From assembly GCF_900112605.1 (NCBI RefSeq), contig NZ_FOMJ01000001.1, forward strand, positions 520,577 through 584,576: a stretch of 64,000 nt of DNA, in the 5' to 3' direction. Positions 1-64,000 of the stretch are shown in pieces (positions within the stretch are counted from its first letter, which is position 1; the number at the start of each line of letters is the position of its first letter). The DNA comes from Thiohalospira halophila DSM 15071 (GTDB lineage Bacteria; Pseudomonadota; Gammaproteobacteria; Thiohalospirales; Thiohalospiraceae). The notes beneath the pieces were generated by a model. The model worked only from the letters and a program-made list of their open reading frames with translations, was not told the DNA's origin and made no database searches. Both the position numbers and the translations under genes were made by a program.

Positions 1-948
1 GCCGTCCGCGCCACGTCCTTCAGCGGCGATACCGATGTCGGGGTCATCCTGGGCGTCACCGCCGGCGTAGTCAGTGGCGATCAGGGGCTGGTGGAACCCT
101 TTACCGCGGCGGACCTGGCGCTCAAGACCGCTCGCTCGCGCCACCTGGACTGGCTCCCCTACAGCGAGGGGCTGGAGACCCACCGGGAGTACGGCGAGAA
201 TATCCGGCGCGTGCAGGTCCTGCGCGAGGCGCTGGATGCCGGCCGCGTGGAACCGGCCTACCAGCCCATCCTCGACCTCGGCAGCGGCCATATCACCCAC
301 TTCGAGTGCCTGGCCCGGCTGCATACCGCCGATGGTCGGGTAATCCTCCCCGGCGAGTTCCTGCCAGCGGCCCACACCACGCGACTCTATCCCCGGATCA
401 CGCTGGCCATGGTCGACCGTGCCTGCCGCGACTTCGCCCACCGCCCGGAACACTTCAGCCTGAACCTCTCCATGAGCGATATCCTGGACGAGGCCACGGT
501 GGAGGCCATCCTCGGCACGGTGGAGCGGACCGGCACCGGCGACCGGGTGGTCTTCGAGATCCTGGAGTCCGAGGGGCTGAGCGAGCCGGAGCGTTTCGCC
601 CGCTTCATGGAGCGCGCCCGGGCCCTGGGCTGCCGCTTCGCCATCGACGATTTCGGGGCCGGCTTCGCCAACTTCGAGTACATCACCAAGCTCGAGGTCG
701 ACCTACTGAAGATCGACGCCAGCCTCATCCGCGAACTCGACCGGGAGCCGGCGGCCCGGGTAGTGGTGGACACCATCCGCAGCTTCGCCCACCGCCTGGG
801 GATCGAGACGGTGGCCGAATTCGTCCACAGCACCGAGGTCCTGGAGGTGGTCCGCGGCCTCGGCATCGATTACGCCCAGGGCTTCCACATCGGCCGCCCC
901 GGTTCGCCGCCGACCGGATCCGCCGACCAACCCTCCCGGGCCGGCTAG
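1..948 (+). CDS. EAL-domain cyclic-di-GMP phosphodiesterase, 5' truncated by window edge
   Basis: The reading frame is open from base 1, so the N-terminus lies outside the window. The first roughly 45 visible residues resemble the end of a degenerate GGDEF domain, and the rest is an EAL domain predicted to hydrolyse c-di-GMP to pGpG. The signature appears as FECLARL (ECL in place of EAL). Other catalytic positions look intact: the Asn in SLNLSM, the Glu in VFEILE, the Asp pair in DDFGAG, the Lys in LLKID, the Glu in VAEF and the Gln in AQGFHIG. This is consistent with an active phosphodiesterase, possibly with upstream PAS or GGDEF sensory domains that cannot be seen here. The tail after the domain is short and Pro/Ser rich. 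Confidence 0.88.
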
Positions 949-1057
949 TCCGCTTCCCCGCGCCCGCCCGGGCCCGGTATACTGCGCCCCATCCGAACAG
1001 CCCCCGGCGCGGCCACCACCCCTGGTCTCCGCGCCCCTTTGCCCACGAGGAGGCCCC

Positions 1058-5760
<4,703 letters not shown>

Positions 5761-5763
5761 CCC

Positions 5764-5905
5764 ACCCCCGTCGTTCCGGTAATACAACCCCCGTCGTTCC
5801 AGATGGCGCGCCAGCGCCAGTCCGGAACCCCGAGAACAGGCCCTAGGAGGCAGTTCGAGCCCCGGTGGCCAGGTTATCGAGGTTCCCGCCTGCGCGGGAA
5901 CGACG
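5764..5905. repeat. Intergenic palindromic (REP-like) element
   Basis: The 150-base gap between convergent yceF and sppA is filled with repeats. A 14-bp direct repeat ACCCCCGTCGTTCC occurs at 5764-5777 and 5787-5800. A TGGCGC/GCGCCA hairpin lies at 5804-5819. A perfect 8-bp stem GTTCCCGC/GCGGGAAC with a 4-base loop lies at 5882-5901. The outer edges CGTCGTTCC (5792-5800) and GGAACGACG (5897-5905) are inverted copies. Its composition resembles the dispersed GTTCCCGC...GCGGGAAC repeats common between genes in proteobacteria. It may also act as a bidirectional terminator. Confidence 0.6.
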
Positions 5906-5916
5906 TGCCCCATCCC

Positions 5917-6909
5917 TCAGCGCAGGACCGGCGTATCCGGCCCCAGGACCTGGGCGATCCCGCGGCCCAGGGCGGCGCCGAAGCGGTCCATGAGGCGGTC
6001 CAGGTAGCGCTCGCGCGGGGTGAAGTCGACCATGGTCTCCGCCCCGATCTCCTCCCGGGCGACCTCGGCCGGCGAGGCCAGACCATCCACCAGCCCCAGT
6101 TCCACGCCGCGCTCGCCGGTCCAGACCAGGCCGGAGAAGAGCGGCGTCTCGCCCCCGGTCTTCAGCCGATCGCCCCGGCCCTCCTTCACGGCGGTGATGA
6201 ACTGCTGGTGCATCCGGTCGAGCACCGCCTGCATGTGGGCCGCATCGGCCTCCGGCAGGGGCTGGAAGGGATCCAGGAGATCCTTGTGCTCCCCGGCCGT
6301 GAGCAGGCGGCGCTCGATGCCCAGGCGCTCGATGACCTCGTCGAAGCCGAAGCTGGACGGGCTGAAGGAGCTCATGGTCACGCCGATGGAGCCGACGATG
6401 GAGGAGCGGTTGGCGTAGACCTTCTCCGCGGCGGCGGCGACGTAGTAGCCGCCGGAGGCGCCGATGTCGGTGATCACCGCATGGATCGGCGTCTCCTCGT
6501 GCTCCTTGCGCAGGCGCTGGATGTCATCGAACAGGTAACCGGCCTGGACCGGGCTGCCGCCGGGGGAGTTGATCCGCAGGATCACGCCCTCGGTCTGCGG
6601 GTCCTCCAGCGCCGCCTCCACCCCGCGGGTGACGATATCGGCGCTGGCGCGGCTGTCAGCGGAGATGACGCCGGGGACATCCACCACGGCGGTATGCGGG
6701 CCGCCGGTGGCCGGCGCGTCCATATCCGTGGGGATGAGCAGGTAGAGCACTGCGATGAGGTAGGCGAGGATCAGCGCCTTGAAGAAGATCCCCCAGCGCC
6801 GGGCGCGGCGCTGCTCATTGAGGCTGGCGAAGGCCAGGCGATTGAGGACGTCGCGCTCCCACTGGCCGCCCTGCCCGTTCCCATCGCCCTGCGGGTTCCC
6901 GTCGCTCAT
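5917..6909 (-). CDS. sppA: Signal peptide peptidase SppA (S49 family)
   Basis: Membrane-bound serine peptidase of family S49 that degrades signal peptides left in the membrane. The 330-residue protein is the short bacterial form. It has a Gly/Gln-rich cytoplasmic N-terminus, one transmembrane helix at about residues 38-62 (KALILAYLIAVLYLL), then the protease domain. The conserved RINSPGGSP block is near residue 112 and the ASGGYY block containing the probable nucleophile Ser near 150, followed by SSIVGSIGV. Its ATG overlaps the stop of the upstream HAD phosphatase gene (ATGA), so the two are probably co-translated. Confidence 0.93.
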   Translation of the reverse strand: MSDGNPQGDGNGQGGQWERDVLNRLAFASLNEQRRARRWGIFFKALILAYLIAVLYLLIPTDMDAPATGGPHTAVVDVPGVISADSRASADIVTRGVEAALEDPQTEGVILRINSPGGSPVQAGYLFDDIQRLRKEHEETPIHAVITDIGASGGYYVAAAAEKVYANRSSIVGSIGVTMSSFSPSSFGFDEVIERLGIERRLLTAGEHKDLLDPFQPLPEADAAHMQAVLDRMHQQFITAVKEGRGDRLKTGGETPLFSGLVWTGERGVELGLVDGLASPAEVAREEIGAETMVDFTPRERYLDRLMDRFGAALGRGIAQVLGPDTPVLR

Positions 6910-7583
6910 GCCGATTCATCCTCCCGTTGCCCGCCGCCGTGGAGCCAGCGCGCCAGTTCATCCATCGTCGAGACCAGGGCCTCGGGCCCAGTCTCCCGCA
7001 GCCTTTCCGGCCAGTGTACGCCCCAGGTCACACCCACCGCCGGCATGCCGGCGTTGCGGGCCATGAGGAGGTCGTACTCCGTATCTCCGACCATCACCGC
7101 CTCGTGGGGTTCGCAGCCGGTAAAGTCCAGCAGCTCTTCCAGCATCTGGGGATGCGGCTTGGAGCGGGTCTCCTCCGCCGTACGGGTGGCGTGGAAGCGA
7201 CCGACGAGGCCGGATTCGGCCAGGGCCTGTTCCAGGCCGGCCTTGCCCTTGCCGGTGGCCACGGCCAGCAGATGGCCGGCGGCCTCCAGCCCCTCCAGCA
7301 GCTCCATCGCCCCGGGGAAGAGCGGCGTCGGCGTCGGGTCGGCCTCCAGGTAGTAGTAGCGATAGCGCTTCGCCATCTCGGCGTGGCGGTGATCCGGCAG
7401 GTCCGGAACCAGCCGGTGGAGTGCCTCGGCCAGACCCAGCCCGATGACGTCGCAGGCGCGCTCGCGATCCGGGACTTCCAGGCCGAGATCGCGGCAGGCC
7501 CCCTGCATGGCGGCAACGATGCGCGCCTCGGAGTCCATGAGGGTACCGTCCCAGTCGAAGATCATCAGCCGCCGCTCAGCCAT
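6906..7583 (-). CDS. HAD-superfamily phosphatase, phosphoglycolate phosphatase-like
   Basis: A 225-residue HAD hydrolase with the nucleophile motif FDWDGTLMDSE at the N-terminus, the Thr motif in VATGKGKAGL, the Lys in SKPHPQM and the acidic motif VMVGDTEYDLLMA. The cap between motifs I and II is the helical C1 type, placing it near Gph/YigB-like phosphatases. In other gammaproteobacteria a HAD protein next to rluC and sppA is common; the true substrate is unknown and may be a small sugar phosphate or nucleotide. It overlaps rluC upstream and sppA downstream on the same strand, forming a three-gene operon. Confidence 0.88.
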   Translation of the reverse strand: MAERRLMIFDWDGTLMDSEARIVAAMQGACRDLGLEVPDRERACDVIGLGLAEALHRLVPDLPDHRHAEMAKRYRYYYLEADPTPTPLFPGAMELLEGLEAAGHLLAVATGKGKAGLEQALAESGLVGRFHATRTAEETRSKPHPQMLEELLDFTGCEPHEAVMVGDTEYDLLMARNAGMPAVGVTWGVHWPERLRETGPEALVSTMDELARWLHGGGQREDESA

Positions 7584-8541
7584 GCTGGGCCTCCAGTCGG
7601 TCGATGAGCGCCTGCAGTCCCGGCTCCAGCGGCGCGCTCACCGAGAGTTCCGTCTCATCGGGCAGCGTGACGCCGAGGTGGTGGGCGTGGAGAAACAGTC
7701 GCCGCAGTCCCAGCTCGCGCATGCGTCGATTGAAGCCCTCGTCGCCGTAGCGCTCGTCCCCGGCCAGCGGATGGCCTGCATGGGCGGCGTGGACGCGAAC
7801 CTGGTGGGTCCGGCCGGTATAGAGGATCACGTCCATCAGCGTCGCGTCGCCGAAGCGCGCCACCGGCGTGAAGCGCGTGCGCGCCTCGCGGCCGTCGGGA
7901 CGGACCTCCACCACCCGCTCCCCGCCCCGGCGCACATCCCGGCGCAGCGGCGCCTCCACCAGGCCGCCGTCCCAGTCACCGCGTACCAGGGCGAAGTAGC
8001 GCTTGTCGAACTCGCCCCGGCTCAGCAGGTCGTTGAGGGCGCGCAGCCAGCTGCGCCGCTTGGCGATGAGCAGACAGCCGGAGGTCTCCCGGTCCAGGCG
8101 ATGGACCAGCTCCAGGAAGGGCGCCTCCGGGCGTGCGGCGCGCAGCGCCTCGATAACGCCGTAGTCGACCCCGCTGCCGCCATGGACCGGCAACCCCGCC
8201 GGCTTGTTCAGCACCAGGTAGTTCTTCTCCTCCTGGAGGATGGCGTCGGTAAGCCGTTGCTGCACCCCCTCGGTAGGCGCCGGGGCGGCATTCTCCTCGC
8301 CCTGGCGGACCGGCGGGATCCGGACCACGTCGCCGTCACGCAGGCGGTAGCGCGGCTGGGTCCGCCCCTTGTTCACGCGCACCTCGCCCTTGCGCAGGAT
8401 GCGGTAGAGCCGGGAACGCGGAACGCCCTTGAGGCGAGCGGCCAGGAAATTGTCGATGCGCTGCCCTGCCTCCTCGGCGGAGACGGTGACGTGGCGGGGA
8501 CCGCCGGGGCTGGTTGATGTCTGGGACATGGAGCGGATCAT
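7576..8541 (-). CDS. rluC: 23S rRNA pseudouridine(955/2504/2580) synthase
   Basis: Converts uridines of 23S rRNA helices near the peptidyl transferase centre to pseudouridine. An S4 RNA-binding domain covers about residues 20-80 (RIDNFLAARLKGVPRSRLYR). The RluA-type catalytic motif HRLDRETSG contains the catalytic Asp, and LNKPAGLPVHGG is the second conserved block. The ATG at 8541 is chosen because GGAAGG lies five bases before it; the next ATG (8529) has no such site. It is divergent from rne, the same arrangement as in Escherichia coli, which supports RluC rather than RluA or RluD. Confidence 0.93.
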   Translation of the reverse strand: MIRSMSQTSTSPGGPRHVTVSAEEAGQRIDNFLAARLKGVPRSRLYRILRKGEVRVNKGRTQPRYRLRDGDVVRIPPVRQGEENAAPAPTEGVQQRLTDAILQEEKNYLVLNKPAGLPVHGGSGVDYGVIEALRAARPEAPFLELVHRLDRETSGCLLIAKRRSWLRALNDLLSRGEFDKRYFALVRGDWDGGLVEAPLRRDVRRGGERVVEVRPDGREARTRFTPVARFGDATLMDVILYTGRTHQVRVHAAHAGHPLAGDERYGDEGFNRRMRELGLRRLFLHAHHLGVTLPDETELSVSAPLEPGLQALIDRLEAQHG

Positions 8542-8655
8542 ACTAACCTTCCCGGGCGTATTCCATGCCGGGAACGCAGCAACCTGGGAGCAACGGCATC
8601 GGGCCGATTCCCGCCCAACTGCCCGAACATGCGGACTCTGCACGATTTCCGGCAT

Positions 8656-8684
8656 TTGCTGCCCCCTGCCCGGGCTGATATATT
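8656..8684 (+). promoter_or_regulatory. Sigma-70-like promoter for rne
   Basis: TTGCTG (8656-8661) and TATATT (8679-8684) are separated by exactly 17 bases, a near-consensus vegetative promoter in an otherwise GC-rich region. Transcription would start near 8691, giving rne a leader of about 345 nt. It lies inside the rluC-rne divergent gap. Confidence 0.7.
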
Positions 8685-8690
8685 ACTGCT

Positions 8691-9037
8691 TTGCTACGGG
8701 AAATTTCTCCGGAGCAGAAACGCAGGAAAAATCGGGAACCAGAGCGGCCAGAGGGGCCGTCGCCTCTCGAGCGGTAACCGTCCGCGCGCACAGTGCACCG
8801 GACCCCGCCGAAGGCAGTTCCAGAGAAGGTTTCAAGGGGTTCATTCGCTCGACCCATCCCGAGCGATACCGGTTGCGCGCTCCCATGGCGACATGACGAG
8901 AGCCCGGCCGGGCTGGATGTGGCACCGAACAACAGACAACGAACACCACTGCTGAACGTCGTCGCCGGCCATATCGGGCCTGGCCGTGCGCTCCCGCCTC
9001 TTGCCGCGGTCGAGCGCCGAAAGAGAGCCAGATCTAC
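8691..9037 (+). promoter_or_regulatory. Long 5' leader of rne, probable autoregulatory region
   Basis: About 345 nt separate the predicted start of transcription from the rne ATG and contain no convincing gene. Short palindromes such as CTCCGGAG lie just after the start, and the leader has several GC-rich stems separated by A-rich stretches. In Escherichia coli the rne leader is of similar length and its hairpins are cut by RNase E to limit its own synthesis. The same role is inferred here from position and length, not from a matched structure. The part from 8542 to 8655 holds nothing I recognise. Confidence 0.45.
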
Positions 9038-12000
9038 ATGAAACGCATGCTTTTCAACGCAACTCAGCCCGAAGAGTTGCGTGTTGCCCTCGTGGACGGC
9101 CAGCGCCTCTACGATCTCGACATCGAGGCCGCCGGCCGCGAGCAGAAGAAGGCCAACATCTACAAGGGCCGGATCACCCGCATCGAGCCCAGCCTGGAAG
9201 CCGCCTTCATCGACTACGGCGCGGAGCGCCACGGCTTCCTCCCCCTCAAGGAGATCGCCGCCGAGAACTTCGCCCCCGGGTCGGAGAAGGAAGGCGGTGG
9301 CCGCGTCAACATCAAGGAGGCGCTGCGCGAGGGGCAGCAGCTCATCGTCCAGGTGGACAAGGAGGAGCGCGGCACCAAGGGCGCGGCGCTGACCACCTTC
9401 ATCAGCCTGGCCGGCCGCTACCTGGTCCTGATGCCCAACAACCCGCGGGCCGGCGGTGTTTCCCGCCGCATCGAGGGGGATGATCGGGCCCAGATCCGCC
9501 AGGCCATGAGCGAGCTCACCATTCCCGAGGACATGGGGCTCATCGTCCGCACCGCCGGCGTGGGCCGCTCCTCGGAAGAGCTCCAGTGGGACCTGGATTA
9601 TCTCCTGAACCTCTGGCAGTCCATCAGCAGCGCGGCGGAGAAGGATGCGCCCTTCCTGATCTATCAGGAGAGCAACATCATCATCCGGGCCATCCGCGAC
9701 TACATGCGCTCGGACATCCAGGAGATCCTCATCGACGAACCGGCGACCTATCGCCAGGCGCGCGAGTTCGTCGAGCAGGTGATGCCGCACAACATCAAGC
9801 GGATCAAGTACTACGACGACCCGGTTCCGCTCTTCACGCGCTACCAGATCGAGTCGCAGATCGAGTCCGCCTTCCAGCGGGAGGTCACCCTCCCCTCCGG
9901 CGGCGCCCTGGTCATCGACCACACCGAGGCGCTGACCTCCATCGACATCAACTCCGCCCGCGCCACCAAGGGCGGCGATATCGAGGAGACGGCCCGCTGC
10001 ACCAACCTGGAGGCGGCCGAGGAGATCGCCCGGCAGCTGCGCCTGCGCGACCTCGGCGGCCTGCTGGTCATCGACTTCATCGACATGACCCCAGCGCGCC
10101 ACCAGCGCGAGGTGGAGAACCGTCTGCGGGAGTGCCTCAAGGCGGATCGGGCGCGGGTGCAGATCGGCCGGATCTCCCGCTTCGGCCTGCTGGAGATGTC
10201 ACGCCAGCGGCTGCGCCCCTCCCTGGGCGAGCACAGCCAGATCGTCTGCCCGCGCTGCCACGGCCAGGGCACCATCCGCGCCAGCGAGTCCCTGGCGCTC
10301 TCCATCCTCCGCGTCATCGAGGAGGAGGCCATGAAGGAGAAGACCGGGCGGATCATCGCCCAGGTCCCGGTGGACGTGGCCACCTTCCTCCTCAACGAGA
10401 AGCGCGACGGCATCCTGGCCATCGAGCAGCGTCAGGAACTGCGCGTGGTCTTGATCCCCAACCCGCACATGGAGACGCCGAATTTCGACGTCCAGCGGCT
10501 GCGGAGCGATGAGCTCCCCCAGGGAACCGACGACCGCCCCAGCTACCAGCTGGTCAGTGCCCCGGAGACCGACCTGGCGGACGCCCACGGCACCCCTGCC
10601 GCGGCATCCGAGGAGCCGGCGGTCCAGGTATCGGTCCCGCCGGCGCCCAATCGCCCGGAGGCCGAGGCCGCGCCTGCAGAGCCGGAGGCGGCCACCCCGG
10701 AGCCGGCCCAGCAGCCCGAGCCAGAGCCGGCCCAGCAGCCCGAGCCAGAGCCGGAGGCTAAGCCGGAACCGAGCCCGAAGGCCGAGGCTCCCGCCCCTGC
10801 CCCGGCCAAACGGACTGCCACCAGCGGCAACGGAAGCAGCGGCGTCATCCGCCGCCTCTTCCAGCGCCTGGCCGGTGGCCCCTCCACCGTCAGTGGTCCG
10901 AGCGGGAAGACCGGCAGCCAGCCCGGGGCGGAGACCCCGCGCAGCAAGAGTGCGGCGCCGGCCACGGAGACTTCCGGCAAGACCCGCAGCGACGATACCG
11001 ATCCCAATTCCCAGCCGAGCCAGGCCATCAACGACCGCCGCCGGGGCGATCAGCGCCAGCGCAGCGGCCGCGGCCGGAGTGGTCAGAAGAGCGGCGGCGA
11101 GCAGCCCAAATCCGGGAGCCAGGCGAAGTCCGGCGGTCAGCAGAAATCCGGCGACAGTAACCGCAAGGGCGGCGACAAGGCCGAGGAAAAGGGTGCCCGG
11201 GCCGAGGGGAACGGTAGCAAGGGGAACAACAAGTCCCGCAATCGTTCCGAGAACAAGTCGGAGGGCAAGACCGAAAACAAGGGCGGCCAGAAGGGTGGCG
11301 GCAGCAAGGGCGGTAACGGGGCCAGCGAGGCAGCCCGGACCGAGGCCCCGGCCGAGACCGCCGAGGCCGAGAAGCCGGAGAGCCGCGAGAAGAGCAGTGG
11401 CTCCAGCCGTCGCCGCGGTGGCCGCCGCAAGCGCTCTTCCAGCACCGAGAACAGCGGCGGTGCCGAGCAGGCGGCTGCCGGGTCGACCTCCGAGGCCACC
11501 CAGGAGGCCGAGGCTCCCGAGGAAGGCAAGAGGCCGGCCGCCGAGCCGGACCAGAGCCCGAAGCAACAGCCGCAGGCCGCCAGCGAGCAGGAAACGAGCG
11601 CGGAGACTGCCGAGACCGGTACCGCGAACGCTGACGGCGAGAACCAGGAGGCAGCAGGGTCCGAGGGCGGCGATTCCGAGACCCGCTCCAGCAACCGTCG
11701 CCGTTCCTCCAGCCGGCGCGGTCGCCGTGGCGGACGCCGGCGTCGGGGTAGCCGCAGCAGCACCACCGCGAACGGCGAGGAGCAGGGCGACGGCACTGCC
11801 CAGCAGGCCACCGAGGAACAGGCCGCCGCCCCGGCCACCGAGGCCGACGCGGAGAGCGGCACCAGCCAGGAGTCCGTCTCCCCGGCGGAGTCCGAGGCGA
11901 GCACGGCCAGCGCCGAGGAGGCCGCGCCCTCCCCCGAGCCTGCCGAGCCGTCTTCCACGCCGGCCAGGACCGGTACGGAGGAGACCTCCAGTGGCGAGCC

Positions 12001-12637
12001 CGCGGCGAGTCCCGCAGCTGAAACCACCGCGGAGGCCGCCGCGCCCGTGACCGATGAGGCCCCCACGCCGTCGGTAAGTGAGGCCGCGCCCCGGGAAGAG
12101 GCCCCCGAGCCAACCGCCGAGGCGACCACCGCACCCGCCGAAGCAACCACGCCGGCTCCGGCCGAACCGCAGGAGCAAGGCCCCGCCCCGGTCGCGGAGG
12201 CGAGCGAGGAGCCCGCTCCCGCCAAGCCGGCGGAGCCCGAGCCGGTAGTGGCCGAACAACCGGCACCGGCGCCGGAACCCGAGCCGGAACCGGTCCAGGG
12301 CGAGACCGGGACGGCGGTGGAGAAGGAGTCCGAGGCGGAGCCCGCCCCGGACCCAATCCCGGAATCGACTCCGGAACCTTCACCCGAGCCAAAGGAGCAG
12401 GCGACGGAGGCCCCGGAGCCCACCCGGCCGACCGAGGAGAAGGTCGAGGCCGAGACGAGCCCGGCCGCGACCCACGACCCCGTGAAGCAGGAGGAGGCAC
12501 CGGCGGAGGCGCACCCGGAGACCAGTGAGCCACCGACTACGGATGAGGTCCCGGACACGGCGGAAGGCAAGGATGCCGGAGCAGACGAGCGGGAAGGTAA
12601 CACCGGTTCCGACCAGGAGGATGGTCCGGCGCGCTGA
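9038..12637 (+). CDS. rne: Ribonuclease E, with very long disordered C-terminal scaffold
   Basis: Endoribonuclease central to mRNA decay and rRNA/tRNA processing. An S1 RNA-binding domain occupies about residues 35-125. The catalytic DNase-I-like part has the metal-binding [13 protein letters not shown] and LLVIDFIDM blocks around residues 305-350. The zinc-link CPRCHGQGT is near 405. From about residue 510 to the end at 1199 the protein is low complexity: Pro/Glu/Ala repeats, Lys/Ser/Gly/Asn-rich segments and two Arg-rich clusters (about 787-800 and 884-905) that probably bind RNA. Similar tails assemble the degradosome, but I could not identify defined PNPase, enolase or helicase sites. The tail is highly acidic overall, which suits a halophile. 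Confidence 0.96.
10700..10747 (+). repeat. 24-bp perfect tandem duplication inside rne
   Basis: The unit encoding EPAQQPEP is present twice back to back without a mismatch (10700-10723 and 10724-10747). It keeps the frame and lengthens the Pro/Glu linker just after the catalytic half. Perfect identity suggests recent slippage or continuing homogenisation. Confidence 0.85.
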
Positions 12638-12677
12638 TCGGGCATCCCGCGCCCGTGCCCTCCCCCGGAGGGCCCCG

Positions 12678-12713
12678 ACCCCCGGATCGGCGCGAGCCGA
12701 CCCGGGGGTTTCT
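12678..12713 (+). terminator. Rho-independent terminator of rne
   Basis: An outer 8-bp stem ACCCCCGG (12678-12685) / CCGGGGGT (12702-12709) encloses an inner 5-bp stem TCGGC/GCCGA capped by a GCGA tetraloop of GNRA type. TTTCT follows. It lies 40 bases after the rne stop and before the convergent phosphatase gene. Confidence 0.82.
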
Positions 12714-12728
12714 ACCTTGGGGCCCCCT

Positions 12729-13232
12729 TCAGGAGCCGGTCCTCGCCCCCAGCCGCTGGCGGATATCGTCCAGCAACCCTCGACTGGCCGCCTCGACCCG
12801 ATCCAGCACCAGCTGGAAACCATCACTGCCGCCGTAGTAGGGATCCGGTACCTCCTCGCCCTCGTGGCCGGGGGCGAAATCGAGGAACATCCGCAGCTTG
12901 TCGCGATGGTGCGCCGGAGCGATACGCTCCAGATTGGCGTAGTTCTCGTGGTCCATGGCGAGGATGTAGTCGAACTCCTCGAAGTCCACCGGCTCGGCCT
13001 TGCGAGCCGTCTGCCCGATGAGGTCATAGCCGCGCTGGCGCGCCGCCTCGGTGGCCCGGCGATCCGGGGCACTACCCACGTGGTAGGCATGAGTCCCGGC
13101 GGAATCGATCCGGACCCGGTCCACCAGCTCCGGGGCCTCCGCCTCCAGCAGACCGGTAAAGACGCCCTGGGCCGTAGGCGAGCGGCAAATGTTGCCCAGG
13201 CAGCAAAATAAAACCCCTAATTCTTTCTCCAT
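12729..13232 (-). CDS. Low-molecular-weight protein tyrosine phosphatase
   Basis: A 167-residue cytosolic phosphatase. The P-loop CCLGNICRSP (catalytic Cys11, Arg17) is at the N-terminus and the general acid lies in DPYYGG near residue 130, both diagnostic of the family. The start at 13232 places the P-loop where the family has it, with AAGGGG about eight bases upstream; the frame runs further upstream, but that part shows no similarity. Such enzymes often dephosphorylate bacterial tyrosine kinases in capsule export, but no Wzc-like kinase is nearby. It stands alone between rne and the accessory island, with 260 bases of unrecognised sequence separating it from the island. Confidence 0.92.
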   Translation of the reverse strand: MEKELGVLFCCLGNICRSPTAQGVFTGLLEAEAPELVDRVRIDSAGTHAYHVGSAPDRRATEAARQRGYDLIGQTARKAEPVDFEEFDYILAMDHENYANLERIAPAHHRDKLRMFLDFAPGHEGEEVPDPYYGGSDGFQLVLDRVEAASRGLLDDIRQRLGARTGS

Positions 13233-13492
13233 AATCAACCCCTTACGACTGAATGAGGGGCCGCAAAAACGGCCGAAGACTTCTGTTTTCAGCTTAACAT
13301 AATCAAGCACTTGCGCGCGCGTTTTGCAGGTGGGTTGCGTCTTGGCCCGGACAGTCAGCGGCAGCCAAGGAGGATGCAAGTGAGGGGGTTCAGCGAGGTT
13401 ACGAGGATAAACTTTGGAGGGCGATTCGGCAGAGTGCAGGTCCGGCGCAGATCATTGACGCCGGAGCTGCGAATCTCCTGGCTGGATCGGGC

Positions 13493-14254
13493 CTAATGAA
13501 CGAACTCCGGAGGCCGTCCGCCCTTCTGGGCCAGGACCGAGTAGAGCATTACATCAGCTGCTCGCGAGATGATGCTTTCTTCGCTCCGGGCCTTCACCGG
13601 GTCTTCGCGATCATCCAGAACCACCATTACTCGGCTATCCTCCAGGGCATCCACGACATCCATGATCTTGCGCAATTCGCCTCCGACCGCACGCCCATCC
13701 GGGCGGATAGCATCGACGAACCGGTCACCGAACTTTAGAGCAAACGGCTGCATCTTCCCGGAAGAGCCTTCTACTTCCGGCCCGTGAATGATGGGTTCAT
13801 TCGGTTTCCAGATACGGAGACCCGCCTCAACTTCGGCTACGAAGCGATTGACTCCATCATGGATCCCGTAGCGCTCTTCTTCCCACTCAGCCGCGATGGA
13901 TGCGAACTTCATGAATGCACCAACGCCGTCCTCAAGGCGCCCTGGAGGAAACTCCCCCAAGATCAACCCCGAAGCCAGAAGCTCCAGCCCCTCGTTTGCA
14001 GCCGCCTTCTTTAGACGCTGCCAGCTCTTCCGATCCTCCAGGGTGAGGCCACTGTTGTACATATGGGCAAGGATATCGCCGTTGTCCGTAACCCGGAACG
14101 AACCATCCCCGCTGGGGATGATATAGAAGCCAATGCACTCCCCGTCCCGGAAGACCAGCGGCGTTTCCACGGCGTAGGCCTCTCCCTGAGCCTGCACCAT
14201 CGGCTCAGGACGGCACTCGAAGCCCAGCGAAGAAAGGATGGTTTCGCAATTCAT
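13493..14254 (-). CDS. DUF1828-domain protein of the accessory island
   Basis: A 253-residue protein of unknown function. Residues 1-100 fit DUF1828: the pattern ETPLVFRDGECIGFYI followed by SFRVTDNGD and a Leu-rich helix. The C-terminal part (about 165-250, DRFVDAIRP... VMVVLDDRED) resembles the DUF1829-type partner domain often joined to it. These domains are scattered among mobile regions; no activity is established. The ATG overlaps the stop of the preceding 122-aa gene (TGATG), indicating coupling. Base composition is clearly less GC-rich than the flanking core genes. It is the last gene of the island operon. Confidence 0.7.
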   Translation of the reverse strand: MNCETILSSLGFECRPEPMVQAQGEAYAVETPLVFRDGECIGFYIIPSGDGSFRVTDNGDILAHMYNSGLTLEDRKSWQRLKKAAANEGLELLASGLILGEFPPGRLEDGVGAFMKFASIAAEWEEERYGIHDGVNRFVAEVEAGLRIWKPNEPIIHGPEVEGSSGKMQPFALKFGDRFVDAIRPDGRAVGGELRKIMDVVDALEDSRVMVVLDDREDPVKARSEESIISRAADVMLYSVLAQKGGRPPEFVH

Positions 14255-14622
14255 CAGAGAAGGTCCACTGGTCGATTCGTCATGGGATGCACGTACCTGA
14301 ATTCCGAGTCTAGCTCAATGTTGCACAGGTCAAGGAAGGCTCGAAAGCAGTTCTCCGGTTCACCACAGGCCAGCGATTCCGGCTTGATGTTTAGCTCTGT
14401 GGTACTCGCGATGCTGTCGATGTTGTCGACTACATCATGATCATTGACGTGATAATGGGGGCCATAGATGGCTTTTCCGTGCTGGCGGCTTGCCTTTTCC
14501 TCATGAGGGACCACCTCGATCTGGAAGATCCGGTGAAGATGGCCCATCCACAGGAAAAGAGTATAGCTCTCCTTGCAGGCATCTATCAGCTGCGGGATAC
14601 GGTACTGCAGCCTTACCTCCAA
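14254..14622 (-). CDS. Uncharacterised 122-aa HxH-motif protein
   Basis: I do not recognise this family with confidence. The frame runs from a TTG at 14622 to a stop that shares one base with the DUF1828 start. The visible features are a Leu/Trp-rich N-terminal third (YTLFLWMGHLHRIFQIEV), a central GPHYHVNDHDVVDN block with closely spaced His and Asp that could bind a metal, and an acidic C-terminus ending in TNRPVDLL. A later ATG (residue 26) is an alternative start. The GxHxH-like block recalls small partner proteins found beside DUF1828-type genes, but this is only an impression. Codons are less GC-rich than in the core genes. Confidence 0.55.
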   Translation of the reverse strand: MEVRLQYRIPQLIDACKESYTLFLWMGHLHRIFQIEVVPHEEKASRQHGKAIYGPHYHVNDHDVVDNIDSIASTTELNIKPESLACGEPENCFRAFLDLCNIELDSEFRYVHPMTNRPVDLL

Positions 14623-14648
14623 CCCCTGCTAGGCTACATCCTCTCGGT

Positions 14649-14656
14649 CAAAGACC
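14649..14656. repeat. Target-site duplication, left copy
   Basis: CAAAGACC, identical to the copy at 16063-16070 on the other side of the insertion sequence. Eight bases is the usual ISL3 duplication length. Confidence 0.85.
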
Positions 14657-16062
14657 GGCTCTATCCAGATCTGTGTGGGTAGCGGTATCCATGGCGTCAG
14701 GCGGCCCGGGCCCCAGATGTTGGGGTATGGGGTGCCGCCGGTAGTTGACTGAGCTTTGCCCCGACCAGGTAGGCCATGGTGATGAGGTTCCGGGTGGTTC
14801 GGTAACCCCGTGCCCGGGCCTTCGCGGCCTGGATGTGGGCATTGAGCCCTTCCACCCGGCCGTTGGTCAGGCGGCTGTCGAAGGCGTTGAGGATGCCGTC
14901 CCAGTGGGCCCGCACGGTCAGCGCCAGGCGCTTGAAGGGGGCCAGCCGGCTGCGCCGGGCCCAGCGATACCAGGCGGTGAGCAGCGATTCGGCCTCCTTA
15001 CGGCCCGACTGGCTGCGGTAGAAGTCCCGCAGCGCCTCCTTGAGGCGCCAGGCCCGGGCCGTCTCCAGCCGCCGCCGGGAGAGGTGGTGGAGCTGCGTGA
15101 TTCGGCCGAGCTTCTGCTGGCGCGGGTCCTGCAGCCAGGCCCAGCGGGTGTGCTTGAGGGCCGGCTCGCGCTTGACCTCCTGTCGACGGACCTCGTCCAC
15201 GGCGGTATTGGCCAACTGGACGACGTGGAAGGCATCGAAGGTGATAGCTGCCTGCGGCAAGTGGCGGCCGAGGCCGGCGATATAGGCCCGGCTCATGTCG
15301 GTACAGGCGGCGGTGACCTGCTCCGGCGCCCCGCCGTGGGCGCGCAGGTCGGCCACGAAGTGGCCGACCGTCTGCTGGTCCCGGCCCGGACAGGCGAAGA
15401 GCAATCGGCCGGTCTCGAGGTCATGGAACAACGTGATGTAGTGGTGGCCGCGCCGGGCGGCGGTCTCGTCGACGCCGATGGCGGTGACATCGGAATAGTC
15501 CTCGGCCGCCCGGGCGGTATCGACGTAGTGATGGAGGGTGCGCCAGACGGCGTCGTCGCCGAGGCCGACATGGCGGGCCACCGCCCGCACGGGCATCTGC
15601 TGGGCGAGGGCGACCACCATGGCCTCGAGCAATTGGCTGAAGCCGCTGCCGGGCCGAGCCCAGGGCACCGCCACCTGGCTGGTCCTGCCGCAGTGTTCAC
15701 AGCGCACCCGGGGGACATCGGCATGGATGTAGGCCCGGTGCTCGAAGAAGTGCAGGTGCTGCCAGGTCCGCTGCCGGGTGTCATGGACCGGCTGGTCGGC
15801 GGCGCCGCAGCTCGGACAGGCAAAGCGGCTGCCGGGGGCAAAGCCGACCTGGAAGTCGATGCGGCCGACCTCGGCATCGAAGGTCAGGTCCCGGACCTGC
15901 CAGGGTGCGGTCAGGCCCAGGGCGGCGGTGAACAGGGCATGCTCGCCGGACATGGCGGACTCCTTCGGGGCAGCAACACGGCACCCCAACATAATGGGGG
16001 TCACCCCCGCGGCGCTACCCGGCCTCGGCATGCCCGTCACCCACACAGATCACGAAGGGGCC
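14657..16062 (-). mobile_element. Complete ISL3-family insertion sequence (1406 bp)
   Basis: The element starts with GGC at both ends. Imperfect 24-bp terminal inverted repeats (14657-14680 and 16039-16062) share their inner 13 bases, GATCTGTGTGGGT, without mismatch. It is bounded by an 8-bp direct repeat, CAAAGACC. It holds one intact transposase gene reading leftward. Its GC content matches the chromosome and is higher than that of the island it interrupts. Intact ends, duplication and transposase indicate a fairly recent, possibly still active insertion. Confidence 0.9.
14697..15953 (-). CDS. ISL3-family transposase
   Basis: A 418-residue DDE transposase. The N-terminus holds a zinc-finger-like module (ACPSCG ... 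VRCEHCG), then a helix-turn-helix region. The catalytic core shows AIGVDETAARRGHHY (first Asp), TDMSRAYIAG and ITFDAFHVVQLAN (second Asp), and LTNGRVEGLNAHIQ with the final Glu near residue 385. The ATG at 15953 is preferred because GAAGGAG lies seven bases upstream; the frame is open further back to 16046. No frameshift is visible, so the enzyme is probably functional. The protein moves its own element by cut-and-paste or copy-paste; the mechanism of this family is not fully settled. Confidence 0.93.
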   Translation of the reverse strand: MSGEHALFTAALGLTAPWQVRDLTFDAEVGRIDFQVGFAPGSRFACPSCGAADQPVHDTRQRTWQHLHFFEHRAYIHADVPRVRCEHCGRTSQVAVPWARPGSGFSQLLEAMVVALAQQMPVRAVARHVGLGDDAVWRTLHHYVDTARAAEDYSDVTAIGVDETAARRGHHYITLFHDLETGRLLFACPGRDQQTVGHFVADLRAHGGAPEQVTAACTDMSRAYIAGLGRHLPQAAITFDAFHVVQLANTAVDEVRRQEVKREPALKHTRWAWLQDPRQQKLGRITQLHHLSRRRLETARAWRLKEALRDFYRSQSGRKEAESLLTAWYRWARRSRLAPFKRLALTVRAHWDGILNAFDSRLTNGRVEGLNAHIQAAKARARGYRTTRNLITMAYLVGAKLSQLPAAPHTPTSGARAA

Positions 16063-16070
16063 CAAAGACC
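16063..16070. repeat. Target-site duplication, right copy
   Basis: CAAAGACC, matching 14649-14656. Deleting the element plus one copy restores the interrupted 62-codon frame. Confidence 0.85.
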
Positions 16071-16203
16071 GGCTGAAGGATACACTGGCGATACGCACTG
16101 TTACTCGGCTTGTCTCGCCACTCCATGGGGCCATAGAGACGCTTCGGGAGCCGAATGTACTCCCAGCACTGTTCGGTCGTGATGGTGTTCAAGCTTCCAT
16201 CCT

Positions 16204-17046
16204 TTAGAGCTGGTCTATGGCCTGCCGCCACACGAACTCGGTCACCACCGGGATCTCGTACTCCATGGCCTTCTCTACCTTCCGGCCGAAGGTGCTGTAG
16301 GCCCAGTCGCGGCTGGCGATGTCCCCAACGACGACGAAGTCCACCTTCTTGCTGACGTTACCCGCCACTGCACCGCCCGCCTCCTTCGTCCGACGCTCGC
16401 AGTGGGACCGGGGGCCGCTGACGAACTGGCCCGTCAGGCACAGCCGGCTCCCGGAAACCGGGATCACCCCCTCCGTCACTTCCGGCTGCACCGGAAGCCC
16501 CCGGATGGCACCAGACTCTGCAGGGTTTCCTCCCACCAAGCGCTCCGCGACCCCCATGAGGTCCTGGCGCTCGAGCTCGCCGACGCAGCCAGCCCGCATG
16601 GCCTCCTCCACCCGATGACGGACTTCAGAAAGCGGCCAGTGGCTCCACTCCTCCGCACGGCGGGTCCAGAAGCGCAGCCGCTCCACCTCGTCATCCACCA
16701 GTGACTGGTCGGCCGTGATGCCTCGAAGTAGACCGATGAGTTCCGTGGTAATGGCATCCCGATTTTCGGACGCCCCTACCCGCCGCTCGCCTGCCTCCCG
16801 CATACGGGTGATGGCCTCGTCGATCTCCTGGAGTTCAGTCGAGGTGATCACCCCGTCGTGCAGGGCATCCTCCGTAACCTCCAGGAGCGCGGAGGCATCG
16901 GGATCGGACCGAAGGTAGGGGTTATCGCGGAGCCAGGTATCCAGCCAGAGAACCTCGTCATCCACTAGATAACCGTCCGCCTGGATGCCATCCAGGAATC
17001 CCATTAGCTCCCTCAGAGCCGCGTCGGTTCTGGATTCGGCGGGCAT
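16204..17046 (-). CDS. Duplicated TerB-like helical repeats fused to a C-terminal BRCT domain
   Basis: A 280-residue island protein. Two related helical segments form the N-terminal half: LMGFLDGIQADGYLVDDEVL (about residues 14-33) and LIGLLRGITADQSLVDDEVE (about 102-121). They share the pattern GxxADxxLVDDEV and recall the acidic metal-binding helices of TerB/DnaJ-like tellurite-resistance proteins. Residues 195-275 form a BRCT domain of the bacterial DNA-ligase type (LCLTGQF ... ERRTKEAGG ... DFVVVGD), which usually binds DNA ends or phosphoproteins. The start at 17046 has GGAGG five bases upstream; an ATG at 17067 is also possible. It is the first gene of the island operon. The function is unknown; a DNA-damage or defence role is only inferred. 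Confidence 0.65.
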   Translation of the reverse strand: MPAESRTDAALRELMGFLDGIQADGYLVDDEVLWLDTWLRDNPYLRSDPDASALLEVTEDALHDGVITSTELQEIDEAITRMREAGERRVGASENRDAITTELIGLLRGITADQSLVDDEVERLRFWTRRAEEWSHWPLSEVRHRVEEAMRAGCVGELERQDLMGVAERLVGGNPAESGAIRGLPVQPEVTEGVIPVSGSRLCLTGQFVSGPRSHCERRTKEAGGAVAGNVSKKVDFVVVGDIASRDWAYSTFGRKVEKAMEYEIPVVTEFVWRQAIDQL

Positions 17047-17155
17047 CATGACCTCCATGTCTTGCATAGACAGGCTGACTCTATCAGTCGAGCCTGATCA
17101 CTTGAATCGTCCCCGGGAACGAGTTCGACGCGGCTTCATCCCTGCCGCCGGTGGG

Positions 17156-17184
17156 TTGGCCGCCGGCCAGGGACGCTCTATGCT
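17156..17184 (+). promoter_or_regulatory. Candidate sigma-70 promoter
   Basis: TTGGCC (17156-17161) and TATGCT (17179-17184) with a 17-base spacer lie 71 bases before the start of the 89-aa gene and point toward it. Confidence 0.45.
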
Positions 17185-17255
17185 CGGAATCAGTGAGACC
17201 CGGAGCCGGCATGTGCGGCAGGGGGCTGGTGCACAAGCGACCCATGAGTGAGTTC

Positions 17256-17525
17256 ATGAGCGATGATAACGAGAAACAGGCCCGCGATCTCCTGGGCCGG
17301 ACCGTCGACTACCGCGGCCGGACCTGCCGTGTGGTGGAGCTACTGGACGATCCCCCCGCCCTCATCCTTCAGGATGAGGGCAGCGGGACGGAGATGCAGG
17401 CCAACCAGCACGGTGAGGCCCATCGCCGGGTCCCGCGGAACTACACGGTGGCCCTCTATCACTACAATGCCGCGGGCGAGCGGGAGGTCCATCCGGATTT
17501 CCGCGCCCTCCAGGCCGCCGACTGA
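17256..17525 (+). CDS. Uncharacterised 89-aa protein
   Basis: A small, acidic, single-domain protein of unrecognised family. It begins MSDDNEKQARDLLGRTVDYRGRTCRVV and contains a beta-rich core (ALILQDEGSGTEMQANQ, YTVALYHYNAAGE) that looks like a small SH3- or Tudor-like barrel. There are no membrane or signal segments. ATG at 17244 or 17256 are both possible; neither has a strong ribosome site. Codon use matches the core genome, so it is probably a native gene at the island edge. It is convergent with kdsB. No function is assigned. Confidence 0.6.
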   Translation: MSDDNEKQARDLLGRTVDYRGRTCRVVELLDDPPALILQDEGSGTEMQANQHGEAHRRVPRNYTVALYHYNAAGEREVHPDFRALQAAD

Positions 17526-17535
17526 CGGGTCGGCC

Positions 17536-18300
17536 CTACCCTCGACGCGCCAGGGCCGCCTCGGCCCGCGCCAGGTCGGCCTCGGTATCCACGCCGTGGC
17601 CCGGCGGCTCCAGGGCCTCGGCGACGTGGATCCGGTGGCCGTGATAGAGGACGCGCAGCTGCTCCAGCGCCTCGGCCTCCTCCAGCCGGCACTCCCCGTC
17701 CAGGGGATACTCCCGCAGAAAGCCGACACGGTAGGCATAGATCCCGACATGGCGGAGGAATTCACCGCGCTCCGGTAAGCGCCCGGCATCCTCGGCGAAG
17801 GCGTCGCGCTCCCAGGGGATGGGGGCCCGGCTGAAATAGAGCGCCCACCCCCGGGCATCGTGGACGACCTTGACCACGTGGGGGTCGTGGAGCTCTTCCG
17901 CCGAGCGGATCCGGGTGGCCAGGGTCGCCATCTCTCCCTCCGGGTGGGCGGCCAGGTCGGCGGCCACCTGGTGGATGATGGCCGGTGGCATCAGGGGCTC
18001 ATCCCCCTGGAGATTCACTACCACGTCGTCGTCGTCCCAGTCGGCCTCGCGTGCCAGGATGACCAGGCGCTCCGTCCCCGAACGCAGGCGCGCCGGCGTC
18101 ATCGCGGCGCGCCCGCCAAAGGCCTCCACCGTCCCCGCCACCCGTTCGTCATCGGTGGCCACGACGACCTCCGTCGCCCCGCTCTCGCTCGCCCGGTCCC
18201 AGACGTGCTGGACCAGGGGCCGACCGCCGAGATTGCGCAGCGGCTTGCCCGGCAGGCGGCTGGCATCATGGCGCGCCGGGATGACAACCCGGAATCTCAT
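17536..18300 (-). CDS. kdsB: 3-deoxy-manno-octulosonate cytidylyltransferase
   Basis: Activates Kdo with CTP to CMP-Kdo, the donor for the LPS inner core. At 254 residues it has the family length. The N-terminal [15 protein letters not shown] is the nucleotidyltransferase motif, and [10 protein letters not shown] holds the metal/CTP-binding Asp. The start overlaps the end of the Trm112-like gene (ATGA). It is the last gene of the comEC-to-kdsB operon, and its order after lpxK and the small Trm112 protein is the same as in Escherichia coli (lpxK-ycaR-kdsB). Confidence 0.96.
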
Positions 18301-18482
18301 GCCGGATCCAGCTCGTCCGGGGTCAGCTTGCGGGCCTCGTCCTCCAGCATCACCGGGATCCCGTCCCGAACGGGAAAGGCGAGGCGCTCGGCCCGGCAGA
18401 TGAGTTCGTCCCGCTCGCGGTCGTGGATCAACGGCCCCTTGCAGGTGGGACAGGCCAGGATATCCAGCAGGTGCTTATCCAT
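18297..18482 (-). CDS. ycaR: Trm112-family small protein (YcaR-like)
   Basis: A 61-residue protein of the UPF0434/Trm112 family. Two Cys in [13 protein letters not shown] form half of a zinc-finger-like fold, a third lies in [12 protein letters not shown], and the conserved [15 protein letters not shown] block follows. Family members activate methyltransferases in eukaryotes; the bacterial role beside lpxK and kdsB is unknown. It overlaps both neighbours, so it is translated in step with them. Confidence 0.9.
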
Positions 18483-19461
18483 GGTGTTTCGCCTCCAGGC
18501 GGTTGACGATGGCCTCGGCCAGGCCCGGCTCCGGTTCCGCGGTCACCGGCAGGAACCAGTGGCGCGGTTCCCCGGCGCGGGCGTGTTTCATGGCGTCCTT
18601 TTCGGTCATCAGCACGGGCTGGGAACCGGGGAAGTCGACGTCCCCCGGCTCGTAGTCGTGATGATCGGGGAAGGCGTGGGGTATCACGCGCAGTCCCTGC
18701 CTCCGCACGGTAACGAAGAAGCGCTCCGGATCCCCGATCCCGGCAACGGCGTGGACCTCGGGGCCCAGCTCCGCGGCCGGGCAGCTCTCGCCGGTGATCA
18801 GGTTCACCGGATCGCCGACCGCCAGGCGCATGCCCCGCTCGTCCTCGGAGAGAGGGGTCCCGTTGCAGACGCGGAAATCGACGGACCGACGCCGGCCCAG
18901 GGGTTCGCGCAGGGGACCGGCGGGCAGACAGCGGCCATTCCCGTAGCGGCGCCGTCCATCCAGGATCTCGATCTCGATATCCCGTTGAAGCCGGTAGTGT
19001 TGCAGGCCGTCGTCGGTGACCACGACATCCACCTCGGCATGGCGCACCAGTTCCCTGGCCGCCTCCAGCCGGTCCGGACCCACTGCCATGGGGCGCTGGG
19101 TCCGGCGTGCGATAAGCAGTGCCTCGTCCCCGACTACCACGGGGTCGGAATCGGGGCGGACCTGCTGCGGCCAGCTGGCCGCCTGCCCCCCGTAGCCGCG
19201 ACTGACCACGCCGGGGGCGTAGCCGGCCTGGCGCAGGGCCTCCACCAGCCAGATGGTGAAGGGGGTCTTGCCGGTTCCCCCCACCGTGAGATTGCCCACC
19301 ACGATAACCGGGACACCGGCGGCACCCGATGGCCGCAGCCGCGCCCGATAGGCCATCCGGCGCAGCATCGCCAGCCCGCACCAGAGCCATCCCAGCGGCG
19401 CCAGGGTCCGGCTGACGGCGTCGTCCCGCTCCCAGTAGGCCGGTCGAACCCTCACTACCAC
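18475..19461 (-). CDS. lpxK: Tetraacyldisaccharide 4'-kinase
   Basis: Phosphorylates the lipid A precursor at the 4' position on the inner membrane to give lipid IVA. The Walker A motif [13 protein letters not shown] is near residue 58 and the conserved [12 protein letters not shown], with the catalytic Asp region, near 145. An N-terminal hydrophobic/amphipathic segment ([19 protein letters not shown]) anchors it to the membrane. The start is a GTG at 19461 (or 19455) overlapping the preceding stop. The 328 residues match the family. It lies in the lipid A operon between a Kdo-transferase-like gene and ycaR. Confidence 0.95.
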
Positions 19462-20567
19462 GCGTAGATCCTCTCCAGCAATCGATTCACGGCCGCATCC
19501 GCCTCCCGGCGGACGGCCCAGAAGTGGCGCCGGCAGGCGCTGCCCATCTCCCGCGCCGCCAGGGGGTCATCCAGCCAGCCCTGCCACGCCGCCAGCGCCG
19601 CCTCGTCACCGCTACCCACTACCGGGCAGGGGAGCGCCCCGGTGGCATCGGCGGGGAGCGAGACGGCCGAGGTCACCGGCCGATGCCCCGCCAGCGCCTG
19701 CCAGCGCGCCGCCGGGAGGTCCTCGAAGAGGTGGATCGACTCGGCCGAGACGGCCAGCGCCGGATTCCAGCGCGGGTCATCCACCACCATGAGGGTCCCT
19801 GCCGGCAGCGGCTTCCGATCCCAGTCGGCGAGCCGCGGCAGATGCGCGGGCACCTTCGCCCCGGGTGCCGGGCTGGCGAAGAGGACCCCCTGGGATGCCA
19901 GGGGGTGGGCACGCCAGGTCGCCTCCAGCCCTCGCCAGTCACTGACGCCGATGAACCAGGCCAGCCGGTCGCCACCCAGAAGGGCCGGCAGGACCGGCTC
20001 CACCTGGGCCTCGGCCAGCAGGGTCAGGGGATCGGCCGCGGGGGCGATATCCTCGGCCCGCCCCTGCCACGCATCGGCCGTGTCGCTATCCGCGGGCAGC
20101 GCCGCCTCTACCGAGGCACCCGCCGGCCCGGAGCGAACCGCCACCCGGTGGGATATCCCCTCCAGTGCCGGCGTCGGGGCCCTGCCCACCCCGATCACCC
20201 CGAGGGGCGCCAGCCGCTCGGCCACTCGGCCCTGGGCCCGTGGCACGGGGTCCGGGCCATAGCCCAGGGCCACCTTCTCCCGGGAGCAGCCCTCCAGCCG
20301 CTCCCGCAGAATGGCACGGTCCTCCTCCGGGTAGGTCAGCACCAGCCGCAGGTCCAGGCGGGACTGACGCAGGGCGCCCAGCAGGTCGGCGGCCAGGCGC
20401 AGATTATCCGCACCCTCTCCCGCCTGGATCCAGACCAGGGGGCTGCGCCCCTCCGGCGGGCGCAGCCGGCCCCGCCGTGCATGATAGCGCCGCCGGTTGT
20501 GCCGGAGGTCGGACCAGTCCGCGCGCCGGCGCTGCCAGAACCCGGCACTGCCCCGTCCGTCAGCCAT
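19455..20567 (-). CDS. Diverged Kdo-transferase-like (GT30-like) protein
   Basis: A 370-residue protein translated from an ATG inside the end of msbA. Residues 45-75 (LVWIQAGEGADNLRLAADLL) and GYGPDPVPRAQGRVAERLAPLGV follow the layout of the WaaA/KdtA N-terminal domain, where the usual motifs are W-I-H-A-x-S-x-G-E and Y-x-P-x-D. The C-terminal half (LAWFIGVSDWRGLEATW ... PALAVSAESIHLFEDLPAARWQAL) resembles the second GT-B domain. The classical WaaA membrane anchor and the E-x-E-x-W-P-N block are not visible, so activity is uncertain. Position between msbA and lpxK supports a role in LPS inner-core assembly. It could also be an unrelated GT-B protein. Confidence 0.5.
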   Translation of the reverse strand: MADGRGSAGFWQRRRADWSDLRHNRRRYHARRGRLRPPEGRSPLVWIQAGEGADNLRLAADLLGALRQSRLDLRLVLTYPEEDRAILRERLEGCSREKVALGYGPDPVPRAQGRVAERLAPLGVIGVGRAPTPALEGISHRVAVRSGPAGASVEAALPADSDTADAWQGRAEDIAPAADPLTLLAEAQVEPVLPALLGGDRLAWFIGVSDWRGLEATWRAHPLASQGVLFASPAPGAKVPAHLPRLADWDRKPLPAGTLMVVDDPRWNPALAVSAESIHLFEDLPAARWQALAGHRPVTSAVSLPADATGALPCPVVGSGDEAALAAWQGWLDDPLAAREMGSACRRHFWAVRREADAAVNRLLERIYAW

Positions 20568-22308
20568 CGAACTGCGCCTGGTGGAGATCCGCATAGGCGC
20601 CGCCGTGGGCCAGGAGTTCGGCGTGGGTCCCTGCCTCCACCAGCCGCCCCCGGTCCATGACCGCGATCCGGTCGGCCCGCTCGATGGTGGAGAGGCGATG
20701 GGCGATGACCACCGTGGTCCTATCCTCCATGAGCGCCTCCAGTGCCTTCCGGATGTGGCGCTCCGACTCGTTGTCCAGTGCCGAGGTAGCCTCGTCCAGG
20801 ATGAGGATGGGCGCATCCTTGAGGATGGCGCGGGCGATGGCCACCCGCTGGCGCTGGCCGCCGGAGAGCAGCGCACCGTTCTCGCCGACCTCGGTATCCA
20901 GGCCGTCCGCGAGCTGGCCGGCGAAGTCGGTCACGTGGGCCAGCTCCGATGCCCGCTCCACGGCGGCCCGGTCCGCCCCCTCCCGGGCGTAGGCGATGTT
21001 CTCGGCCAGGGAGGCGTTGAAAAGCACTACATCCTGGCTGACCAGGGCGATCTGCTGGCGCAGGGATTTCAGTTCCAGTTCGGTCAGGTCGACGCCATCC
21101 AGACGCACTACGCCCTTCTGCGGGGAGTAGAAGCGCGGGATGAGGTTCACCAGAGTGGATTTACCGCCACCGGAACGGCCCACGATGGCCAGCGTCTCGC
21201 CCGAGGCGATTTGAAGGTCGATGCCGCGCAGAACCGGGGACTGGTCCTCGCCGTAGGCAAACCAGACCTGCTCGAAGTCGATGCGACCCTGGGCTCGCTC
21301 GATGCGGCGGGATCCGTCGTTGAGCTCCGGTGGGGTGTCCAGCAGGCCGAAGACGCTCTGGGAGGCGGCGATGCCCTGCTGCAGCACCGCATTGACCTTG
21401 GTCAGTCGCTTCACAGGCCCCAGCATCATGGCCATGGCCGCCATGAAGGACATGAAGGTCCCCACCGAGATCTCCTCGCGCATCCCCGGCAGGGTCGCGA
21501 TGTAGACCACGGCGGCGATGGCGATGGCCACCAGGAACTGGATCACCGGTACGCTGATGGCGTTGGTGGCCTCCTTCTTGAGCTGCTGGCGGCGGTTGTT
21601 CTCGTTGACCTTGGCGAACTGGCGCGCCTCCTCCCCCTCACCGCCGAAGATCTTGATGACCCGCTGGCCACCCACCGCCTCGTCGGTGGCGCTGCTCACG
21701 TCCCCCATGGAGACCTGGATCCGGCGCGAAAGCTTGCGAAAGCGCTGACTGACGCTGCGCACGATGAGGGCGAAGAGCGGCCCCAGGACGAGGAAGACCA
21801 GAACGAGGCGCGGGCTGAGCCAGATCATCCAGCCCAGCAGCCCCAGCACCGTCAGCGAATCCTTGATGAGGACGGTAATGGCCTGACTGGCCGCCTTGGC
21901 CACCTGCTCCACGTCGTAGTTGAGCTTGGAGATGATCCCGCCGGTGGAGGAGGTATCGAAGAAGGGGATGGGAAGGCGGAGGAGGTGGCGGAACATCTCC
22001 CCCCGCAGGTCCCGGACGACGCTGCGCGCCACCCACTTGATGGCGTAGCTGGAGCCGAAATCGGCAAAGGCACGGATGATGGCTACGCCGATGATCAGCC
22101 AGGGCATCCAGGTCACCAGGGTCGGGTCCTCCTCCACGAAGGTCCCGTCCATGAGCGGCTTCATCAGGGCGGCGAAGCCGGTCTCCGTGGCCGCCATGAT
22201 CACCATGGCCAGCACCCCGACCCCGAAGACCCGCCAGTAGGGCCAGGTATACCCCAGCAGCCGCTTGTACATCTCCAGCGGCCGATCTTCGGCCCGTCTC
22301 GTACTCAC
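20560..22308 (-). CDS. msbA: Lipid A export ATP-binding/permease protein
   Basis: Homodimeric ABC exporter flipping lipid A-core across the inner membrane. The 582 residues comprise a six-helix transmembrane domain (about 1-320) and an ATPase domain with Walker A VGRSGGGKSTL near 370, the signature LSGGQRQRVAIARA near 480, Walker B ILILDEATSALD and the switch His in VVIAHRLST. It overlaps exbD upstream (four bases) and the Kdo-transferase-like gene downstream (eight bases). Gene order with comEC, lpxK and kdsB is that of the conserved msbA cluster. Confidence 0.97.
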   Translation of the reverse strand: MSTRRAEDRPLEMYKRLLGYTWPYWRVFGVGVLAMVIMAATETGFAALMKPLMDGTFVEEDPTLVTWMPWLIIGVAIIRAFADFGSSYAIKWVARSVVRDLRGEMFRHLLRLPIPFFDTSSTGGIISKLNYDVEQVAKAASQAITVLIKDSLTVLGLLGWMIWLSPRLVLVFLVLGPLFALIVRSVSQRFRKLSRRIQVSMGDVSSATDEAVGGQRVIKIFGGEGEEARQFAKVNENNRRQQLKKEATNAISVPVIQFLVAIAIAAVVYIATLPGMREEISVGTFMSFMAAMAMMLGPVKRLTKVNAVLQQGIAASQSVFGLLDTPPELNDGSRRIERAQGRIDFEQVWFAYGEDQSPVLRGIDLQIASGETLAIVGRSGGGKSTLVNLIPRFYSPQKGVVRLDGVDLTELELKSLRQQIALVSQDVVLFNASLAENIAYAREGADRAAVERASELAHVTDFAGQLADGLDTEVGENGALLSGGQRQRVAIARAILKDAPILILDEATSALDNESERHIRKALEALMEDRTTVVIAHRLSTIERADRIAVMDRGRLVEAGTHAELLAHGGAYADLHQAQFDG

Positions 22309-22736
22309 TCGTTCCCCTCCCCTGCCGGACGCCGTGTCGCCAGGGTGATGCGGCTGTAGCCGGCGTGGCGCGCAGCGTCCATGGCCCGCACCACCGCCTC
22401 GTGCGGCGTGGTGCGGTCGGCGCTGATGATGATCTGCGGCGACTCGCTATCCCCGGCCGCCTTCTCGATGGCGCGGCGGACCGTGGAACGCTGGTCATTG
22501 ACCAGGGCATTGCGGTTGACGAAGTAGCGCCCCTGGGCGTCGATTCCCACCTCCACCACGGTGGACTGCGTCTCCAGCGCCTCACTGTCCGCCTCCGGGA
22601 GCTGCAGCGGGATCTGGGTATCCCGCTGGAAGCTGGTGGAGACCATGAAGAAGATCAACAGGAGGAAGACAATGTCGATGAGCGGCGTGAGATTGAGGTC
22701 GGGCTCCTCCCGTCGCCGCTGGGGCCGCAGGTTCAC
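22305..22736 (-). CDS. exbD: ExbD/TolR-family biopolymer transport protein
   Basis: A 143-residue protein with one N-terminal transmembrane helix (LTPLIDIVFLLLIFFMV, about 16-33) bearing the essential Asp, then a periplasmic domain. The GTG start overlaps the exbB stop (GTGA). Together with ExbB it makes a proton-driven stator. No TonB or outer-membrane receptor is adjacent; the pair sits between comEC and msbA, an arrangement known from several gammaproteobacteria, so the partner may be a TonB encoded elsewhere. Confidence 0.92.
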   Translation of the reverse strand: MNLRPQRRREEPDLNLTPLIDIVFLLLIFFMVSTSFQRDTQIPLQLPEADSEALETQSTVVEVGIDAQGRYFVNRNALVNDQRSTVRRAIEKAAGDSESPQIIISADRTTPHEAVVRAMDAARHAGYSRITLATRRPAGEGNE

Positions 22737-23362
22737 GCCGACGCCCCCTCCCCCGGCTCGCGCTCGCCGTGGATGACCTCCACCAGCTTCAGCGCCTCCT
22801 CCTCCATGCGCAGCACCAGCTCGTCCACGCGGCCGCGGAAGTAGCGGTAGAACATCAGGCTGGGAATGGCGATGGAGAGGCCGGTTGCCGTCGTGATGAG
22901 CGCCTCGGAGATCCCGCCGGCCAGCTCGGCCGGATCGCCCAGGCCGGCACTGGTGATGGTGGCGAAGACCTTGATCATCCCGATGACGGTGCCGAGGAGC
23001 CCCAGCAGCGGGGTAATGGAGGCGATGGTGCCCAGGGTATTGAGGAAGCGTTCCAGCTCCAGGACCACCTGGCGGCCCGCCTCCTCGATGCTCTCCTTCA
23101 TCACCTCCCGCTCGTGGTGGAGGTTGACCAGGCCGGCGGCCAGGACCCGGCCCAGAGGCGACCCGGCACGCAGCTCGCTCAGGTGCTGGTTGTCGAGCTG
23201 CCCCTGGTTCTGCCAGTGCCAGACCCGCGCCACCAGCTGGGGCGGGACCACGCGCGAGGGCCGCAACGACCAGAAGCGCTCGGCGACGATGGCCACCGCC
23301 GCTACCGAACAGAGCAGCAGGGGCCACATGATCCAGCCACCGGAACGAATGAGTTCCAGCAC
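22733..23362 (-). CDS. exbB: ExbB/TolQ/MotA-family proton channel protein
   Basis: A 209-residue inner-membrane protein with three predicted helices: IMWPLLLCSVAAVAIVAE near the N-terminus, then the TM2 region SITPLLGLLGTVIGMI and the TM3 region ISEALITTATGLSIAIPSLMFYRYF, both characteristic of ExbB/TolQ. The GTG start is chosen because a perfect AAGGAGG is seven bases upstream; the ATG at 23380 would put that site inside the gene. It is coupled to exbD and follows comEC after 34 bases. Confidence 0.92.
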   Translation of the reverse strand: MLELIRSGGWIMWPLLLCSVAAVAIVAERFWSLRPSRVVPPQLVARVWHWQNQGQLDNQHLSELRAGSPLGRVLAAGLVNLHHEREVMKESIEEAGRQVVLELERFLNTLGTIASITPLLGLLGTVIGMIKVFATITSAGLGDPAELAGGISEALITTATGLSIAIPSLMFYRYFRGRVDELVLRMEEEALKLVEVIHGEREPGEGASA

Positions 23363-23369
23363 CGCGCTA

Positions 23370-23376
23370 CCTCCTT
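23370..23376 (-). promoter_or_regulatory. Ribosome-binding site fixing the exbB start
   Basis: AAGGAGG on the minus strand, seven bases before GTG at 23362. It decides against the upstream in-frame ATG at 23380. Confidence 0.8.
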
Positions 23377-23396
23377 GCATCTGTAAACCCGCCACT

Positions 23397-25685
23397 CTAC
23401 CAGAGCCACCCGCCCCCTGCAGCTGGCGTCCCGGCATGCCAGTGGCGCCGGTAAATCCGACGTTCGCGCTGCGGTCCCTCGAGGCCATCGCGACCGAGCC
23501 GGTAGGTCAGAGCGCCGTCGCGATCGGTCCGCGCCACGGGGATCCCGCGGGCCCGGTACCGCGCCATCACGCCGGCGTCCGGGTGGCCGTGGCGATTGTC
23601 GTACCCCACCGACAGCGCGGCCCGATCCGGCCGGGCGGCCTCCAGCAGCGCCGATGACGAGGAAGTGGTACTACCGTGATGGGGGACCAGCAGCCAGTCC
23701 ACCGGGAACCAGTCCGCCCGCTCCAGGAGGTGCCGCTCGCCGGCCCGCCCCAGGTCGCCGGTGAAGAGCGCCGAGGTACCGCCCGCCTCCACCCGGAGGG
23801 CGCAGGAGGCCTCGTTACCCTCCCCGCGACCGGCCGCCAGCGCCAGCTCGACCCCGTCCCAGGACCAGCGGCCCTGCTCCGGACAGCGTTCGGCCTGGCT
23901 CAGATCCCCTGCCTCGCCGGCGACCACCCGGGCGACATCCACCGCCTCCCGCAGGCCCTCGGCGCCGCCGGCATGGTCCCGGTCACCGTGGCTCACCACC
24001 AGCAGATCCACCCGCTGGATGCCCCGGCTGGCCAGGTAGGGGGCGATGATCGCCCCGCCGGCTTCGAAGTCTCCGCCATAGTGCGGCCCGGTATCGTAGA
24101 TCAGGGTGTGTTCCCGGGTCCGGACCACCGCGGCCAGCCCCTGCCCCACGTCCAGGATGGTGAGCCTGACCTCCCCGGCCTCGGGCCGGTGCGGCTGCCA
24201 GAAGAGGAGCGGCAGAAGGAGGACCAGGGCGGCCGGCCGCCCGGGCAGGCCGCGCGGTCCTGCCAGCCAGCCCAGACCCAGGGCGGCGGCAACCAGGGCC
24301 ACGGCCGGCAGCGCCGCCCCGGTGAACTGCAGTGCCGGGATATCCGCCAGCGCCTCCAGCATCGGCCACGCCGTGGCGAGGAGGCCGTCCGCCAGCCCGA
24401 ACAGGAAGGCGGACGCCGAGGGCCAGGAAACCAGCAGCACCATCCCGGCCAGTACCAGCGGGACCACGGCCAGCCCCACCAGCGGCACCATGACCAGATT
24501 GGCCACTGGGGCAGCCAGGGAGGCCTCGCCGAACAATCCCACCAGCAGCGGCACCAGGCCCAGGGAGACCACGAACTGGATCCGCAGGGCGTCCCGTACC
24601 GGCCCACCCCGCCGCAGCCGGCCATCCAGGGCGTAGAGGATCACCGCGACGGCGGCGAAGGAGAGCCAGAAACCCGGCGCCAGTACCGCCCGCGGATCCA
24701 GCAGGAGCACCAGCCAGGCCGCCGCTGCCAGGCCGTGGGCCGGGCGAGCGGGGCGATACCACCAGAGCAGTACCCCGGCGATAAGGAGCATCACCAGTGC
24801 CCGCTGCGTCGGGATGGCGAACCCCGCCAGGGCTGCATAGGCCGTTGCGGCGACACCGCCTGCGAGTACCGCCGCGCGCGGAGCGGAGAGGGCCGCTACC
24901 GCACCCGGCAGTCGGGGCCAGACCCGGCGGGTCGCACCCCAGGCGAGCCCGGCCACCAGCCCCACGTGAAGACCGGAGATGGCGACCAGGTGATTGGTCC
25001 CCGTGGCCAGCAGGGTCGACCACTCGGCATCCGTTATGCCGCGGCGGTCACCCAGGGCCAGGGCGCGGACGAGGCCGGGGTGCGCGGTGGTCGGCGGCAG
25101 GCTCGCCGTGAGCCGGGAGCCGAGATCGGCCCGAATCCGATCCACCGGGGCCGCTCCGGCCTCGTACCGGGCAACCGGCGCCGAGCGGACCCAGCCGGTC
25201 GCGGTGATGCCCTCGCGGTAGAGCCAGGCGGCGTAGTCGAAACCGCCGGGATTGGCGAAACGACGCGGCCGCTCGAGGCGGGCCGTGAGACCCAGCCGCT
25301 GGCCCGGGTGGAGGGCCGGCGGATCCCCGTACCAGTTGAGCCGGACGTGGCCGGCCACCGCCACGGGTCGGCCGCCCCGGGTGGCCCGCTCCACCCGGAG
25401 GCGAAAGCGGGTCCGGCGGCCGTCGCGCTCCGCCAGCCCGTCCACCTGCCCCACCAGGCGCACATCCGCGCCGGAGAGCGACGCGGGCATTGGCGGGGGC
25501 GTGGCTCCCTCCCAGAGGGACCAGCCGAAACCCGCCAGGGCCGCCAGCAGCGGCAGTCCGATGGCGCGCGGCAGCACCGGCACGAGCAGTCCGGGGAGGA
25601 GCCACCCGCTCCACCACGAGGGTAGCGCCGGGAGGAGGTGGACGGCCCCCACCCCGGCAATGAAGGCCAGCGTCCCTGCGATCAT
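23397..25685 (-). CDS. comEC: DNA internalization competence protein ComEC/Rec2
   Basis: A 762-residue polytopic protein forming the inner-membrane channel for single-stranded DNA uptake. An N-terminal DUF4131/OB-like region (about 20-180) is followed by the Competence domain with many helices (about 200-480, including ALGDRRGI and HLVAISGLHVGLVAGLAWG). The C-terminal metallo-beta-lactamase-like domain (about 500-720) shows ILDVGQGLAAVV and VVSHGDRDHAGG, a DNase fold. All three parts are present and uninterrupted, so natural transformation is possible if pilus genes exist. It is the first gene of the lipid A operon, as in other gammaproteobacteria. Confidence 0.95.
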   Translation of the reverse strand: MIAGTLAFIAGVGAVHLLPALPSWWSGWLLPGLLVPVLPRAIGLPLLAALAGFGWSLWEGATPPPMPASLSGADVRLVGQVDGLAERDGRRTRFRLRVERATRGGRPVAVAGHVRLNWYGDPPALHPGQRLGLTARLERPRRFANPGGFDYAAWLYREGITATGWVRSAPVARYEAGAAPVDRIRADLGSRLTASLPPTTAHPGLVRALALGDRRGITDAEWSTLLATGTNHLVAISGLHVGLVAGLAWGATRRVWPRLPGAVAALSAPRAAVLAGGVAATAYAALAGFAIPTQRALVMLLIAGVLLWWYRPARPAHGLAAAAWLVLLLDPRAVLAPGFWLSFAAVAVILYALDGRLRRGGPVRDALRIQFVVSLGLVPLLVGLFGEASLAAPVANLVMVPLVGLAVVPLVLAGMVLLVSWPSASAFLFGLADGLLATAWPMLEALADIPALQFTGAALPAVALVAAALGLGWLAGPRGLPGRPAALVLLLPLLFWQPHRPEAGEVRLTILDVGQGLAAVVRTREHTLIYDTGPHYGGDFEAGGAIIAPYLASRGIQRVDLLVVSHGDRDHAGGAEGLREAVDVARVVAGEAGDLSQAERCPEQGRWSWDGVELALAAGRGEGNEASCALRVEAGGTSALFTGDLGRAGERHLLERADWFPVDWLLVPHHGSTTSSSSALLEAARPDRAALSVGYDNRHGHPDAGVMARYRARGIPVARTDRDGALTYRLGRDGLEGPQRERRIYRRHWHAGTPAAGGGWLW

Positions 25686-25743
25686 GGCCCTGCCCTGATA
25701 TCATCCGTGACCGTTGAACGAGCCTACCACCGGCGGTCTCCGG

Positions 25744-26283
25744 ATGCCCAAACACTTTCTCCGACGCCTGCTCCCCTCGCACGACCACGTCCGCGACCAC
25801 CGGCACCTGCGCTGGCTGGGGGAGTGGCTGCACGACCCCAACCTGTTCCACCTCAATCGCCGTTCCGCCGCCGGGGGCGTGGCCACGGGGGTCTTCGTCG
25901 CCTTCATCCCGACCGTCGGACAGATGGCCATCGCCGCCCTCATCGCCATCTTCCTGCGGGTCAATCTGCCCCTGGCGGTGCTCTTCGTCTGGGTCTCCAA
26001 CCCCATCACCATCCCGCCCATGGTCTATGCCGCCCTGCAGACCGGCAGCGCGGTACTGGGCCGCCCCATGCTCTCCGCCCCTTTCGAGCCCACCCTGGAA
26101 TGGGTCCTCGCGGAGCTGGGCCATATCTGGGAGCCGCTGCTGGTGGGAGGGGCGGTCCTGGGGCTGGCGGCGGCCGCCGCCAGCTATCTCGTCATTCGGG
26201 GATTGTGGCGGCTCGCCGTGCTGCAGCACCTCCACCGGCGCCGGCAGCAGCGGCGCCAGCGCGAGGCCGGGGAACGACGCTAG
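25744..26283 (+). CDS. DUF2062 membrane protein
   Basis: A 179-residue protein with the DUF2062 pattern. A basic N-terminus (MPKHFLRRLLPSHDHV) is followed by a motif RRSAAGGVATGVFVAFIPTVGQMAIAA and two or three hydrophobic segments (LPLAVLFVWVSNPIT; VLGLAAAAASYLVIRGLW), with a basic, Arg/Gln-rich tail. The domain is common but uncharacterised and is sometimes fused to glycosyltransferases. The ATG at 25744 is chosen over an upstream TTG at 25714. It is transcribed away from comEC across a gap of about 60 bases that must hold both promoters. Confidence 0.85.
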   Translation: MPKHFLRRLLPSHDHVRDHRHLRWLGEWLHDPNLFHLNRRSAAGGVATGVFVAFIPTVGQMAIAALIAIFLRVNLPLAVLFVWVSNPITIPPMVYAALQTGSAVLGRPMLSAPFEPTLEWVLAELGHIWEPLLVGGAVLGLAAAAASYLVIRGLWRLAVLQHLHRRRQQRRQREAGERR

Positions 26284-26289
26284 CGGGGG

Positions 26290-26985
26290 CTAGGCGGCGT
26301 CGGAGAGGACGCCGTCCACCAGCTGCAGGGTCCGCCCCATGTGGGCCGCCATCTCCGGGTCATGGGTGACGACCACGAAGGCGGTCCCCAGCTCGCGATT
26401 GAGCTCCTCCATGAGCTCATGGATACGGGCGGCGGTCCGTCGATCGAGATTGCCGGTAGGCTCGTCCGCCAGTACGCAGCGTGGGTCGGTGACCAGGGCC
26501 CGGGCGATGGCCGCCCGCTGGCGCTCGCCGCCGGAGAGCTCCGCCGGCCGGTGCTCCAGCCGCTCCCCCAGGCCGGTCCGCTGCAGCATGGCCGTCGCGG
26601 CCTCGCGCGCCCGCCTGGGAGGCTCCCCCCGGATGAGCAGCGGCATGGCCACGTTCTCCAGGGCGGAGAACTCCGGCAGCAGGTGGTGGAACTGGTAGAC
26701 GAAGCCCAGGACCCGGTTGCGCAGGCGGCCCCGCCCCGCCTCGTCCAGGGCGGAGAGGCGCTCGCCGGCCACCTCCACCTCGCCCGCCGTGGGCCGATCC
26801 AGGCCGCCCAGGAGATGGAGCAGGGTACTCTTGCCGGAGCCGGAGGAGCCGATGATGGCGACCCGCTCCCCCGGGGCAATGGCGAGGTCGACGCCGTCGA
26901 GGATGGTCAGCGGAGTGCGCGCCTCGGTGTAGCTGTGACACAGGCCGCGGGCGCGCAACACGGGCTCGGGACGGTTCTCACTCAT
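26290..26985 (-). CDS. lolD: Lipoprotein-releasing ABC transporter ATPase
   Basis: A 231-residue ATPase that powers extraction of lipoproteins from the inner membrane for LolA. Walker [19 protein letters not shown], the LolD-typical [21 protein letters not shown]-loop region, signature [14 protein letters not shown] and Walker [12 protein letters not shown] are all present. It overlaps the end of the permease gene by eight bases. The start [10 protein letters not shown] at 26985 fits the family; the frame is open further upstream inside lolC. Confidence 0.94.
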
Positions 26986-28225
26986 AGCGCAGGGCCTCCG
27001 CCGGTCGCGTCCGCGCCGCCTGCCAGGCGGGGTAGAGGGTCGCCAGGGCACTCAGACCGAAGGAGACCCCGGCAATGGTCCCCACCTCGGACCAGCGCAG
27101 TTCGGAAGGCAGCTCGCTGATGTAGTAGACGCTGGCCGGCAGGAACTCCATGCCGAAGAACTCCTCCAGGCTCGGGACGATGACGTCGATGTTGGTCGCC
27201 ACCGCGATCCCGGCCCCGGTCCCCAGCAGCGTCCCCACGGCGCCGATGACCGTCCCCTGGATGACGAAGATGGCCATGACGGTCCGCGGCGAGGCACCGA
27301 GAGTGCGCAGGATGGCGATATCCCCCTGCTTGTCGGTGACCATCATCACCAGGGTGGAGACGATGTTGAAGGCGGCGACCGCCACGATGAGCGAGAGGAT
27401 GATGAACATCGCCGCCTTCTCGATCTTCAGTGCCCGGAAGAAGTTGGCATGGCGCCGCGTCCAGTCGGTGACCCAGTAGCCCGGCCCCAGCTCGGCCTCC
27501 AGCTCCGCCGCCCGCTCCGGGGCGTTGAAGAGTTCGTCCATGGTCATGCGCACCCCGGTCACCCGGTTACCCATGCGGTAGAGGGTCCGGGCATCCTCCA
27601 GGTGGATGTAGGCCAGGGCCGAGTCGTACTCGTGCATCCCCACCTCGAACACCCCGACCACACTGAACCGCTTGAGCCGGGGGACAAAGCCGGTGGGTCC
27701 CATGTTTGCACGGGGGGTGACCAGGACCACCGGATCCCCCACGGTGACCCCGAGCTGGCGGGCCATGCCCTCCCCCAGGACGATGCCGTACTCGCCGGCG
27801 GCCAGGTCCTCCAGTCGGCCGGACTGCATGCTCGCCCCCACCATGGAGATGGAGGCCTCCGCCTCCGGCAGGATGCCGTTGACCATACCGCCCTGGACGT
27901 AGCTGCGATGGGTGAACATCGCCTCGCCGCGCACGTAGGGGGCCGCGCCGTTCACCCCCGGCATGGCCTTGCCGCGCTCGGCCACCGCCCGCCAGTCGGC
28001 GAGACCGTCCCGACCACCCTGGACCTCCATGTGGGCGGTCATGCCGAGGATCCGCTCGCGAACCTCGTTCTGGAAGCCGTTCATCACCGAAAGCACCACG
28101 ATGAGCGCCATGACGCCCAGGACGATCCCGGCCATGGAGGTCAGCGAGATGAAGGAGATGAAGCCGTTACGGCGCTTGGCGCGGGTGTAGCGCAGGCCGA
28201 CGAAGAGCGGCAGGGGGCGGAACAT
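26978..28225 (-). CDS. lolC: Lipoprotein-releasing ABC transporter permease (LolC/LolE type)
   Basis: A 415-residue inner-membrane permease. The N-terminal [39 protein letters not shown] is the classic LolC/E helix 1 region, followed by a large periplasmic domain and three C-terminal helices ([23 protein letters not shown] and others). Escherichia coli has lolC-lolD-lolE; here only one permease lies with lolD. It may form a homodimeric LolF-type complex, or a second permease may lie elsewhere. Confidence 0.93.
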
Positions 28226-28227
28226 GG

Positions 28228-28962
28228 TCAGGCGGCCTCCCCGGCCGTGCCGGCGTGCACCGGTACCGGCGTATCCAGGGTGATCCCCTCCAGGGTGATG
28301 GAGGCGCGCAGTGCCAGGGCCTCCACACCGCCGGCGACGGCGCGGCGCAGCGCCTCGCCGTAGGCGGGGTCGATATCGTCCGCCGGCCGCATGGACTCGG
28401 CATCCTCGCGCTGGATGCAGTAGAGGATCACGCCCCGGGCGCCATCGGCCACCGCGCGTGCCAGTTCGTCCAGGTGGCGGCTGCCCCGCTTGCTCACCGC
28501 ATCCGGGAAGCTGGCGACGCCGGCCTCCGCGAGGGTGACGTTCTTCACCTCCACGAAGCAGGGGCGCTCGCCCCCCTCCAGGGCGAAATCGATGCGGCTC
28601 TCGCCCAGGGGGACCTCCGGGCGGATCACCGGGTAGCCGGCCAGCTCGGGTACCCGGCCGGTCTCGATGGCCTCGCGGACCAGGGCGTTGCTGCGGCTGG
28701 TGTTCACACCGATACGCGCGCCCTCCGGGGTCTCCGTGATCTCCCAGGTATGGCGGTAGCGGCGCCGGGGGTTGCCCGCATCGCGGAACCAGATCCGGCT
28801 GCCGGGCTCGGAACAGCCGCGCATGGAGCCGGTATTGGGGGTGTGGATGGTGAATTCCTCGCCATCGGGGCGGCGGACATCCGCCAGGAAGCGCTTGTAG
28901 CGCTGGAGCAGGATGCCTTCCTCCAGGGGGGTCTCGAACTCCACACCTTCTCCCGGTGCCAT
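28228..28962 (-). CDS. sfsA: Sugar fermentation stimulation protein homologue
   Basis: A 244-residue SfsA protein. The N-terminal ILLQRYKRFLADVRRPDG is the OB-like nucleic-acid-binding part, followed by HTPNTGSMRGC. The nuclease-like half contains SRIDFALEGG ... CFVEVKNVTL, which carries the D-(E/Q)xK arrangement seen in restriction-endonuclease-like folds, and SFPDAVSKRGSRHLDEL. First described as a maltose regulator in Escherichia coli; its real activity is uncertain. The ATG at 28962 is used; a GTG at 28977 is also in frame. It lies between relA and lolC on the same strand. Confidence 0.93.
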   Translation of the reverse strand: MAPGEGVEFETPLEEGILLQRYKRFLADVRRPDGEEFTIHTPNTGSMRGCSEPGSRIWFRDAGNPRRRYRHTWEITETPEGARIGVNTSRSNALVREAIETGRVPELAGYPVIRPEVPLGESRIDFALEGGERPCFVEVKNVTLAEAGVASFPDAVSKRGSRHLDELARAVADGARGVILYCIQREDAESMRPADDIDPAYGEALRRAVAGGVEALALRASITLEGITLDTPVPVHAGTAGEAA

Positions 28963-28980
28963 CAGAAAGGGGCGCACAGG

Positions 28981-31206
28981 CTACTGCACGCGCCGCTGGA
29001 CTTCCAGCACGCCCCGGAGCTGTCCCAGGCGATTGAGAACCCGGCTGAGCTGGTCGGTATCGTGGACTGCCAGCCCCAGCTCCATCCGCGCGGTGCCGTC
29101 CTTCGCATCGCTGCGGGTCTGGACCGAGTCGACGTTGACCCGCTCATCGGCGAGCACAGTGGAGACGTCCCGCAGCAGTGCCGGCCGGTCGTAGGCGCGC
29201 AGGACCAGGGCCACGGGGTAACCCGCCGCCGCCCGTTCTCCCGCCCAGGCCACGTCCATGAGCCGATGGCGCTTGTCCTCGTCGAGGTTGAGGATGGAGG
29301 GACAGTCGCTGCGGTGGATGGTCACACCGCGCCCCTGGGTCACGTAACCGACGATATCGTCCCCGGGGGCGGGATTGCAGCAGCCGGCCATGCGCGTGAC
29401 CAGGTTCCCCACCCCCTCGACCTCGATATCGTTGGCGCTGCCGGCCTGCCGCGGCGGCGTCCGGTGGCGGGGGCGAACGGGTTCGGTGGGCTCGGCCGGC
29501 GTCATGGGGTAGAGCTGGTGGACCGCCCGGGCCACCTGGAGGCTGGTGAGGTCTCCCCGCCCCACCGCGGCCAGCAGTTCCTCCACAGAGGCCTGCGCCA
29601 GCTCCCCGGCGAGAGTTTCCAGCCGCAGGTCGGGCACGCCCAGCCGGCGCAGCTCACGGTCCACCACGTTGCGACCATCGGCGACGTGGCGCTCCCGGTC
29701 CTGGTGCTTGAACCAGTGGCGGATGTGGGAGCGCGCCCGCGAGGTATGGACATAGCCGAGCTGCGGATTGAGCCAGTCCCGGCTCGGCGTGCCGCCCCGG
29801 GCGGTGAGGATGCTCACCTGTTCGCCGCTGACCAGGGGATAGTTCAGCGGCACCATGCGGCCGTTGACCCGTGCCCCGCGACAACGGTGCCCCACCTCGC
29901 TGTGGATGTGGTAGGCGAAGTCCACCGGCGTCGCCCCCTGCGGGAGGTCGATGATCTCCCCGGCCGGCGTCAGGACGTAGATCCGCTCCTGGAAGGCCTC
30001 GGACTTGAAGCGGTCGACGAAGTCGGAGGCGGAGGCCTCCTCGTCCTTCCACTCCAGGAGCTGGCGCAGCCAGGCGATCTTCTGCTCAAAGGCGAGTTCC
30101 CGCTGCCCGCCGCCCTCCTTGTAGCGCCAGTGGGCGGCGATGCCCAGCTCCGCCTGGCGATGCATGTCGCGGGTGCGGATCTGCACCTCCAGGGTACGTC
30201 CACTGGGCCCGACCACGGCGGTGTGGATGGACTGGTAGTTGTTCTCCTTGGGGGTCGCGATGTAGTCGTCGAACTCCCGCGGGATATGGCGCCACAGGGT
30301 GTGGACCACGCCCAGCGCGTGATAGCAGTCGGCGACGCTGTCCACCAGGATGCGCACCGCGCGCAGGTCGTAGAGCTGGTCGATGCCCACGCCCTTGCGC
30401 TGGAGCTTCCGCCAGATGCTGTAGATGTGCTTGGGCCGGCCGACCACCTCCCCGGCAATCCCGGCCTCGCCCAGCGCCCGCTCCAGGTCGCCCACGGCGG
30501 TCCGGATGAAGGCCTCGCGCTCCACCCGTCGCTCGTCCAGGGCCGCGGCGATCTCGTGGTACGCCTCCGGGTCCAGGTAGCGGAAGGCGCGGTCCTCCAG
30601 CTCCCACTTGATCTGCCAGATCCCCAGCCGATTGGCCAGCGGGGCGAAGACCTCCAGCGTCTCCCGGGCGATGCGGCGCTGCTTGTCGGCCGAGAGGTGC
30701 TCCAGGGTCCGGATGTTGTGCAGCCGGTCAGCGAGCTTGATGAGAACGACGCGGACATCCTCGGCCATGGCCAGCAGGAGTTTGCGCAGGCTCTCCGCCT
30801 GGGCGGCCTCGCGCTCGCTGATCCCGCCGGGCAGCGTCTCGATAAGGCGCATCTTGGTGACGCCATCCACCAGCCGTGCCACCCCCTCGCCGAACTCGGC
30901 CTCGAGGTCGGCGCGCTGGACGCCGCTGTCCTCCAGGACATCGTGGAGCAGTGCGGCCATCAGGGTCTCGGTATCCATCTGCAGCTCGGCGAGGATCCGC
31001 GCCACGGCGACCACGTGGTGGATGTACGGCTCCCCGGAGGCCCGCCACTGGCCGGCATGGGCCTCCTGAGCCCGGGCCAGGGCGGCGGCGAGACGCTCGC
31101 GATCCCCCGCACTGCGTCCCGCCGCCAGCTCGTCCAGCCAGGCGGGCTCGTCGGCGGTGGTGTCAGCGGGGCGCCGGGTTACCGTGGATACCATGGAGGT
31201 TCGCAT
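28981..31206 (-). CDS. relA: (p)ppGpp synthetase RelA with intact HD hydrolase motifs
   Basis: A 741-residue long RelA/SpoT protein. The HD domain (about 50-200) keeps RASGEPYIHH, LLHDVLED (88-93) and LADRLHNIRT (158-167), all metal and catalytic positions of a ppGpp hydrolase. The synthetase domain (about 250-370) has YSIWRKLQ, YDLRAVRI and the acidic EFDD (311-314), the version typical of monofunctional RelA rather than the RxKD of bifunctional enzymes. TGS (about 410-470), a zinc-finger region (MAGCCNPAPGDD) and a C-terminal ACT domain follow. The combination is unusual. The start may be 31206 or the ATG at 31194. It precedes sfsA and lolC on the same strand. Confidence 0.93.
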   Translation of the reverse strand: MRTSMVSTVTRRPADTTADEPAWLDELAAGRSAGDRERLAAALARAQEAHAGQWRASGEPYIHHVVAVARILAELQMDTETLMAALLHDVLEDSGVQRADLEAEFGEGVARLVDGVTKMRLIETLPGGISEREAAQAESLRKLLLAMAEDVRVVLIKLADRLHNIRTLEHLSADKQRRIARETLEVFAPLANRLGIWQIKWELEDRAFRYLDPEAYHEIAAALDERRVEREAFIRTAVGDLERALGEAGIAGEVVGRPKHIYSIWRKLQRKGVGIDQLYDLRAVRILVDSVADCYHALGVVHTLWRHIPREFDDYIATPKENNYQSIHTAVVGPSGRTLEVQIRTRDMHRQAELGIAAHWRYKEGGGQRELAFEQKIAWLRQLLEWKDEEASASDFVDRFKSEAFQERIYVLTPAGEIIDLPQGATPVDFAYHIHSEVGHRCRGARVNGRMVPLNYPLVSGEQVSILTARGGTPSRDWLNPQLGYVHTSRARSHIRHWFKHQDRERHVADGRNVVDRELRRLGVPDLRLETLAGELAQASVEELLAAVGRGDLTSLQVARAVHQLYPMTPAEPTEPVRPRHRTPPRQAGSANDIEVEGVGNLVTRMAGCCNPAPGDDIVGYVTQGRGVTIHRSDCPSILNLDEDKRHRLMDVAWAGERAAAGYPVALVLRAYDRPALLRDVSTVLADERVNVDSVQTRSDAKDGTARMELGLAVHDTDQLSRVLNRLGQLRGVLEVQRRVQ

Positions 31207-31345
31207 CTCCGATTTTCTGACTCATGACCAGTGGACTCCGGCGTCCGGCGCCGGTTCCCCTACCTGTTAAGTCTAGTTAACCATACTCTCATCACCTAAC
31301 CACGTGCCGCGCTTTCTTTTCGCAAAAAGGCCCACCGGCGCGCGG

Positions 31346-31373
31346 TTGTGCTACATCGAGGGATCTTTATAGT
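31346..31373 (+). promoter_or_regulatory. Candidate sigma-70 promoter for aguA
   Basis: TTGTGC (31346-31351) and TATAGT (31368-31373) with 16 bases between, about 30 bases before the aguA start, in the relatively AT-rich gap that separates the divergent relA and aguA genes. Nearby, GTTAA and TTAAC around 31270 form a small inverted repeat of unknown role. Confidence 0.5.
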
Positions 31374-31402
31374 GGAATGCCCCTTCACCGCCGGAGGAAT
31401 GC

Positions 31403-32452
31403 ATGCCATCCCGGATGCTCCCCGAATGGACCGAGCAGGACGCCATTCTGCTCGCCTGGCCCCACGAGGCCAGCGCCTGGGCGCCCTGGATGGGCGCCAT
31501 CGAGGCCACCTACCGCAACCTCGCCGCCGCCATCGCCCGTTTTCAACCGCTCGTGGTCCTCTGCCGAGATGGCGACCACGCCGCGGCGACCCGGGCACAG
31601 CTCACGCTGGCCGGCATCTCGCCGACCCGGTACCGGATCGCGGAACAGCCCTTCGACGATACCTGGGTTCGCGACTACGGCCCCCTGGCACGCGCCAGCG
31701 ACGGCCAGGTGGAGCTTCTGGACTTCCGCTTCAACGGCTGGGGCGGTCGCCATACGGCGGAACGGGACGATGGGGTGAATGCCGGCCTGGCCGCCGCTGG
31801 CTGGTTCGCCACCCCCCTGCTGGAAGAGTCCCGCATCCTCGAGGGGGGTGCGGTGGAGACCGACGGCACCGGCACCCTCCTGCTCACCCGGCGTAGCCAG
31901 TTCTCCCCCGGCCGCAACGACGACCCCGACGAGGCCTCCGCCGAGGCCTGGCTCACCGAGAAACTGGGGGTCGACCGCGTGCTATGGCTGGAACACGGCG
32001 GCCTCAAGGGGGATGACACCGACGGCCACGTGGACACCCTCGTTCGCTTCGCCGACACCACCACGCTGATCCACCAGCACTGCGACGACCCCGACGACCC
32101 CCACTACGATCCCCTTTCGGCCCTGGCCGCGGAGCTGACCGAGCTGCGCACCGCCGACGACCAGCCCTACGCGCTCCACCCGCTCCCCTGGCCCCGACCG
32201 CAGTACGACGAACAGGGCGAGCGGCTGCCGGCAACCTACGCCAACTTCCTGCTGGTCAATGGCGGCGTCATCGCGCCGACCTACAACGACGCGGCGGATA
32301 CCGAGGCGCTGGCCGTCCTCCAGCGCTGCTTCCCGGATCGCGAGGTGGTCGGCGTGGATGCGCGGACCCTGCTCCTCCAGGCGGGATCCGTCCACTGCGC
32401 CACCATGCAGCTCCCCCGGGGCGCGCTGACCCCCGAGCCCGGCGAGGACTGA
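31403..32452 (+). CDS. aguA: Agmatine deiminase
   Basis: Hydrolyses agmatine to N-carbamoylputrescine and ammonia, the first step from arginine-derived agmatine to putrescine. The 349 residues follow the peptidylarginine-deiminase fold: EQDAILLAWPHEASAW at the N-terminus, TWVRDYGPL near 90, GGAVETDGTGTLL near 150, HGGLKGDDTDGHVDT near 195 and the nucleophile Cys in GSVHCATMQLPRG near 333. GGAGG precedes the start. aguB follows after 46 bases and completes the pathway. Confidence 0.94.
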   Translation: MPSRMLPEWTEQDAILLAWPHEASAWAPWMGAIEATYRNLAAAIARFQPLVVLCRDGDHAAATRAQLTLAGISPTRYRIAEQPFDDTWVRDYGPLARASDGQVELLDFRFNGWGGRHTAERDDGVNAGLAAAGWFATPLLEESRILEGGAVETDGTGTLLLTRRSQFSPGRNDDPDEASAEAWLTEKLGVDRVLWLEHGGLKGDDTDGHVDTLVRFADTTTLIHQHCDDPDDPHYDPLSALAAELTELRTADDQPYALHPLPWPRPQYDEQGERLPATYANFLLVNGGVIAPTYNDAADTEALAVLQRCFPDREVVGVDARTLLLQAGSVHCATMQLPRGALTPEPGED

Positions 32453-32498
32453 AAAAACCCCGCTTGGAGCCGCGAGGACGGCGCGCTACCATCCGGTC

Positions 32499-33395
32499 AT
32501 GGCAAACCATCAATGGCAGCTCGGACTGGTCCAGGGGACCGGCCACGACGACCCCGAGGCGGCCCTGGCCGCCATGGAGTCCGGGATCCGGGAGGCCGCC
32601 GGTCAGGGGGCCGACCTGGTCCTCCTCCCGGAGCTCCACAACGGCCCCTACTTCTGCCAGACCGAGGACCCGACGGTCTTCGACCGGGCCGAACCGGTGC
32701 CCGGCCCCACCACGCAGCGGCTGGGCAGGGTGGCGGCGGAGACGGGGACGGTCATCGTCGGCTCGGTCTTCGAGCACCGCGCCCCGGGGCTGGCCCACAA
32801 CACCGCCGTGGTCCTGGACCGGGACGGCAGCCTCGCCGGCACCTACCGCAAGATGCACATCCCGGACGATCCCGGCTACTACGAGAAGTTCTACTTCACC
32901 CCCGGGGATACCGGTTTCCGGCCGGTGGAGACCTCCCTGGGGCGGCTCGGCGTCCTGGTCTGCTGGGACCAGTGGTTCCCCGAGGCGGCCCGGCTCATGG
33001 CCATGGCCGGGGCGGAGATCCTCCTCTACCCCACCGCCATCGGCAGCGACCCACGGGACGATGCCGCCGAACAGGCCCGCCAGATCGAGGCCTGGCAGAC
33101 CGTTCAGCGCGGCCACGCCGTGGCCAACGGCCTGCCGCTGGCCGCCTGCAACCGGGTGGGCCACGAACCGGACCCCGCCGGCGGCCCCGGCATCGACTTC
33201 TGGGGCCGCAGCTTCGTCTGCGGCCCCCAGGGCGAATGGCTGGAGCAGCCGGGCGGGAGCTCCACCGGCGTCCGGGTCGTCCCGGTGAGCCGTCGCCGCA
33301 GCGAGGAGGTCCGCCGGATGTGGCCCTTCTTTCGTGACCGGAGAGTGGACGCCTACGCGGATCTGGTGAAACGCTGGCGGGACGATACGGTCTGA
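32499..33395 (+). CDS. aguB: N-carbamoylputrescine amidase
   Basis: A nitrilase-superfamily amidase releasing putrescine, CO2 and ammonia. The catalytic triad is visible as Glu in LLPELHNG (about 47), Lys in YRKMHIPDD (about 119) and Cys in VCWDQWFPE (about 153). At 298 residues it has the family length, and residues such as FWGRSF are conserved in AguB enzymes. Pairing with aguA supports this over other nitrilase-like functions. A GC-rich hairpin just after the stop may end the two-gene transcript. Confidence 0.94.
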   Translation: MANHQWQLGLVQGTGHDDPEAALAAMESGIREAAGQGADLVLLPELHNGPYFCQTEDPTVFDRAEPVPGPTTQRLGRVAAETGTVIVGSVFEHRAPGLAHNTAVVLDRDGSLAGTYRKMHIPDDPGYYEKFYFTPGDTGFRPVETSLGRLGVLVCWDQWFPEAARLMAMAGAEILLYPTAIGSDPRDDAAEQARQIEAWQTVQRGHAVANGLPLAACNRVGHEPDPAGGPGIDFWGRSFVCGPQGEWLEQPGGSSTGVRVVPVSRRRSEEVRRMWPFFRDRRVDAYADLVKRWRDDTV

Positions 33396-33400
33396 GGAGC

Positions 33401-33423
33401 CACGGGGAGAGAGCCGCCCCGTG
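33401..33423 (+). terminator. Hairpin after aguB
   Basis: CACGGGG (33401-33407) pairs with CCCCGTG (33417-33423) around a 9-base loop. There is no T-run, so it may attenuate or protect the 3' end rather than terminate fully. Confidence 0.35.
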
Positions 33424-33457
33424 CAGAGTCATCCAGGAAGATGAGAGGAGAATAACC

Positions 33458-34165
33458 ATGAGAATCGGCAAACGAACCACGCACGCCCTGGCCCTGCTCG
33501 CGGGCCTCATCCTGGCCGGTGGCAGCCAGGCCCAGGACGGCCCCGCCCAAGCCATCGAGGCCGGGGGGGACGAGAATAGCGACCTCAAGGTCGGTATCAC
33601 CCGGTACATCGGCGAGGTGGAGGTCACCCACGACGGCGAGAAGGTAACCATCCGCCGGAATCAGGATACCGAGAACACGGTGGACGAACGCTACGCCCTG
33701 ACCTCCCGGGAGTGCCCGCCCTTCTGCATCCAGCCCGCCAGCCTCCACCCGGACGTGGAGACCATCGGCGAGCTGGAGGTCCTGAACTACCTCCAGCGCC
33801 GTTCCGAGGGGGACGATTCGGTCCTCGTCATCGACTCCCGCACCCCGGACTGGGTGGAACAGGGCACCATCCCCGGCTCGGTGAACATCCCCTGGACCGA
33901 CCTCTCCCAGAGCCAGGGCGCCGATCCCTTCACCATCCACGACATCATGACCGGCCAGTTCAACGCCCAGGAGCAGGAGGGGCTCTGGGACTTCAGCAAC
34001 GCCCGGACCCTGGTGCTCTTCTGTAACGGCCCCTGGTGCGGCCAGTCCCCGGCCAACATCCGGACCCTGCTGCGCTACGGCTACCCCGCCAACCGCATCA
34101 AGTGGTACCGGGGCGGCATGCAGAACTGGGAGAACCTGGGCCTGACCACGGTCCCGGGCAAGTAG
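33458..34165 (+). CDS. Periplasmic rhodanese-domain protein
   Basis: A 235-residue secreted protein. Residues 1-26 form a signal peptide (basic start, LALLAGLILAGGS, cleavage around AQA). The mature part has an N-terminal domain with a CPPFCIQP pair of cysteines (about 86-90) and a rhodanese domain (about 105-230) with VIDSRTPDWVEQGTIPGSVNIPW and the active-site loop LFCNGPWCGQSP. The loop carries two Cys, as in rhodaneses handling sulfane sulfur. The likely role is periplasmic sulfur transfer or redox chemistry; the physiological substrate is unknown. It is preceded by AGAGGAGAATAACC as ribosome site and ends at a strong hairpin. Confidence 0.85.
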   Translation: MRIGKRTTHALALLAGLILAGGSQAQDGPAQAIEAGGDENSDLKVGITRYIGEVEVTHDGEKVTIRRNQDTENTVDERYALTSRECPPFCIQPASLHPDVETIGELEVLNYLQRRSEGDDSVLVIDSRTPDWVEQGTIPGSVNIPWTDLSQSQGADPFTIHDIMTGQFNAQEQEGLWDFSNARTLVLFCNGPWCGQSPANIRTLLRYGYPANRIKWYRGGMQNWENLGLTTVPGK

Positions 34166-34186
34166 AGCCGCAACCAGCGCCCCTCT

Positions 34187-34208
34187 CCCGCCGCCAGCCG
34201 GCGGCGGG
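34187..34208. terminator. Bidirectional hairpin between convergent genes
   Basis: Perfect 9-bp stem CCCGCCGCC (34187-34195) / GGCGGCGGG (34200-34208) with an AGCC loop, lying between the rhodanese gene and the convergent sigma-54 regulator. No long T-run follows on either side. Confidence 0.55.
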
Positions 34209-34218
34209 TCTCACCCCC

Positions 34219-35580
<1,362 letters not shown>

Positions 35581-35739
35581 GGCTTCTCCTCCATTCTCCA
35601 TCTCCGCGGCTCGGGCCGGATCCATCGTCCGACCCTTGTGATGAGGCCCTCGCAGGGCGCCCGCCAGGGGGGCCGGGCTTTTTATTACAGGCCGCACCAC
35701 CTACTATGGCAGAAACCGTCAGATCGAGGGAGGGGCGGC

Positions 35740-36492
35740 GTGGGCGTCGTGCTCCACCGCAGTGTCAACGCGGATCGCACCCTGGAAGTCGTGGCCGAGC
35801 GGGGCGCCCGGACCCTGCGCTTCGCCGGGGAGGCCGCCATCCAGAGCCGCATGGACCCGCAGGAGCCGGAGCGCCTCTCCCTGGCCTACACCCGCGCCCT
35901 GCTGCTGCCGCTGGCCTGGAACCCGGCACCGGCCCGGGTTCTGATCATCGGCCTGGGGGGCGGCAGCCTGGCCCGCTTCCTCCTCGCCCGCCTGCCACGG
36001 ACGGTGATCACGGCCGTGGACAGCGACCCGGAGATGCCGGTCATCGCCCGTCGCTGGTTCGGCCTGCCGGAGGATCCGCGCCTGGCGGTCCACGTGGGCG
36101 ATGGCAGCGACTGGCTCACCCCCGGTGCGGACTGGGACCTGGTCCTGGTGGACGCCTTCGACGCCGGCGGCCCGGCCCCCCTGCTCACCGACCCCCGGTT
36201 CCCCGCGCATGTCGCCGCCGCCCTGGCCCGGGGCGGCACGGCCGCGGTCAACCTCTGGGCCGGCGGCGCCGACCCGATCATCAACGGCATGGCCGCCAGC
36301 TGGCCCGGGCGCATCGGCCTCGTCGCCCCGCCCGAGGACCGGGATAACCGCATCGCCCTCGCCCCGCTGCCGCGCCGCCTGCGCGATCCCCGCGGGGAGC
36401 TGGCGCGAGAGCTGCGACTGGGCAACCTCCTGCGCCGGATGGAACGACCTGCCCCCGCCGTGGCGCCCGGGTCGGGGGAATCGCTACAATAG
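35740..36492 (+). CDS. Spermidine-synthase-like (SpeE superfamily) protein
   Basis: A 250-residue class I methyltransferase-fold protein of the polyamine synthase group. The nucleotide-binding motif VLIIGLGGGSLARFLL is near residue 68, and the acidic loop VDSDPEM and LVLVDAFDAGG positions match the decarboxylated-SAM-binding region. The start is a GTG at 35740 with GGGAGGGG just upstream. It lacks a clear gatekeeper loop of bona fide SpeE, so the amine substrate is unsure; many such proteins are uncharacterised. Proximity to aguAB (putrescine) and mtnP is suggestive. mfd follows after 20 bases. Confidence 0.72.
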   Translation: MGVVLHRSVNADRTLEVVAERGARTLRFAGEAAIQSRMDPQEPERLSLAYTRALLLPLAWNPAPARVLIIGLGGGSLARFLLARLPRTVITAVDSDPEMPVIARRWFGLPEDPRLAVHVGDGSDWLTPGADWDLVLVDAFDAGGPAPLLTDPRFPAHVAAALARGGTAAVNLWAGGADPIINGMAASWPGRIGLVAPPEDRDNRIALAPLPRRLRDPRGELARELRLGNLLRRMERPAPAVAPGSGESLQ

Positions 36493-36512
36493 CGGACCCG
36501 GCTGTCCCGGCA

Positions 36513-39500
36513 ATGGATGACCCCCTGATGAGCAACTCTCTCCTCCCGCCGCTGGAGATCCCCACCGCCGGCGATGCCCGCCGTATCGGCGCCGTACGCG
36601 GCAGCGCCGAGGGCCTGGCGATCCACCAGGCGGCCGCCGAGCACGGCGGCCCGGTCCTCGCCGTGGTCGCCGACGTCCACCGCGCCCGGGAGCTGGAAGC
36701 GGAGCTGCGCTTCTTCGGCAGCACCGCCCACACCTTCCCGGACCGGGAGACGCTGCCCTACGACCTCTTCTCGCCCCATCAGGAGATCGTCTCCGACCGC
36801 CTGGCGGCGCTGCATCGACTCCCGGCCATGGAGTCCGGGGTCCTGGTGGTACCGGCGCGCACCCTCCTCCACCGCCTGCCGCCACGGGACTGGGTGGCGG
36901 GCCAGGCCTTTGTCATGGACGTGGGGGATCGGCTCGACCCCGATGCCTTCCGCCGCCGCCTGGAGGCCGCCGGCTACCGCCTGGTCTCCCAGGTCATGGA
37001 GCACGGCGAGTACGCCGTGCGCGGCAACCTGGTGGACCTCTTCCCCATGGGCAGCGCCGAGCCCTACCGCATCGATCTCTTCGACGAGGAGATCGAGACC
37101 ATCCGCACCTTCGACCCGGAAACCCAGCGCAGCGACGCGAAGGTCGAGGGGCTGCGGCTGCTCCCGGCGCGGGAGTTCCCCCTGGACGAGGCCTCCATCC
37201 GCCGCTTCCGGGAGAACTGGCGGCTCCACTTCGAGGGCGACCCCACCCGCAGCCCGGTCTACCGTGATGTCAGCGAGGGGCTGGCCCCGGCGGGGCTGGA
37301 GTACTACCTGCCGCTCTTCTTCGAGACCACGGAGACGCTGTTCGACTACCTCCCCGAGGGCGCGCTGGTGGTGACCGATGCCGACGTCGAGGCCTCGGCC
37401 GACCGCTTCGGCGAGGAGGTGGCCAGCCGCTACGAGAGTCGCCGCCACGACGCCGAGCGGCCGTTGCTGGCCCCCGAAAACCTCTTCCTGCGAACCGATG
37501 AACTCTTCGGCCGCATCAAGGGCCATCCGCACCTGCGCACCAGCGCCTTCGAGGAGACCGAGCGCGCCGGCCGCCTGAATCTCCCGGCAGGGGCGCCGCC
37601 GGAGCTGCCCTTCAACGGTCGCGGCAGTGACCAGGCGCTGGAGGGCTTCCTGGCCGGCTTCCCCGGCCGCGTCCTGTTCGCCGCCGAGAGTTCCGGCCGC
37701 CGGGAGGCGCTGGGGGAACTCCTGCGCGGTCGCGGCATCCATCCGCGCCAGGTGGCCGACTGGGGCGCGTTCCTGGCCGACGATGCGCCGGTGGCCATCA
37801 CCGTCGCCCCCCTGGAGCGCGGGCTGGTTCTGGAGGCCGCCGGCATCGCCGTGGTCACCGAGAGCCAGCTCTTCGGCAGCCATACCATCCAGGAGCGCGG
37901 CCGCCCGGGTCGCCAGCGCGATGCCGACGCCATCATCCGCGATCTCGCCGAGCTCCAGGAGGGGGCGCCGGTGGTCCACGAGGAGCACGGCGTGGGGCGC
38001 TATACCGGCCTGACCCGGCTGGACACCGGCGGCGTGGAGGCGGAGTTCCTAACCCTGGAGTACAGCGGCGGCGACAAGCTCTACGTACCGGTCTCCGCCC
38101 TGGACCGCCTGAGCCGATATACCGGGGCCGATGCCGAGTCCGCCCCCGTGCACAAGCTGGGCAGCGGCCAGTGGGAGAAGGCCAAGCGCAAGGCCGCCGA
38201 GCGGGTGCGCGACGTCGCCGCCGAGCTGCTGGACATCTACGCCCGGCGCGAGGCGCGCAGCGGCCACGCCTATCCCGTCGAGGATGAATACGCTGCCTTC
38301 GCCGCCAGCTTCCCCTTCGAGGAGACCGAGGACCAGAGCGAGGCCATCCACGCCGTGGTCGCCGACATGGAGTCGGACAAGCCCATGGACCGCCTGGTCT
38401 GCGGCGATGTCGGCTTCGGCAAGACCGAGGTGGCCCTGCGGGCCGCCTTCATCGCCGTCCAGGGTGGGCGCCAGGTGGCCATGCTGGTTCCCACCACCCT
38501 GCTGGCCGATCAGCACTACGAGACCTTCCGCGACCGCTTCGCCGACTGGCCGGTGCGCATCGAGGTGATCTCCCGCTTCCAGAGCCAGAAGGAGCAGAAG
38601 CGCATCGCCGACGAGCTCGCCGAGGGCAAGGTGGACATCGTCATCGGCACCCACAAGCTCATCCAGGGCAGCATCCGCTACCACGACCTGGGGCTGGTGA
38701 TCATCGACGAGGAGCACCGCTTCGGCGTGCGCCAGAAGGAGAAGTTCAAGGCGCTGCGCTCCGAGGTGGACATGCTCACCCTCACCGCCACCCCCATCCC
38801 GCGCACCCTGAACCTCGCCTTCTCCGGCATGCGCGACCTCTCGGTCATCGCCACGCCGCCGGCGCGGCGACTGCCGGTGAAGACCTTCGTCTCCGAGTGG
38901 GAGGATGCCCTCATCCAGGAGGCGGTCCTGCGCGAGATCCGTCGCGGTGGCCAGGTCTACTTCGTCCACAACCAGGTGGAGACCATCGACCGCGCCGCCC
39001 GCCAGGTGGCGGAACTGGTGCCCGAGGCCTCGGTCCGGGTGGCCCACGGCCAGATGCGGGAGTTGGAGCTGGAGCGGGTGATGTCCGACTTCTATCACCA
39101 GCGCTTCAACGTCCTGGTCTGCTCCACCATCATCGAGACCGGCATCGACGTCCCCTCGGCCAACACCATCCTGATCCACCGCGCCGACCACTTCGGCCTG
39201 GCCCAGCTCTACCAGCTGCGCGGTCGCGTGGGCCGCAGCCACCATCGCGCCTACGCCTATCTGCTCATCCCGCCCCGGGGGAGCATGACCGCCGACGCCA
39301 TCAAGCGACTGGAGGCACTGGAGTCCATCGAGGACCTGGGGACCGGCTTCACCCTGGCCAGCCACGACCTGGAGATCCGCGGCGCCGGGGAGATCCTGGG
39401 TGACGAGCAGAGCGGCCAGATGCAGGAGGTGGGCTTCACCCTCTACGCGGAGATGCTCGAGCGCGCCGTGAACGCCCTGAAAACGGGCAAGGAGCCGGAT

Positions 39501-39968
39501 CTCGAGGCGCCCCTGGACCACGGCCCGGAGGTGGACCTGCGGGTCCCCGCCCTCATCCCCGAGGAGTACATCCCCGACGTCCACACCCGGCTGACCCTCT
39601 ACAAGCGCATCGCCAGCGCGGCCGACGAGGACGGGCTGCGCGAGCTCCAGGTGGAGATGATCGACCGCTTCGGCCTGCTGCCCGAGCCGGTGAGCAACCT
39701 CTTCCGGGTAACGGGCCTGAAACTCCGCGCCGCCGCCCTGGGGATCCGCAAGATCGAGCTGGGTGAAAAGGGCGGGCGACTCATCTTTGATGCCGAACCG
39801 GCCGTGGATGCCGGGCGGATCATCGAACTCATCCAGAAGCAACCGCAGACCTATCAGCTGGACGGCCAGGACAAGCTCAAGCTGATCGCCGACCTCCCCG
39901 ATCTGGACGCCCGGCTCGCCTTCGTGGACGATGTCCTGGCTCGACTAACCGGCCGGGAGGCCGCCTGA
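36513..39968 (+). CDS. mfd: Transcription-repair coupling factor
   Basis: An 1151-residue DNA translocase that removes stalled RNA polymerase and recruits UvrA. UvrB-homology modules lie at the N-terminus (DRETLPYDLFSPHQEIVSDRL near 80), the RNA-polymerase-interaction domain around 480-540 (HEEHGVGRYTGL), and RecG-like helicase motors from about 600. Walker A reads CGDVGFGKTEVALRAAF, the DEAH-like box IIDEEHRFG, and motif VI QLRGRVGRSHHRAYAY. The start may be 36513 or the ATG at 36528. A TACAAT box at 36485-36490 could be the -10. csiV overlaps its last base. Confidence 0.97.
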   Translation: MDDPLMSNSLLPPLEIPTAGDARRIGAVRGSAEGLAIHQAAAEHGGPVLAVVADVHRARELEAELRFFGSTAHTFPDRETLPYDLFSPHQEIVSDRLAALHRLPAMESGVLVVPARTLLHRLPPRDWVAGQAFVMDVGDRLDPDAFRRRLEAAGYRLVSQVMEHGEYAVRGNLVDLFPMGSAEPYRIDLFDEEIETIRTFDPETQRSDAKVEGLRLLPAREFPLDEASIRRFRENWRLHFEGDPTRSPVYRDVSEGLAPAGLEYYLPLFFETTETLFDYLPEGALVVTDADVEASADRFGEEVASRYESRRHDAERPLLAPENLFLRTDELFGRIKGHPHLRTSAFEETERAGRLNLPAGAPPELPFNGRGSDQALEGFLAGFPGRVLFAAESSGRREALGELLRGRGIHPRQVADWGAFLADDAPVAITVAPLERGLVLEAAGIAVVTESQLFGSHTIQERGRPGRQRDADAIIRDLAELQEGAPVVHEEHGVGRYTGLTRLDTGGVEAEFLTLEYSGGDKLYVPVSALDRLSRYTGADAESAPVHKLGSGQWEKAKRKAAERVRDVAAELLDIYARREARSGHAYPVEDEYAAFAASFPFEETEDQSEAIHAVVADMESDKPMDRLVCGDVGFGKTEVALRAAFIAVQGGRQVAMLVPTTLLADQHYETFRDRFADWPVRIEVISRFQSQKEQKRIADELAEGKVDIVIGTHKLIQGSIRYHDLGLVIIDEEHRFGVRQKEKFKALRSEVDMLTLTATPIPRTLNLAFSGMRDLSVIATPPARRLPVKTFVSEWEDALIQEAVLREIRRGGQVYFVHNQVETIDRAARQVAELVPEASVRVAHGQMRELELERVMSDFYHQRFNVLVCSTIIETGIDVPSANTILIHRADHFGLAQLYQLRGRVGRSHHRAYAYLLIPPRGSMTADAIKRLEALESIEDLGTGFTLASHDLEIRGAGEILGDEQSGQMQEVGFTLYAEMLERAVNALKTGKEPDLEAPLDHGPEVDLRVPALIPEEYIPDVHTRLTLYKRIASAADEDGLRELQVEMIDRFGLLPEPVSNLFRVTGLKLRAAALGIRKIELGEKGGRLIFDAEPAVDAGRIIELIQKQPQTYQLDGQDKLKLIADLPDLDARLAFVDDVLARLTGREAA

Positions 39969-40912
39969 TGCCCCGACTCCACAAGATCCTCGCCCCGCTG
40001 GCCCTGCTGGCCGCTTCCCTCGACCCGGCCGTGGCCGCGGACGAGGAGGGCTGGATCGGGCCGGACGAGGCGCTGACCTGGTACGACGTGGAGATCCTCG
40101 TCTTCGCCCACACCGGCGAGCCGGGCGCCGAGGCCTGGCCGCTGGAGCCCGGGCTGCCGGCGCTGGCCGAGGCCCTCACCCTGCGCCCCGCCCCCGAATC
40201 CGGGGGCGAAGAACCGCCGGCGATCGGTCGGGCCCCCTTCCAGCGGCTCCCGCCGTCCACCTACCAGCTCAAGCGCTCCTGGCAACGGCTGGCCCGCTCC
40301 GAGGCCTATCGCCCGCTGCTGCACGCCGCCTGGCGCCAGCCGGAACTCCCGCGCCACGCGGCCGTTCCGGTCCACCTCCACGGCGGACTCTTCTGGTACG
40401 ACGACGAGGCGGAGGGCGGCGTCGCCATCGAGCCGGCGGTACCCGCCGCCCCGCCCTGGCGGTCGGAAGAGGAAGAGGAAGAGGAGGACGACGAAGGGGA
40501 AACGGGGAACGGGGGCGACGAGGACGCCGCCGGTACCGGGGTCGTGGGCCCTCCGGCGCCCGTCGTGGATGGAACCCTGCGGCTGGTGGTCTCGCGCTAC
40601 CTCCACGCCGAGGTGGACCTGCTCTACCGCGATCCCTCGCCGGACGCCGAGACCCGGACCTACCGCCGTCCCGGCCTCCTGACCCCCGAGGGGGCGGAGC
40701 GCCAGCTACCGGCCGGCTTCCGGCTGCAGACCAGCCGCCGCATGCGCAGCGGCGAGATCCACTACATCGACCATCCGCGCTTCGGCGTGCTGGTCTTCGT
40801 GAACCCCTGGGAGCCGGAAGAAGAGGAAGGGGAGGCAGCCGGTGAGGAAGCCGGCCCGAAGGCCGAGGAGGGCTCCGGGGCCGGGGATGGCGAAGGGACC
40901 ATCCGCCGCTGA
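39968..40912 (+). CDS. csiV: CsiV-like outer-membrane/periplasmic protein with acidic inserts
   Basis: A 314-residue protein directly following mfd, as in many gammaproteobacteria. Residues 1-23 are a signal peptide (LAPLALLAASLDPAVA). The family signature TWYDVEILVFAHT follows, and the C-terminal part has GTLRLVVSRYLHAEVDLLY and RLQTSRRMRSGEIHYIDHPRFGVLV, the conserved CsiV end. In Vibrio parahaemolyticus CsiV is linked to cell wall stress. Here a Glu/Asp-rich run (about residues 166-180) and an acidic tail (about 280-310) interrupt the fold, typical of halophile adaptation. Confidence 0.85.
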   Translation: MPRLHKILAPLALLAASLDPAVAADEEGWIGPDEALTWYDVEILVFAHTGEPGAEAWPLEPGLPALAEALTLRPAPESGGEEPPAIGRAPFQRLPPSTYQLKRSWQRLARSEAYRPLLHAAWRQPELPRHAAVPVHLHGGLFWYDDEAEGGVAIEPAVPAAPPWRSEEEEEEEDDEGETGNGGDEDAAGTGVVGPPAPVVDGTLRLVVSRYLHAEVDLLYRDPSPDAETRTYRRPGLLTPEGAERQLPAGFRLQTSRRMRSGEIHYIDHPRFGVLVFVNPWEPEEEEGEAAGEEAGPKAEEGSGAGDGEGTIRR

Positions 40913-40928
40913 GCCCGACCCCGGGAGC

Positions 40929-41669
40929 CTAGAGGAAACCGACCACCTGGCCGAGGAGCCGGCGAACATCCTCCATGCCGGCGTGCAGGTAGTGCCGGAT
41001 CTCCTCCATGGTGATCACCGACTCGCCCTTGCCCGCCGCGCGGTTGGCCACCACGCAGCAGGAGGCGTAGCAGAGCTCCAGCTCCCGAGCCAGGGCCGCC
41101 TCCGGCATCCCGGTCATCCCCACCAGGTGGCAACCGTCCCGCTCCAGGGCGCTGACCTCCGCCCGGCTCTCCAGTCGCGGACCCTGGGTGGCGGCATAGG
41201 TCCCCTCGCCGGCCATGTCGAGCCTGGCGGCCTCGCCGGCACGGATCATCACCTCCCGCAGTTCGGCGCAGTAGGGATCGGTGAAGTCGATGTGGACCAC
41301 CTCGCCGTTACCCTGGTCGAAGAAGGTGTTCACCCGGCCGCGAGTGTAGTCGATGATCTGGTCGGGGATGGCCAGCCGTCCGGGCCACATGGGCTCGGAG
41401 ATCCCGCCCACGGCGTTGACGGCGATGACCTTCTCGGCACCCACCGCGTTCAGGGCCCAGAGGTTGGCGCGGTAGTTGATGCGGTGGGGCGGGATGGTGT
41501 GGCCCGGGCCGTGGCGTGGCAGGAAGAGGACCTCCCGCCCGTCCAGCTCGCCGTGGATGACCGGCCCGGAGGCCTCGCCATAGGGGGTATTCACCACCTC
41601 GCGGCCGGTTATGGCCAGCCCTTCCAGGGTGGTAAGCCCGGTCCCGCCGATGATCGCCAGATCCGCCAA
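40929..41669 (-). CDS. mtnP: S-methyl-5'-thioinosine/thioadenosine phosphorylase
   Basis: A 246-residue phosphorylase of the MTAP/PNP group II family, cleaving methylthio-nucleosides from polyamine synthesis. Phosphate-binding IIGGTGL and RHGPGHTIPPHRINYRAN are at the N-terminus, and AVGGISEP and the substrate-binding HLVGMTGMPEAALARELELCYA near 185 are conserved. Gammaproteobacteria often use the thioinosine-specific version (MTIP); the sequence looks closer to that, but I cannot settle base specificity by eye. It is preceded by hpt on the same strand, a purine-salvage pairing. Confidence 0.9.
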   Translation of the reverse strand: MADLAIIGGTGLTTLEGLAITGREVVNTPYGEASGPVIHGELDGREVLFLPRHGPGHTIPPHRINYRANLWALNAVGAEKVIAVNAVGGISEPMWPGRLAIPDQIIDYTRGRVNTFFDQGNGEVVHIDFTDPYCAELREVMIRAGEAARLDMAGEGTYAATQGPRLESRAEVSALERDGCHLVGMTGMPEAALARELELCYASCCVVANRAAGKGESVITMEEIRHYLHAGMEDVRRLLGQVVGFL

Positions 41670-41679
41670 GGGAGCCTCC

Positions 41680-42222
41680 TCAGAGGGCGTAGATGCCGCG
41701 AAGATTGCGGTGGTATTCCTCGTAGTCCATCCCGAAGCCGAAGACGTAGCGATCCTCGACCTCGAGACCGACGTATTCGGCCTCGATGTCCACCTGTCGC
41801 GCGATCCGCTTGGAGACGAGTACCGCGCAGGCCACCGAGGCGGCCCCCTGGGCCAGCAGATGGTCTTTGATGGTGGCCAGGGTCCAGCCGCCGTCCAGGA
41901 TATCGTCCACCAGGATCACATCCCGCCCTTCCAGGGAGAGATTGGGGCCGGCCATCCATTCGAGATCGCCGCCCTCGGTACTGCCCTGGTACCGGGTCGC
42001 ATGGACGTAGTCGAGCTGCAGGGGGAATTCAAGACGGGTCAGGAGATGGCCGGCGGGGATGAGCCCGCCGGTCATGACGCACACCAGCACGGGATCGCGA
42101 TCCCGGTAGTGGCGCGTGAGGTCGTCGGCCATGCGATCCAGCGCCTCGTCCACCGCCGTGGCGGAGTGGATCCGCTCGGCGTCGGCGAGGGCCGCCTTGG
42201 CATCCTCGGAGGTTGCCGCCAT
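41680..42222 (-). CDS. hpt: Hypoxanthine-guanine phosphoribosyltransferase
   Basis: A 180-residue purine salvage enzyme making IMP or GMP from base and PRPP. The PRPP-binding motif VILVDDILDGGWTLA is near residue 105. VCVMTGGLIPAGHLL and the C-terminal VEDRYVFGFGMDYEEYHRNLRGIYAL, a hypoxanthine-contact tail, are typical. Next to mtnP it would salvage hypoxanthine released from methylthioinosine. It lies 20 bases after the DsrE-like gene, probably one transcript. Confidence 0.92.
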   Translation of the reverse strand: MAATSEDAKAALADAERIHSATAVDEALDRMADDLTRHYRDRDPVLVCVMTGGLIPAGHLLTRLEFPLQLDYVHATRYQGSTEGGDLEWMAGPNLSLEGRDVILVDDILDGGWTLATIKDHLLAQGAASVACAVLVSKRIARQVDIEAEYVGLEVEDRYVFGFGMDYEEYHRNLRGIYAL

Positions 42223-42242
42223 GGCCGGGTGACCTCGGCCCC

Positions 42243-42611
42243 TTAGTAGGTGAAGGTGACGGTGTCGTCGTCCATCGCCTCGCTGATGACGTAGGCGCCA
42301 CCCACGGTCTCCTCGACCTCGTCGATGAGGTCGTCGCCCCAGAGATCCAGGGTCGGGGTGCAGACCTTCAGACCCACGCCGGCCTCGACGGCATCCTTGA
42401 TGAAGTCGTAGACGGACTTGGGGCTGCCCTCCTGGACGAAGAGCTTCTCGGCGACGCCCTTCTTGGCGAGCTCACCGGCACGGCCGGTCATGACGATCTC
42501 GACGTCGTACTCCATGGCCGCCGCGACGGTGGCCTGGAAGAAGGGGGCGCCCAGCTCCGAGGGGTTGCTGGGATCGGTGTTCACCATGACGATCATGAGC
42601 TTGTCGGCCAT
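42243..42611 (-). CDS. DsrE-family protein
   Basis: A 122-residue small protein with the DsrE/F fold: MIVMVNTDPSNPSELGAPFFQATVAAAMEYDVEIVMTG, then a helix and a C-terminal strand with VCTPTLDLWGDD carrying the single conserved Cys (about residue 89). DsrE-type proteins carry persulfides in sulfur oxidation or tRNA thiolation; without DsrF or DsrH neighbours the role is undefined. GGAGGAG lies seven bases before the start, and a near-consensus promoter precedes it. It is first in an apparent operon with hpt and mtnP. Confidence 0.82.
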   Translation of the reverse strand: MADKLMIVMVNTDPSNPSELGAPFFQATVAAAMEYDVEIVMTGRAGELAKKGVAEKLFVQEGSPKSVYDFIKDAVEAGVGLKVCTPTLDLWGDDLIDEVEETVGGAYVISEAMDDDTVTFTY

Positions 42612-42656
42612 TGCTAGTCTCCTCCAGTCCAGCCGGTTGATGAAAATCGAAGCGGC

Positions 42657-42685
42657 ATTATAGGGGTCCGTTCCGCCGCTGTCAG
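42657..42685 (-). promoter_or_regulatory. Strong sigma-70 promoter for the dsrE-hpt-mtnP operon
   Basis: On the minus strand CTGACA (42685-42680) and TATAAT (42662-42657) are 17 bases apart, a near-consensus promoter. Transcription would start about 40 bases before the DsrE start codon. Confidence 0.75.
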
Positions 42686-42716
42686 CTTTATCGTGACCGG
42701 GGATCCGGGAAAGGCC

Positions 42717-42834
42717 CCGGGCGGTGGGTGCCGGTCCCTGTTGCCAGGTCGACGGCAGCAGGGATGCTGCCGTCGAGCCGACAGGGATGTCTTCACGGCG
42801 TACCTGGCGGCAGGGACCGGTACCCACCGCCCGG
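42717..42834. repeat. 118-bp cruciform-forming inverted repeat
   Basis: Outer arms 42717-42749 and 42802-42834 are inverted copies (33 bases, three mismatches). Inside, CGACGGCAGCA (42750-42760) and TGCTGCCGTCG (42765-42775) form a perfect 11-bp hairpin with loop GGGA, and GACA/TGTC with the same GGGA loop forms a second small hairpin at 42780-42791. The whole would fold into a branched cruciform. It looks like a non-coding dispersed repeat or small non-autonomous element between the dsrE promoter and the patatin stop; it could also terminate transcription from either side. Confidence 0.8.
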
Positions 42835-42847
42835 TATCCACAACCCC

Positions 42848-43771
42848 CTACCGCAGACCGGCATCCTCCAGCGCGGGGTCGGCGCGGCGCACCGCCGCCC
42901 GCCCCTCCTCGATGGCCTCCGCGGCGCGATGGAAGTCCATGAGCGCGACGTGCTCCATGCGCGGCTTCACCAGGGCATCCGGTGGATCGCCGGCCATCCG
43001 GCTGCGCGCAATGCGCGCCTGCATGATGTTGATGCTGTGGGAGAGGACCTCGAAGAGGGAGGGGACCTCTTCCTCCTGCCCGTCACTCCCCCAGCCGACC
43101 CCCTCCAGGAGCCGGTCGGTCCAGGCGCGCGCGTTATCGAGCCAGCCGTCGGCCTCGGCGCGCCGGGGGCCCTTGCCCGCCGCCACCTTCCGCCGCGCCG
43201 GCGGCCCCGTGAGGCGGAAGGAGGAGATATCCACGGCGATGACCGTCTCCGCCCCCAGCGCCCGGCACAGGGAGATGGGCACCGGATTCACCAGCCCCCC
43301 GTCCACCAGCCAGCGGTCGCCGTGCTTCACCGGCGTGAAGAGCCCCGGGAGGGAGACCGAGGCACGGACGGCGTCCAGGGTGGAGCGCTCCCCCTCGCGC
43401 AGCCACACCTCCATGCCGGTATGGAGATCGGTGGCCACTGCGCCCCACGGGACGGCGAGCTGGTCCACCGGCTGGTCCTCGAACCGCTCCCGGAAGAACT
43501 CGAAGAGCCGCCGCCCCTGGATGAGGCCATTGCCCAGGGTGAAATCCATGTAACCGAGGACATCCCGCCAGGAGAGGCCGCGCAGCCACTCCTCCAGGCG
43601 GTCCATGTCGTCGGCGGCCCAGGAGGCCCCGACCAGGGCGCCGATGGAGGTGCCGCAGACGATGTCGGGCCGGATGCCGCGCTCTTCCAGGGCGCGCAGG
43701 ACGCCGATATGCGCCCACCCCCGGGCCGCGCCGGTGCCCAGTGCCAGCCCGATGCGCGGGGTCGCGGTCAC
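42848..43771 (-). CDS. Patatin-like phospholipase (RssA-type)
   Basis: A 307-residue cytosolic or membrane-associated hydrolase. The oxyanion-hole GTGAARGWAHIG is at the N-terminus, the nucleophile Ser in GTSIGALVGA near residue 43, and the catalytic Asp in LVDGGLVNPVPIS near 160, the three patatin blocks. The GTG start overlaps the nagZ stop. Small one-domain members such as RssA have no settled function. It ends next to the cruciform repeat. Confidence 0.9.
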   Translation of the reverse strand: MTATPRIGLALGTGAARGWAHIGVLRALEERGIRPDIVCGTSIGALVGASWAADDMDRLEEWLRGLSWRDVLGYMDFTLGNGLIQGRRLFEFFRERFEDQPVDQLAVPWGAVATDLHTGMEVWLREGERSTLDAVRASVSLPGLFTPVKHGDRWLVDGGLVNPVPISLCRALGAETVIAVDISSFRLTGPPARRKVAAGKGPRRAEADGWLDNARAWTDRLLEGVGWGSDGQEEEVPSLFEVLSHSINIMQARIARSRMAGDPPDALVKPRMEHVALMDFHRAAEAIEEGRAAVRRADPALEDAGLR

Positions 43772-44832
43772 GCCGGCCCTCCCCCCTCCAGCGCGAGGTC
43801 GCCGGTGGGATCCTCGGCCAGGGCGGCCAGGCGGTGGACGGCCGAACGCCAGTCCGGGTCCCGGGCCAGCTCGCCCCGGGCCACGGCATGGCGGCCGTGC
43901 ATGCGCGCCAGGCGGACGTGGGCCAGGGGGTCGTCGGTATGCTCCAGGCCGTCGAGGATGGTATCGGCCCCGGCGATATCGTTGCAGTGGAGGATGACGT
44001 CACAGCCCGCCGCCCGCGCGGCGCGGGCCCGCTCCAGCGGGGTCCCGGCCACCGCCGCTCCGGCCATGGCCAGGTCGTCGCTGAAGATGAGCCCCTGGAA
44101 GCCGAGCCACTCCCGCAGCAGCGTCTGCAACCAGAAGTGCGAGAAGCCGGCGGGCAATCGGTCCACCTCGGGGTAGATGACGTGCGCCGGCATCACCGCC
44201 GGCAGGCCATTCCCGGCCAGGTGGGCAAAGGGGCGCAGGTCGCGGCCCCGCAGCGCCTCCAGAGTCCGCGGATCCTCCGGCACCTCGTGGTGGGAATCGG
44301 CGGCGATGCCCCCGTGACCGGGATAGTGCTTGCCGACAGCGGCCATGCCGGCAGCGCGCATGCCGTGGACGAAGGCCTGTCCCAGATCCTCCACCACGGC
44401 CGGATCGGCGTGCAGGGCGCGATCGCCGATGACACTGCTGACGCCGTGGTCCAGGTCCAGCACCGGCGCGAAGCTGAAATCGACTCCCACGCTGCGCAGC
44501 TCGCGGGCCATGACCCAGGCGCCGTCGTAGGCGAGCTGGCGGGCGCGCTCGGGGTCGGTGTCGTGGACCTCCCCGTAACGACGCGGCGGCGGCAGCAGGG
44601 TGAAGCCGTCCCGGAAGCGCTGGACCCGACCGCCCTCCTGGTCCACGGCCACCAGCAGATGGGGGTCGCGCACGGCGTGGATCTCGGCGACCAGCGCGGC
44701 GAGCTGGTCCGGGTCGACGAAGTTGCGGGCGAAGAGGATCACCCCGCCCACCAGGGGATGCGCCAGGCGCTCGCGCTCGGTGGCGTCGAGCGCCGTCCCC
44801 GCGATGTCGAGCATGACCGGCCCCAGGGACAT
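43768..44832 (-). CDS. nagZ: Beta-N-acetylhexosaminidase (cell-wall recycling)
   Basis: Cytosolic GH3 enzyme removing GlcNAc from anhydro-muropeptides during peptidoglycan recycling. The conserved GKHYPGHGGIAADSH loop (catalytic His near 176) and the nucleophile Asp in LIFSDDLAMAGA near 250 are present. The 354 residues fit the family. It lies in a four-gene cluster with a CYTH protein, an L,D-transpeptidase and a patatin, overlapping the last by four bases. Confidence 0.95.
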   Translation of the reverse strand: MSLGPVMLDIAGTALDATERERLAHPLVGGVILFARNFVDPDQLAALVAEIHAVRDPHLLVAVDQEGGRVQRFRDGFTLLPPPRRYGEVHDTDPERARQLAYDGAWVMARELRSVGVDFSFAPVLDLDHGVSSVIGDRALHADPAVVEDLGQAFVHGMRAAGMAAVGKHYPGHGGIAADSHHEVPEDPRTLEALRGRDLRPFAHLAGNGLPAVMPAHVIYPEVDRLPAGFSHFWLQTLLREWLGFQGLIFSDDLAMAGAAVAGTPLERARAARAAGCDVILHCNDIAGADTILDGLEHTDDPLAHVRLARMHGRHAVARGELARDPDWRSAVHRLAALAEDPTGDLALEGGGPA

Positions 44833-44834
44833 GG

Positions 44835-45353
44835 CTAAACCTCCGCCCCGAGCTCCGGCGCGGGCTCGCCGGGGCCGGTGATGTGGATGCGGGTGCCGGC
44901 CGCCACCCGTTCGAAGAGTTCGATGACGTCGGCGTTGCGCATGCGGATGCAGCCGTGGGAGCGCGGCTCGCCCATGGGCTGGTCCTCCGGGGTGCCGTGG
45001 ATATAGATGTAACGGCGGAAGGTATCCACCTTGCCGCCGCGATTGCGGCCCGGCTCCAGGCCGCAGAGCCAGAGGATCCGGGTCAGCACCCAGTCCCGGC
45101 CCGGCTGGGCGGCCTCGAGTTCCGGGCTCCAGACCTCGCCGGTGGGCCGTCGTCCGCGAAAGGCGGTCCCGGCAGGCATGCCGGCCCCGATCCGGGCGCG
45201 GATATAGTGCCAGCCCCGCGGAGTCCCGCCGCTACCGTCCCGCTCCCCCGGCCCGGCGGCGCCGGTGGAGACGGGCCAGCTTGCCAGCGCCCTGGCGCCG
45301 TCGCGCAGGGTCAGGGTCTGGGTCGGCAGATCCACATGGAGCCAGGCGGTCAT
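44835..45353 (-). CDS. L,D-transpeptidase (YkuD) without signal peptide
   Basis: A 172-residue protein almost entirely made of a YkuD domain. The catalytic motif reads YIYIHGTPEDQ ... RSHGCIRM, with the nucleophile Cys in SHGCIRM near residue 137. There is no visible signal peptide or membrane helix: the protein begins MTAWLHVDLPTQTLTLRDG. Canonical enzymes act in the periplasm on peptidoglycan, so this may be exported another way or act in the cytoplasm on recycled peptides; a cytosolic L,D-carboxypeptidase-like role would fit next to nagZ. The ATG overlaps the stop of the CYTH gene. Confidence 0.85.
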   Translation of the reverse strand: MTAWLHVDLPTQTLTLRDGARALASWPVSTGAAGPGERDGSGGTPRGWHYIRARIGAGMPAGTAFRGRRPTGEVWSPELEAAQPGRDWVLTRILWLCGLEPGRNRGGKVDTFRRYIYIHGTPEDQPMGEPRSHGCIRMRNADVIELFERVAAGTRIHITGPGEPAPELGAEV

Positions 45354-45829
45354 CCCTTCCGATCCGGCCAGTCGCGATAGGGGTAGGTCACCAGGGAGAC
45401 ATTGTAGTAGCGCGGGTCGTCGGAGACCTCCTCGCCCAGCCAGTCGGGCCGCTCGTAGGCCTCGTCCTCGGCGGAGAGCTCCAGCTCCGCCACCACCAGC
45501 CCGGCGTTGTCGCCGGCAAACTCGTCCACCTCCCAGGTATGGCCGCCATTCTCGATGTAGTGGCGGGTCTTCTCGATGATGGGCCGCTGGCAGAGCTGGT
45601 CCAGCATCTCGTGGGCGTCGGCCTCCGGGATGTCGTACTCGTACTCCAGGCGCGAGATATTCAGGGTCATGCTCTTGATGTTGAGGTTCGCCCCGGTCTC
45701 GTCCACCCGGACCCGGACCGAGGCGTTGCCCTCGGCCAGGTAGCCCTGGCGCATGGGAACCGAGCGGCTTACCGCCGCCCGCCACCCCTCGTGGCGAACC
45801 AGGAATTTGCGCTCAATCTCCGCTGCCAT
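45350..45829 (-). CDS. CYTH-domain protein (inorganic triphosphatase-like)
   Basis: A 159-residue CYTH protein starting with the diagnostic EIERKFLV motif. Further charged strands are RVRVD, LNIKS, EYEYDIPEAD and WEVDEF, the eight-strand tunnel that binds triphosphate and divalent metal. Stand-alone bacterial members hydrolyse inorganic triphosphate or related compounds; some act as class IV cyclases. Polyphosphate genes (ppx, CHAD, ppk) occur later in the window, in keeping with this chemistry. It is first in the CYTH-ldt-nagZ-patatin operon. Confidence 0.9.
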   Translation of the reverse strand: MAAEIERKFLVRHEGWRAAVSRSVPMRQGYLAEGNASVRVRVDETGANLNIKSMTLNISRLEYEYDIPEADAHEMLDQLCQRPIIEKTRHYIENGGHTWEVDEFAGDNAGLVVAELELSAEDEAYERPDWLGEEVSDDPRYYNVSLVTYPYRDWPDRKG

Positions 45830-45987
45830 CGGTCCCGGGCCTCCCTCTCAAGCTTGTCTGTCAGTTCCAGCCACAGGGCATCGCTGTCGCCCTCCTCCCT
45901 ACGGACCACCTCCTGGACACCGGGGAGCGCATGGCTGAGCTCTACCGCCGCCTCGCCGCGCCCCTCGGGGTAGCGGACCCGGGCACG
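45769..45987 (-). other. Coding-like stretch without a normal start
   Basis: Seventy-two sense codons run open from just after a TAG (45990-45988) to TAA at 45771-45769, with GC-rich third positions over the first fifty codons and a plausible protein pattern (VRYPEGRGEAVELSHALPGV, then LWLELTDKLEREARDRWQ). No ATG, GTG or TTG occurs near its beginning, and its last 60 bases overlap the CYTH start in another frame. It may be a remnant or the end of a frameshifted gene. The rest of the 210-base gap before rlmD shows nothing I recognise. Confidence 0.3.
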
Positions 45988-46039
45988 CTAGCGCCCGACC
46001 GAGGTGTTCACCCCGGGGCATCCGGAAGCGATGACTGGC

Positions 46040-47359
46040 TCAGCGCTCGAACAGCGCCATGGCCTCGGCGTGGGCCGTGTGGGGGAACATGTCCACCACC
46101 CCGGCCCGCACCAGGCGGAAGCCGTATTCGGCGAGGTCGCCCGCATCCCGGGCCAGGGTGGCCGGGTTGCAGGAGACGTAGGCGATACGCGAGGCGCCGG
46201 TGGCGGCGGCATGGTGCACCGCCGGCCGGGCCCCCGCGCGGGCCGGGTCCAGGACCACGGCATCGTAGGCCCCGCCCCACTCGGGCTCGGCGGCCGGATG
46301 GTCCAGGTCGTCCACCAGGAAGCGGCACCGCTCGCCCAGGCCGTTGGCCTCGGCGTTCTCGCGGGCCCGGGCCACCAGGGATTCCGCCCCCTCCACCCCG
46401 GTGACCTCGGCGCCGCGACTGGCCAGGGGCAGGCTGAAATTGCCCAGGCCGCAGAACAGATCCAGCACCCGCTCCCCCGGCTGCGGGTCCAGGAGCTCCA
46501 CCACGCGCGCCACCAGCTCGCGGTTGATGGCGGCGTTGATCTGGATGAAGTCGGTGGGGGCGAAGGCCAGCTCCACCCCGAAGGCCGGGTGGGCATAGCG
46601 CAGATCCACGCCCCCCTCCGGCCAGAGCGGATGGGCCGTGGATTCGTCCCCCGGCTGGAGATGGATCCCCAGGCCGGTGCGCTGGCCGAATTCGACGAGC
46701 CGCTCGGCATCCCCCGGGCCCAGCGGGTCCAGGTGGCGGATGACCAGGGTGCCGGCGTCGTCCCCCAGGGCGATCTCCACCTGCGGCACCCGCTCGGCGA
46801 TGGTCAGGCCGTCGATGGCCCGCGCCAGTTCCGGGATGTGCTCACCGATGCGCGGATCGAGGATGTCGCAGCGCTGGGTATCCACCACGTAGCCGGTGCC
46901 GCGCTCGCGGAAGCCTACCAGCACCCCGCCCTTCTGCGGCACCCGCTTGGCGCCCAGCCGGGCGCGGCGGCGATAGCCCCAGAGCGGTCCGGTGAGCGGT
47001 GGCTCCTGGACCTCGGGGACGACCCCGCCCAGCCGTTCCAGCTGGTCCATGAGCCCCTCGGCCTTGAAGCGGACCTGCACCGCCGGTTCCAGGTGCTGGA
47101 GGCTGCAGCCACCGCAGACGCCGAAGTGGGGACAGGGCGCCTCCACCCGGTCGGCCGCCCCCTCCAGCACGGCCTCGACTCGGCCGGCGTCGTGGTTGCG
47201 CCGGCGGTCGGTATAGCGGAAGCGGACCCGCTCGCCGGGAAGGGCGCCGTCGATGAAGGTGACCTTGCCCTCGATCCGGGCGATACCGCGCCCCTCGTGG
47301 GAGAGGGATTCAATGGTGGTCTCCACCGGCTCGGCCGGCAGACGCTTGCGACGCGCCAT
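46040..47359 (-). CDS. rlmD: 23S rRNA (uracil(1939)-C5)-methyltransferase
   Basis: A 439-residue SAM-dependent methyltransferase. A TRAM RNA-binding domain occupies about residues 10-65. The 4Fe-4S ligands CPHFGVCGGC lie near 76-85, with a later Cys in TQRCDILDP. The methyltransferase fold has VLDLFCGLGNFSLPLA near 290 and the nucleophile/base region AYVSCNPATLARD near 390. It follows the exonuclease after one base and cysM before that, a conserved gammaproteobacterial order. Confidence 0.95.
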   Translation of the reverse strand: MARRKRLPAEPVETTIESLSHEGRGIARIEGKVTFIDGALPGERVRFRYTDRRRNHDAGRVEAVLEGAADRVEAPCPHFGVCGGCSLQHLEPAVQVRFKAEGLMDQLERLGGVVPEVQEPPLTGPLWGYRRRARLGAKRVPQKGGVLVGFRERGTGYVVDTQRCDILDPRIGEHIPELARAIDGLTIAERVPQVEIALGDDAGTLVIRHLDPLGPGDAERLVEFGQRTGLGIHLQPGDESTAHPLWPEGGVDLRYAHPAFGVELAFAPTDFIQINAAINRELVARVVELLDPQPGERVLDLFCGLGNFSLPLASRGAEVTGVEGAESLVARARENAEANGLGERCRFLVDDLDHPAAEPEWGGAYDAVVLDPARAGARPAVHHAAATGASRIAYVSCNPATLARDAGDLAEYGFRLVRAGVVDMFPHTAHAEAMALFER

Positions 47360-47360
47360 G

Positions 47361-48146
47361 TCAGCCCTCTCCCCGCCAGGCGTCGAGGAATTCCCGCAGA
47401 TGGGGACGGCCGTCCTCGGCCAGCAGGGTCGCCAGCCGCTCCTGCTCCTGCGCGAGCATGGCGTCATCCAGCTGGCCGGTGAAGTGCTGGAAGCCGAGAT
47501 AGACCAGCCAGGTATTGAGGACGTCGGTCTCGCAATAGGCGCGGATCCCGTCGATATCGCCCCCCTGGAAGGCCGGCCAGACCTTGCTGCCGTCCATGCC
47601 CATCTTGCCGGGAAAGCCCATGAGGGTGGCGATCTCGTCCAGCGGCGCCCCGGCCCGCGGCTGGTAGCCGGCCAGGGCATCCATGAGGTCGGTATGGCGC
47701 CAGTGGAAGCGGCCCAGGTAGTTATTGAAGCGGTGCTCGCTGTACTGGTCGCCGGTATCCCAGTAGCTCGGCGCCTGGATGCCGTGGAGCAGGCCGCGAT
47801 AATGGAGCACCGGCAGGTCGAAGCCGCCGCCGTTCCAGGAGACCAGGGTCGGGTGGTAGTGGTCGATGCCGCGGAAGAACTGATCGATGAGGGTCGCCTC
47901 GTCGTCCCCCGGCTCGCCCAGGGAGCGTACCTTGAGGGTATCGGCGCCGTCGCGCAGGACCACACTGATGGCCACCACCCGGTGGAGGTGGTGGCGCAGG
48001 AAGTCCGAGCCGCCGGTGGCCTGGCGCCGGCGCTGGAACATCAGCTCGGCGACCTCGCCGTCGGTGAGCTCGTTGCCCAGGTCCAGCAGTCGCCGGGCGC
48101 CGTCCGTATCCGGGACGGTCTCGATATCGAAGACCAGCGTATTCAT
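47361..48146 (-). CDS. DEDD-type 3'-5' exonuclease (PolB-like)
   Basis: A 261-residue predicted exonuclease of the DnaQ-like superfamily. Exo I VFDIETVPD (Asp7, Glu9), Exo II SWNGGGFDLPVL and the C-terminal RAYCETDVLNTWLVYL (Exo III, YxxxD) hold the acidic metal-binding residues. It is the short stand-alone form related to the proofreading domain of DNA polymerase B. Its substrates are unknown; the position between cysM and rlmD suggests housekeeping DNA or RNA trimming. Confidence 0.88.
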   Translation of the reverse strand: MNTLVFDIETVPDTDGARRLLDLGNELTDGEVAELMFQRRRQATGGSDFLRHHLHRVVAISVVLRDGADTLKVRSLGEPGDDEATLIDQFFRGIDHYHPTLVSWNGGGFDLPVLHYRGLLHGIQAPSYWDTGDQYSEHRFNNYLGRFHWRHTDLMDALAGYQPRAGAPLDEIATLMGFPGKMGMDGSKVWPAFQGGDIDGIRAYCETDVLNTWLVYLGFQHFTGQLDDAMLAQEQERLATLLAEDGRPHLREFLDAWRGEG

Positions 48147-48147
48147 G

Positions 48148-49035
48148 TCAGCCCGGATAGACGCCGGTGGAGAGGTAGCGATCCCCGCGATCGCAGATGA
48201 TGGCGACCACCGTGGCGCCGTCCACCGCCCTTGCCTGGCGCAGGGCCGCGGCCACCGCCCCGCCGGAGGAGACGCCGGCGAAGATCCCCTCGCGGGCCGC
48301 CAGGGCCCGCATGGTCTCCTCGGCCTCCTGCTGGCCCACCTCCAGGGTCTGGTCCACCCGGGCGGCCTCGAAGATCCCGGGCAGGTACTCCGGCGGCCAG
48401 CGCCGGATCCCGGGGATCGAGGCCCCTTCCGCCGGCTGCACGCCGACGATGGAGACGGCCGGCTTCATCTCCTTGAGGTAGCGCGAGGTCCCCATGATGG
48501 TGCCGGTGGTCCCCATGGCGCTGACGAAGTGGGTCACCTCGCCGCCGGTGTCCCGCCAGATCTCCGGGCCGGTGCCCTCGTAGTGGGCGCGGGGGTTGTC
48601 CGGGTTGGCGAACTGGTCCAGGACGAAACCCTCGCCGGCGGTCCGCATGGCAGCGGCCCGGTCGCGGGCGCCCTCCATGCCCTCCTCCCGGCTCACCGAG
48701 ACGATCTCGGCGCCGTAGGCGCGCATGGCGGCCCGGCGCTCCTCGGACATGTTCTCCGGCATGATGAGGACCATGCGGTAGCCCTTGATGGCGGCCGCCA
48801 TGGCCAGGGCGATGCCGGTGTTGCCGGAGGTCGCCTCCACCAGGGTGTCGCCGGGCCGGATCTCGCCGCACGCCTCGGCCCCCTGGATCATGGCCAGGGC
48901 CGGCCGGTCCTTGACGGAGCCGGCCGGGTTGTTGCCCTCCAGCTTCACCAGTACCTTGCTATTGGTGTCATTGAGCCGCTGGAGGCGGACCAGGGGCGTA
49001 TTGCCGACGCAGGCTTCGATGGTTGGTAGTTCCAT
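48148..49035 (-). CDS. cysM: Cysteine synthase B (O-acetylserine sulfhydrylase)
   Basis: PLP enzyme making cysteine from O-acetylserine with sulfide or thiosulfate. Lys42 in NPAGSVKDRPA binds PLP; the substrate loop EATSGNTGIALA near 68 and the phosphate-binding GTTGTIMGT near 175 are present. The 295 residues and RRWPPEYLPGIF point to CysM rather than CysK. Thiosulfate use would suit a sulfur-oxidising halophile. It is divergent from the HPt gene. Confidence 0.95.
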   Translation of the reverse strand: MELPTIEACVGNTPLVRLQRLNDTNSKVLVKLEGNNPAGSVKDRPALAMIQGAEACGEIRPGDTLVEATSGNTGIALAMAAAIKGYRMVLIMPENMSEERRAAMRAYGAEIVSVSREEGMEGARDRAAAMRTAGEGFVLDQFANPDNPRAHYEGTGPEIWRDTGGEVTHFVSAMGTTGTIMGTSRYLKEMKPAVSIVGVQPAEGASIPGIRRWPPEYLPGIFEAARVDQTLEVGQQEAEETMRALAAREGIFAGVSSGGAVAAALRQARAVDGATVVAIICDRGDRYLSTGVYPG

Positions 49036-49105
49036 GGGCGCATTCTAGCGCCCCGCCCCGGTGCGGCAAAGGCTCGACCCGAATCCGAAGGGAGGGAGAA
49101 CGGTC

Positions 49106-49453
49106 ATGGATGAAGCGGGAGTTCCGGACGAGGCCCTGGACTGGACACTGGCCGTGGAACGGGCCGGCGGCAACGCGGATCTGGCCGCGGACCTGCTGGA
49201 GATGCTCCGGCAGGAACTCCCGCAGCGCATGGAGGCCGTACGGACGGCTGCCGCACGGGGGGATGAATCCGTCCTGCAGGAGGAGATCCACCGCGTGGTG
49301 GGCTCCTGTCGCTATTGCGGGGTCCCGGCACTGGAACGGACTGCCGGCCATCTCGACCAGCGCCTGATCCGGGGAGAGCCCTGGGGGCAGGAAGAGATCG
49401 ATGCGGTCGTACGGGCCGCCGAGGCGTTGAAGACCGTCCGTCCCCCGGATTAG
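49106..49453 (+). CDS. Stand-alone HPt phosphotransfer protein
   Basis: A 115-residue histidine phosphotransfer domain. The phosphoacceptor is His62 in QEEIHRVVGSCRYCGVPALE, and the flanking four-helix pattern (AVERAGGNADLAADLLEMLRQEL; AAEALKTV) fits HPt. The GSCRYCGVPAL stretch is the version found at the C-terminus of BarA/GacS hybrid kinases. The ATG at 49106 has GGGAGGGAG upstream. It lies next to cysM, where several gammaproteobacteria carry barA/gacS. It may serve a kinase encoded elsewhere. Confidence 0.85.
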   Translation: MDEAGVPDEALDWTLAVERAGGNADLAADLLEMLRQELPQRMEAVRTAAARGDESVLQEEIHRVVGSCRYCGVPALERTAGHLDQRLIRGEPWGQEEIDAVVRAAEALKTVRPPD

Positions 49454-49547
49454 GGGCCTCCCCGCCCGGTACCCGGCCGGGGATGGGGGTCGCGGCTGCT
49501 GCGCCCGCTGGCGTAGGATCAATGCTCGGCCCCCACCCGCGAATGCC

Positions 49548-50513
49548 ATGATCGAGATCCGCCACCTGCGCACCCTGGCCGCCCTGCGCGAGACCGGCAG
49601 CCTGGCCGGTGCCGCCGAACGCCTGCACGTCACCCAGTCGGCCCTCTCCCACCAGATCAAGGCGGTAGAGGCCCACTACGGCTGCCGGCTCTTCCAGCGC
49701 AAGACCCGGCCGGTGGCCTTCACCGCCGCCGGTCGCCGCCTGCTGAACCTCGCCGACGAACTCCTGCCCACCGTGCGCGCCGCCGAGTGGGACCTGGCCG
49801 CCCTGGGCGGGGCCGGCACCGGGCGGCTGCACATCGCGGTGGAATGCCACGCCTGCTTCGAATGGCTCATGCCCACCATGGATCGGTATCGCGAACAGTG
49901 GCCCACGGTGGAGATGGATCTTTCCACCAGCTTCAGCTTCGGCCCCCTCCCCGCCCTCCAGCGCGGCGACATCGACCTCATCGTCACCTCGGACCCGGAA
50001 GAGGCCGCCGGCATCGAGTACACGCCGCTGTTCGAGTACCAGTCCCTGCTCGCGGTCGCCGACGATCACCCCCTGGCGGGCCACCCCTGGGTGGCACCGG
50101 CGGATCTGGCCGACGAGACCCTGATCACCTACCCGGTGGAGCGTCACCGCCTGGACGTCTTCCGCCGCTTCCTGGATCCGGCGGGAATTCAGCCGGTCGC
50201 CACCCGGTCCGCCGAACTGCCGGTCATGATCATGCAGCTGGTGGCCAGCCACCGCGGCGTAACGGCGCTACCGGAATGGGTCCTGGCGGAATATCGAGGC
50301 CGCCGCCCCCTGGCCACGCGGCGCCTGGGCCGGGAGGGCCTCTGGAGTACGCTCTATACAGCGGTTCGCACCGCCGATGGCCATCAGCCCTACATGAATG
50401 CCTTCGTCGACCTGGCGCGCGAGACCTGTGCGACTTCCCTGGCCGGAATTCGTCCGACCATGGGTGAAACGGCGCCATACCGGGCGATGGCCGGCGGAGA
50501 AGGGGGCATGTAA
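49548..50513 (+). CDS. metR: LysR-type methionine regulator MetR
   Basis: A 321-residue LysR-family regulator activating met genes with homocysteine as coactivator. The helix-turn-helix is at about 5-60 (AGAAERLHVTQSALSHQIKAVE). The effector domain holds AVECHACFEWLMPTM near 100 and TYPVERHRLDVFRRFLDPAGI near 190, closely parallel to the MetR of Escherichia coli. TAGGAT at 49516-49521 could be its -10. Immediately downstream, in the same direction, are MetR-type boxes and the betaine methyltransferases, which consume SAM. Confidence 0.93.
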   Translation: MIEIRHLRTLAALRETGSLAGAAERLHVTQSALSHQIKAVEAHYGCRLFQRKTRPVAFTAAGRRLLNLADELLPTVRAAEWDLAALGGAGTGRLHIAVECHACFEWLMPTMDRYREQWPTVEMDLSTSFSFGPLPALQRGDIDLIVTSDPEEAAGIEYTPLFEYQSLLAVADDHPLAGHPWVAPADLADETLITYPVERHRLDVFRRFLDPAGIQPVATRSAELPVMIMQLVASHRGVTALPEWVLAEYRGRRPLATRRLGREGLWSTLYTAVRTADGHQPYMNAFVDLARETCATSLAGIRPTMGETAPYRAMAGGEGGM

Positions 50514-50525
50514 CCCCCCTGTCTT

Positions 50526-50554
50526 TTGCATACCCCCACTCGCTACGTTATGAT
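50526..50554 (+). promoter_or_regulatory. Sigma-70-like promoter of the betaine synthesis operon
   Basis: TTGCAT (50526-50531) and TATGAT (50549-50554) with a 17-base spacer lie just after the metR stop and point toward gsmt. Transcription would begin near 50561, inside the first MetR-type box. Confidence 0.7.
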
Positions 50555-50557
50555 TCA

Positions 50558-50591
50558 TGAAACTCATTCATGATGACTGAAACAGCATTCA
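50558..50591 (+). promoter_or_regulatory. MetR-type operator boxes
   Basis: TGAA-N5-TTCA at 50558-50570 matches the MetR consensus exactly. A second, TGAA-N6-TTCA (50578-50591), has one extra base. TTCATGAA at 50554-50561 is a further perfect 8-bp palindrome overlapping the first box. They overlap the predicted transcription start. Confidence 0.6.
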
Positions 50592-50848
50592 TTCATCGTC
50601 ATTCTCCCCGCGCCCGTGGCGCGTCGCACATCTTCCACAATGCGGCCATCCGTTGCCGCCGCCCTCAGAACCGGCGGCACCGTCGCGGAGAAGCACGTAG
50701 TCTCACGGGGCATGCCCGCCCCGCCAGCGATTTTCAGGGCCCGCGCCGACAGCGCGGGAACAGGTGTGCATCGGACCCCCGGTGCGGCCTCCCCCGGAAG
50801 CCGGCCCGCGCCCGCTTCCCCGATTTGTTAAAGCGAAAGGAGCACAGC
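50592..50848 (+). other. Leader before gsmt
   Basis: About 260 bases with no convincing gene. Several GC-rich stems are possible, but I could not match a SAM, SAH or glycine riboswitch. The segment ends with AAAGGAG before the gsmt ATG. Confidence 0.4.
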
Positions 50849-51655
50849 ATGGAACAGAAGTTCGGAGACAATCCTGTCGAGGTTCGGGATACCGAGCACT
50901 ATAAAGACGAGTACAACGAGGGCTTCGTCGACAAGTGGGACGAACTCATCAACTGGGACTCGCGCGCCGAGAGCGAAGGCAACTTCTTCATCGATGCCCT
51001 GCGCCAGCGCGGCGCCAAGAAGATCCTCGACGTCTCCACCGGCACCGGCTTCAACGCCGTGCGGCTGGTCGAGGCCGGCTTCCAGGTCACCTGCGTCGAC
51101 GGCAGTGCCGAGATGCTGGCCAAGGCCTTCGACAATGGCTGGGACCGCGGCCACATCCTGCGCGTGGTCCAGGCTGACTGGCGCTGGCTCAACCGCGACA
51201 TCCACGGCAAGTACGACGCCGTGATCTGCCTGGGCAACTCCCTCACCCACCTGTTCAAGGAGCGGGACCGGCGCAAGGCCCTGGCCGAGTTCTATGCCGC
51301 CCTGCGCCACGACGGCGTCCTCATCCTGGACCAGCGTAACTACGACGCGATCCTCGACGAGGGCTTCTCCAGCAAGCACAAGCACTACTACTGCGGCGAC
51401 ACCGTCTCGGCGGAGCCGGAGTACGTGGACGACGGCCTGGCGCGCTTCCGCTACGAGTTCAGTGACAACTCCGTCTACCACCTCAACATGTTCCCGCTGC
51501 GCAAGGACTACACGCGCAACCTCATGCACGAGGTCGGCTTCCAGAAGATCACCACCTACGGCGACTTCGATCCGAACTACGACCCGTCCAACGTGGACTT
51601 CTACCTCCACATCGCCGAGAAGTACTACGACGAGAACGAAGAGCCGGAGGACTGA
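50849..51655 (+). CDS. gsmt: Glycine/sarcosine N-methyltransferase
   Basis: A 268-residue SAM-dependent methyltransferase converting glycine to sarcosine and then dimethylglycine. The SAM motif ILDVSTGTGFNAVRLVEAG is at about residues 59-77, the acidic VDGSAEM loop follows, and CLGNSLTHLF is the characteristic region of this subfamily. The length and sequence style match the enzyme known from Halorhodospira. The product is used directly by the next gene. AAAGGAG is six bases before the ATG. The protein is acidic, as expected of a high-salt cytoplasm. Confidence 0.94.
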   Translation: MEQKFGDNPVEVRDTEHYKDEYNEGFVDKWDELINWDSRAESEGNFFIDALRQRGAKKILDVSTGTGFNAVRLVEAGFQVTCVDGSAEMLAKAFDNGWDRGHILRVVQADWRWLNRDIHGKYDAVICLGNSLTHLFKERDRRKALAEFYAALRHDGVLILDQRNYDAILDEGFSSKHKHYYCGDTVSAEPEYVDDGLARFRYEFSDNSVYHLNMFPLRKDYTRNLMHEVGFQKITTYGDFDPNYDPSNVDFYLHIAEKYYDENEEPED

Positions 51656-51660
51656 GAGCC

Positions 51661-52500
51661 ATGAGTGATCAGTATTCCGAGGTTACCCAGGTCGCTCGGG
51701 ACTACTACAACTCCGAGGACGCGGATAACTTCTACTACCTCGTCTGGGGTGGTGAGGACCTCCACATCGGGATCTACAACACCCCCGACGAGTCCATCGC
51801 CGACGCCAGCCAGCGGACCATGGACCACATGGTCCGCCACGTCTCCCCGGCCAGCGAGCACCGGATTCTGGATCTCGGTGGCGGCTACGGCGGCTCTGCC
51901 CGCTATCTGGCCCGCCACTTCCAGAGCCCGGTGGTCGTGCTCAACCTCTCCGAGAAGGAGAACGAGCGCGGTCGGGAGGCCAACAAGGCCCAGGGGCTGG
52001 ATCACCTGGTGGAGATCGTCGACGGCGACTTCCAGAACGTTCCCTACGAGGACGAGTCCTTCGACGTGGTCTGGTCCCAGGACGCCATCCTCCACTCGGA
52101 CGACCGCGATCGCGTCATCGCCGAGGCGGCGCGAGTCCTGAAGCCGGGCGGCGACCTCATCTTCACCGACCCGATGATGAAGGACGACTGCCCCACGGAC
52201 GTGATCCAGCCCATTCTGGACCGGATCCACCTGTCCACCCTGGGCTCCCCGAAGTTCTACCGCGAGGCGGCCGCGCGCCACGGCCTCACGGAGATGGGCT
52301 TCGAGGACCTCACCAACCATCTGCCCACCCACTACGGGCGGGTGCGTGAGGAGACCCAGAAGGCCGACCAGTCGGGCATCCTCGAGGGCAAGGTCAGCCG
52401 CGAGTACATCGACCACATGATCCAGGGCCTCGGCCACTGGGTGGACGGCGGCAACAACGGCTACCTCACCTGGGGGATCTTCCACTTCCGCAAGAAGTAG
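51661..52500 (+). CDS. sdmt: Sarcosine/dimethylglycine N-methyltransferase
   Basis: A 279-residue partner enzyme performing the last methylations, to dimethylglycine and glycine betaine. The SAM motif ILDLGGGYGGSARYLA is at about residues 69-84, and VVWSQDAILHSDDR near 140 is the conserved catalytic-side region. It starts six bases after the gsmt stop with GGAGG upstream. The pair makes the compatible solute betaine from glycine without the choline route. Two hairpins end the operon. Confidence 0.94.
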   Translation: MSDQYSEVTQVARDYYNSEDADNFYYLVWGGEDLHIGIYNTPDESIADASQRTMDHMVRHVSPASEHRILDLGGGYGGSARYLARHFQSPVVVLNLSEKENERGREANKAQGLDHLVEIVDGDFQNVPYEDESFDVVWSQDAILHSDDRDRVIAEAARVLKPGGDLIFTDPMMKDDCPTDVIQPILDRIHLSTLGSPKFYREAAARHGLTEMGFEDLTNHLPTHYGRVREETQKADQSGILEGKVSREYIDHMIQGLGHWVDGGNNGYLTWGIFHFRKK

Positions 52501-52518
52501 AAGACGGCCGCAAGGAGG

Positions 52519-52575
52519 GGCGGGGTCTCGACCCCGCCGCGCAACGGGCCCCGGCGGGCGACTGCCGGGGCCCGT
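52519..52575 (+). terminator. Tandem hairpins ending the gsmt-sdmt transcript
   Basis: First hairpin: GGCGGGGTC (52519-52527) with GACCCCGCC (52530-52538). Second: a perfect 12-bp stem ACGGGCCCCGGC (52544-52555) with GCCGGGGCCCGT (52564-52575). There is no T-tract, so termination strength is uncertain; the convergent rlmL gene follows. Confidence 0.6.
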
Positions 52576-52605
52576 CTGCGTTCGGGCCCCCGGAAGGTCC
52601 GGCCC

Positions 52606-53727
52606 CTACCCCGCCGGGATGGCCAGCCGGTGCAGCCGGCAGGGCAGGTCGCCATTGGCCAGCGGCGTCACCGACCGCGCCTCCAGCCCCCCGGGGGCCG
52701 TCTCGGCCTCCGGCAGCAGCACCGCCGCCTCCCAGCCGGGGAGCGTCTCCCGCCAGTGGTCCGCCACGCCCCCCAGCAGCCCGGCCAGGCCGCCCTTCAC
52801 CGGCAGCCTTTCGCCGTAGGGCGGGTTGGTCACGATCCGCCCCGGCCCGACCGGCCCCTTCAGCTGCCTTGCATCCGACTGGCGCCACTCGATGGCATCG
52901 GCGACCCCGGCCGCCTCGGCATTGGCCCGGGCCGCCGCCAGCGCCTTCGAATCGCGATCCCCGCCCAGGAGCGGCCCCTCGGCCACGGTCCCCGGAGCCG
53001 ACTCCGATGAGACCCGCGCCCAGATCGCCAGGTCGTGGTCGGCCAGATTCTGGAAGGCGAAGGCCCGCTCCAGCCCTGGCGGAAGCCCGCGGGCGCGGCG
53101 TGCGGCCTCGATGAGGATCGTCCCGCCGCCACAGAAGGGGTCCATGAGCGGCATCCCGGGCTCCCAGCCGGCCAGGGTCAGCATGCCCGCCGCCAGATTC
53201 TCGCGCAGGGGGGCGGTAACGTTGGCCACCCGCCAGCCGCGCTGGAAGAGCGGAGCACCCGTGGTATCCAGGTAGGCCGTGCCCTTGCGCCCCTCCAGGA
53301 AGAGATGGACGGAGACCTCCGCCCCGCCGGGGTCGATATCCGGGCGCCGCCCGAAGGCCTCGCGGAAGCGGTCGCAGACGGCATCCTTGGCCTTCAGCGT
53401 GGCGAAGTTGAGGCTGCGCAGGGGGCTCTTGCGGGCGGTAAGGCGGATCCGGAAGGTCCGGTCGACGTCGAACCAGGCCGGCCAGTCCACCGCCATGACC
53501 GAGCGGTAGAGGCTGTCGCCGTCCCGCGCCTTCACGGCCGCCACGCGGCGCAGGATCCGGCCGGCCAGGCGACTATGGAGATTGGCGCGATAGAGCCCGG
53601 CCTGATCGGTGACGAAGGCGACCCCGCCGGCCGCAGGCCGGGTCTCGGGCGCTCCGAGTTGTTCCAGCTCGGCGGCCAGCGCCGCCTCCAGGCCCCGGGG
53701 ACAGGTAGCAAAGGCATCGATATCCAT
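52606..53727 (-). CDS. rlmL: RlmL-type 23S rRNA guanine-N2 methyltransferase
   Basis: A 373-residue protein equivalent to the N-terminal half of Escherichia coli RlmKL. Residues 1-150 form the ferredoxin-like/THUMP RNA-binding part (TCPRGLEAALAAEL; ANLHSRLAGRILRRVA). The methyltransferase half has LMDPFCGGGTILIEAA near 195 and the catalytic NPPYGERL near 300. The RlmK domain is missing, as in many species with separate genes. The start MDIDAFATCPRG at 53727 is chosen to fit the family. It is convergent with the betaine operon. Confidence 0.9.
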   Translation of the reverse strand: MDIDAFATCPRGLEAALAAELEQLGAPETRPAAGGVAFVTDQAGLYRANLHSRLAGRILRRVAAVKARDGDSLYRSVMAVDWPAWFDVDRTFRIRLTARKSPLRSLNFATLKAKDAVCDRFREAFGRRPDIDPGGAEVSVHLFLEGRKGTAYLDTTGAPLFQRGWRVANVTAPLRENLAAGMLTLAGWEPGMPLMDPFCGGGTILIEAARRARGLPPGLERAFAFQNLADHDLAIWARVSSESAPGTVAEGPLLGGDRDSKALAAARANAEAAGVADAIEWRQSDARQLKGPVGPGRIVTNPPYGERLPVKGGLAGLLGGVADHWRETLPGWEAAVLLPEAETAPGGLEARSVTPLANGDLPCRLHRLAIPAG

Positions 53728-53821
53728 TGGCCCATTGTACCGCCTCACCAACGGCCCTGCCCCCGCCCGCGACCCCGGCGGAGTATGCTACGGTTTCGCC
53801 ACTGTTCGCACGGGGAGAACC

Positions 53822-54322
53822 ATGGAGCTCATCGTCTTCCGCCACGGCATCGCCCTGGAGCGGGATGCCGCCGAGGAGCAGGGGCTGAGCGACGAACATC
53901 GCCCCCTGACCGAGAAGGGCGAACAACGCACCCGCGCCGCCGCCCGGGGCCTGGTCGCCTGGGCCGGCTCACCGGAACTCGTCGCCGCCAGCCCCCTGGT
54001 CCGCGCCGGGCAGACCGCCGCCCTGCTGGCCGCGGAGGCCGGCGACCCGCCCGTGGTGGTCACCGAGGCCCTGACGCCCGGGCGCCCGCACGGCGATCTG
54101 GATGCCTGGCTTCAGGGGCAGTCGGCCGGACGGATCGCCGTGGTGGGACATGAGCCCGACCTCAGCCACTGGCTGCTCTCCGCCGTCTGCGCCCGGCCCA
54201 CCGGCGCCCTGACGCTCAAGAAGGCGGGCGCCGCCCTGCTGGAGGGGCGCCCCGGGAGCAGCTGGACCCTGACAGCCCTGCTACCGCCGAAGCTCCTCCG
54301 GACCTACGGGGAGGTGGCATGA
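53822..54322 (+). CDS. sixA: Phosphohistidine phosphatase SixA
   Basis: A 166-residue phosphatase of the histidine phosphatase superfamily, active on phosphohistidine in HPt domains or PTS proteins. The nucleophile lies in VFRHGIA at the N-terminus and the second His in VVGHEPDLSHWL. GGGGAG lies a few bases before the ATG. It overlaps the CHAD gene (ATGA) and begins a three-gene run with CHAD and ppx. SixA is often linked to polyphosphate genes. Confidence 0.92.
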   Translation: MELIVFRHGIALERDAAEEQGLSDEHRPLTEKGEQRTRAAARGLVAWAGSPELVAASPLVRAGQTAALLAAEAGDPPVVVTEALTPGRPHGDLDAWLQGQSAGRIAVVGHEPDLSHWLLSAVCARPTGALTLKKAGAALLEGRPGSSWTLTALLPPKLLRTYGEVA

Positions 54323-55215
54323 CCGCCATGGAACAGGCGCGCGCCCTGCTGGCCGCCGCCGACGAGGCCCTTCCCCGCGTTCGCAAGGGAGAGCCGGATG
54401 CCCTGCCCGCCCTGCGCACCGCCGTGATCCATCTCCAGGCCCTGGGAGAGGCCTGCCCCCGGGCGCTGGGGCTGCACCGCCGCCATCGCAAACGGCTGGC
54501 CAGCGTGGTGCGCTACCTGGAGGGGGGGCAGACGGCCGAGGGCCGCCGCCGCTGGCTGGAAGGCCTCTCGGAGGCCGGGGGCAATCCCGTGGCCGATCAC
54601 CTCCATACCGAACTGGAGGCGCGCGCCACGGGGGCGGAGGTCGCCATCGCCGCCGGCCTTCCCCGCCGCTGGGGCAAGCTCTCCGGACGCCTCCAGCGAC
54701 TGCTCAAGTCTCGTGGCGGCGAGGATACGGCGCTGAACGGCTGCCTGGTGCCATCCCTCCAGGCCGACCTCCGGGACCTCACCGCCGGCCTGACCAACCA
54801 GCCGGGACCCGATGATGCCGGCCAGCTCCACCGCCTGACCCTGGTCGCCCGGCGCCTGCAACACCGACTGGGCCTGCTGCCGGGGACCGAGGCCGCCACG
54901 GCGACCCTGGACCGGCTGGCCACGGACCTGGCCGGCGCCGTGGATCTCCACGGCCTCACCGGGGAACTCACCACCCTGGGGGCCGACCTGGGGGCGAACT
55001 GGGGTCGCCAGCGGCTGGAGGCGGCCCTGGCCGAGGTCGAGGCGGCGGCCCGCCCCGAGGACCCCCTGCCGGAGGCCGAGGCGCTGGCCCGGCTGCTGGC
55101 GCAGCAGCGCCGGAGTCACTATGCCGGGGCCGTCGCCCCGTGGCTCGGGGCCGGCGCGGCGCCGGCCCTGACTCCGGTGGCCGGGGCCATTCAGGACGTG
55201 GAGGCCGGGTCATGA
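54319..55215 (+). CDS. CHAD-domain protein
   Basis: A 298-residue all-helical protein with the CHAD pattern: conserved His and basic residues on helix 1-2 (LRTAVIHLQALGEACPRAL), then RRHRKRL and LHRLTLVARRLQHRL. CHAD domains bind polyphosphate and target proteins to polyphosphate granules. It lies between sixA and ppx with four-base overlaps on both sides. CHAD is often fused to CYTH; here the CYTH protein is separate, about 9 kb away. Confidence 0.88.
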   Translation: MTAMEQARALLAAADEALPRVRKGEPDALPALRTAVIHLQALGEACPRALGLHRRHRKRLASVVRYLEGGQTAEGRRRWLEGLSEAGGNPVADHLHTELEARATGAEVAIAAGLPRRWGKLSGRLQRLLKSRGGEDTALNGCLVPSLQADLRDLTAGLTNQPGPDDAGQLHRLTLVARRLQHRLGLLPGTEAATATLDRLATDLAGAVDLHGLTGELTTLGADLGANWGRQRLEAALAEVEAAARPEDPLPEAEALARLLAQQRRSHYAGAVAPWLGAGAAPALTPVAGAIQDVEAGS

Positions 55216-56720
55216 CCGCCGTGGCAGAGGGGACCACCCTGGCGGCGGTGGACCTGGGCTCCAACTCCTTCCACATGATCGTGGGCCGGGTCACCGAGGG
55301 GGAGCTGGTCATCGTCGATCGTATCAAGGAGATGGTCCGCCTGGCCGGCGGCCTGGACCCGGAGACCCGGGATCTGGATGCCGAGACCCAGGAGCGCGCC
55401 CTGGCCTGCCTGGAGCGCTTCGGTCAGCGGCTCAACCACTTGCCGGCGGTGAACGTCCGCGCCGTGGGCACCAATACCCTGCGCAGCGCCCGCAATGCCG
55501 GGGCCTTCCGCGAGCGTGCCGAGGCCGCTCTGGGCCACCGCATCGAGATCGTCGCCGGCATGGAGGAGGCGCGCCTCATCTACCTGGGGGTCACCCGCAG
55601 CCTCGCCGGCGAGGGGCGGCAGCTGGTCATGGACATCGGGGGCGGCAGTACCGAGTTCATCATCGGCACCGGCCCCGAACCGGAGACCCTGGAGAGTCTC
55701 CACATGGGCTGCGTGAGCACCAGCCGCGCCCACTTCCCCGAAGGCCGGATCACCGAGAAGGCCGCCGACCGCGCCCGTCGCGCCGTAGCCAGTGAACTGG
55801 AGCCCATCCGGGGTCGCTTCCGCCGCCAGGGCTGGGAGCGGGCCATCGGCGCCTCCGGCACCATCCGCTCGGTGGCCCGGGTCCTGGCCGCCCAGGAGTG
55901 GGCGCCGCCGGAGACCATTACCGCCGACGGCCTGAAAAAGCTCTGGAAGCGGCTGCTCAAGGCCGGCAGCGCCGAGGAGGCCAAGCTCAAGGGGCTCAAG
56001 GAAGAACGACTCCCGGTCTTCGCCGGCGGTGCGGCGGTGCTCACCACCGCCATGGAGGTCCTCGGCATCGAGGAGATGGAGGTCTCCGACGGCGCCATGC
56101 GCGAGGGCCTCCTCCAGGATCTCCTGGGTCGTCTACACCACACCGATGTCCGCGGCCGGACCGTGGAATCCCTCTGCCAGCGCTACCACGTGGATACCGA
56201 GCATGCCGCGCGGGTCGCGGCCACGGCCGGGGGGCTCCTAGACCAGCTGGAGCCCGAGGCCGACGACGACCGCCCCTGGTACCTGGAGTGGGCGGCCCGG
56301 CTGCACGAGATCGGCCTGGATATCGCCCACAGCTCCTACCACAAGCACGGCGCCTACATCCTGGCCAATGCCGACATGGCCGGCTTCTCCCGGGCCGAGC
56401 AGGCGATCCTCGCCGCCCTGGTCCGCGCCCACCGGCGCAAGTTCCGTCGGGATACCTTCGACACGGTGGACCCCGCTCGGCGGCAGGACGTGGCCCGCCT
56501 GGCCATCCTCCTGCGCCTGGCCGCGGCCCTGCATCGCAGCCGCGACGACACGGCGCTGCCGCAACCGGAGGTGAAGGAGGACGGTACCACCTGGACCCTC
56601 ACCTTCCCCGCCGGCTGGCTGGAGGAACACCCCCTGACGGTGACCGACCTGGAGACCGAGGCCGACTTCCTGGCCGATGCCGGCTATACCCTGCGCTTCG
56701 GGGACACCGGCACCGGCTGA
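55212..56720 (+). CDS. ppx: Exopolyphosphatase (Ppx/GppA)
   Basis: A 502-residue enzyme releasing phosphate from the ends of polyphosphate. The actin-like ATPase fold shows [16 protein letters not shown] at the N-terminus, the catalytic Glu region [18 protein letters not shown] and [13 protein letters not shown] near 140, and the helical C-terminal domain with [21 protein letters not shown]. The length and C-terminal domain favour Ppx over GppA. It overlaps CHAD upstream. Confidence 0.95.
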
Positions 56721-56808
56721 GGCCTCGTTACGCCTGGCGGCCCCTTGCACGCCGGCATGCCGTGACGCAAGCTGCCCTGCATCGCAGAACCGGCTCCAGG
56801 GAGGCCCC

Positions 56809-58482
56809 ATGCCCCACAACGATCGCAGCCGCGCCACCACCGAGGGCGTCCGCCGCACCCCCAACCGCGCCATGCTCCGCGCCGTCGGCTTCGACGACGA
56901 GGACTTCGACAAGCCGGTGGTCGGCGTCGCCAGCGGCTTCAGCACCATCACCCCCTGCAACATCAAGCTGGGCGACCTGGCCCGCCGCGCCGAGGAGGCG
57001 ATCTACGGCAACGACGCCATGCCGCAGTACTTCGGCACCATCACCATCTCCGACGGGATCTCCATGGGCACCGAGGGGATGAAGTACTCCCTGGTCTCCC
57101 GGGAGGTCATCGCCGACTCCATCGAGACCGTCTGCCAGGGCCAGTCCATGGATGGGGTCATCGCCCTGGGCGGCTGCGACAAGAACATGCCGGGTGCGAT
57201 GATCGCCATCGCCCGCATGAACATCCCGGCCATCTTCGTCTACGGCGGCACCACCAAGCCGGGTTGGTACAAGGGCGAGGACCTGACCATCGTCTCCGCC
57301 TTCGAGGCCGTGGGCCAGTACCAGGCCCACAAGCTCGCCGAGGAGGACCTGGTGGGGGTGGAGAAGAGCGCCTGCCCCGGCGCCGGCTCCTGCGGCGGCA
57401 TGTTCACCGCCAACACCATGTCCTCGGCCTTCGAGGCCATGGGCCTGAGCCTCCCCGGCTCCTCCACCATGGCCGCCGAGGATGCCGAGAAGGCCAAGTC
57501 CGCGGAGGAGTCCGGCGAGGTGCTGGTCCGCGCCATCGAGCAGGGGATCCGGCCGCGCGACCTGCTCACCCGGGAGGCCTTCGAGAACGCCATCGCCGTG
57601 GTCATGGCCATCGGCGGCTCCACCAACGCCGTCCTCCACCTGCTGGCCATCGCCGACGCCGCCGAGGTAGATCTCGCCATCGACGACTTCGAGCGCATCC
57701 GCCACCAGGTCCCGGTGCTCTGCGACCTCAAGCCCTCGGGCCGGTACGTGACCACCGATTTCCACCACGTCGGCGGCATCCCCCAGGTGATGAAGATGCT
57801 GCTGGTGCGCGGCCTCCTCCACGGCCATTGCCGCACCATCCGCGGCACCACCCTGGCGGAGGAACTGGCCGAGGTCCCGGCGGATCCGGAACCCGATCAG
57901 GACATCATCCGGCCCTTCTCCGACCCGGTCTACCCGCGCGGCCACCTGGCCATCCTCAAGGGCAATCTCGCCCCCGAGGGGGCCGTGGCCAAGGTCTCGG
58001 GCCTCAAGACCCACACCATCACCGGGCCGGCCCGGGTCTTCGACTCCGAGGATGCTGCCATGGAGGCCATCGAGGCGCAGCAGATCCGGGCCGGCGACGT
58101 GGTGGTCATCCGCTACGAGGGCCCCAGGGGCGGACCCGGCATGCGCGAGATGCTCGGGCCGACCTCCGCGCTGGTGGGCCAGGGCCTGGGCGACTCCGTG
58201 GGACTCATCACCGATGGCCGCTTCTCCGGCGGTACCTACGGCATGGTGGTGGGCCACGTGGCGCCGGAGGCCGCCGTCGGCGGCCCCATCGGCCTGCTGC
58301 AGGAGGGCGATCGAATCACCATCGATGCCGATCAGCAGCGGCTGGCCGTGGACCTGGACGATGCCGAGCTGGAGCGGCGGCGCCAGGAGTGGCAGCCGCG
58401 CGCGCCCCGCTACACCCGCGGGATCCTGGCCAAGTACGCCCACCTGGCCGGCTCCGCCAGCGCGGGGGCCACCACCGGATGA
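56809..58482 (+). CDS. ilvD: Dihydroxy-acid dehydratase
   Basis: A 557-residue iron-sulfur enzyme of valine/isoleucine synthesis. Fe-S ligands lie in [23 protein letters not shown] and [27 protein letters not shown] precedes the ATG. Its length matches the IlvD group with an all-in-one fold. The mechanosensitive channel overlaps its stop (ATGA), so the two are probably co-transcribed. Confidence 0.96.
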
Positions 58483-60500
58483 GGCTACGGCCCCTCCTGC
58501 TCGCAGCCCTGCTGGTCGCGCTCGTCGGCCTGCCCGCCATCGCGGCCGGCGTGCCGGGAGGACCTTCCGGTGAGAGCGAAGAGGGGAACACCGAGGCCGG
58601 GCTGCTGGACCGCGGGCCCTCACCGCTGGCACCGGCGACCCTGGCCGAGGCCACGGAGGAGCTCGCCGACCACGCGACCACGGTGGGCGCCTCCCTGGGG
58701 CGCCTGGCGACCCGGGAGGCGCCCGGGGAGCGGACCGGGATAGCGGCCTACTGGTTCCTCGGTGGCGGGCTCGCGCTGGGACTGCTCGCCGGCGTCGCAG
58801 TGCGCCGTTCGACGCGCGGGGCCACCGGCCGGATAGCGGCCAGCCGGCTCCGGGAGCGCTGGAAGGCACCGGCGGTGGGCACCCTCACCGCCCTGCACAA
58901 CCGCGCCTGGTCACTCACGATCCCCGCCGCCCTGCTCGTCACCCTGGAGGCGCTGCACGCACGGACCTCCCTGGCCGGCGCGCTGGCCGTGGCCGCCCTC
59001 CTCCTGTTCGCCCTCTACCGCCTGGCGGTGGGCCTCTTCCCCATCCTCGGGCGCCCTCTGGACCCGGCCGGGCTGGAGCGGCGGCTGCAGTGCCCGCCCG
59101 TGCGCCACCTCTGGCGGGCCGGCCGTGGCCTCCTGGCCCTGACCCTGCTGGGCGGTTTCCTCTTCCGCCTGGACCATCAGATCCCCCTGGAGGCGCCGCT
59201 GCGCGCGGGCGGGCAGTTCCTCTTCAGCCTGGCCGTGCTCGCCCTCCTCTGGCGGCTGCGCGACCGGCAGGCGTGGTGGCACATCGTCGGTGGCGAGACG
59301 GCCTCCCCGGGCCGCCGGCTGCTCCTGGCCACCGGGCGGGGGGTGCTGGCGGTAGCCGCCCTCGTCCCCGCCGTGGCCGCCGGCCTCGGCTACCACGACC
59401 TGAGCATCTTCATCCTCCTGAACCTGCTGCTGACGGTCATCCTGGCCCTGGCGGTGGGTACCGTGGCCGCCGGCCTGGCTCGCGGCCTGCGCCGGCTGGA
59501 GACCGCTGCCCCACCGGAGACACTGGCCGGGGTCGTGAGTGCCCGGCACATCAGCCGGACCTCCCATGTACTGGCCCTGCTGGTCCAGGGCGCGATACTG
59601 CTGACCGGCTTCGTGTTCGTACTGGGCCTCTGGGGGGCGCCGCTGGGGGCCATCTGGTCGGGGGTCGCCCCGCTGCTGTTCGGCTTCGAGGTGGGTGGCC
59701 ACCGGATCTCCCTGGTGGCCCTCATCGCCGCGGTGGTGGTCCTGGTAGTCGCCTTCCAGGCCGGCCGCTGGTCACGCCGACGGCTGCGCGACGGCCTGCT
59801 GCCAAGATTCACCGAGGATGCCGGCCTGCGCAACAGCATCGCCTCCCTGGGCTACTACGTCGTCCTGGTCCTGGGGGTGCTGCTGGCCATAGCGGTCGCC
59901 GGCTTCGACCTCACCAATCTCGCCATCATCGCCGGCGCCCTCTCCGTGGGCATCGGCTTCGGCCTGCAGAACGTGGTGAACAACTTCGTCTCCGGCCTCA
60001 TCCTGCTCTTCGAACGGCCAATCAAGGTCGGGGATGTCATCGACTACCAGGGGACCTGGGCCACCGTGGAGGAGATCAAGGTCCGCTCCACCCATGTACG
60101 GACCTTCGACCACGCCGACCTCATCGTCCCCAACTCCGAACTGGTCTCGAGCACCGTGACCAACTGGAGCCACAGCAGCGACGTGGCCCGGGTGATCCTC
60201 AATGTCCACGTGGCCTACGGCAGCGACACGACCCGGGTCCACGACCTCCTGATGCAGGCGGCCACCGAGCACGCCGCCATCGCCGCCGAGCCGGAGCCGA
60301 CGGTGCTCTTCCGCGACTTCGGGGAGAGCGCCCTGGAATTCCAGCTGCGCTGCTTCACCCACCTGGACCACTACCTGAGCGCGCCCTCGGAGTTGCGCTT
60401 CCGCATCGACGCCCTGTTCCGGGAGGAGGGGATCACCATCCCCTTCCCCCAGCGCGACGTCCATCTCCACGAGACCTCCCCGGACGCCAACCCCGCCTAG
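58479..60500 (+). CDS. MscS-family mechanosensitive ion channel with extended N-terminus
   Basis: A 673-residue membrane protein. Residues 1-23 form a signal peptide, then a soluble segment and about ten hydrophobic helices. The MscS core near the end is clear: the pore helix [31 protein letters not shown] (about residues 490-520), the beta domain [16 protein letters not shown] and the C-terminal mixed domain. The extra helices place it near MscK/YbiO-type channels, which release ions and solutes on osmotic down-shock. This suits a betaine-accumulating halophile. Confidence 0.9.
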
Positions 60501-60527
60501 ACCGCGGTACGTGCCGGCGCTCCGGCT

Positions 60528-62609
60528 TCAGCTCTTCTCCGCCAGAGACTCCAGCAGGTGGCGCTGGGCGGAGAAGGGCTCCTCGCCCGGGGCGGGCTCG
60601 GCGCGCCGATAGATCCCGTCGGACTGGAGGATCCAGGCCTGGGTATTGTCGGCCAGGTAGGTCTCCAGCTCGGCGATGACCCGCCGGCGCAGGGCCGGGT
60701 CCTGGAAGGGGAAGCAGGTCTCCACCCGACGGAAGAAGTTGCGCTCCATCCAGTCGGCCGATGAGCCAAAGACCTCGGGATCCCCGCCGTTCTCGAAGTA
60801 GAAGACCCGGGTGTGCTCCAGAAAGCGGCCGATGATGGAGCGGACCTCGATGTTCTCGGAGATCCCCGCCAGACCGGGGCGCAGGCTGCACATCCCGCGT
60901 ACCACGAGCCGGATCTCCACCCCCGCGCGCGAGGCGGCATAGAGGGCCTGGATGATTCGCGGCTCCACCAGCGAGTTGACCTTGGCGAGGATCCGCGCCG
61001 GCCGCCCGGCCCGGGCATTCCCGGCCTCGCGCTCCACCCGTTCGATGAGCGCCTCGTGCAGGGTGAAGGGCGACTGCAGCAGTTCCTTGAGCTGCGGCGC
61101 CCGACCCAGGCTGGTGAGCTGTAGGAAGAGGTGGTGGACGTCGTCGCCGATGGCGCGATCGCAGGTCAGCAGGCCGTAATCGGTATACAGCCGCGCGGTC
61201 CGGACGTGGTAGTTGCCGGTGCCCAGGTGGACGTAGTGGCGCAGCCGGTTGTTCTCGCGGCGGACCACCAGGACCATCTTGGCGTGGGTCTTGTAGCCCA
61301 CCACGCCGTAGACCACGTGGGCGCCGGCCTCCTGCAGGCGATTGGCCAGGGCGATGTTCTCCGCCTCGTCGAAGCGGGCGCGGAGCTCCACCACCACGGT
61401 GACCTCCTTGCCCGAACGGGCGGCATCCACCAGCGCATCCACCACCGCGGACTCGGGACCGGTGCGGTAGAGGGTCTGCTTGATGGCCAGGACCTGCGGA
61501 TCGGCGGCTGCCTGGCGCAGGAAGTCCACCACCGGCGCGAAGGACTCGAAGGGGTGGTGGAGGAGGATATCCGCCTGGCGCAGGGTGGCGAAGATATCCT
61601 CCTGCTGCACCAGGTGCCGGGGCTGCGACGGCGTGAAGGGGGCAAACTTCAGCTCCGGCCGATCCACCAGCTCGTGCATGGCCATGAGGCGGTTGAGGTT
61701 CACCGGGCCGTTGACCTGGTAGACGGCCGTCTCCGGCAGCTCGAACTTCTCCCGCAGGTAGTCCGCCATCTCCGGGGGCGCATTGTCCGCCATCTCCAGC
61801 CGGACGGCGTCGCCGTAGCGCCGCGAGGCCAGCTCCCCCTCCACGGCGAGCAGGAGGTCGTCCACCTCCTCGGTATCCACGAAGAGATCGGAATTGCGGG
61901 TGACGCGGAACTGGTAGCAGCCGCTCACCTGCATGCCGGGGAAGAGGTCGGCCACGTAGGCGTGGATCACCGAGGAGAGGAAGACGAAATCGTGGGGCCC
62001 GCTGCCCGTGGCCTCCGGCGGCAGCCGGATGAGCCGGGGCAGCGCCCGGGGCGCCTGGACCACCGCCACACCGGAGCTGCGACCGAAGGCGTCCTTGCCC
62101 TCCAGCGAGACCAGGAAGTTCAGGCTCTTGTTGAGGATTCGCGGGAAGGGGTGGGCCGGGTCCAGCCCCAGCGGGCTGATGACCGGCGCTAGCTCCGATT
62201 CAAAGTATTCCCGCAGCCACCGCTCCTGCTCCCGCGTCCAGTCGCCGCGCCGGATGAAGCGGATGGACTCCGCCTCCAGCGCCGGCAGCAGCTCCTCGTT
62301 GAGGGTCCGGTACTGCTGGTCCACCAGGTCGTGAGCAGTCTCGCTGATGGCGCGCAATGCCTCGGCGGGGGCGAGATTGTCCGGCCCGGTGGCCATGGAG
62401 CCCAGCTCCGCCTTCTGCACCAGCCCCGCGGCCCGGACCTCGAAGAACTCGTCCAGGTTGGTGGAGGAGATGCAGAGGAACTTGAGCCGCTCCAGGAGGG
62501 GGTTCTCCGGGTCGCGCGCCTGCTCCAGGACACGCCGGTTGAACTCCAGGAGGCTGAGTTCACGGTTGATGTAGAGGTCGGGGTGTCGGAGGTCGGCGTC
62601 GTCAGCCAT
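60528..62609 (-). CDS. ppk: Polyphosphate kinase 1
   Basis: A 693-residue enzyme polymerising the gamma phosphate of ATP into polyphosphate. The N-terminal NRELSLLEFNRRVLEQA and SSTNLDEFFEVR motifs are the conserved N domain. The autophosphorylated His lies in VYGVVGYKTHAKMVLVVRRE (about residue 440), with HLGTGNYHVRTARLYTD next and the second active-site His motif in the C-terminal part. The ATG at 62609 fits the family. It faces the ppx-ilvD-mscS run. Confidence 0.96.
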   Translation of the reverse strand: MADDADLRHPDLYINRELSLLEFNRRVLEQARDPENPLLERLKFLCISSTNLDEFFEVRAAGLVQKAELGSMATGPDNLAPAEALRAISETAHDLVDQQYRTLNEELLPALEAESIRFIRRGDWTREQERWLREYFESELAPVISPLGLDPAHPFPRILNKSLNFLVSLEGKDAFGRSSGVAVVQAPRALPRLIRLPPEATGSGPHDFVFLSSVIHAYVADLFPGMQVSGCYQFRVTRNSDLFVDTEEVDDLLLAVEGELASRRYGDAVRLEMADNAPPEMADYLREKFELPETAVYQVNGPVNLNRLMAMHELVDRPELKFAPFTPSQPRHLVQQEDIFATLRQADILLHHPFESFAPVVDFLRQAAADPQVLAIKQTLYRTGPESAVVDALVDAARSGKEVTVVVELRARFDEAENIALANRLQEAGAHVVYGVVGYKTHAKMVLVVRRENNRLRHYVHLGTGNYHVRTARLYTDYGLLTCDRAIGDDVHHLFLQLTSLGRAPQLKELLQSPFTLHEALIERVEREAGNARAGRPARILAKVNSLVEPRIIQALYAASRAGVEIRLVVRGMCSLRPGLAGISENIEVRSIIGRFLEHTRVFYFENGGDPEVFGSSADWMERNFFRRVETCFPFQDPALRRRVIAELETYLADNTQAWILQSDGIYRRAEPAPGEEPFSAQRHLLESLAEKS

Positions 62610-62653
62610 TGGGTGATTCCGTCTAGTGGTGAATTCGAGCGCGACAGGCGTCC

Positions 62654-62681
62654 ACTCTACCGCCAGCCACACCGGTTTCAA
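62654..62681 (-). promoter_or_regulatory. Candidate sigma-70 promoter for ppk
   Basis: TTGAAA (62681-62676) and TAGAGT (62659-62654) on the minus strand with a 16-base spacer, about 45 bases before the ppk start. No Pho box was recognised. Confidence 0.5.
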
Positions 62682-62783
62682 GCGACTCTGCCGCCCGGCC
62701 CTCGAGGAGACCGCAACCCGGGCCGCCGGTTCCCGCTTCGGCCGGGCGGCTCCTGCATTGGCGGCCGCCGTGGTCCGTCGCCC

Positions 62784-63230
62784 TCAATCGGCGGCAAGCC
62801 GCCGGCGGACCCAGCGCAGGACGGTGCCGAGGAGCGGCAATCGCTCATAGATACCCGCCGCCGGATCCCAGTAGTCGATGTGTTCGACGATCCGGCCATC
62901 CTCGCCCAGGGCCAGCCGGGAGACCCCCTCCACCGACCAGGGCGCCTTCGCCCTCCCCGGGGTAAAGGTGAAGTCCCAGCGCACATAGAGCAGCGGCGCC
63001 GCCCCGATTACCTCCTGGACGGTGAACCGGGCATCCGGCGCCTGCTCGAACATGTCGGCAAAGATCCGGCGGATGGCGGCGATCCCGACGACCTCGTTGA
63101 AGGGATCGCGGAACCGGGCCTCCTCGTCGTAGATCCGATTCAGTTGTTCCAGGCCGGCGGGGGTCAGGCCCTCGAAGAAGGTACGTATCGCCTCCCCCTC
63201 CTCCGCTCTGGCCGGACCCTGTTGCGACAT
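62784..63230 (-). CDS. NTF2/SnoaL-like protein
   Basis: A 148-residue protein with the SnoaL/ketosteroid-isomerase-like cone fold: IRTFFEGLTPAGLEQLNRIYDEEARFRDPFNEVVG, then WDFTFTPG and IDYWDPAAGIYERLPLLGTVLRW. The last block is seen in proteins encoded near SDR, FAD-amine-oxidase, DUF1365 and cyclopropane-fatty-acid synthase genes in stress-induced gene clusters. The function is unknown. The ATG at 63230 has GAGGGGG five bases upstream. The upstream SDR on the same strand fits this cluster type. Confidence 0.8.
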   Translation of the reverse strand: MSQQGPARAEEGEAIRTFFEGLTPAGLEQLNRIYDEEARFRDPFNEVVGIAAIRRIFADMFEQAPDARFTVQEVIGAAPLLYVRWDFTFTPGRAKAPWSVEGVSRLALGEDGRIVEHIDYWDPAAGIYERLPLLGTVLRWVRRRLAAD

Positions 63231-63541
63231 CAATACCCCCTCGGCGGGACTGGCGACCCCCCGGTCGTACCAGGGCGGCCCTCAGGCTCCCACGGCCCTG
63301 TTACATCCGGATGTAACTTCTCCACAGAAACTGTGGATAACTCTGTGGAGACTGCGTGGGAACAGCCCTCCAGCCCCCGCCATTCCGGAACTGTGCTCGA
63401 ACTGGTCACTCTGTAGCCACCCATTTTATCTATCTGATATTGTTACTCTTTTTGCAAATCCTTGATTCGCCGTTGAACAGCTCTGCGGGAGCAGGTCAAG
63501 GCCTTCCGGCGATCCCCCGACCTGTTAACAAAAGCCCCCGC
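63231..63541. promoter_or_regulatory. AT-richer regulatory gap with palindrome and DnaA-type box
   Basis: No gene is visible. It contains an 18-bp perfect palindrome GTTACATCCGGATGTAAC (63300-63317), likely an operator. Next is TCCACAG-AAA-CTGTGGA (63321-63337) with a third CTGTGGA copy at 63343-63349. TGTGGATAA at 63332-63340 equals the DnaA-box consensus on the opposite strand. The part from 63420 to 63475 is unusually AT-rich for this genome. Possible roles are regulation of the NTF2-like gene or protein binding; a replication origin is not supported by one box. Confidence 0.5.
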
Positions 63542-64000
63542 TCAACCCCTGTTCATGCGCCCTGTCAAGGCCAGATAGAGCCGGATCGGCAGGCAGCGCA
63601 GGATCTTCATTACGCGGGTGAACCGCTTGGGAAAGTGGATCTCGAACCCCCGCCCCATCAGGCCCGCTACCAGCGCCCTGGCTGCCTCCTCCGGCTCCAT
63701 GAGCGCCGGCATGTGGAAGGTATTCTTCGCCGTCAGCGGCGTCCGGATGAAGCCGGGATTCACCACGCGCAGGCGCAGGCCCCGGGCGCGGAACTCAGGC
63801 TCCAGGGACTCGGCCATGCTGTTCACCGCCGCCTTGCTGGCACCGTAAGGCGCCGCCCGGGGCAGCCCTCGATAGCCGGCCACACTGGCGGTGAGCACCA
63901 CCTGCCCGCCAGCGGCCATGCGCCCGAGTACCGCCTGAATGCCGTGGACCACGCCGAGATAGTTCACCTCCATGATCCGGCGGAACAGGGCCGCGTCGAA
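63542..64000 (-). CDS. Short-chain dehydrogenase/reductase, N-terminus beyond the window
   Basis: The frame is open through base 64000, so about 152 residues of the C-terminal part are visible. The NYLGVVHGIQAVL segment, the TASVAGYRGLPRAAPYGASKAAVNSM block with catalytic Ser, Tyr and Lys (YxxxK), and the VNPGFIRTPLT motif are classical SDR features. The nucleotide-binding Rossmann start is outside. The short basic tail (RFTRVMKILRCLPIRLYLALTG) may touch the membrane. It probably works with the NTF2-like protein in a stress-related cluster. Confidence 0.88.
   Translation of the reverse strand, partial: FDAALFRRIMEVNYLGVVHGIQAVLGRMAAGGQVVLTASVAGYRGLPRAAPYGASKAAVNSMAESLEPEFRARGLRLRVVNPGFIRTPLTAKNTFHMPALMEPEEAARALVAGLMGRGFEIHFPKRFTRVMKILRCLPIRLYLALTGRMNRG

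Follow-up and report, generated by a model that had tools for sequence, protein, structure and literature searches.

What is a short set of minus-strand genes of lowered GC content, with a BRCT protein at its head and a DUF1828 protein at its end, doing between a low-molecular-weight phosphatase gene (12729–13229) and kdsB (17536–18300) in the chromosome of Thiohalospira halophila DSM 15071? The set lies within a stretch of 64,000 nucleotides of contig NZ_FOMJ01000001.1, which was analysed as a whole and is referred to here as the window. An original prediction, made from the letters alone, had described an undescribed operon of four genes interrupted by an insertion sequence, a transferred and co-translated set that might be a defence, toxin–antitoxin or DNA-damage module. 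Answering the question requires a corrected gene model, a search for intact relatives, and a comparison of what lies beside each gene family elsewhere.

Gene content and state of the locus

The set is indeed co-directional on the minus strand, and runs from the BRCT gene through an interrupted partner gene to a DUF1828/DUF1829 gene (Table 1). Its GC content drops as predicted, with values of 0.647 for the BRCT gene, 0.526 for the open reading frame (ORF) of 122 residues in the partner gene, and 0.584 for the DUF1828 gene, against 0.70 for the window. The insertion sequence that had been noticed within the set is an ISL3-family element, which ends in 29-bp imperfect inverted repeats, is bordered by an 8-bp target duplication (CAAAGACC), and has no second full copy in the genome of 2.69 Mb.

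Table 1. Features of the cassette, in window coordinates.
Feature	Position	Strand	Remarks
BRCT gene	16204–17067	−	287 aa; open
Partner gene, 5′ piece	16063–16192	−	TTG start at 16192; interrupted by the insertion; one copy of the 8-bp duplication lies within it (16063–16070)
ISL3-family insertion sequence	14657–16062	−	inside the partner gene; NCBIfam transpos_ISL3, 4.4e-105
Transposase of the ISL3-family insertion	14697–16046	−	449 aa
8-bp target-site duplication CAAAGACC, left copy	14649–14656		from the sequence
In-frame TAG in the partner gene	14629–14631	−	from the sequence and the translation of the joined flanks
Partner gene, 3′ piece	14254–14648	−	holds the annotated 122-aa ORF (14254–14622) with the HxH motif YGPHYHV
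DUF1828/DUF1829 gene	13493–14254	−	253 aa; intact

Two of the four proposed genes, of 62 codons and 122 residues, lie in the same frame, with a TAG codon and six bases between them. The 5′ piece (as a six-frame peptide, 4e-5) and the 122-aa ORF (1.6e-21) separately match the partner profile. Searched alone against PHROGs, the 122-aa ORF matches phrog_2017 (8e-12) over positions 53–148 of the 162 in the profile; read across the TAG, the partner matches over positions 3–148 (2.1e-18), of which the 5′ piece supplies 3–52. For this phrog_2017 search only, the pieces were joined with an X at the stop, and the sequence itself was left unrepaired. Because both pieces share one frame and match the same profile, they are a single phrog_2017 gene some 170 codons long, disrupted by both a nonsense codon and the insertion. 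An arrangement of four separate genes was ruled out on the same grounds, leaving three, the middle one broken twice.

The junctions change in part with this model. The 28-base overlap reported after the BRCT gene was a product of choosing an upstream GTG; the TTG start, which is preceded by AAAGGA, leaves 11 bases between the BRCT stop and the partner gene. The stop/start overlap of one base between the 122-aa ORF and the DUF1828 gene stands as described. A profile search of the 64-kb window produced no match to a CI repressor, and no second copy of either the DUF1828 gene or the partner was found elsewhere in the genome. With the partner broken by both insertion and stop and no other copy in the genome, the partner/DUF1828 pair appears to be dead here and, barring another copy, cannot work as in phages; the BRCT and DUF1828 frames remain open.

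Intact relatives in phages

By profile matches that cover most of their length, all three families are phage families: the BRCT protein matches phrog_3989 (6.5e-64, residues 6–284), the DUF1828 protein matches phrog_1960 (4.7e-47, residues 1–241), and the partner belongs to phrog_2017. Pseudomonas phage phPA-G (VB_PaD_phPA-G, PP083311, Detrevirus) carries a CI repressor gene followed by BRCT, partner, and DUF1828 genes, in agreement with the window in all three families, their order, and their strand. Its partner gene (locus L008, 3486–4004) is unannotated in the public record and overlaps the DUF1828 gene by 4 bases. The window differs from phPA-G in having no CI gene, a longer BRCT protein of 287 residues (31% identity), and a broken partner. 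The CI-headed arrangement recurs in seven IMG/VR contigs, with three alleles of the pair (L078-type, L084, and L076) behind near-identical BRCT genes. On the strength of phPA-G and these contigs, the gene order of the window is read as an existing phage arrangement.

Without BRCT, the pair also stands directly after CI, where lambda has rexAB, in Pseudomonas P7869, a Helicobacter prophage, Acinetobacter Acba_11, Escherichia ev207, and an Acinetobacter prophage-plasmid, with at most one ORF of 71–73 residues between CI and the pair. A co-directional, partner-sized ORF lies immediately 5′ of DUF1828 in 24 of 25 loci, chromosomal ones included, and usually has the HxH motif. Among 5426 complete E. 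coli genomes, 239 carry the ev207 pair at 99% identity or more, and in 237 of these the match spans at least 80% of the query of two genes.

Beyond Pseudomonas phages, BRCT and the DUF1828 pair mostly occur separately. Strong phrog_3989 matches occur in 15 of 369 gammaproteobacterial genomes, this genome included, and none of the 14 chromosome loci outside this genome has DUF1828 beside the match. The expected co-occurrence in the same order and free of the insertion holds for phPA-G and the seven contigs but fails at these 14 loci, because of which the link between BRCT and DUF1828 is taken to be a property of the slot that they occupy and no obligate pairing. A phrog_3989 tally of 324 of 369 genomes was rejected as a measure of prevalence, its matches being mostly LigA BRCT domains. 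Scans with the window's own BRCT and DUF1828 proteins as queries found no loci. The 122-aa ORF alone found no relatives among the genome contigs, IMG/VR, plasmids, or 397 other genomes of the phylum, attributable to its being a diverged half gene.

The DUF1828 protein and its partner

The DUF1828 protein passes the Pfam cut-off for DUF1828 (7e-8; 33.1 bits, cut-off 22) and falls short of that for DUF1829 (9e-4; 20.1 bits, cut-off 22.2). It also matches PDC-M24B of PADLOC (3.6e-9) in an N-terminal stretch only, residues 22–92. In the PADLOC candidate PDC-M24, component A is of DUF6978 type and component B is DUF1828, and PDC-S48 is a BRCT candidate that the BRCT protein of the window matches at 1.9e-16. 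The label “undescribed” thus needs qualifying, as both candidates are already catalogued; no published test of either was found. The window differs from PDC-M24 in its partner: phrog_2017 is distantly like DUF6978, but the 122-aa ORF matches no PADLOC profile, PDC-M24A included. The ev207 partner, which is homologous to that of the window, matches PDC-M24A weakly (4.8e-4). No literature was found on DUF1828 function, nor an experiment on any DUF1828/phrog_2017 pair.

A PDB sequence search with the DUF1828 protein and the partner returned no credible match. The predicted model of the DUF1828 protein is of middling confidence (pLDDT 68, pTM 0.49); its residues 1–130 resemble class-I type-III secretion chaperones and DR_1245-like folds (Z up to 10.6), and residues 132–253 resemble PD-(D/E)XK nucleases (Z up to 8.5). 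The family has no conserved E-x-K, and the idea of an active PD-(D/E)XK nuclease was discarded on that account. The partner model reaches a pLDDT of 40. A chaperone-like half joined to a degenerate nuclease fold that lacks E-x-K favours, at the level of these models, a binding or sensing role for DUF1828, with the HxH partner as the putative effector.

One validated system offers a partial parallel. HipAD (DS-6, DS-6B), which consists of a HipA kinase and a DUF3037-DUF1829 protein, is a HipA-type, toxin–antitoxin-like defence system through which DUF1829 has recently been tied to defence (PMC13092281). What it has in common with the window is a C-terminal domain of DUF1829 type in the product of the second gene, which in the window scores below the Pfam cut-off; however, none of the three window proteins has a Pfam match to HipA or DUF3037, and a profile comparison of the window's DUF1828 family with a DUF3037 protein from a metagenomic phage (L117) revealed no link.

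The BRCT protein and the genes behind it

The BRCT protein comprises two helical ADG...E repeats of TerB-like appearance followed by a C-terminal BRCT domain of the DNA-ligase/RFC1 type. The description “TerB-like/BRCT” holds in its second half, as Pfam BRCT is matched at 1.2e-7 (32.2 bits, cut-off 21.3); for the first half, no Pfam TerB profile matches up to an E-value of 1, and the ADG...E motifs alone are conserved. The PDB relatives of the domain are the BRCT domains of RFC1 and LigA. In RFC1, a threonine, a glycine, and an arginine at matching positions contact a 5′-phosphorylated DNA end. The residues T212, G213, R220, and K263 of the window protein are kept in 28–30 of 30 homologues, and since the conserved T, G, and R correspond to these RFC1 residues, it is plausible that the protein binds or senses DNA ends through a T-G-R-K pocket.

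Its closest relatives are full-length forms, such as a homologue at a genome locus (L161; 38% identity) and Orf2 of phage K139 (33.5%). Downstream of the former lies a minus-strand gene (L161, 2578–3228) for a protein of 216 residues that looks ADP-ribosyltransferase-like by eye and has no Pfam match. On a Hymenobacter plasmid (L014), genes for a TerB-C protein, an ATP-binding protein, and a DEAD/DEAH helicase are followed in one run by a phrog_3989-type BRCT gene.

A scan with phage BRCT as the query yielded 55 loci, 38 of which have CI directly upstream, although the IMG/VR contigs among them are partly near-duplicates and the 38 are hence not 38 independent events. In eight of the 55, a 122-residue BamE-like ORF lies behind the integrase, and in these integrase-proximal phages BRCT is away from CI. 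What follows BRCT is hypervariable: 117 ORFs fall into 65 clusters, chromosomal BRCT loci included. The suggestion that the neighbours be checked for defence genes proved fruitful, as the genes behind BRCT in relatives include BstA (L107, 6.7e-119), Abi_alpha (L075, 1.9e-49), the YafO toxin (L063), and glo of phage K139, which has an annotated phage-exclusion role and belongs to a lysogenic operon whose promoter and start site are annotated. A HipA_C-like protein (L122) and P63C proteins occur there too, and many cargo genes match no defence profile. A HipAD-like pair of HipA_2 kinase and DUF3037 protein follows BRCT in metagenomic phages (L117–L119). Two sister prophages from IMG/VR (L075 and L073) share a backbone of small regulator, 200-aa protein, BRCT, and integrase; Abi_alpha is present only in L075, and in L073 BRCT abuts the integrase.

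The position of this cargo has known counterparts. BstA, an experimentally proven abortive-infection protein, is encoded downstream of CI, a position that it shares with lambda rexAB (PMC8585504). The relatives of the window cassette likewise lie behind a repressor, and BstA itself occupies the same BRCT-headed slot in L107; however, the proteins are unrelated in sequence, and exclusion by the families of the window is only a candidate function. The K139 operon, cI-orf2(BRCT)-glo-int (NC_003313), is similar in that a full-length BRCT homologue heads an exclusion cargo gene, and differs in having glo in place of the DUF1828 pair. Literature on BRCT with prophages and superinfection yielded nothing on a BRCT-headed slot.

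Together these loci allow the tentative proposal, which we hold to be possible but short of probable, that temperate phages, among them those of Pseudomonas and Vibrio, share a hypervariable defence slot with the phrog_3989 BRCT gene as its constant head, the BRCT protein acting with whatever cargo comes after it. Such a slot would run from the repressor or integrase side through BRCT to interchangeable genes for abortive infection or exclusion (BstA, Abi_alpha, HipA pairs, YafO, glo, or DUF6978/DUF1828). In it, BRCT could, for instance, detect the replication of incoming phages by sensing DNA ends, or provide self-immunity.

The chromosomal site

Neither attachment sites nor a tRNA were seen at the edges of the cassette, and no relative from the family has kept the two flanking genes next to each other, so that none offered an empty site for comparison. 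In one relative from the family (G406; L187, 2484–4012), the homologous phosphatase gene has an AbiEii toxin/AbiEi antitoxin pair immediately upstream. Given this pair at the same spot, defence genes may use the position upstream of the phosphatase gene as a chromosomal landing site.

Origin and probable function of the cassette

The reading that best accommodates these observations, with a probability of roughly 0.7, is that the locus is a stranded and broken cargo cassette from the lysogenic operon of a temperate phage, likely one for prophage exclusion or abortive infection. On this best reading, the cassette moved to a chromosomal site, where its middle gene was inactivated, and is related to the PADLOC candidates PDC-M24 and PDC-S48. 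The earlier view of a transferred, co-translated set, with a defence or toxin–antitoxin role as its inferred function, fits the phage families, the adjacency to CI, and the abortive-infection genes in the slot.

The exclusion activity of the pair, the partner as effector, and the role of BRCT are what we infer for the intact operon, which would consist of a CI repressor, BRCT, a phrog_2017/DUF6978-type partner with HxH motif, and a DUF1828/DUF1829 protein. As the operon is headed by CI in the intact relatives, the cargo is probably expressed from the repressor transcript during prophage dormancy. The pair would most likely exclude other phages by a toxin–antitoxin-like or abortive-infection mechanism, in which the partner would be the effector and the DUF1828 protein would hold it and sense infection. 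BRCT would be the constant companion of the slot, its T-G-R-K pocket being suggestive of DNA-end binding.

A plain type II toxin–antitoxin addiction module, stabilising its prophage and leaving other phages unaffected, would also take the form of two small overlapping genes. DUF1829 is present in a HipA-partner protein (PMC13092281), and a partner knocked out beside an open DUF1828 frame is as expected if the partner were the toxin, albeit in one case only. Such a module is nevertheless unlikely, as the location behind CI and beside BRCT, in which BstA, Abi_alpha, and glo are found, speaks for exclusion.

Lower still is the likelihood of a lysogeny-control set, the proteins of which would tune CI or induction (BRCT, for instance, by sensing DNA damage) and be unrelated to other phages. 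The constant position of BRCT after CI, its conserved pocket, and the cI-BRCT-glo-int order of the K139 lysogenic operon would suit such a role. However, unrelated genes replace the DUF1828 pair behind the same BRCT, unlike what is expected of a core control gene, and BRCT lies away from CI in the eight integrase-proximal loci.

A host housekeeping or DNA-repair operon of non-phage origin, with BRCT for DNA ends and DUF1828 as a nuclease-like subunit, is very improbable. The resemblance of BRCT to ligase and RFC1 domains and the PD-(D/E)XK-like model of the C-terminal half of DUF1828 would agree with it, whereas none of the other 11 genomes of the family carries DUF1828, the partner is lacking in 397 further genomes of the phylum, the cassette is low in GC, the strongest family matches are phage families, and the catalytic E-x-K is not conserved. 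Equally remote is a chance alignment of a BRCT gene and a pair acquired separately: each does occur without the other in most loci, but the shared order and strand, the near-zero gaps, and the recurrence of the trio after CI in Pseudomonas phages, in three allelic forms, speak against it.

With these alternatives weighed, the stranded phage cassette is a candidate for a known kind of locus, repressor-linked exclusion cargo; its BRCT-headed form with a DUF1828 pair would be new, and is broken here.

Implications

The analysis corrects a wrong gene model and places three uncharacterised phage families in a genomic context for the first time. The DUF1828 pair exists intact in E. coli, which makes it directly usable for tests in laboratory strains. 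The BRCT-headed slot is a more interesting point than the broken cassette of the window. If the marker holds, the phrog_3989 BRCT gene would be a search handle for candidate defence systems, with temperate phages repeatedly exchanging the exclusion genes behind this single marker, and, should the slot be what it is proposed to be, mining the genes behind BRCT would yield new defence systems.
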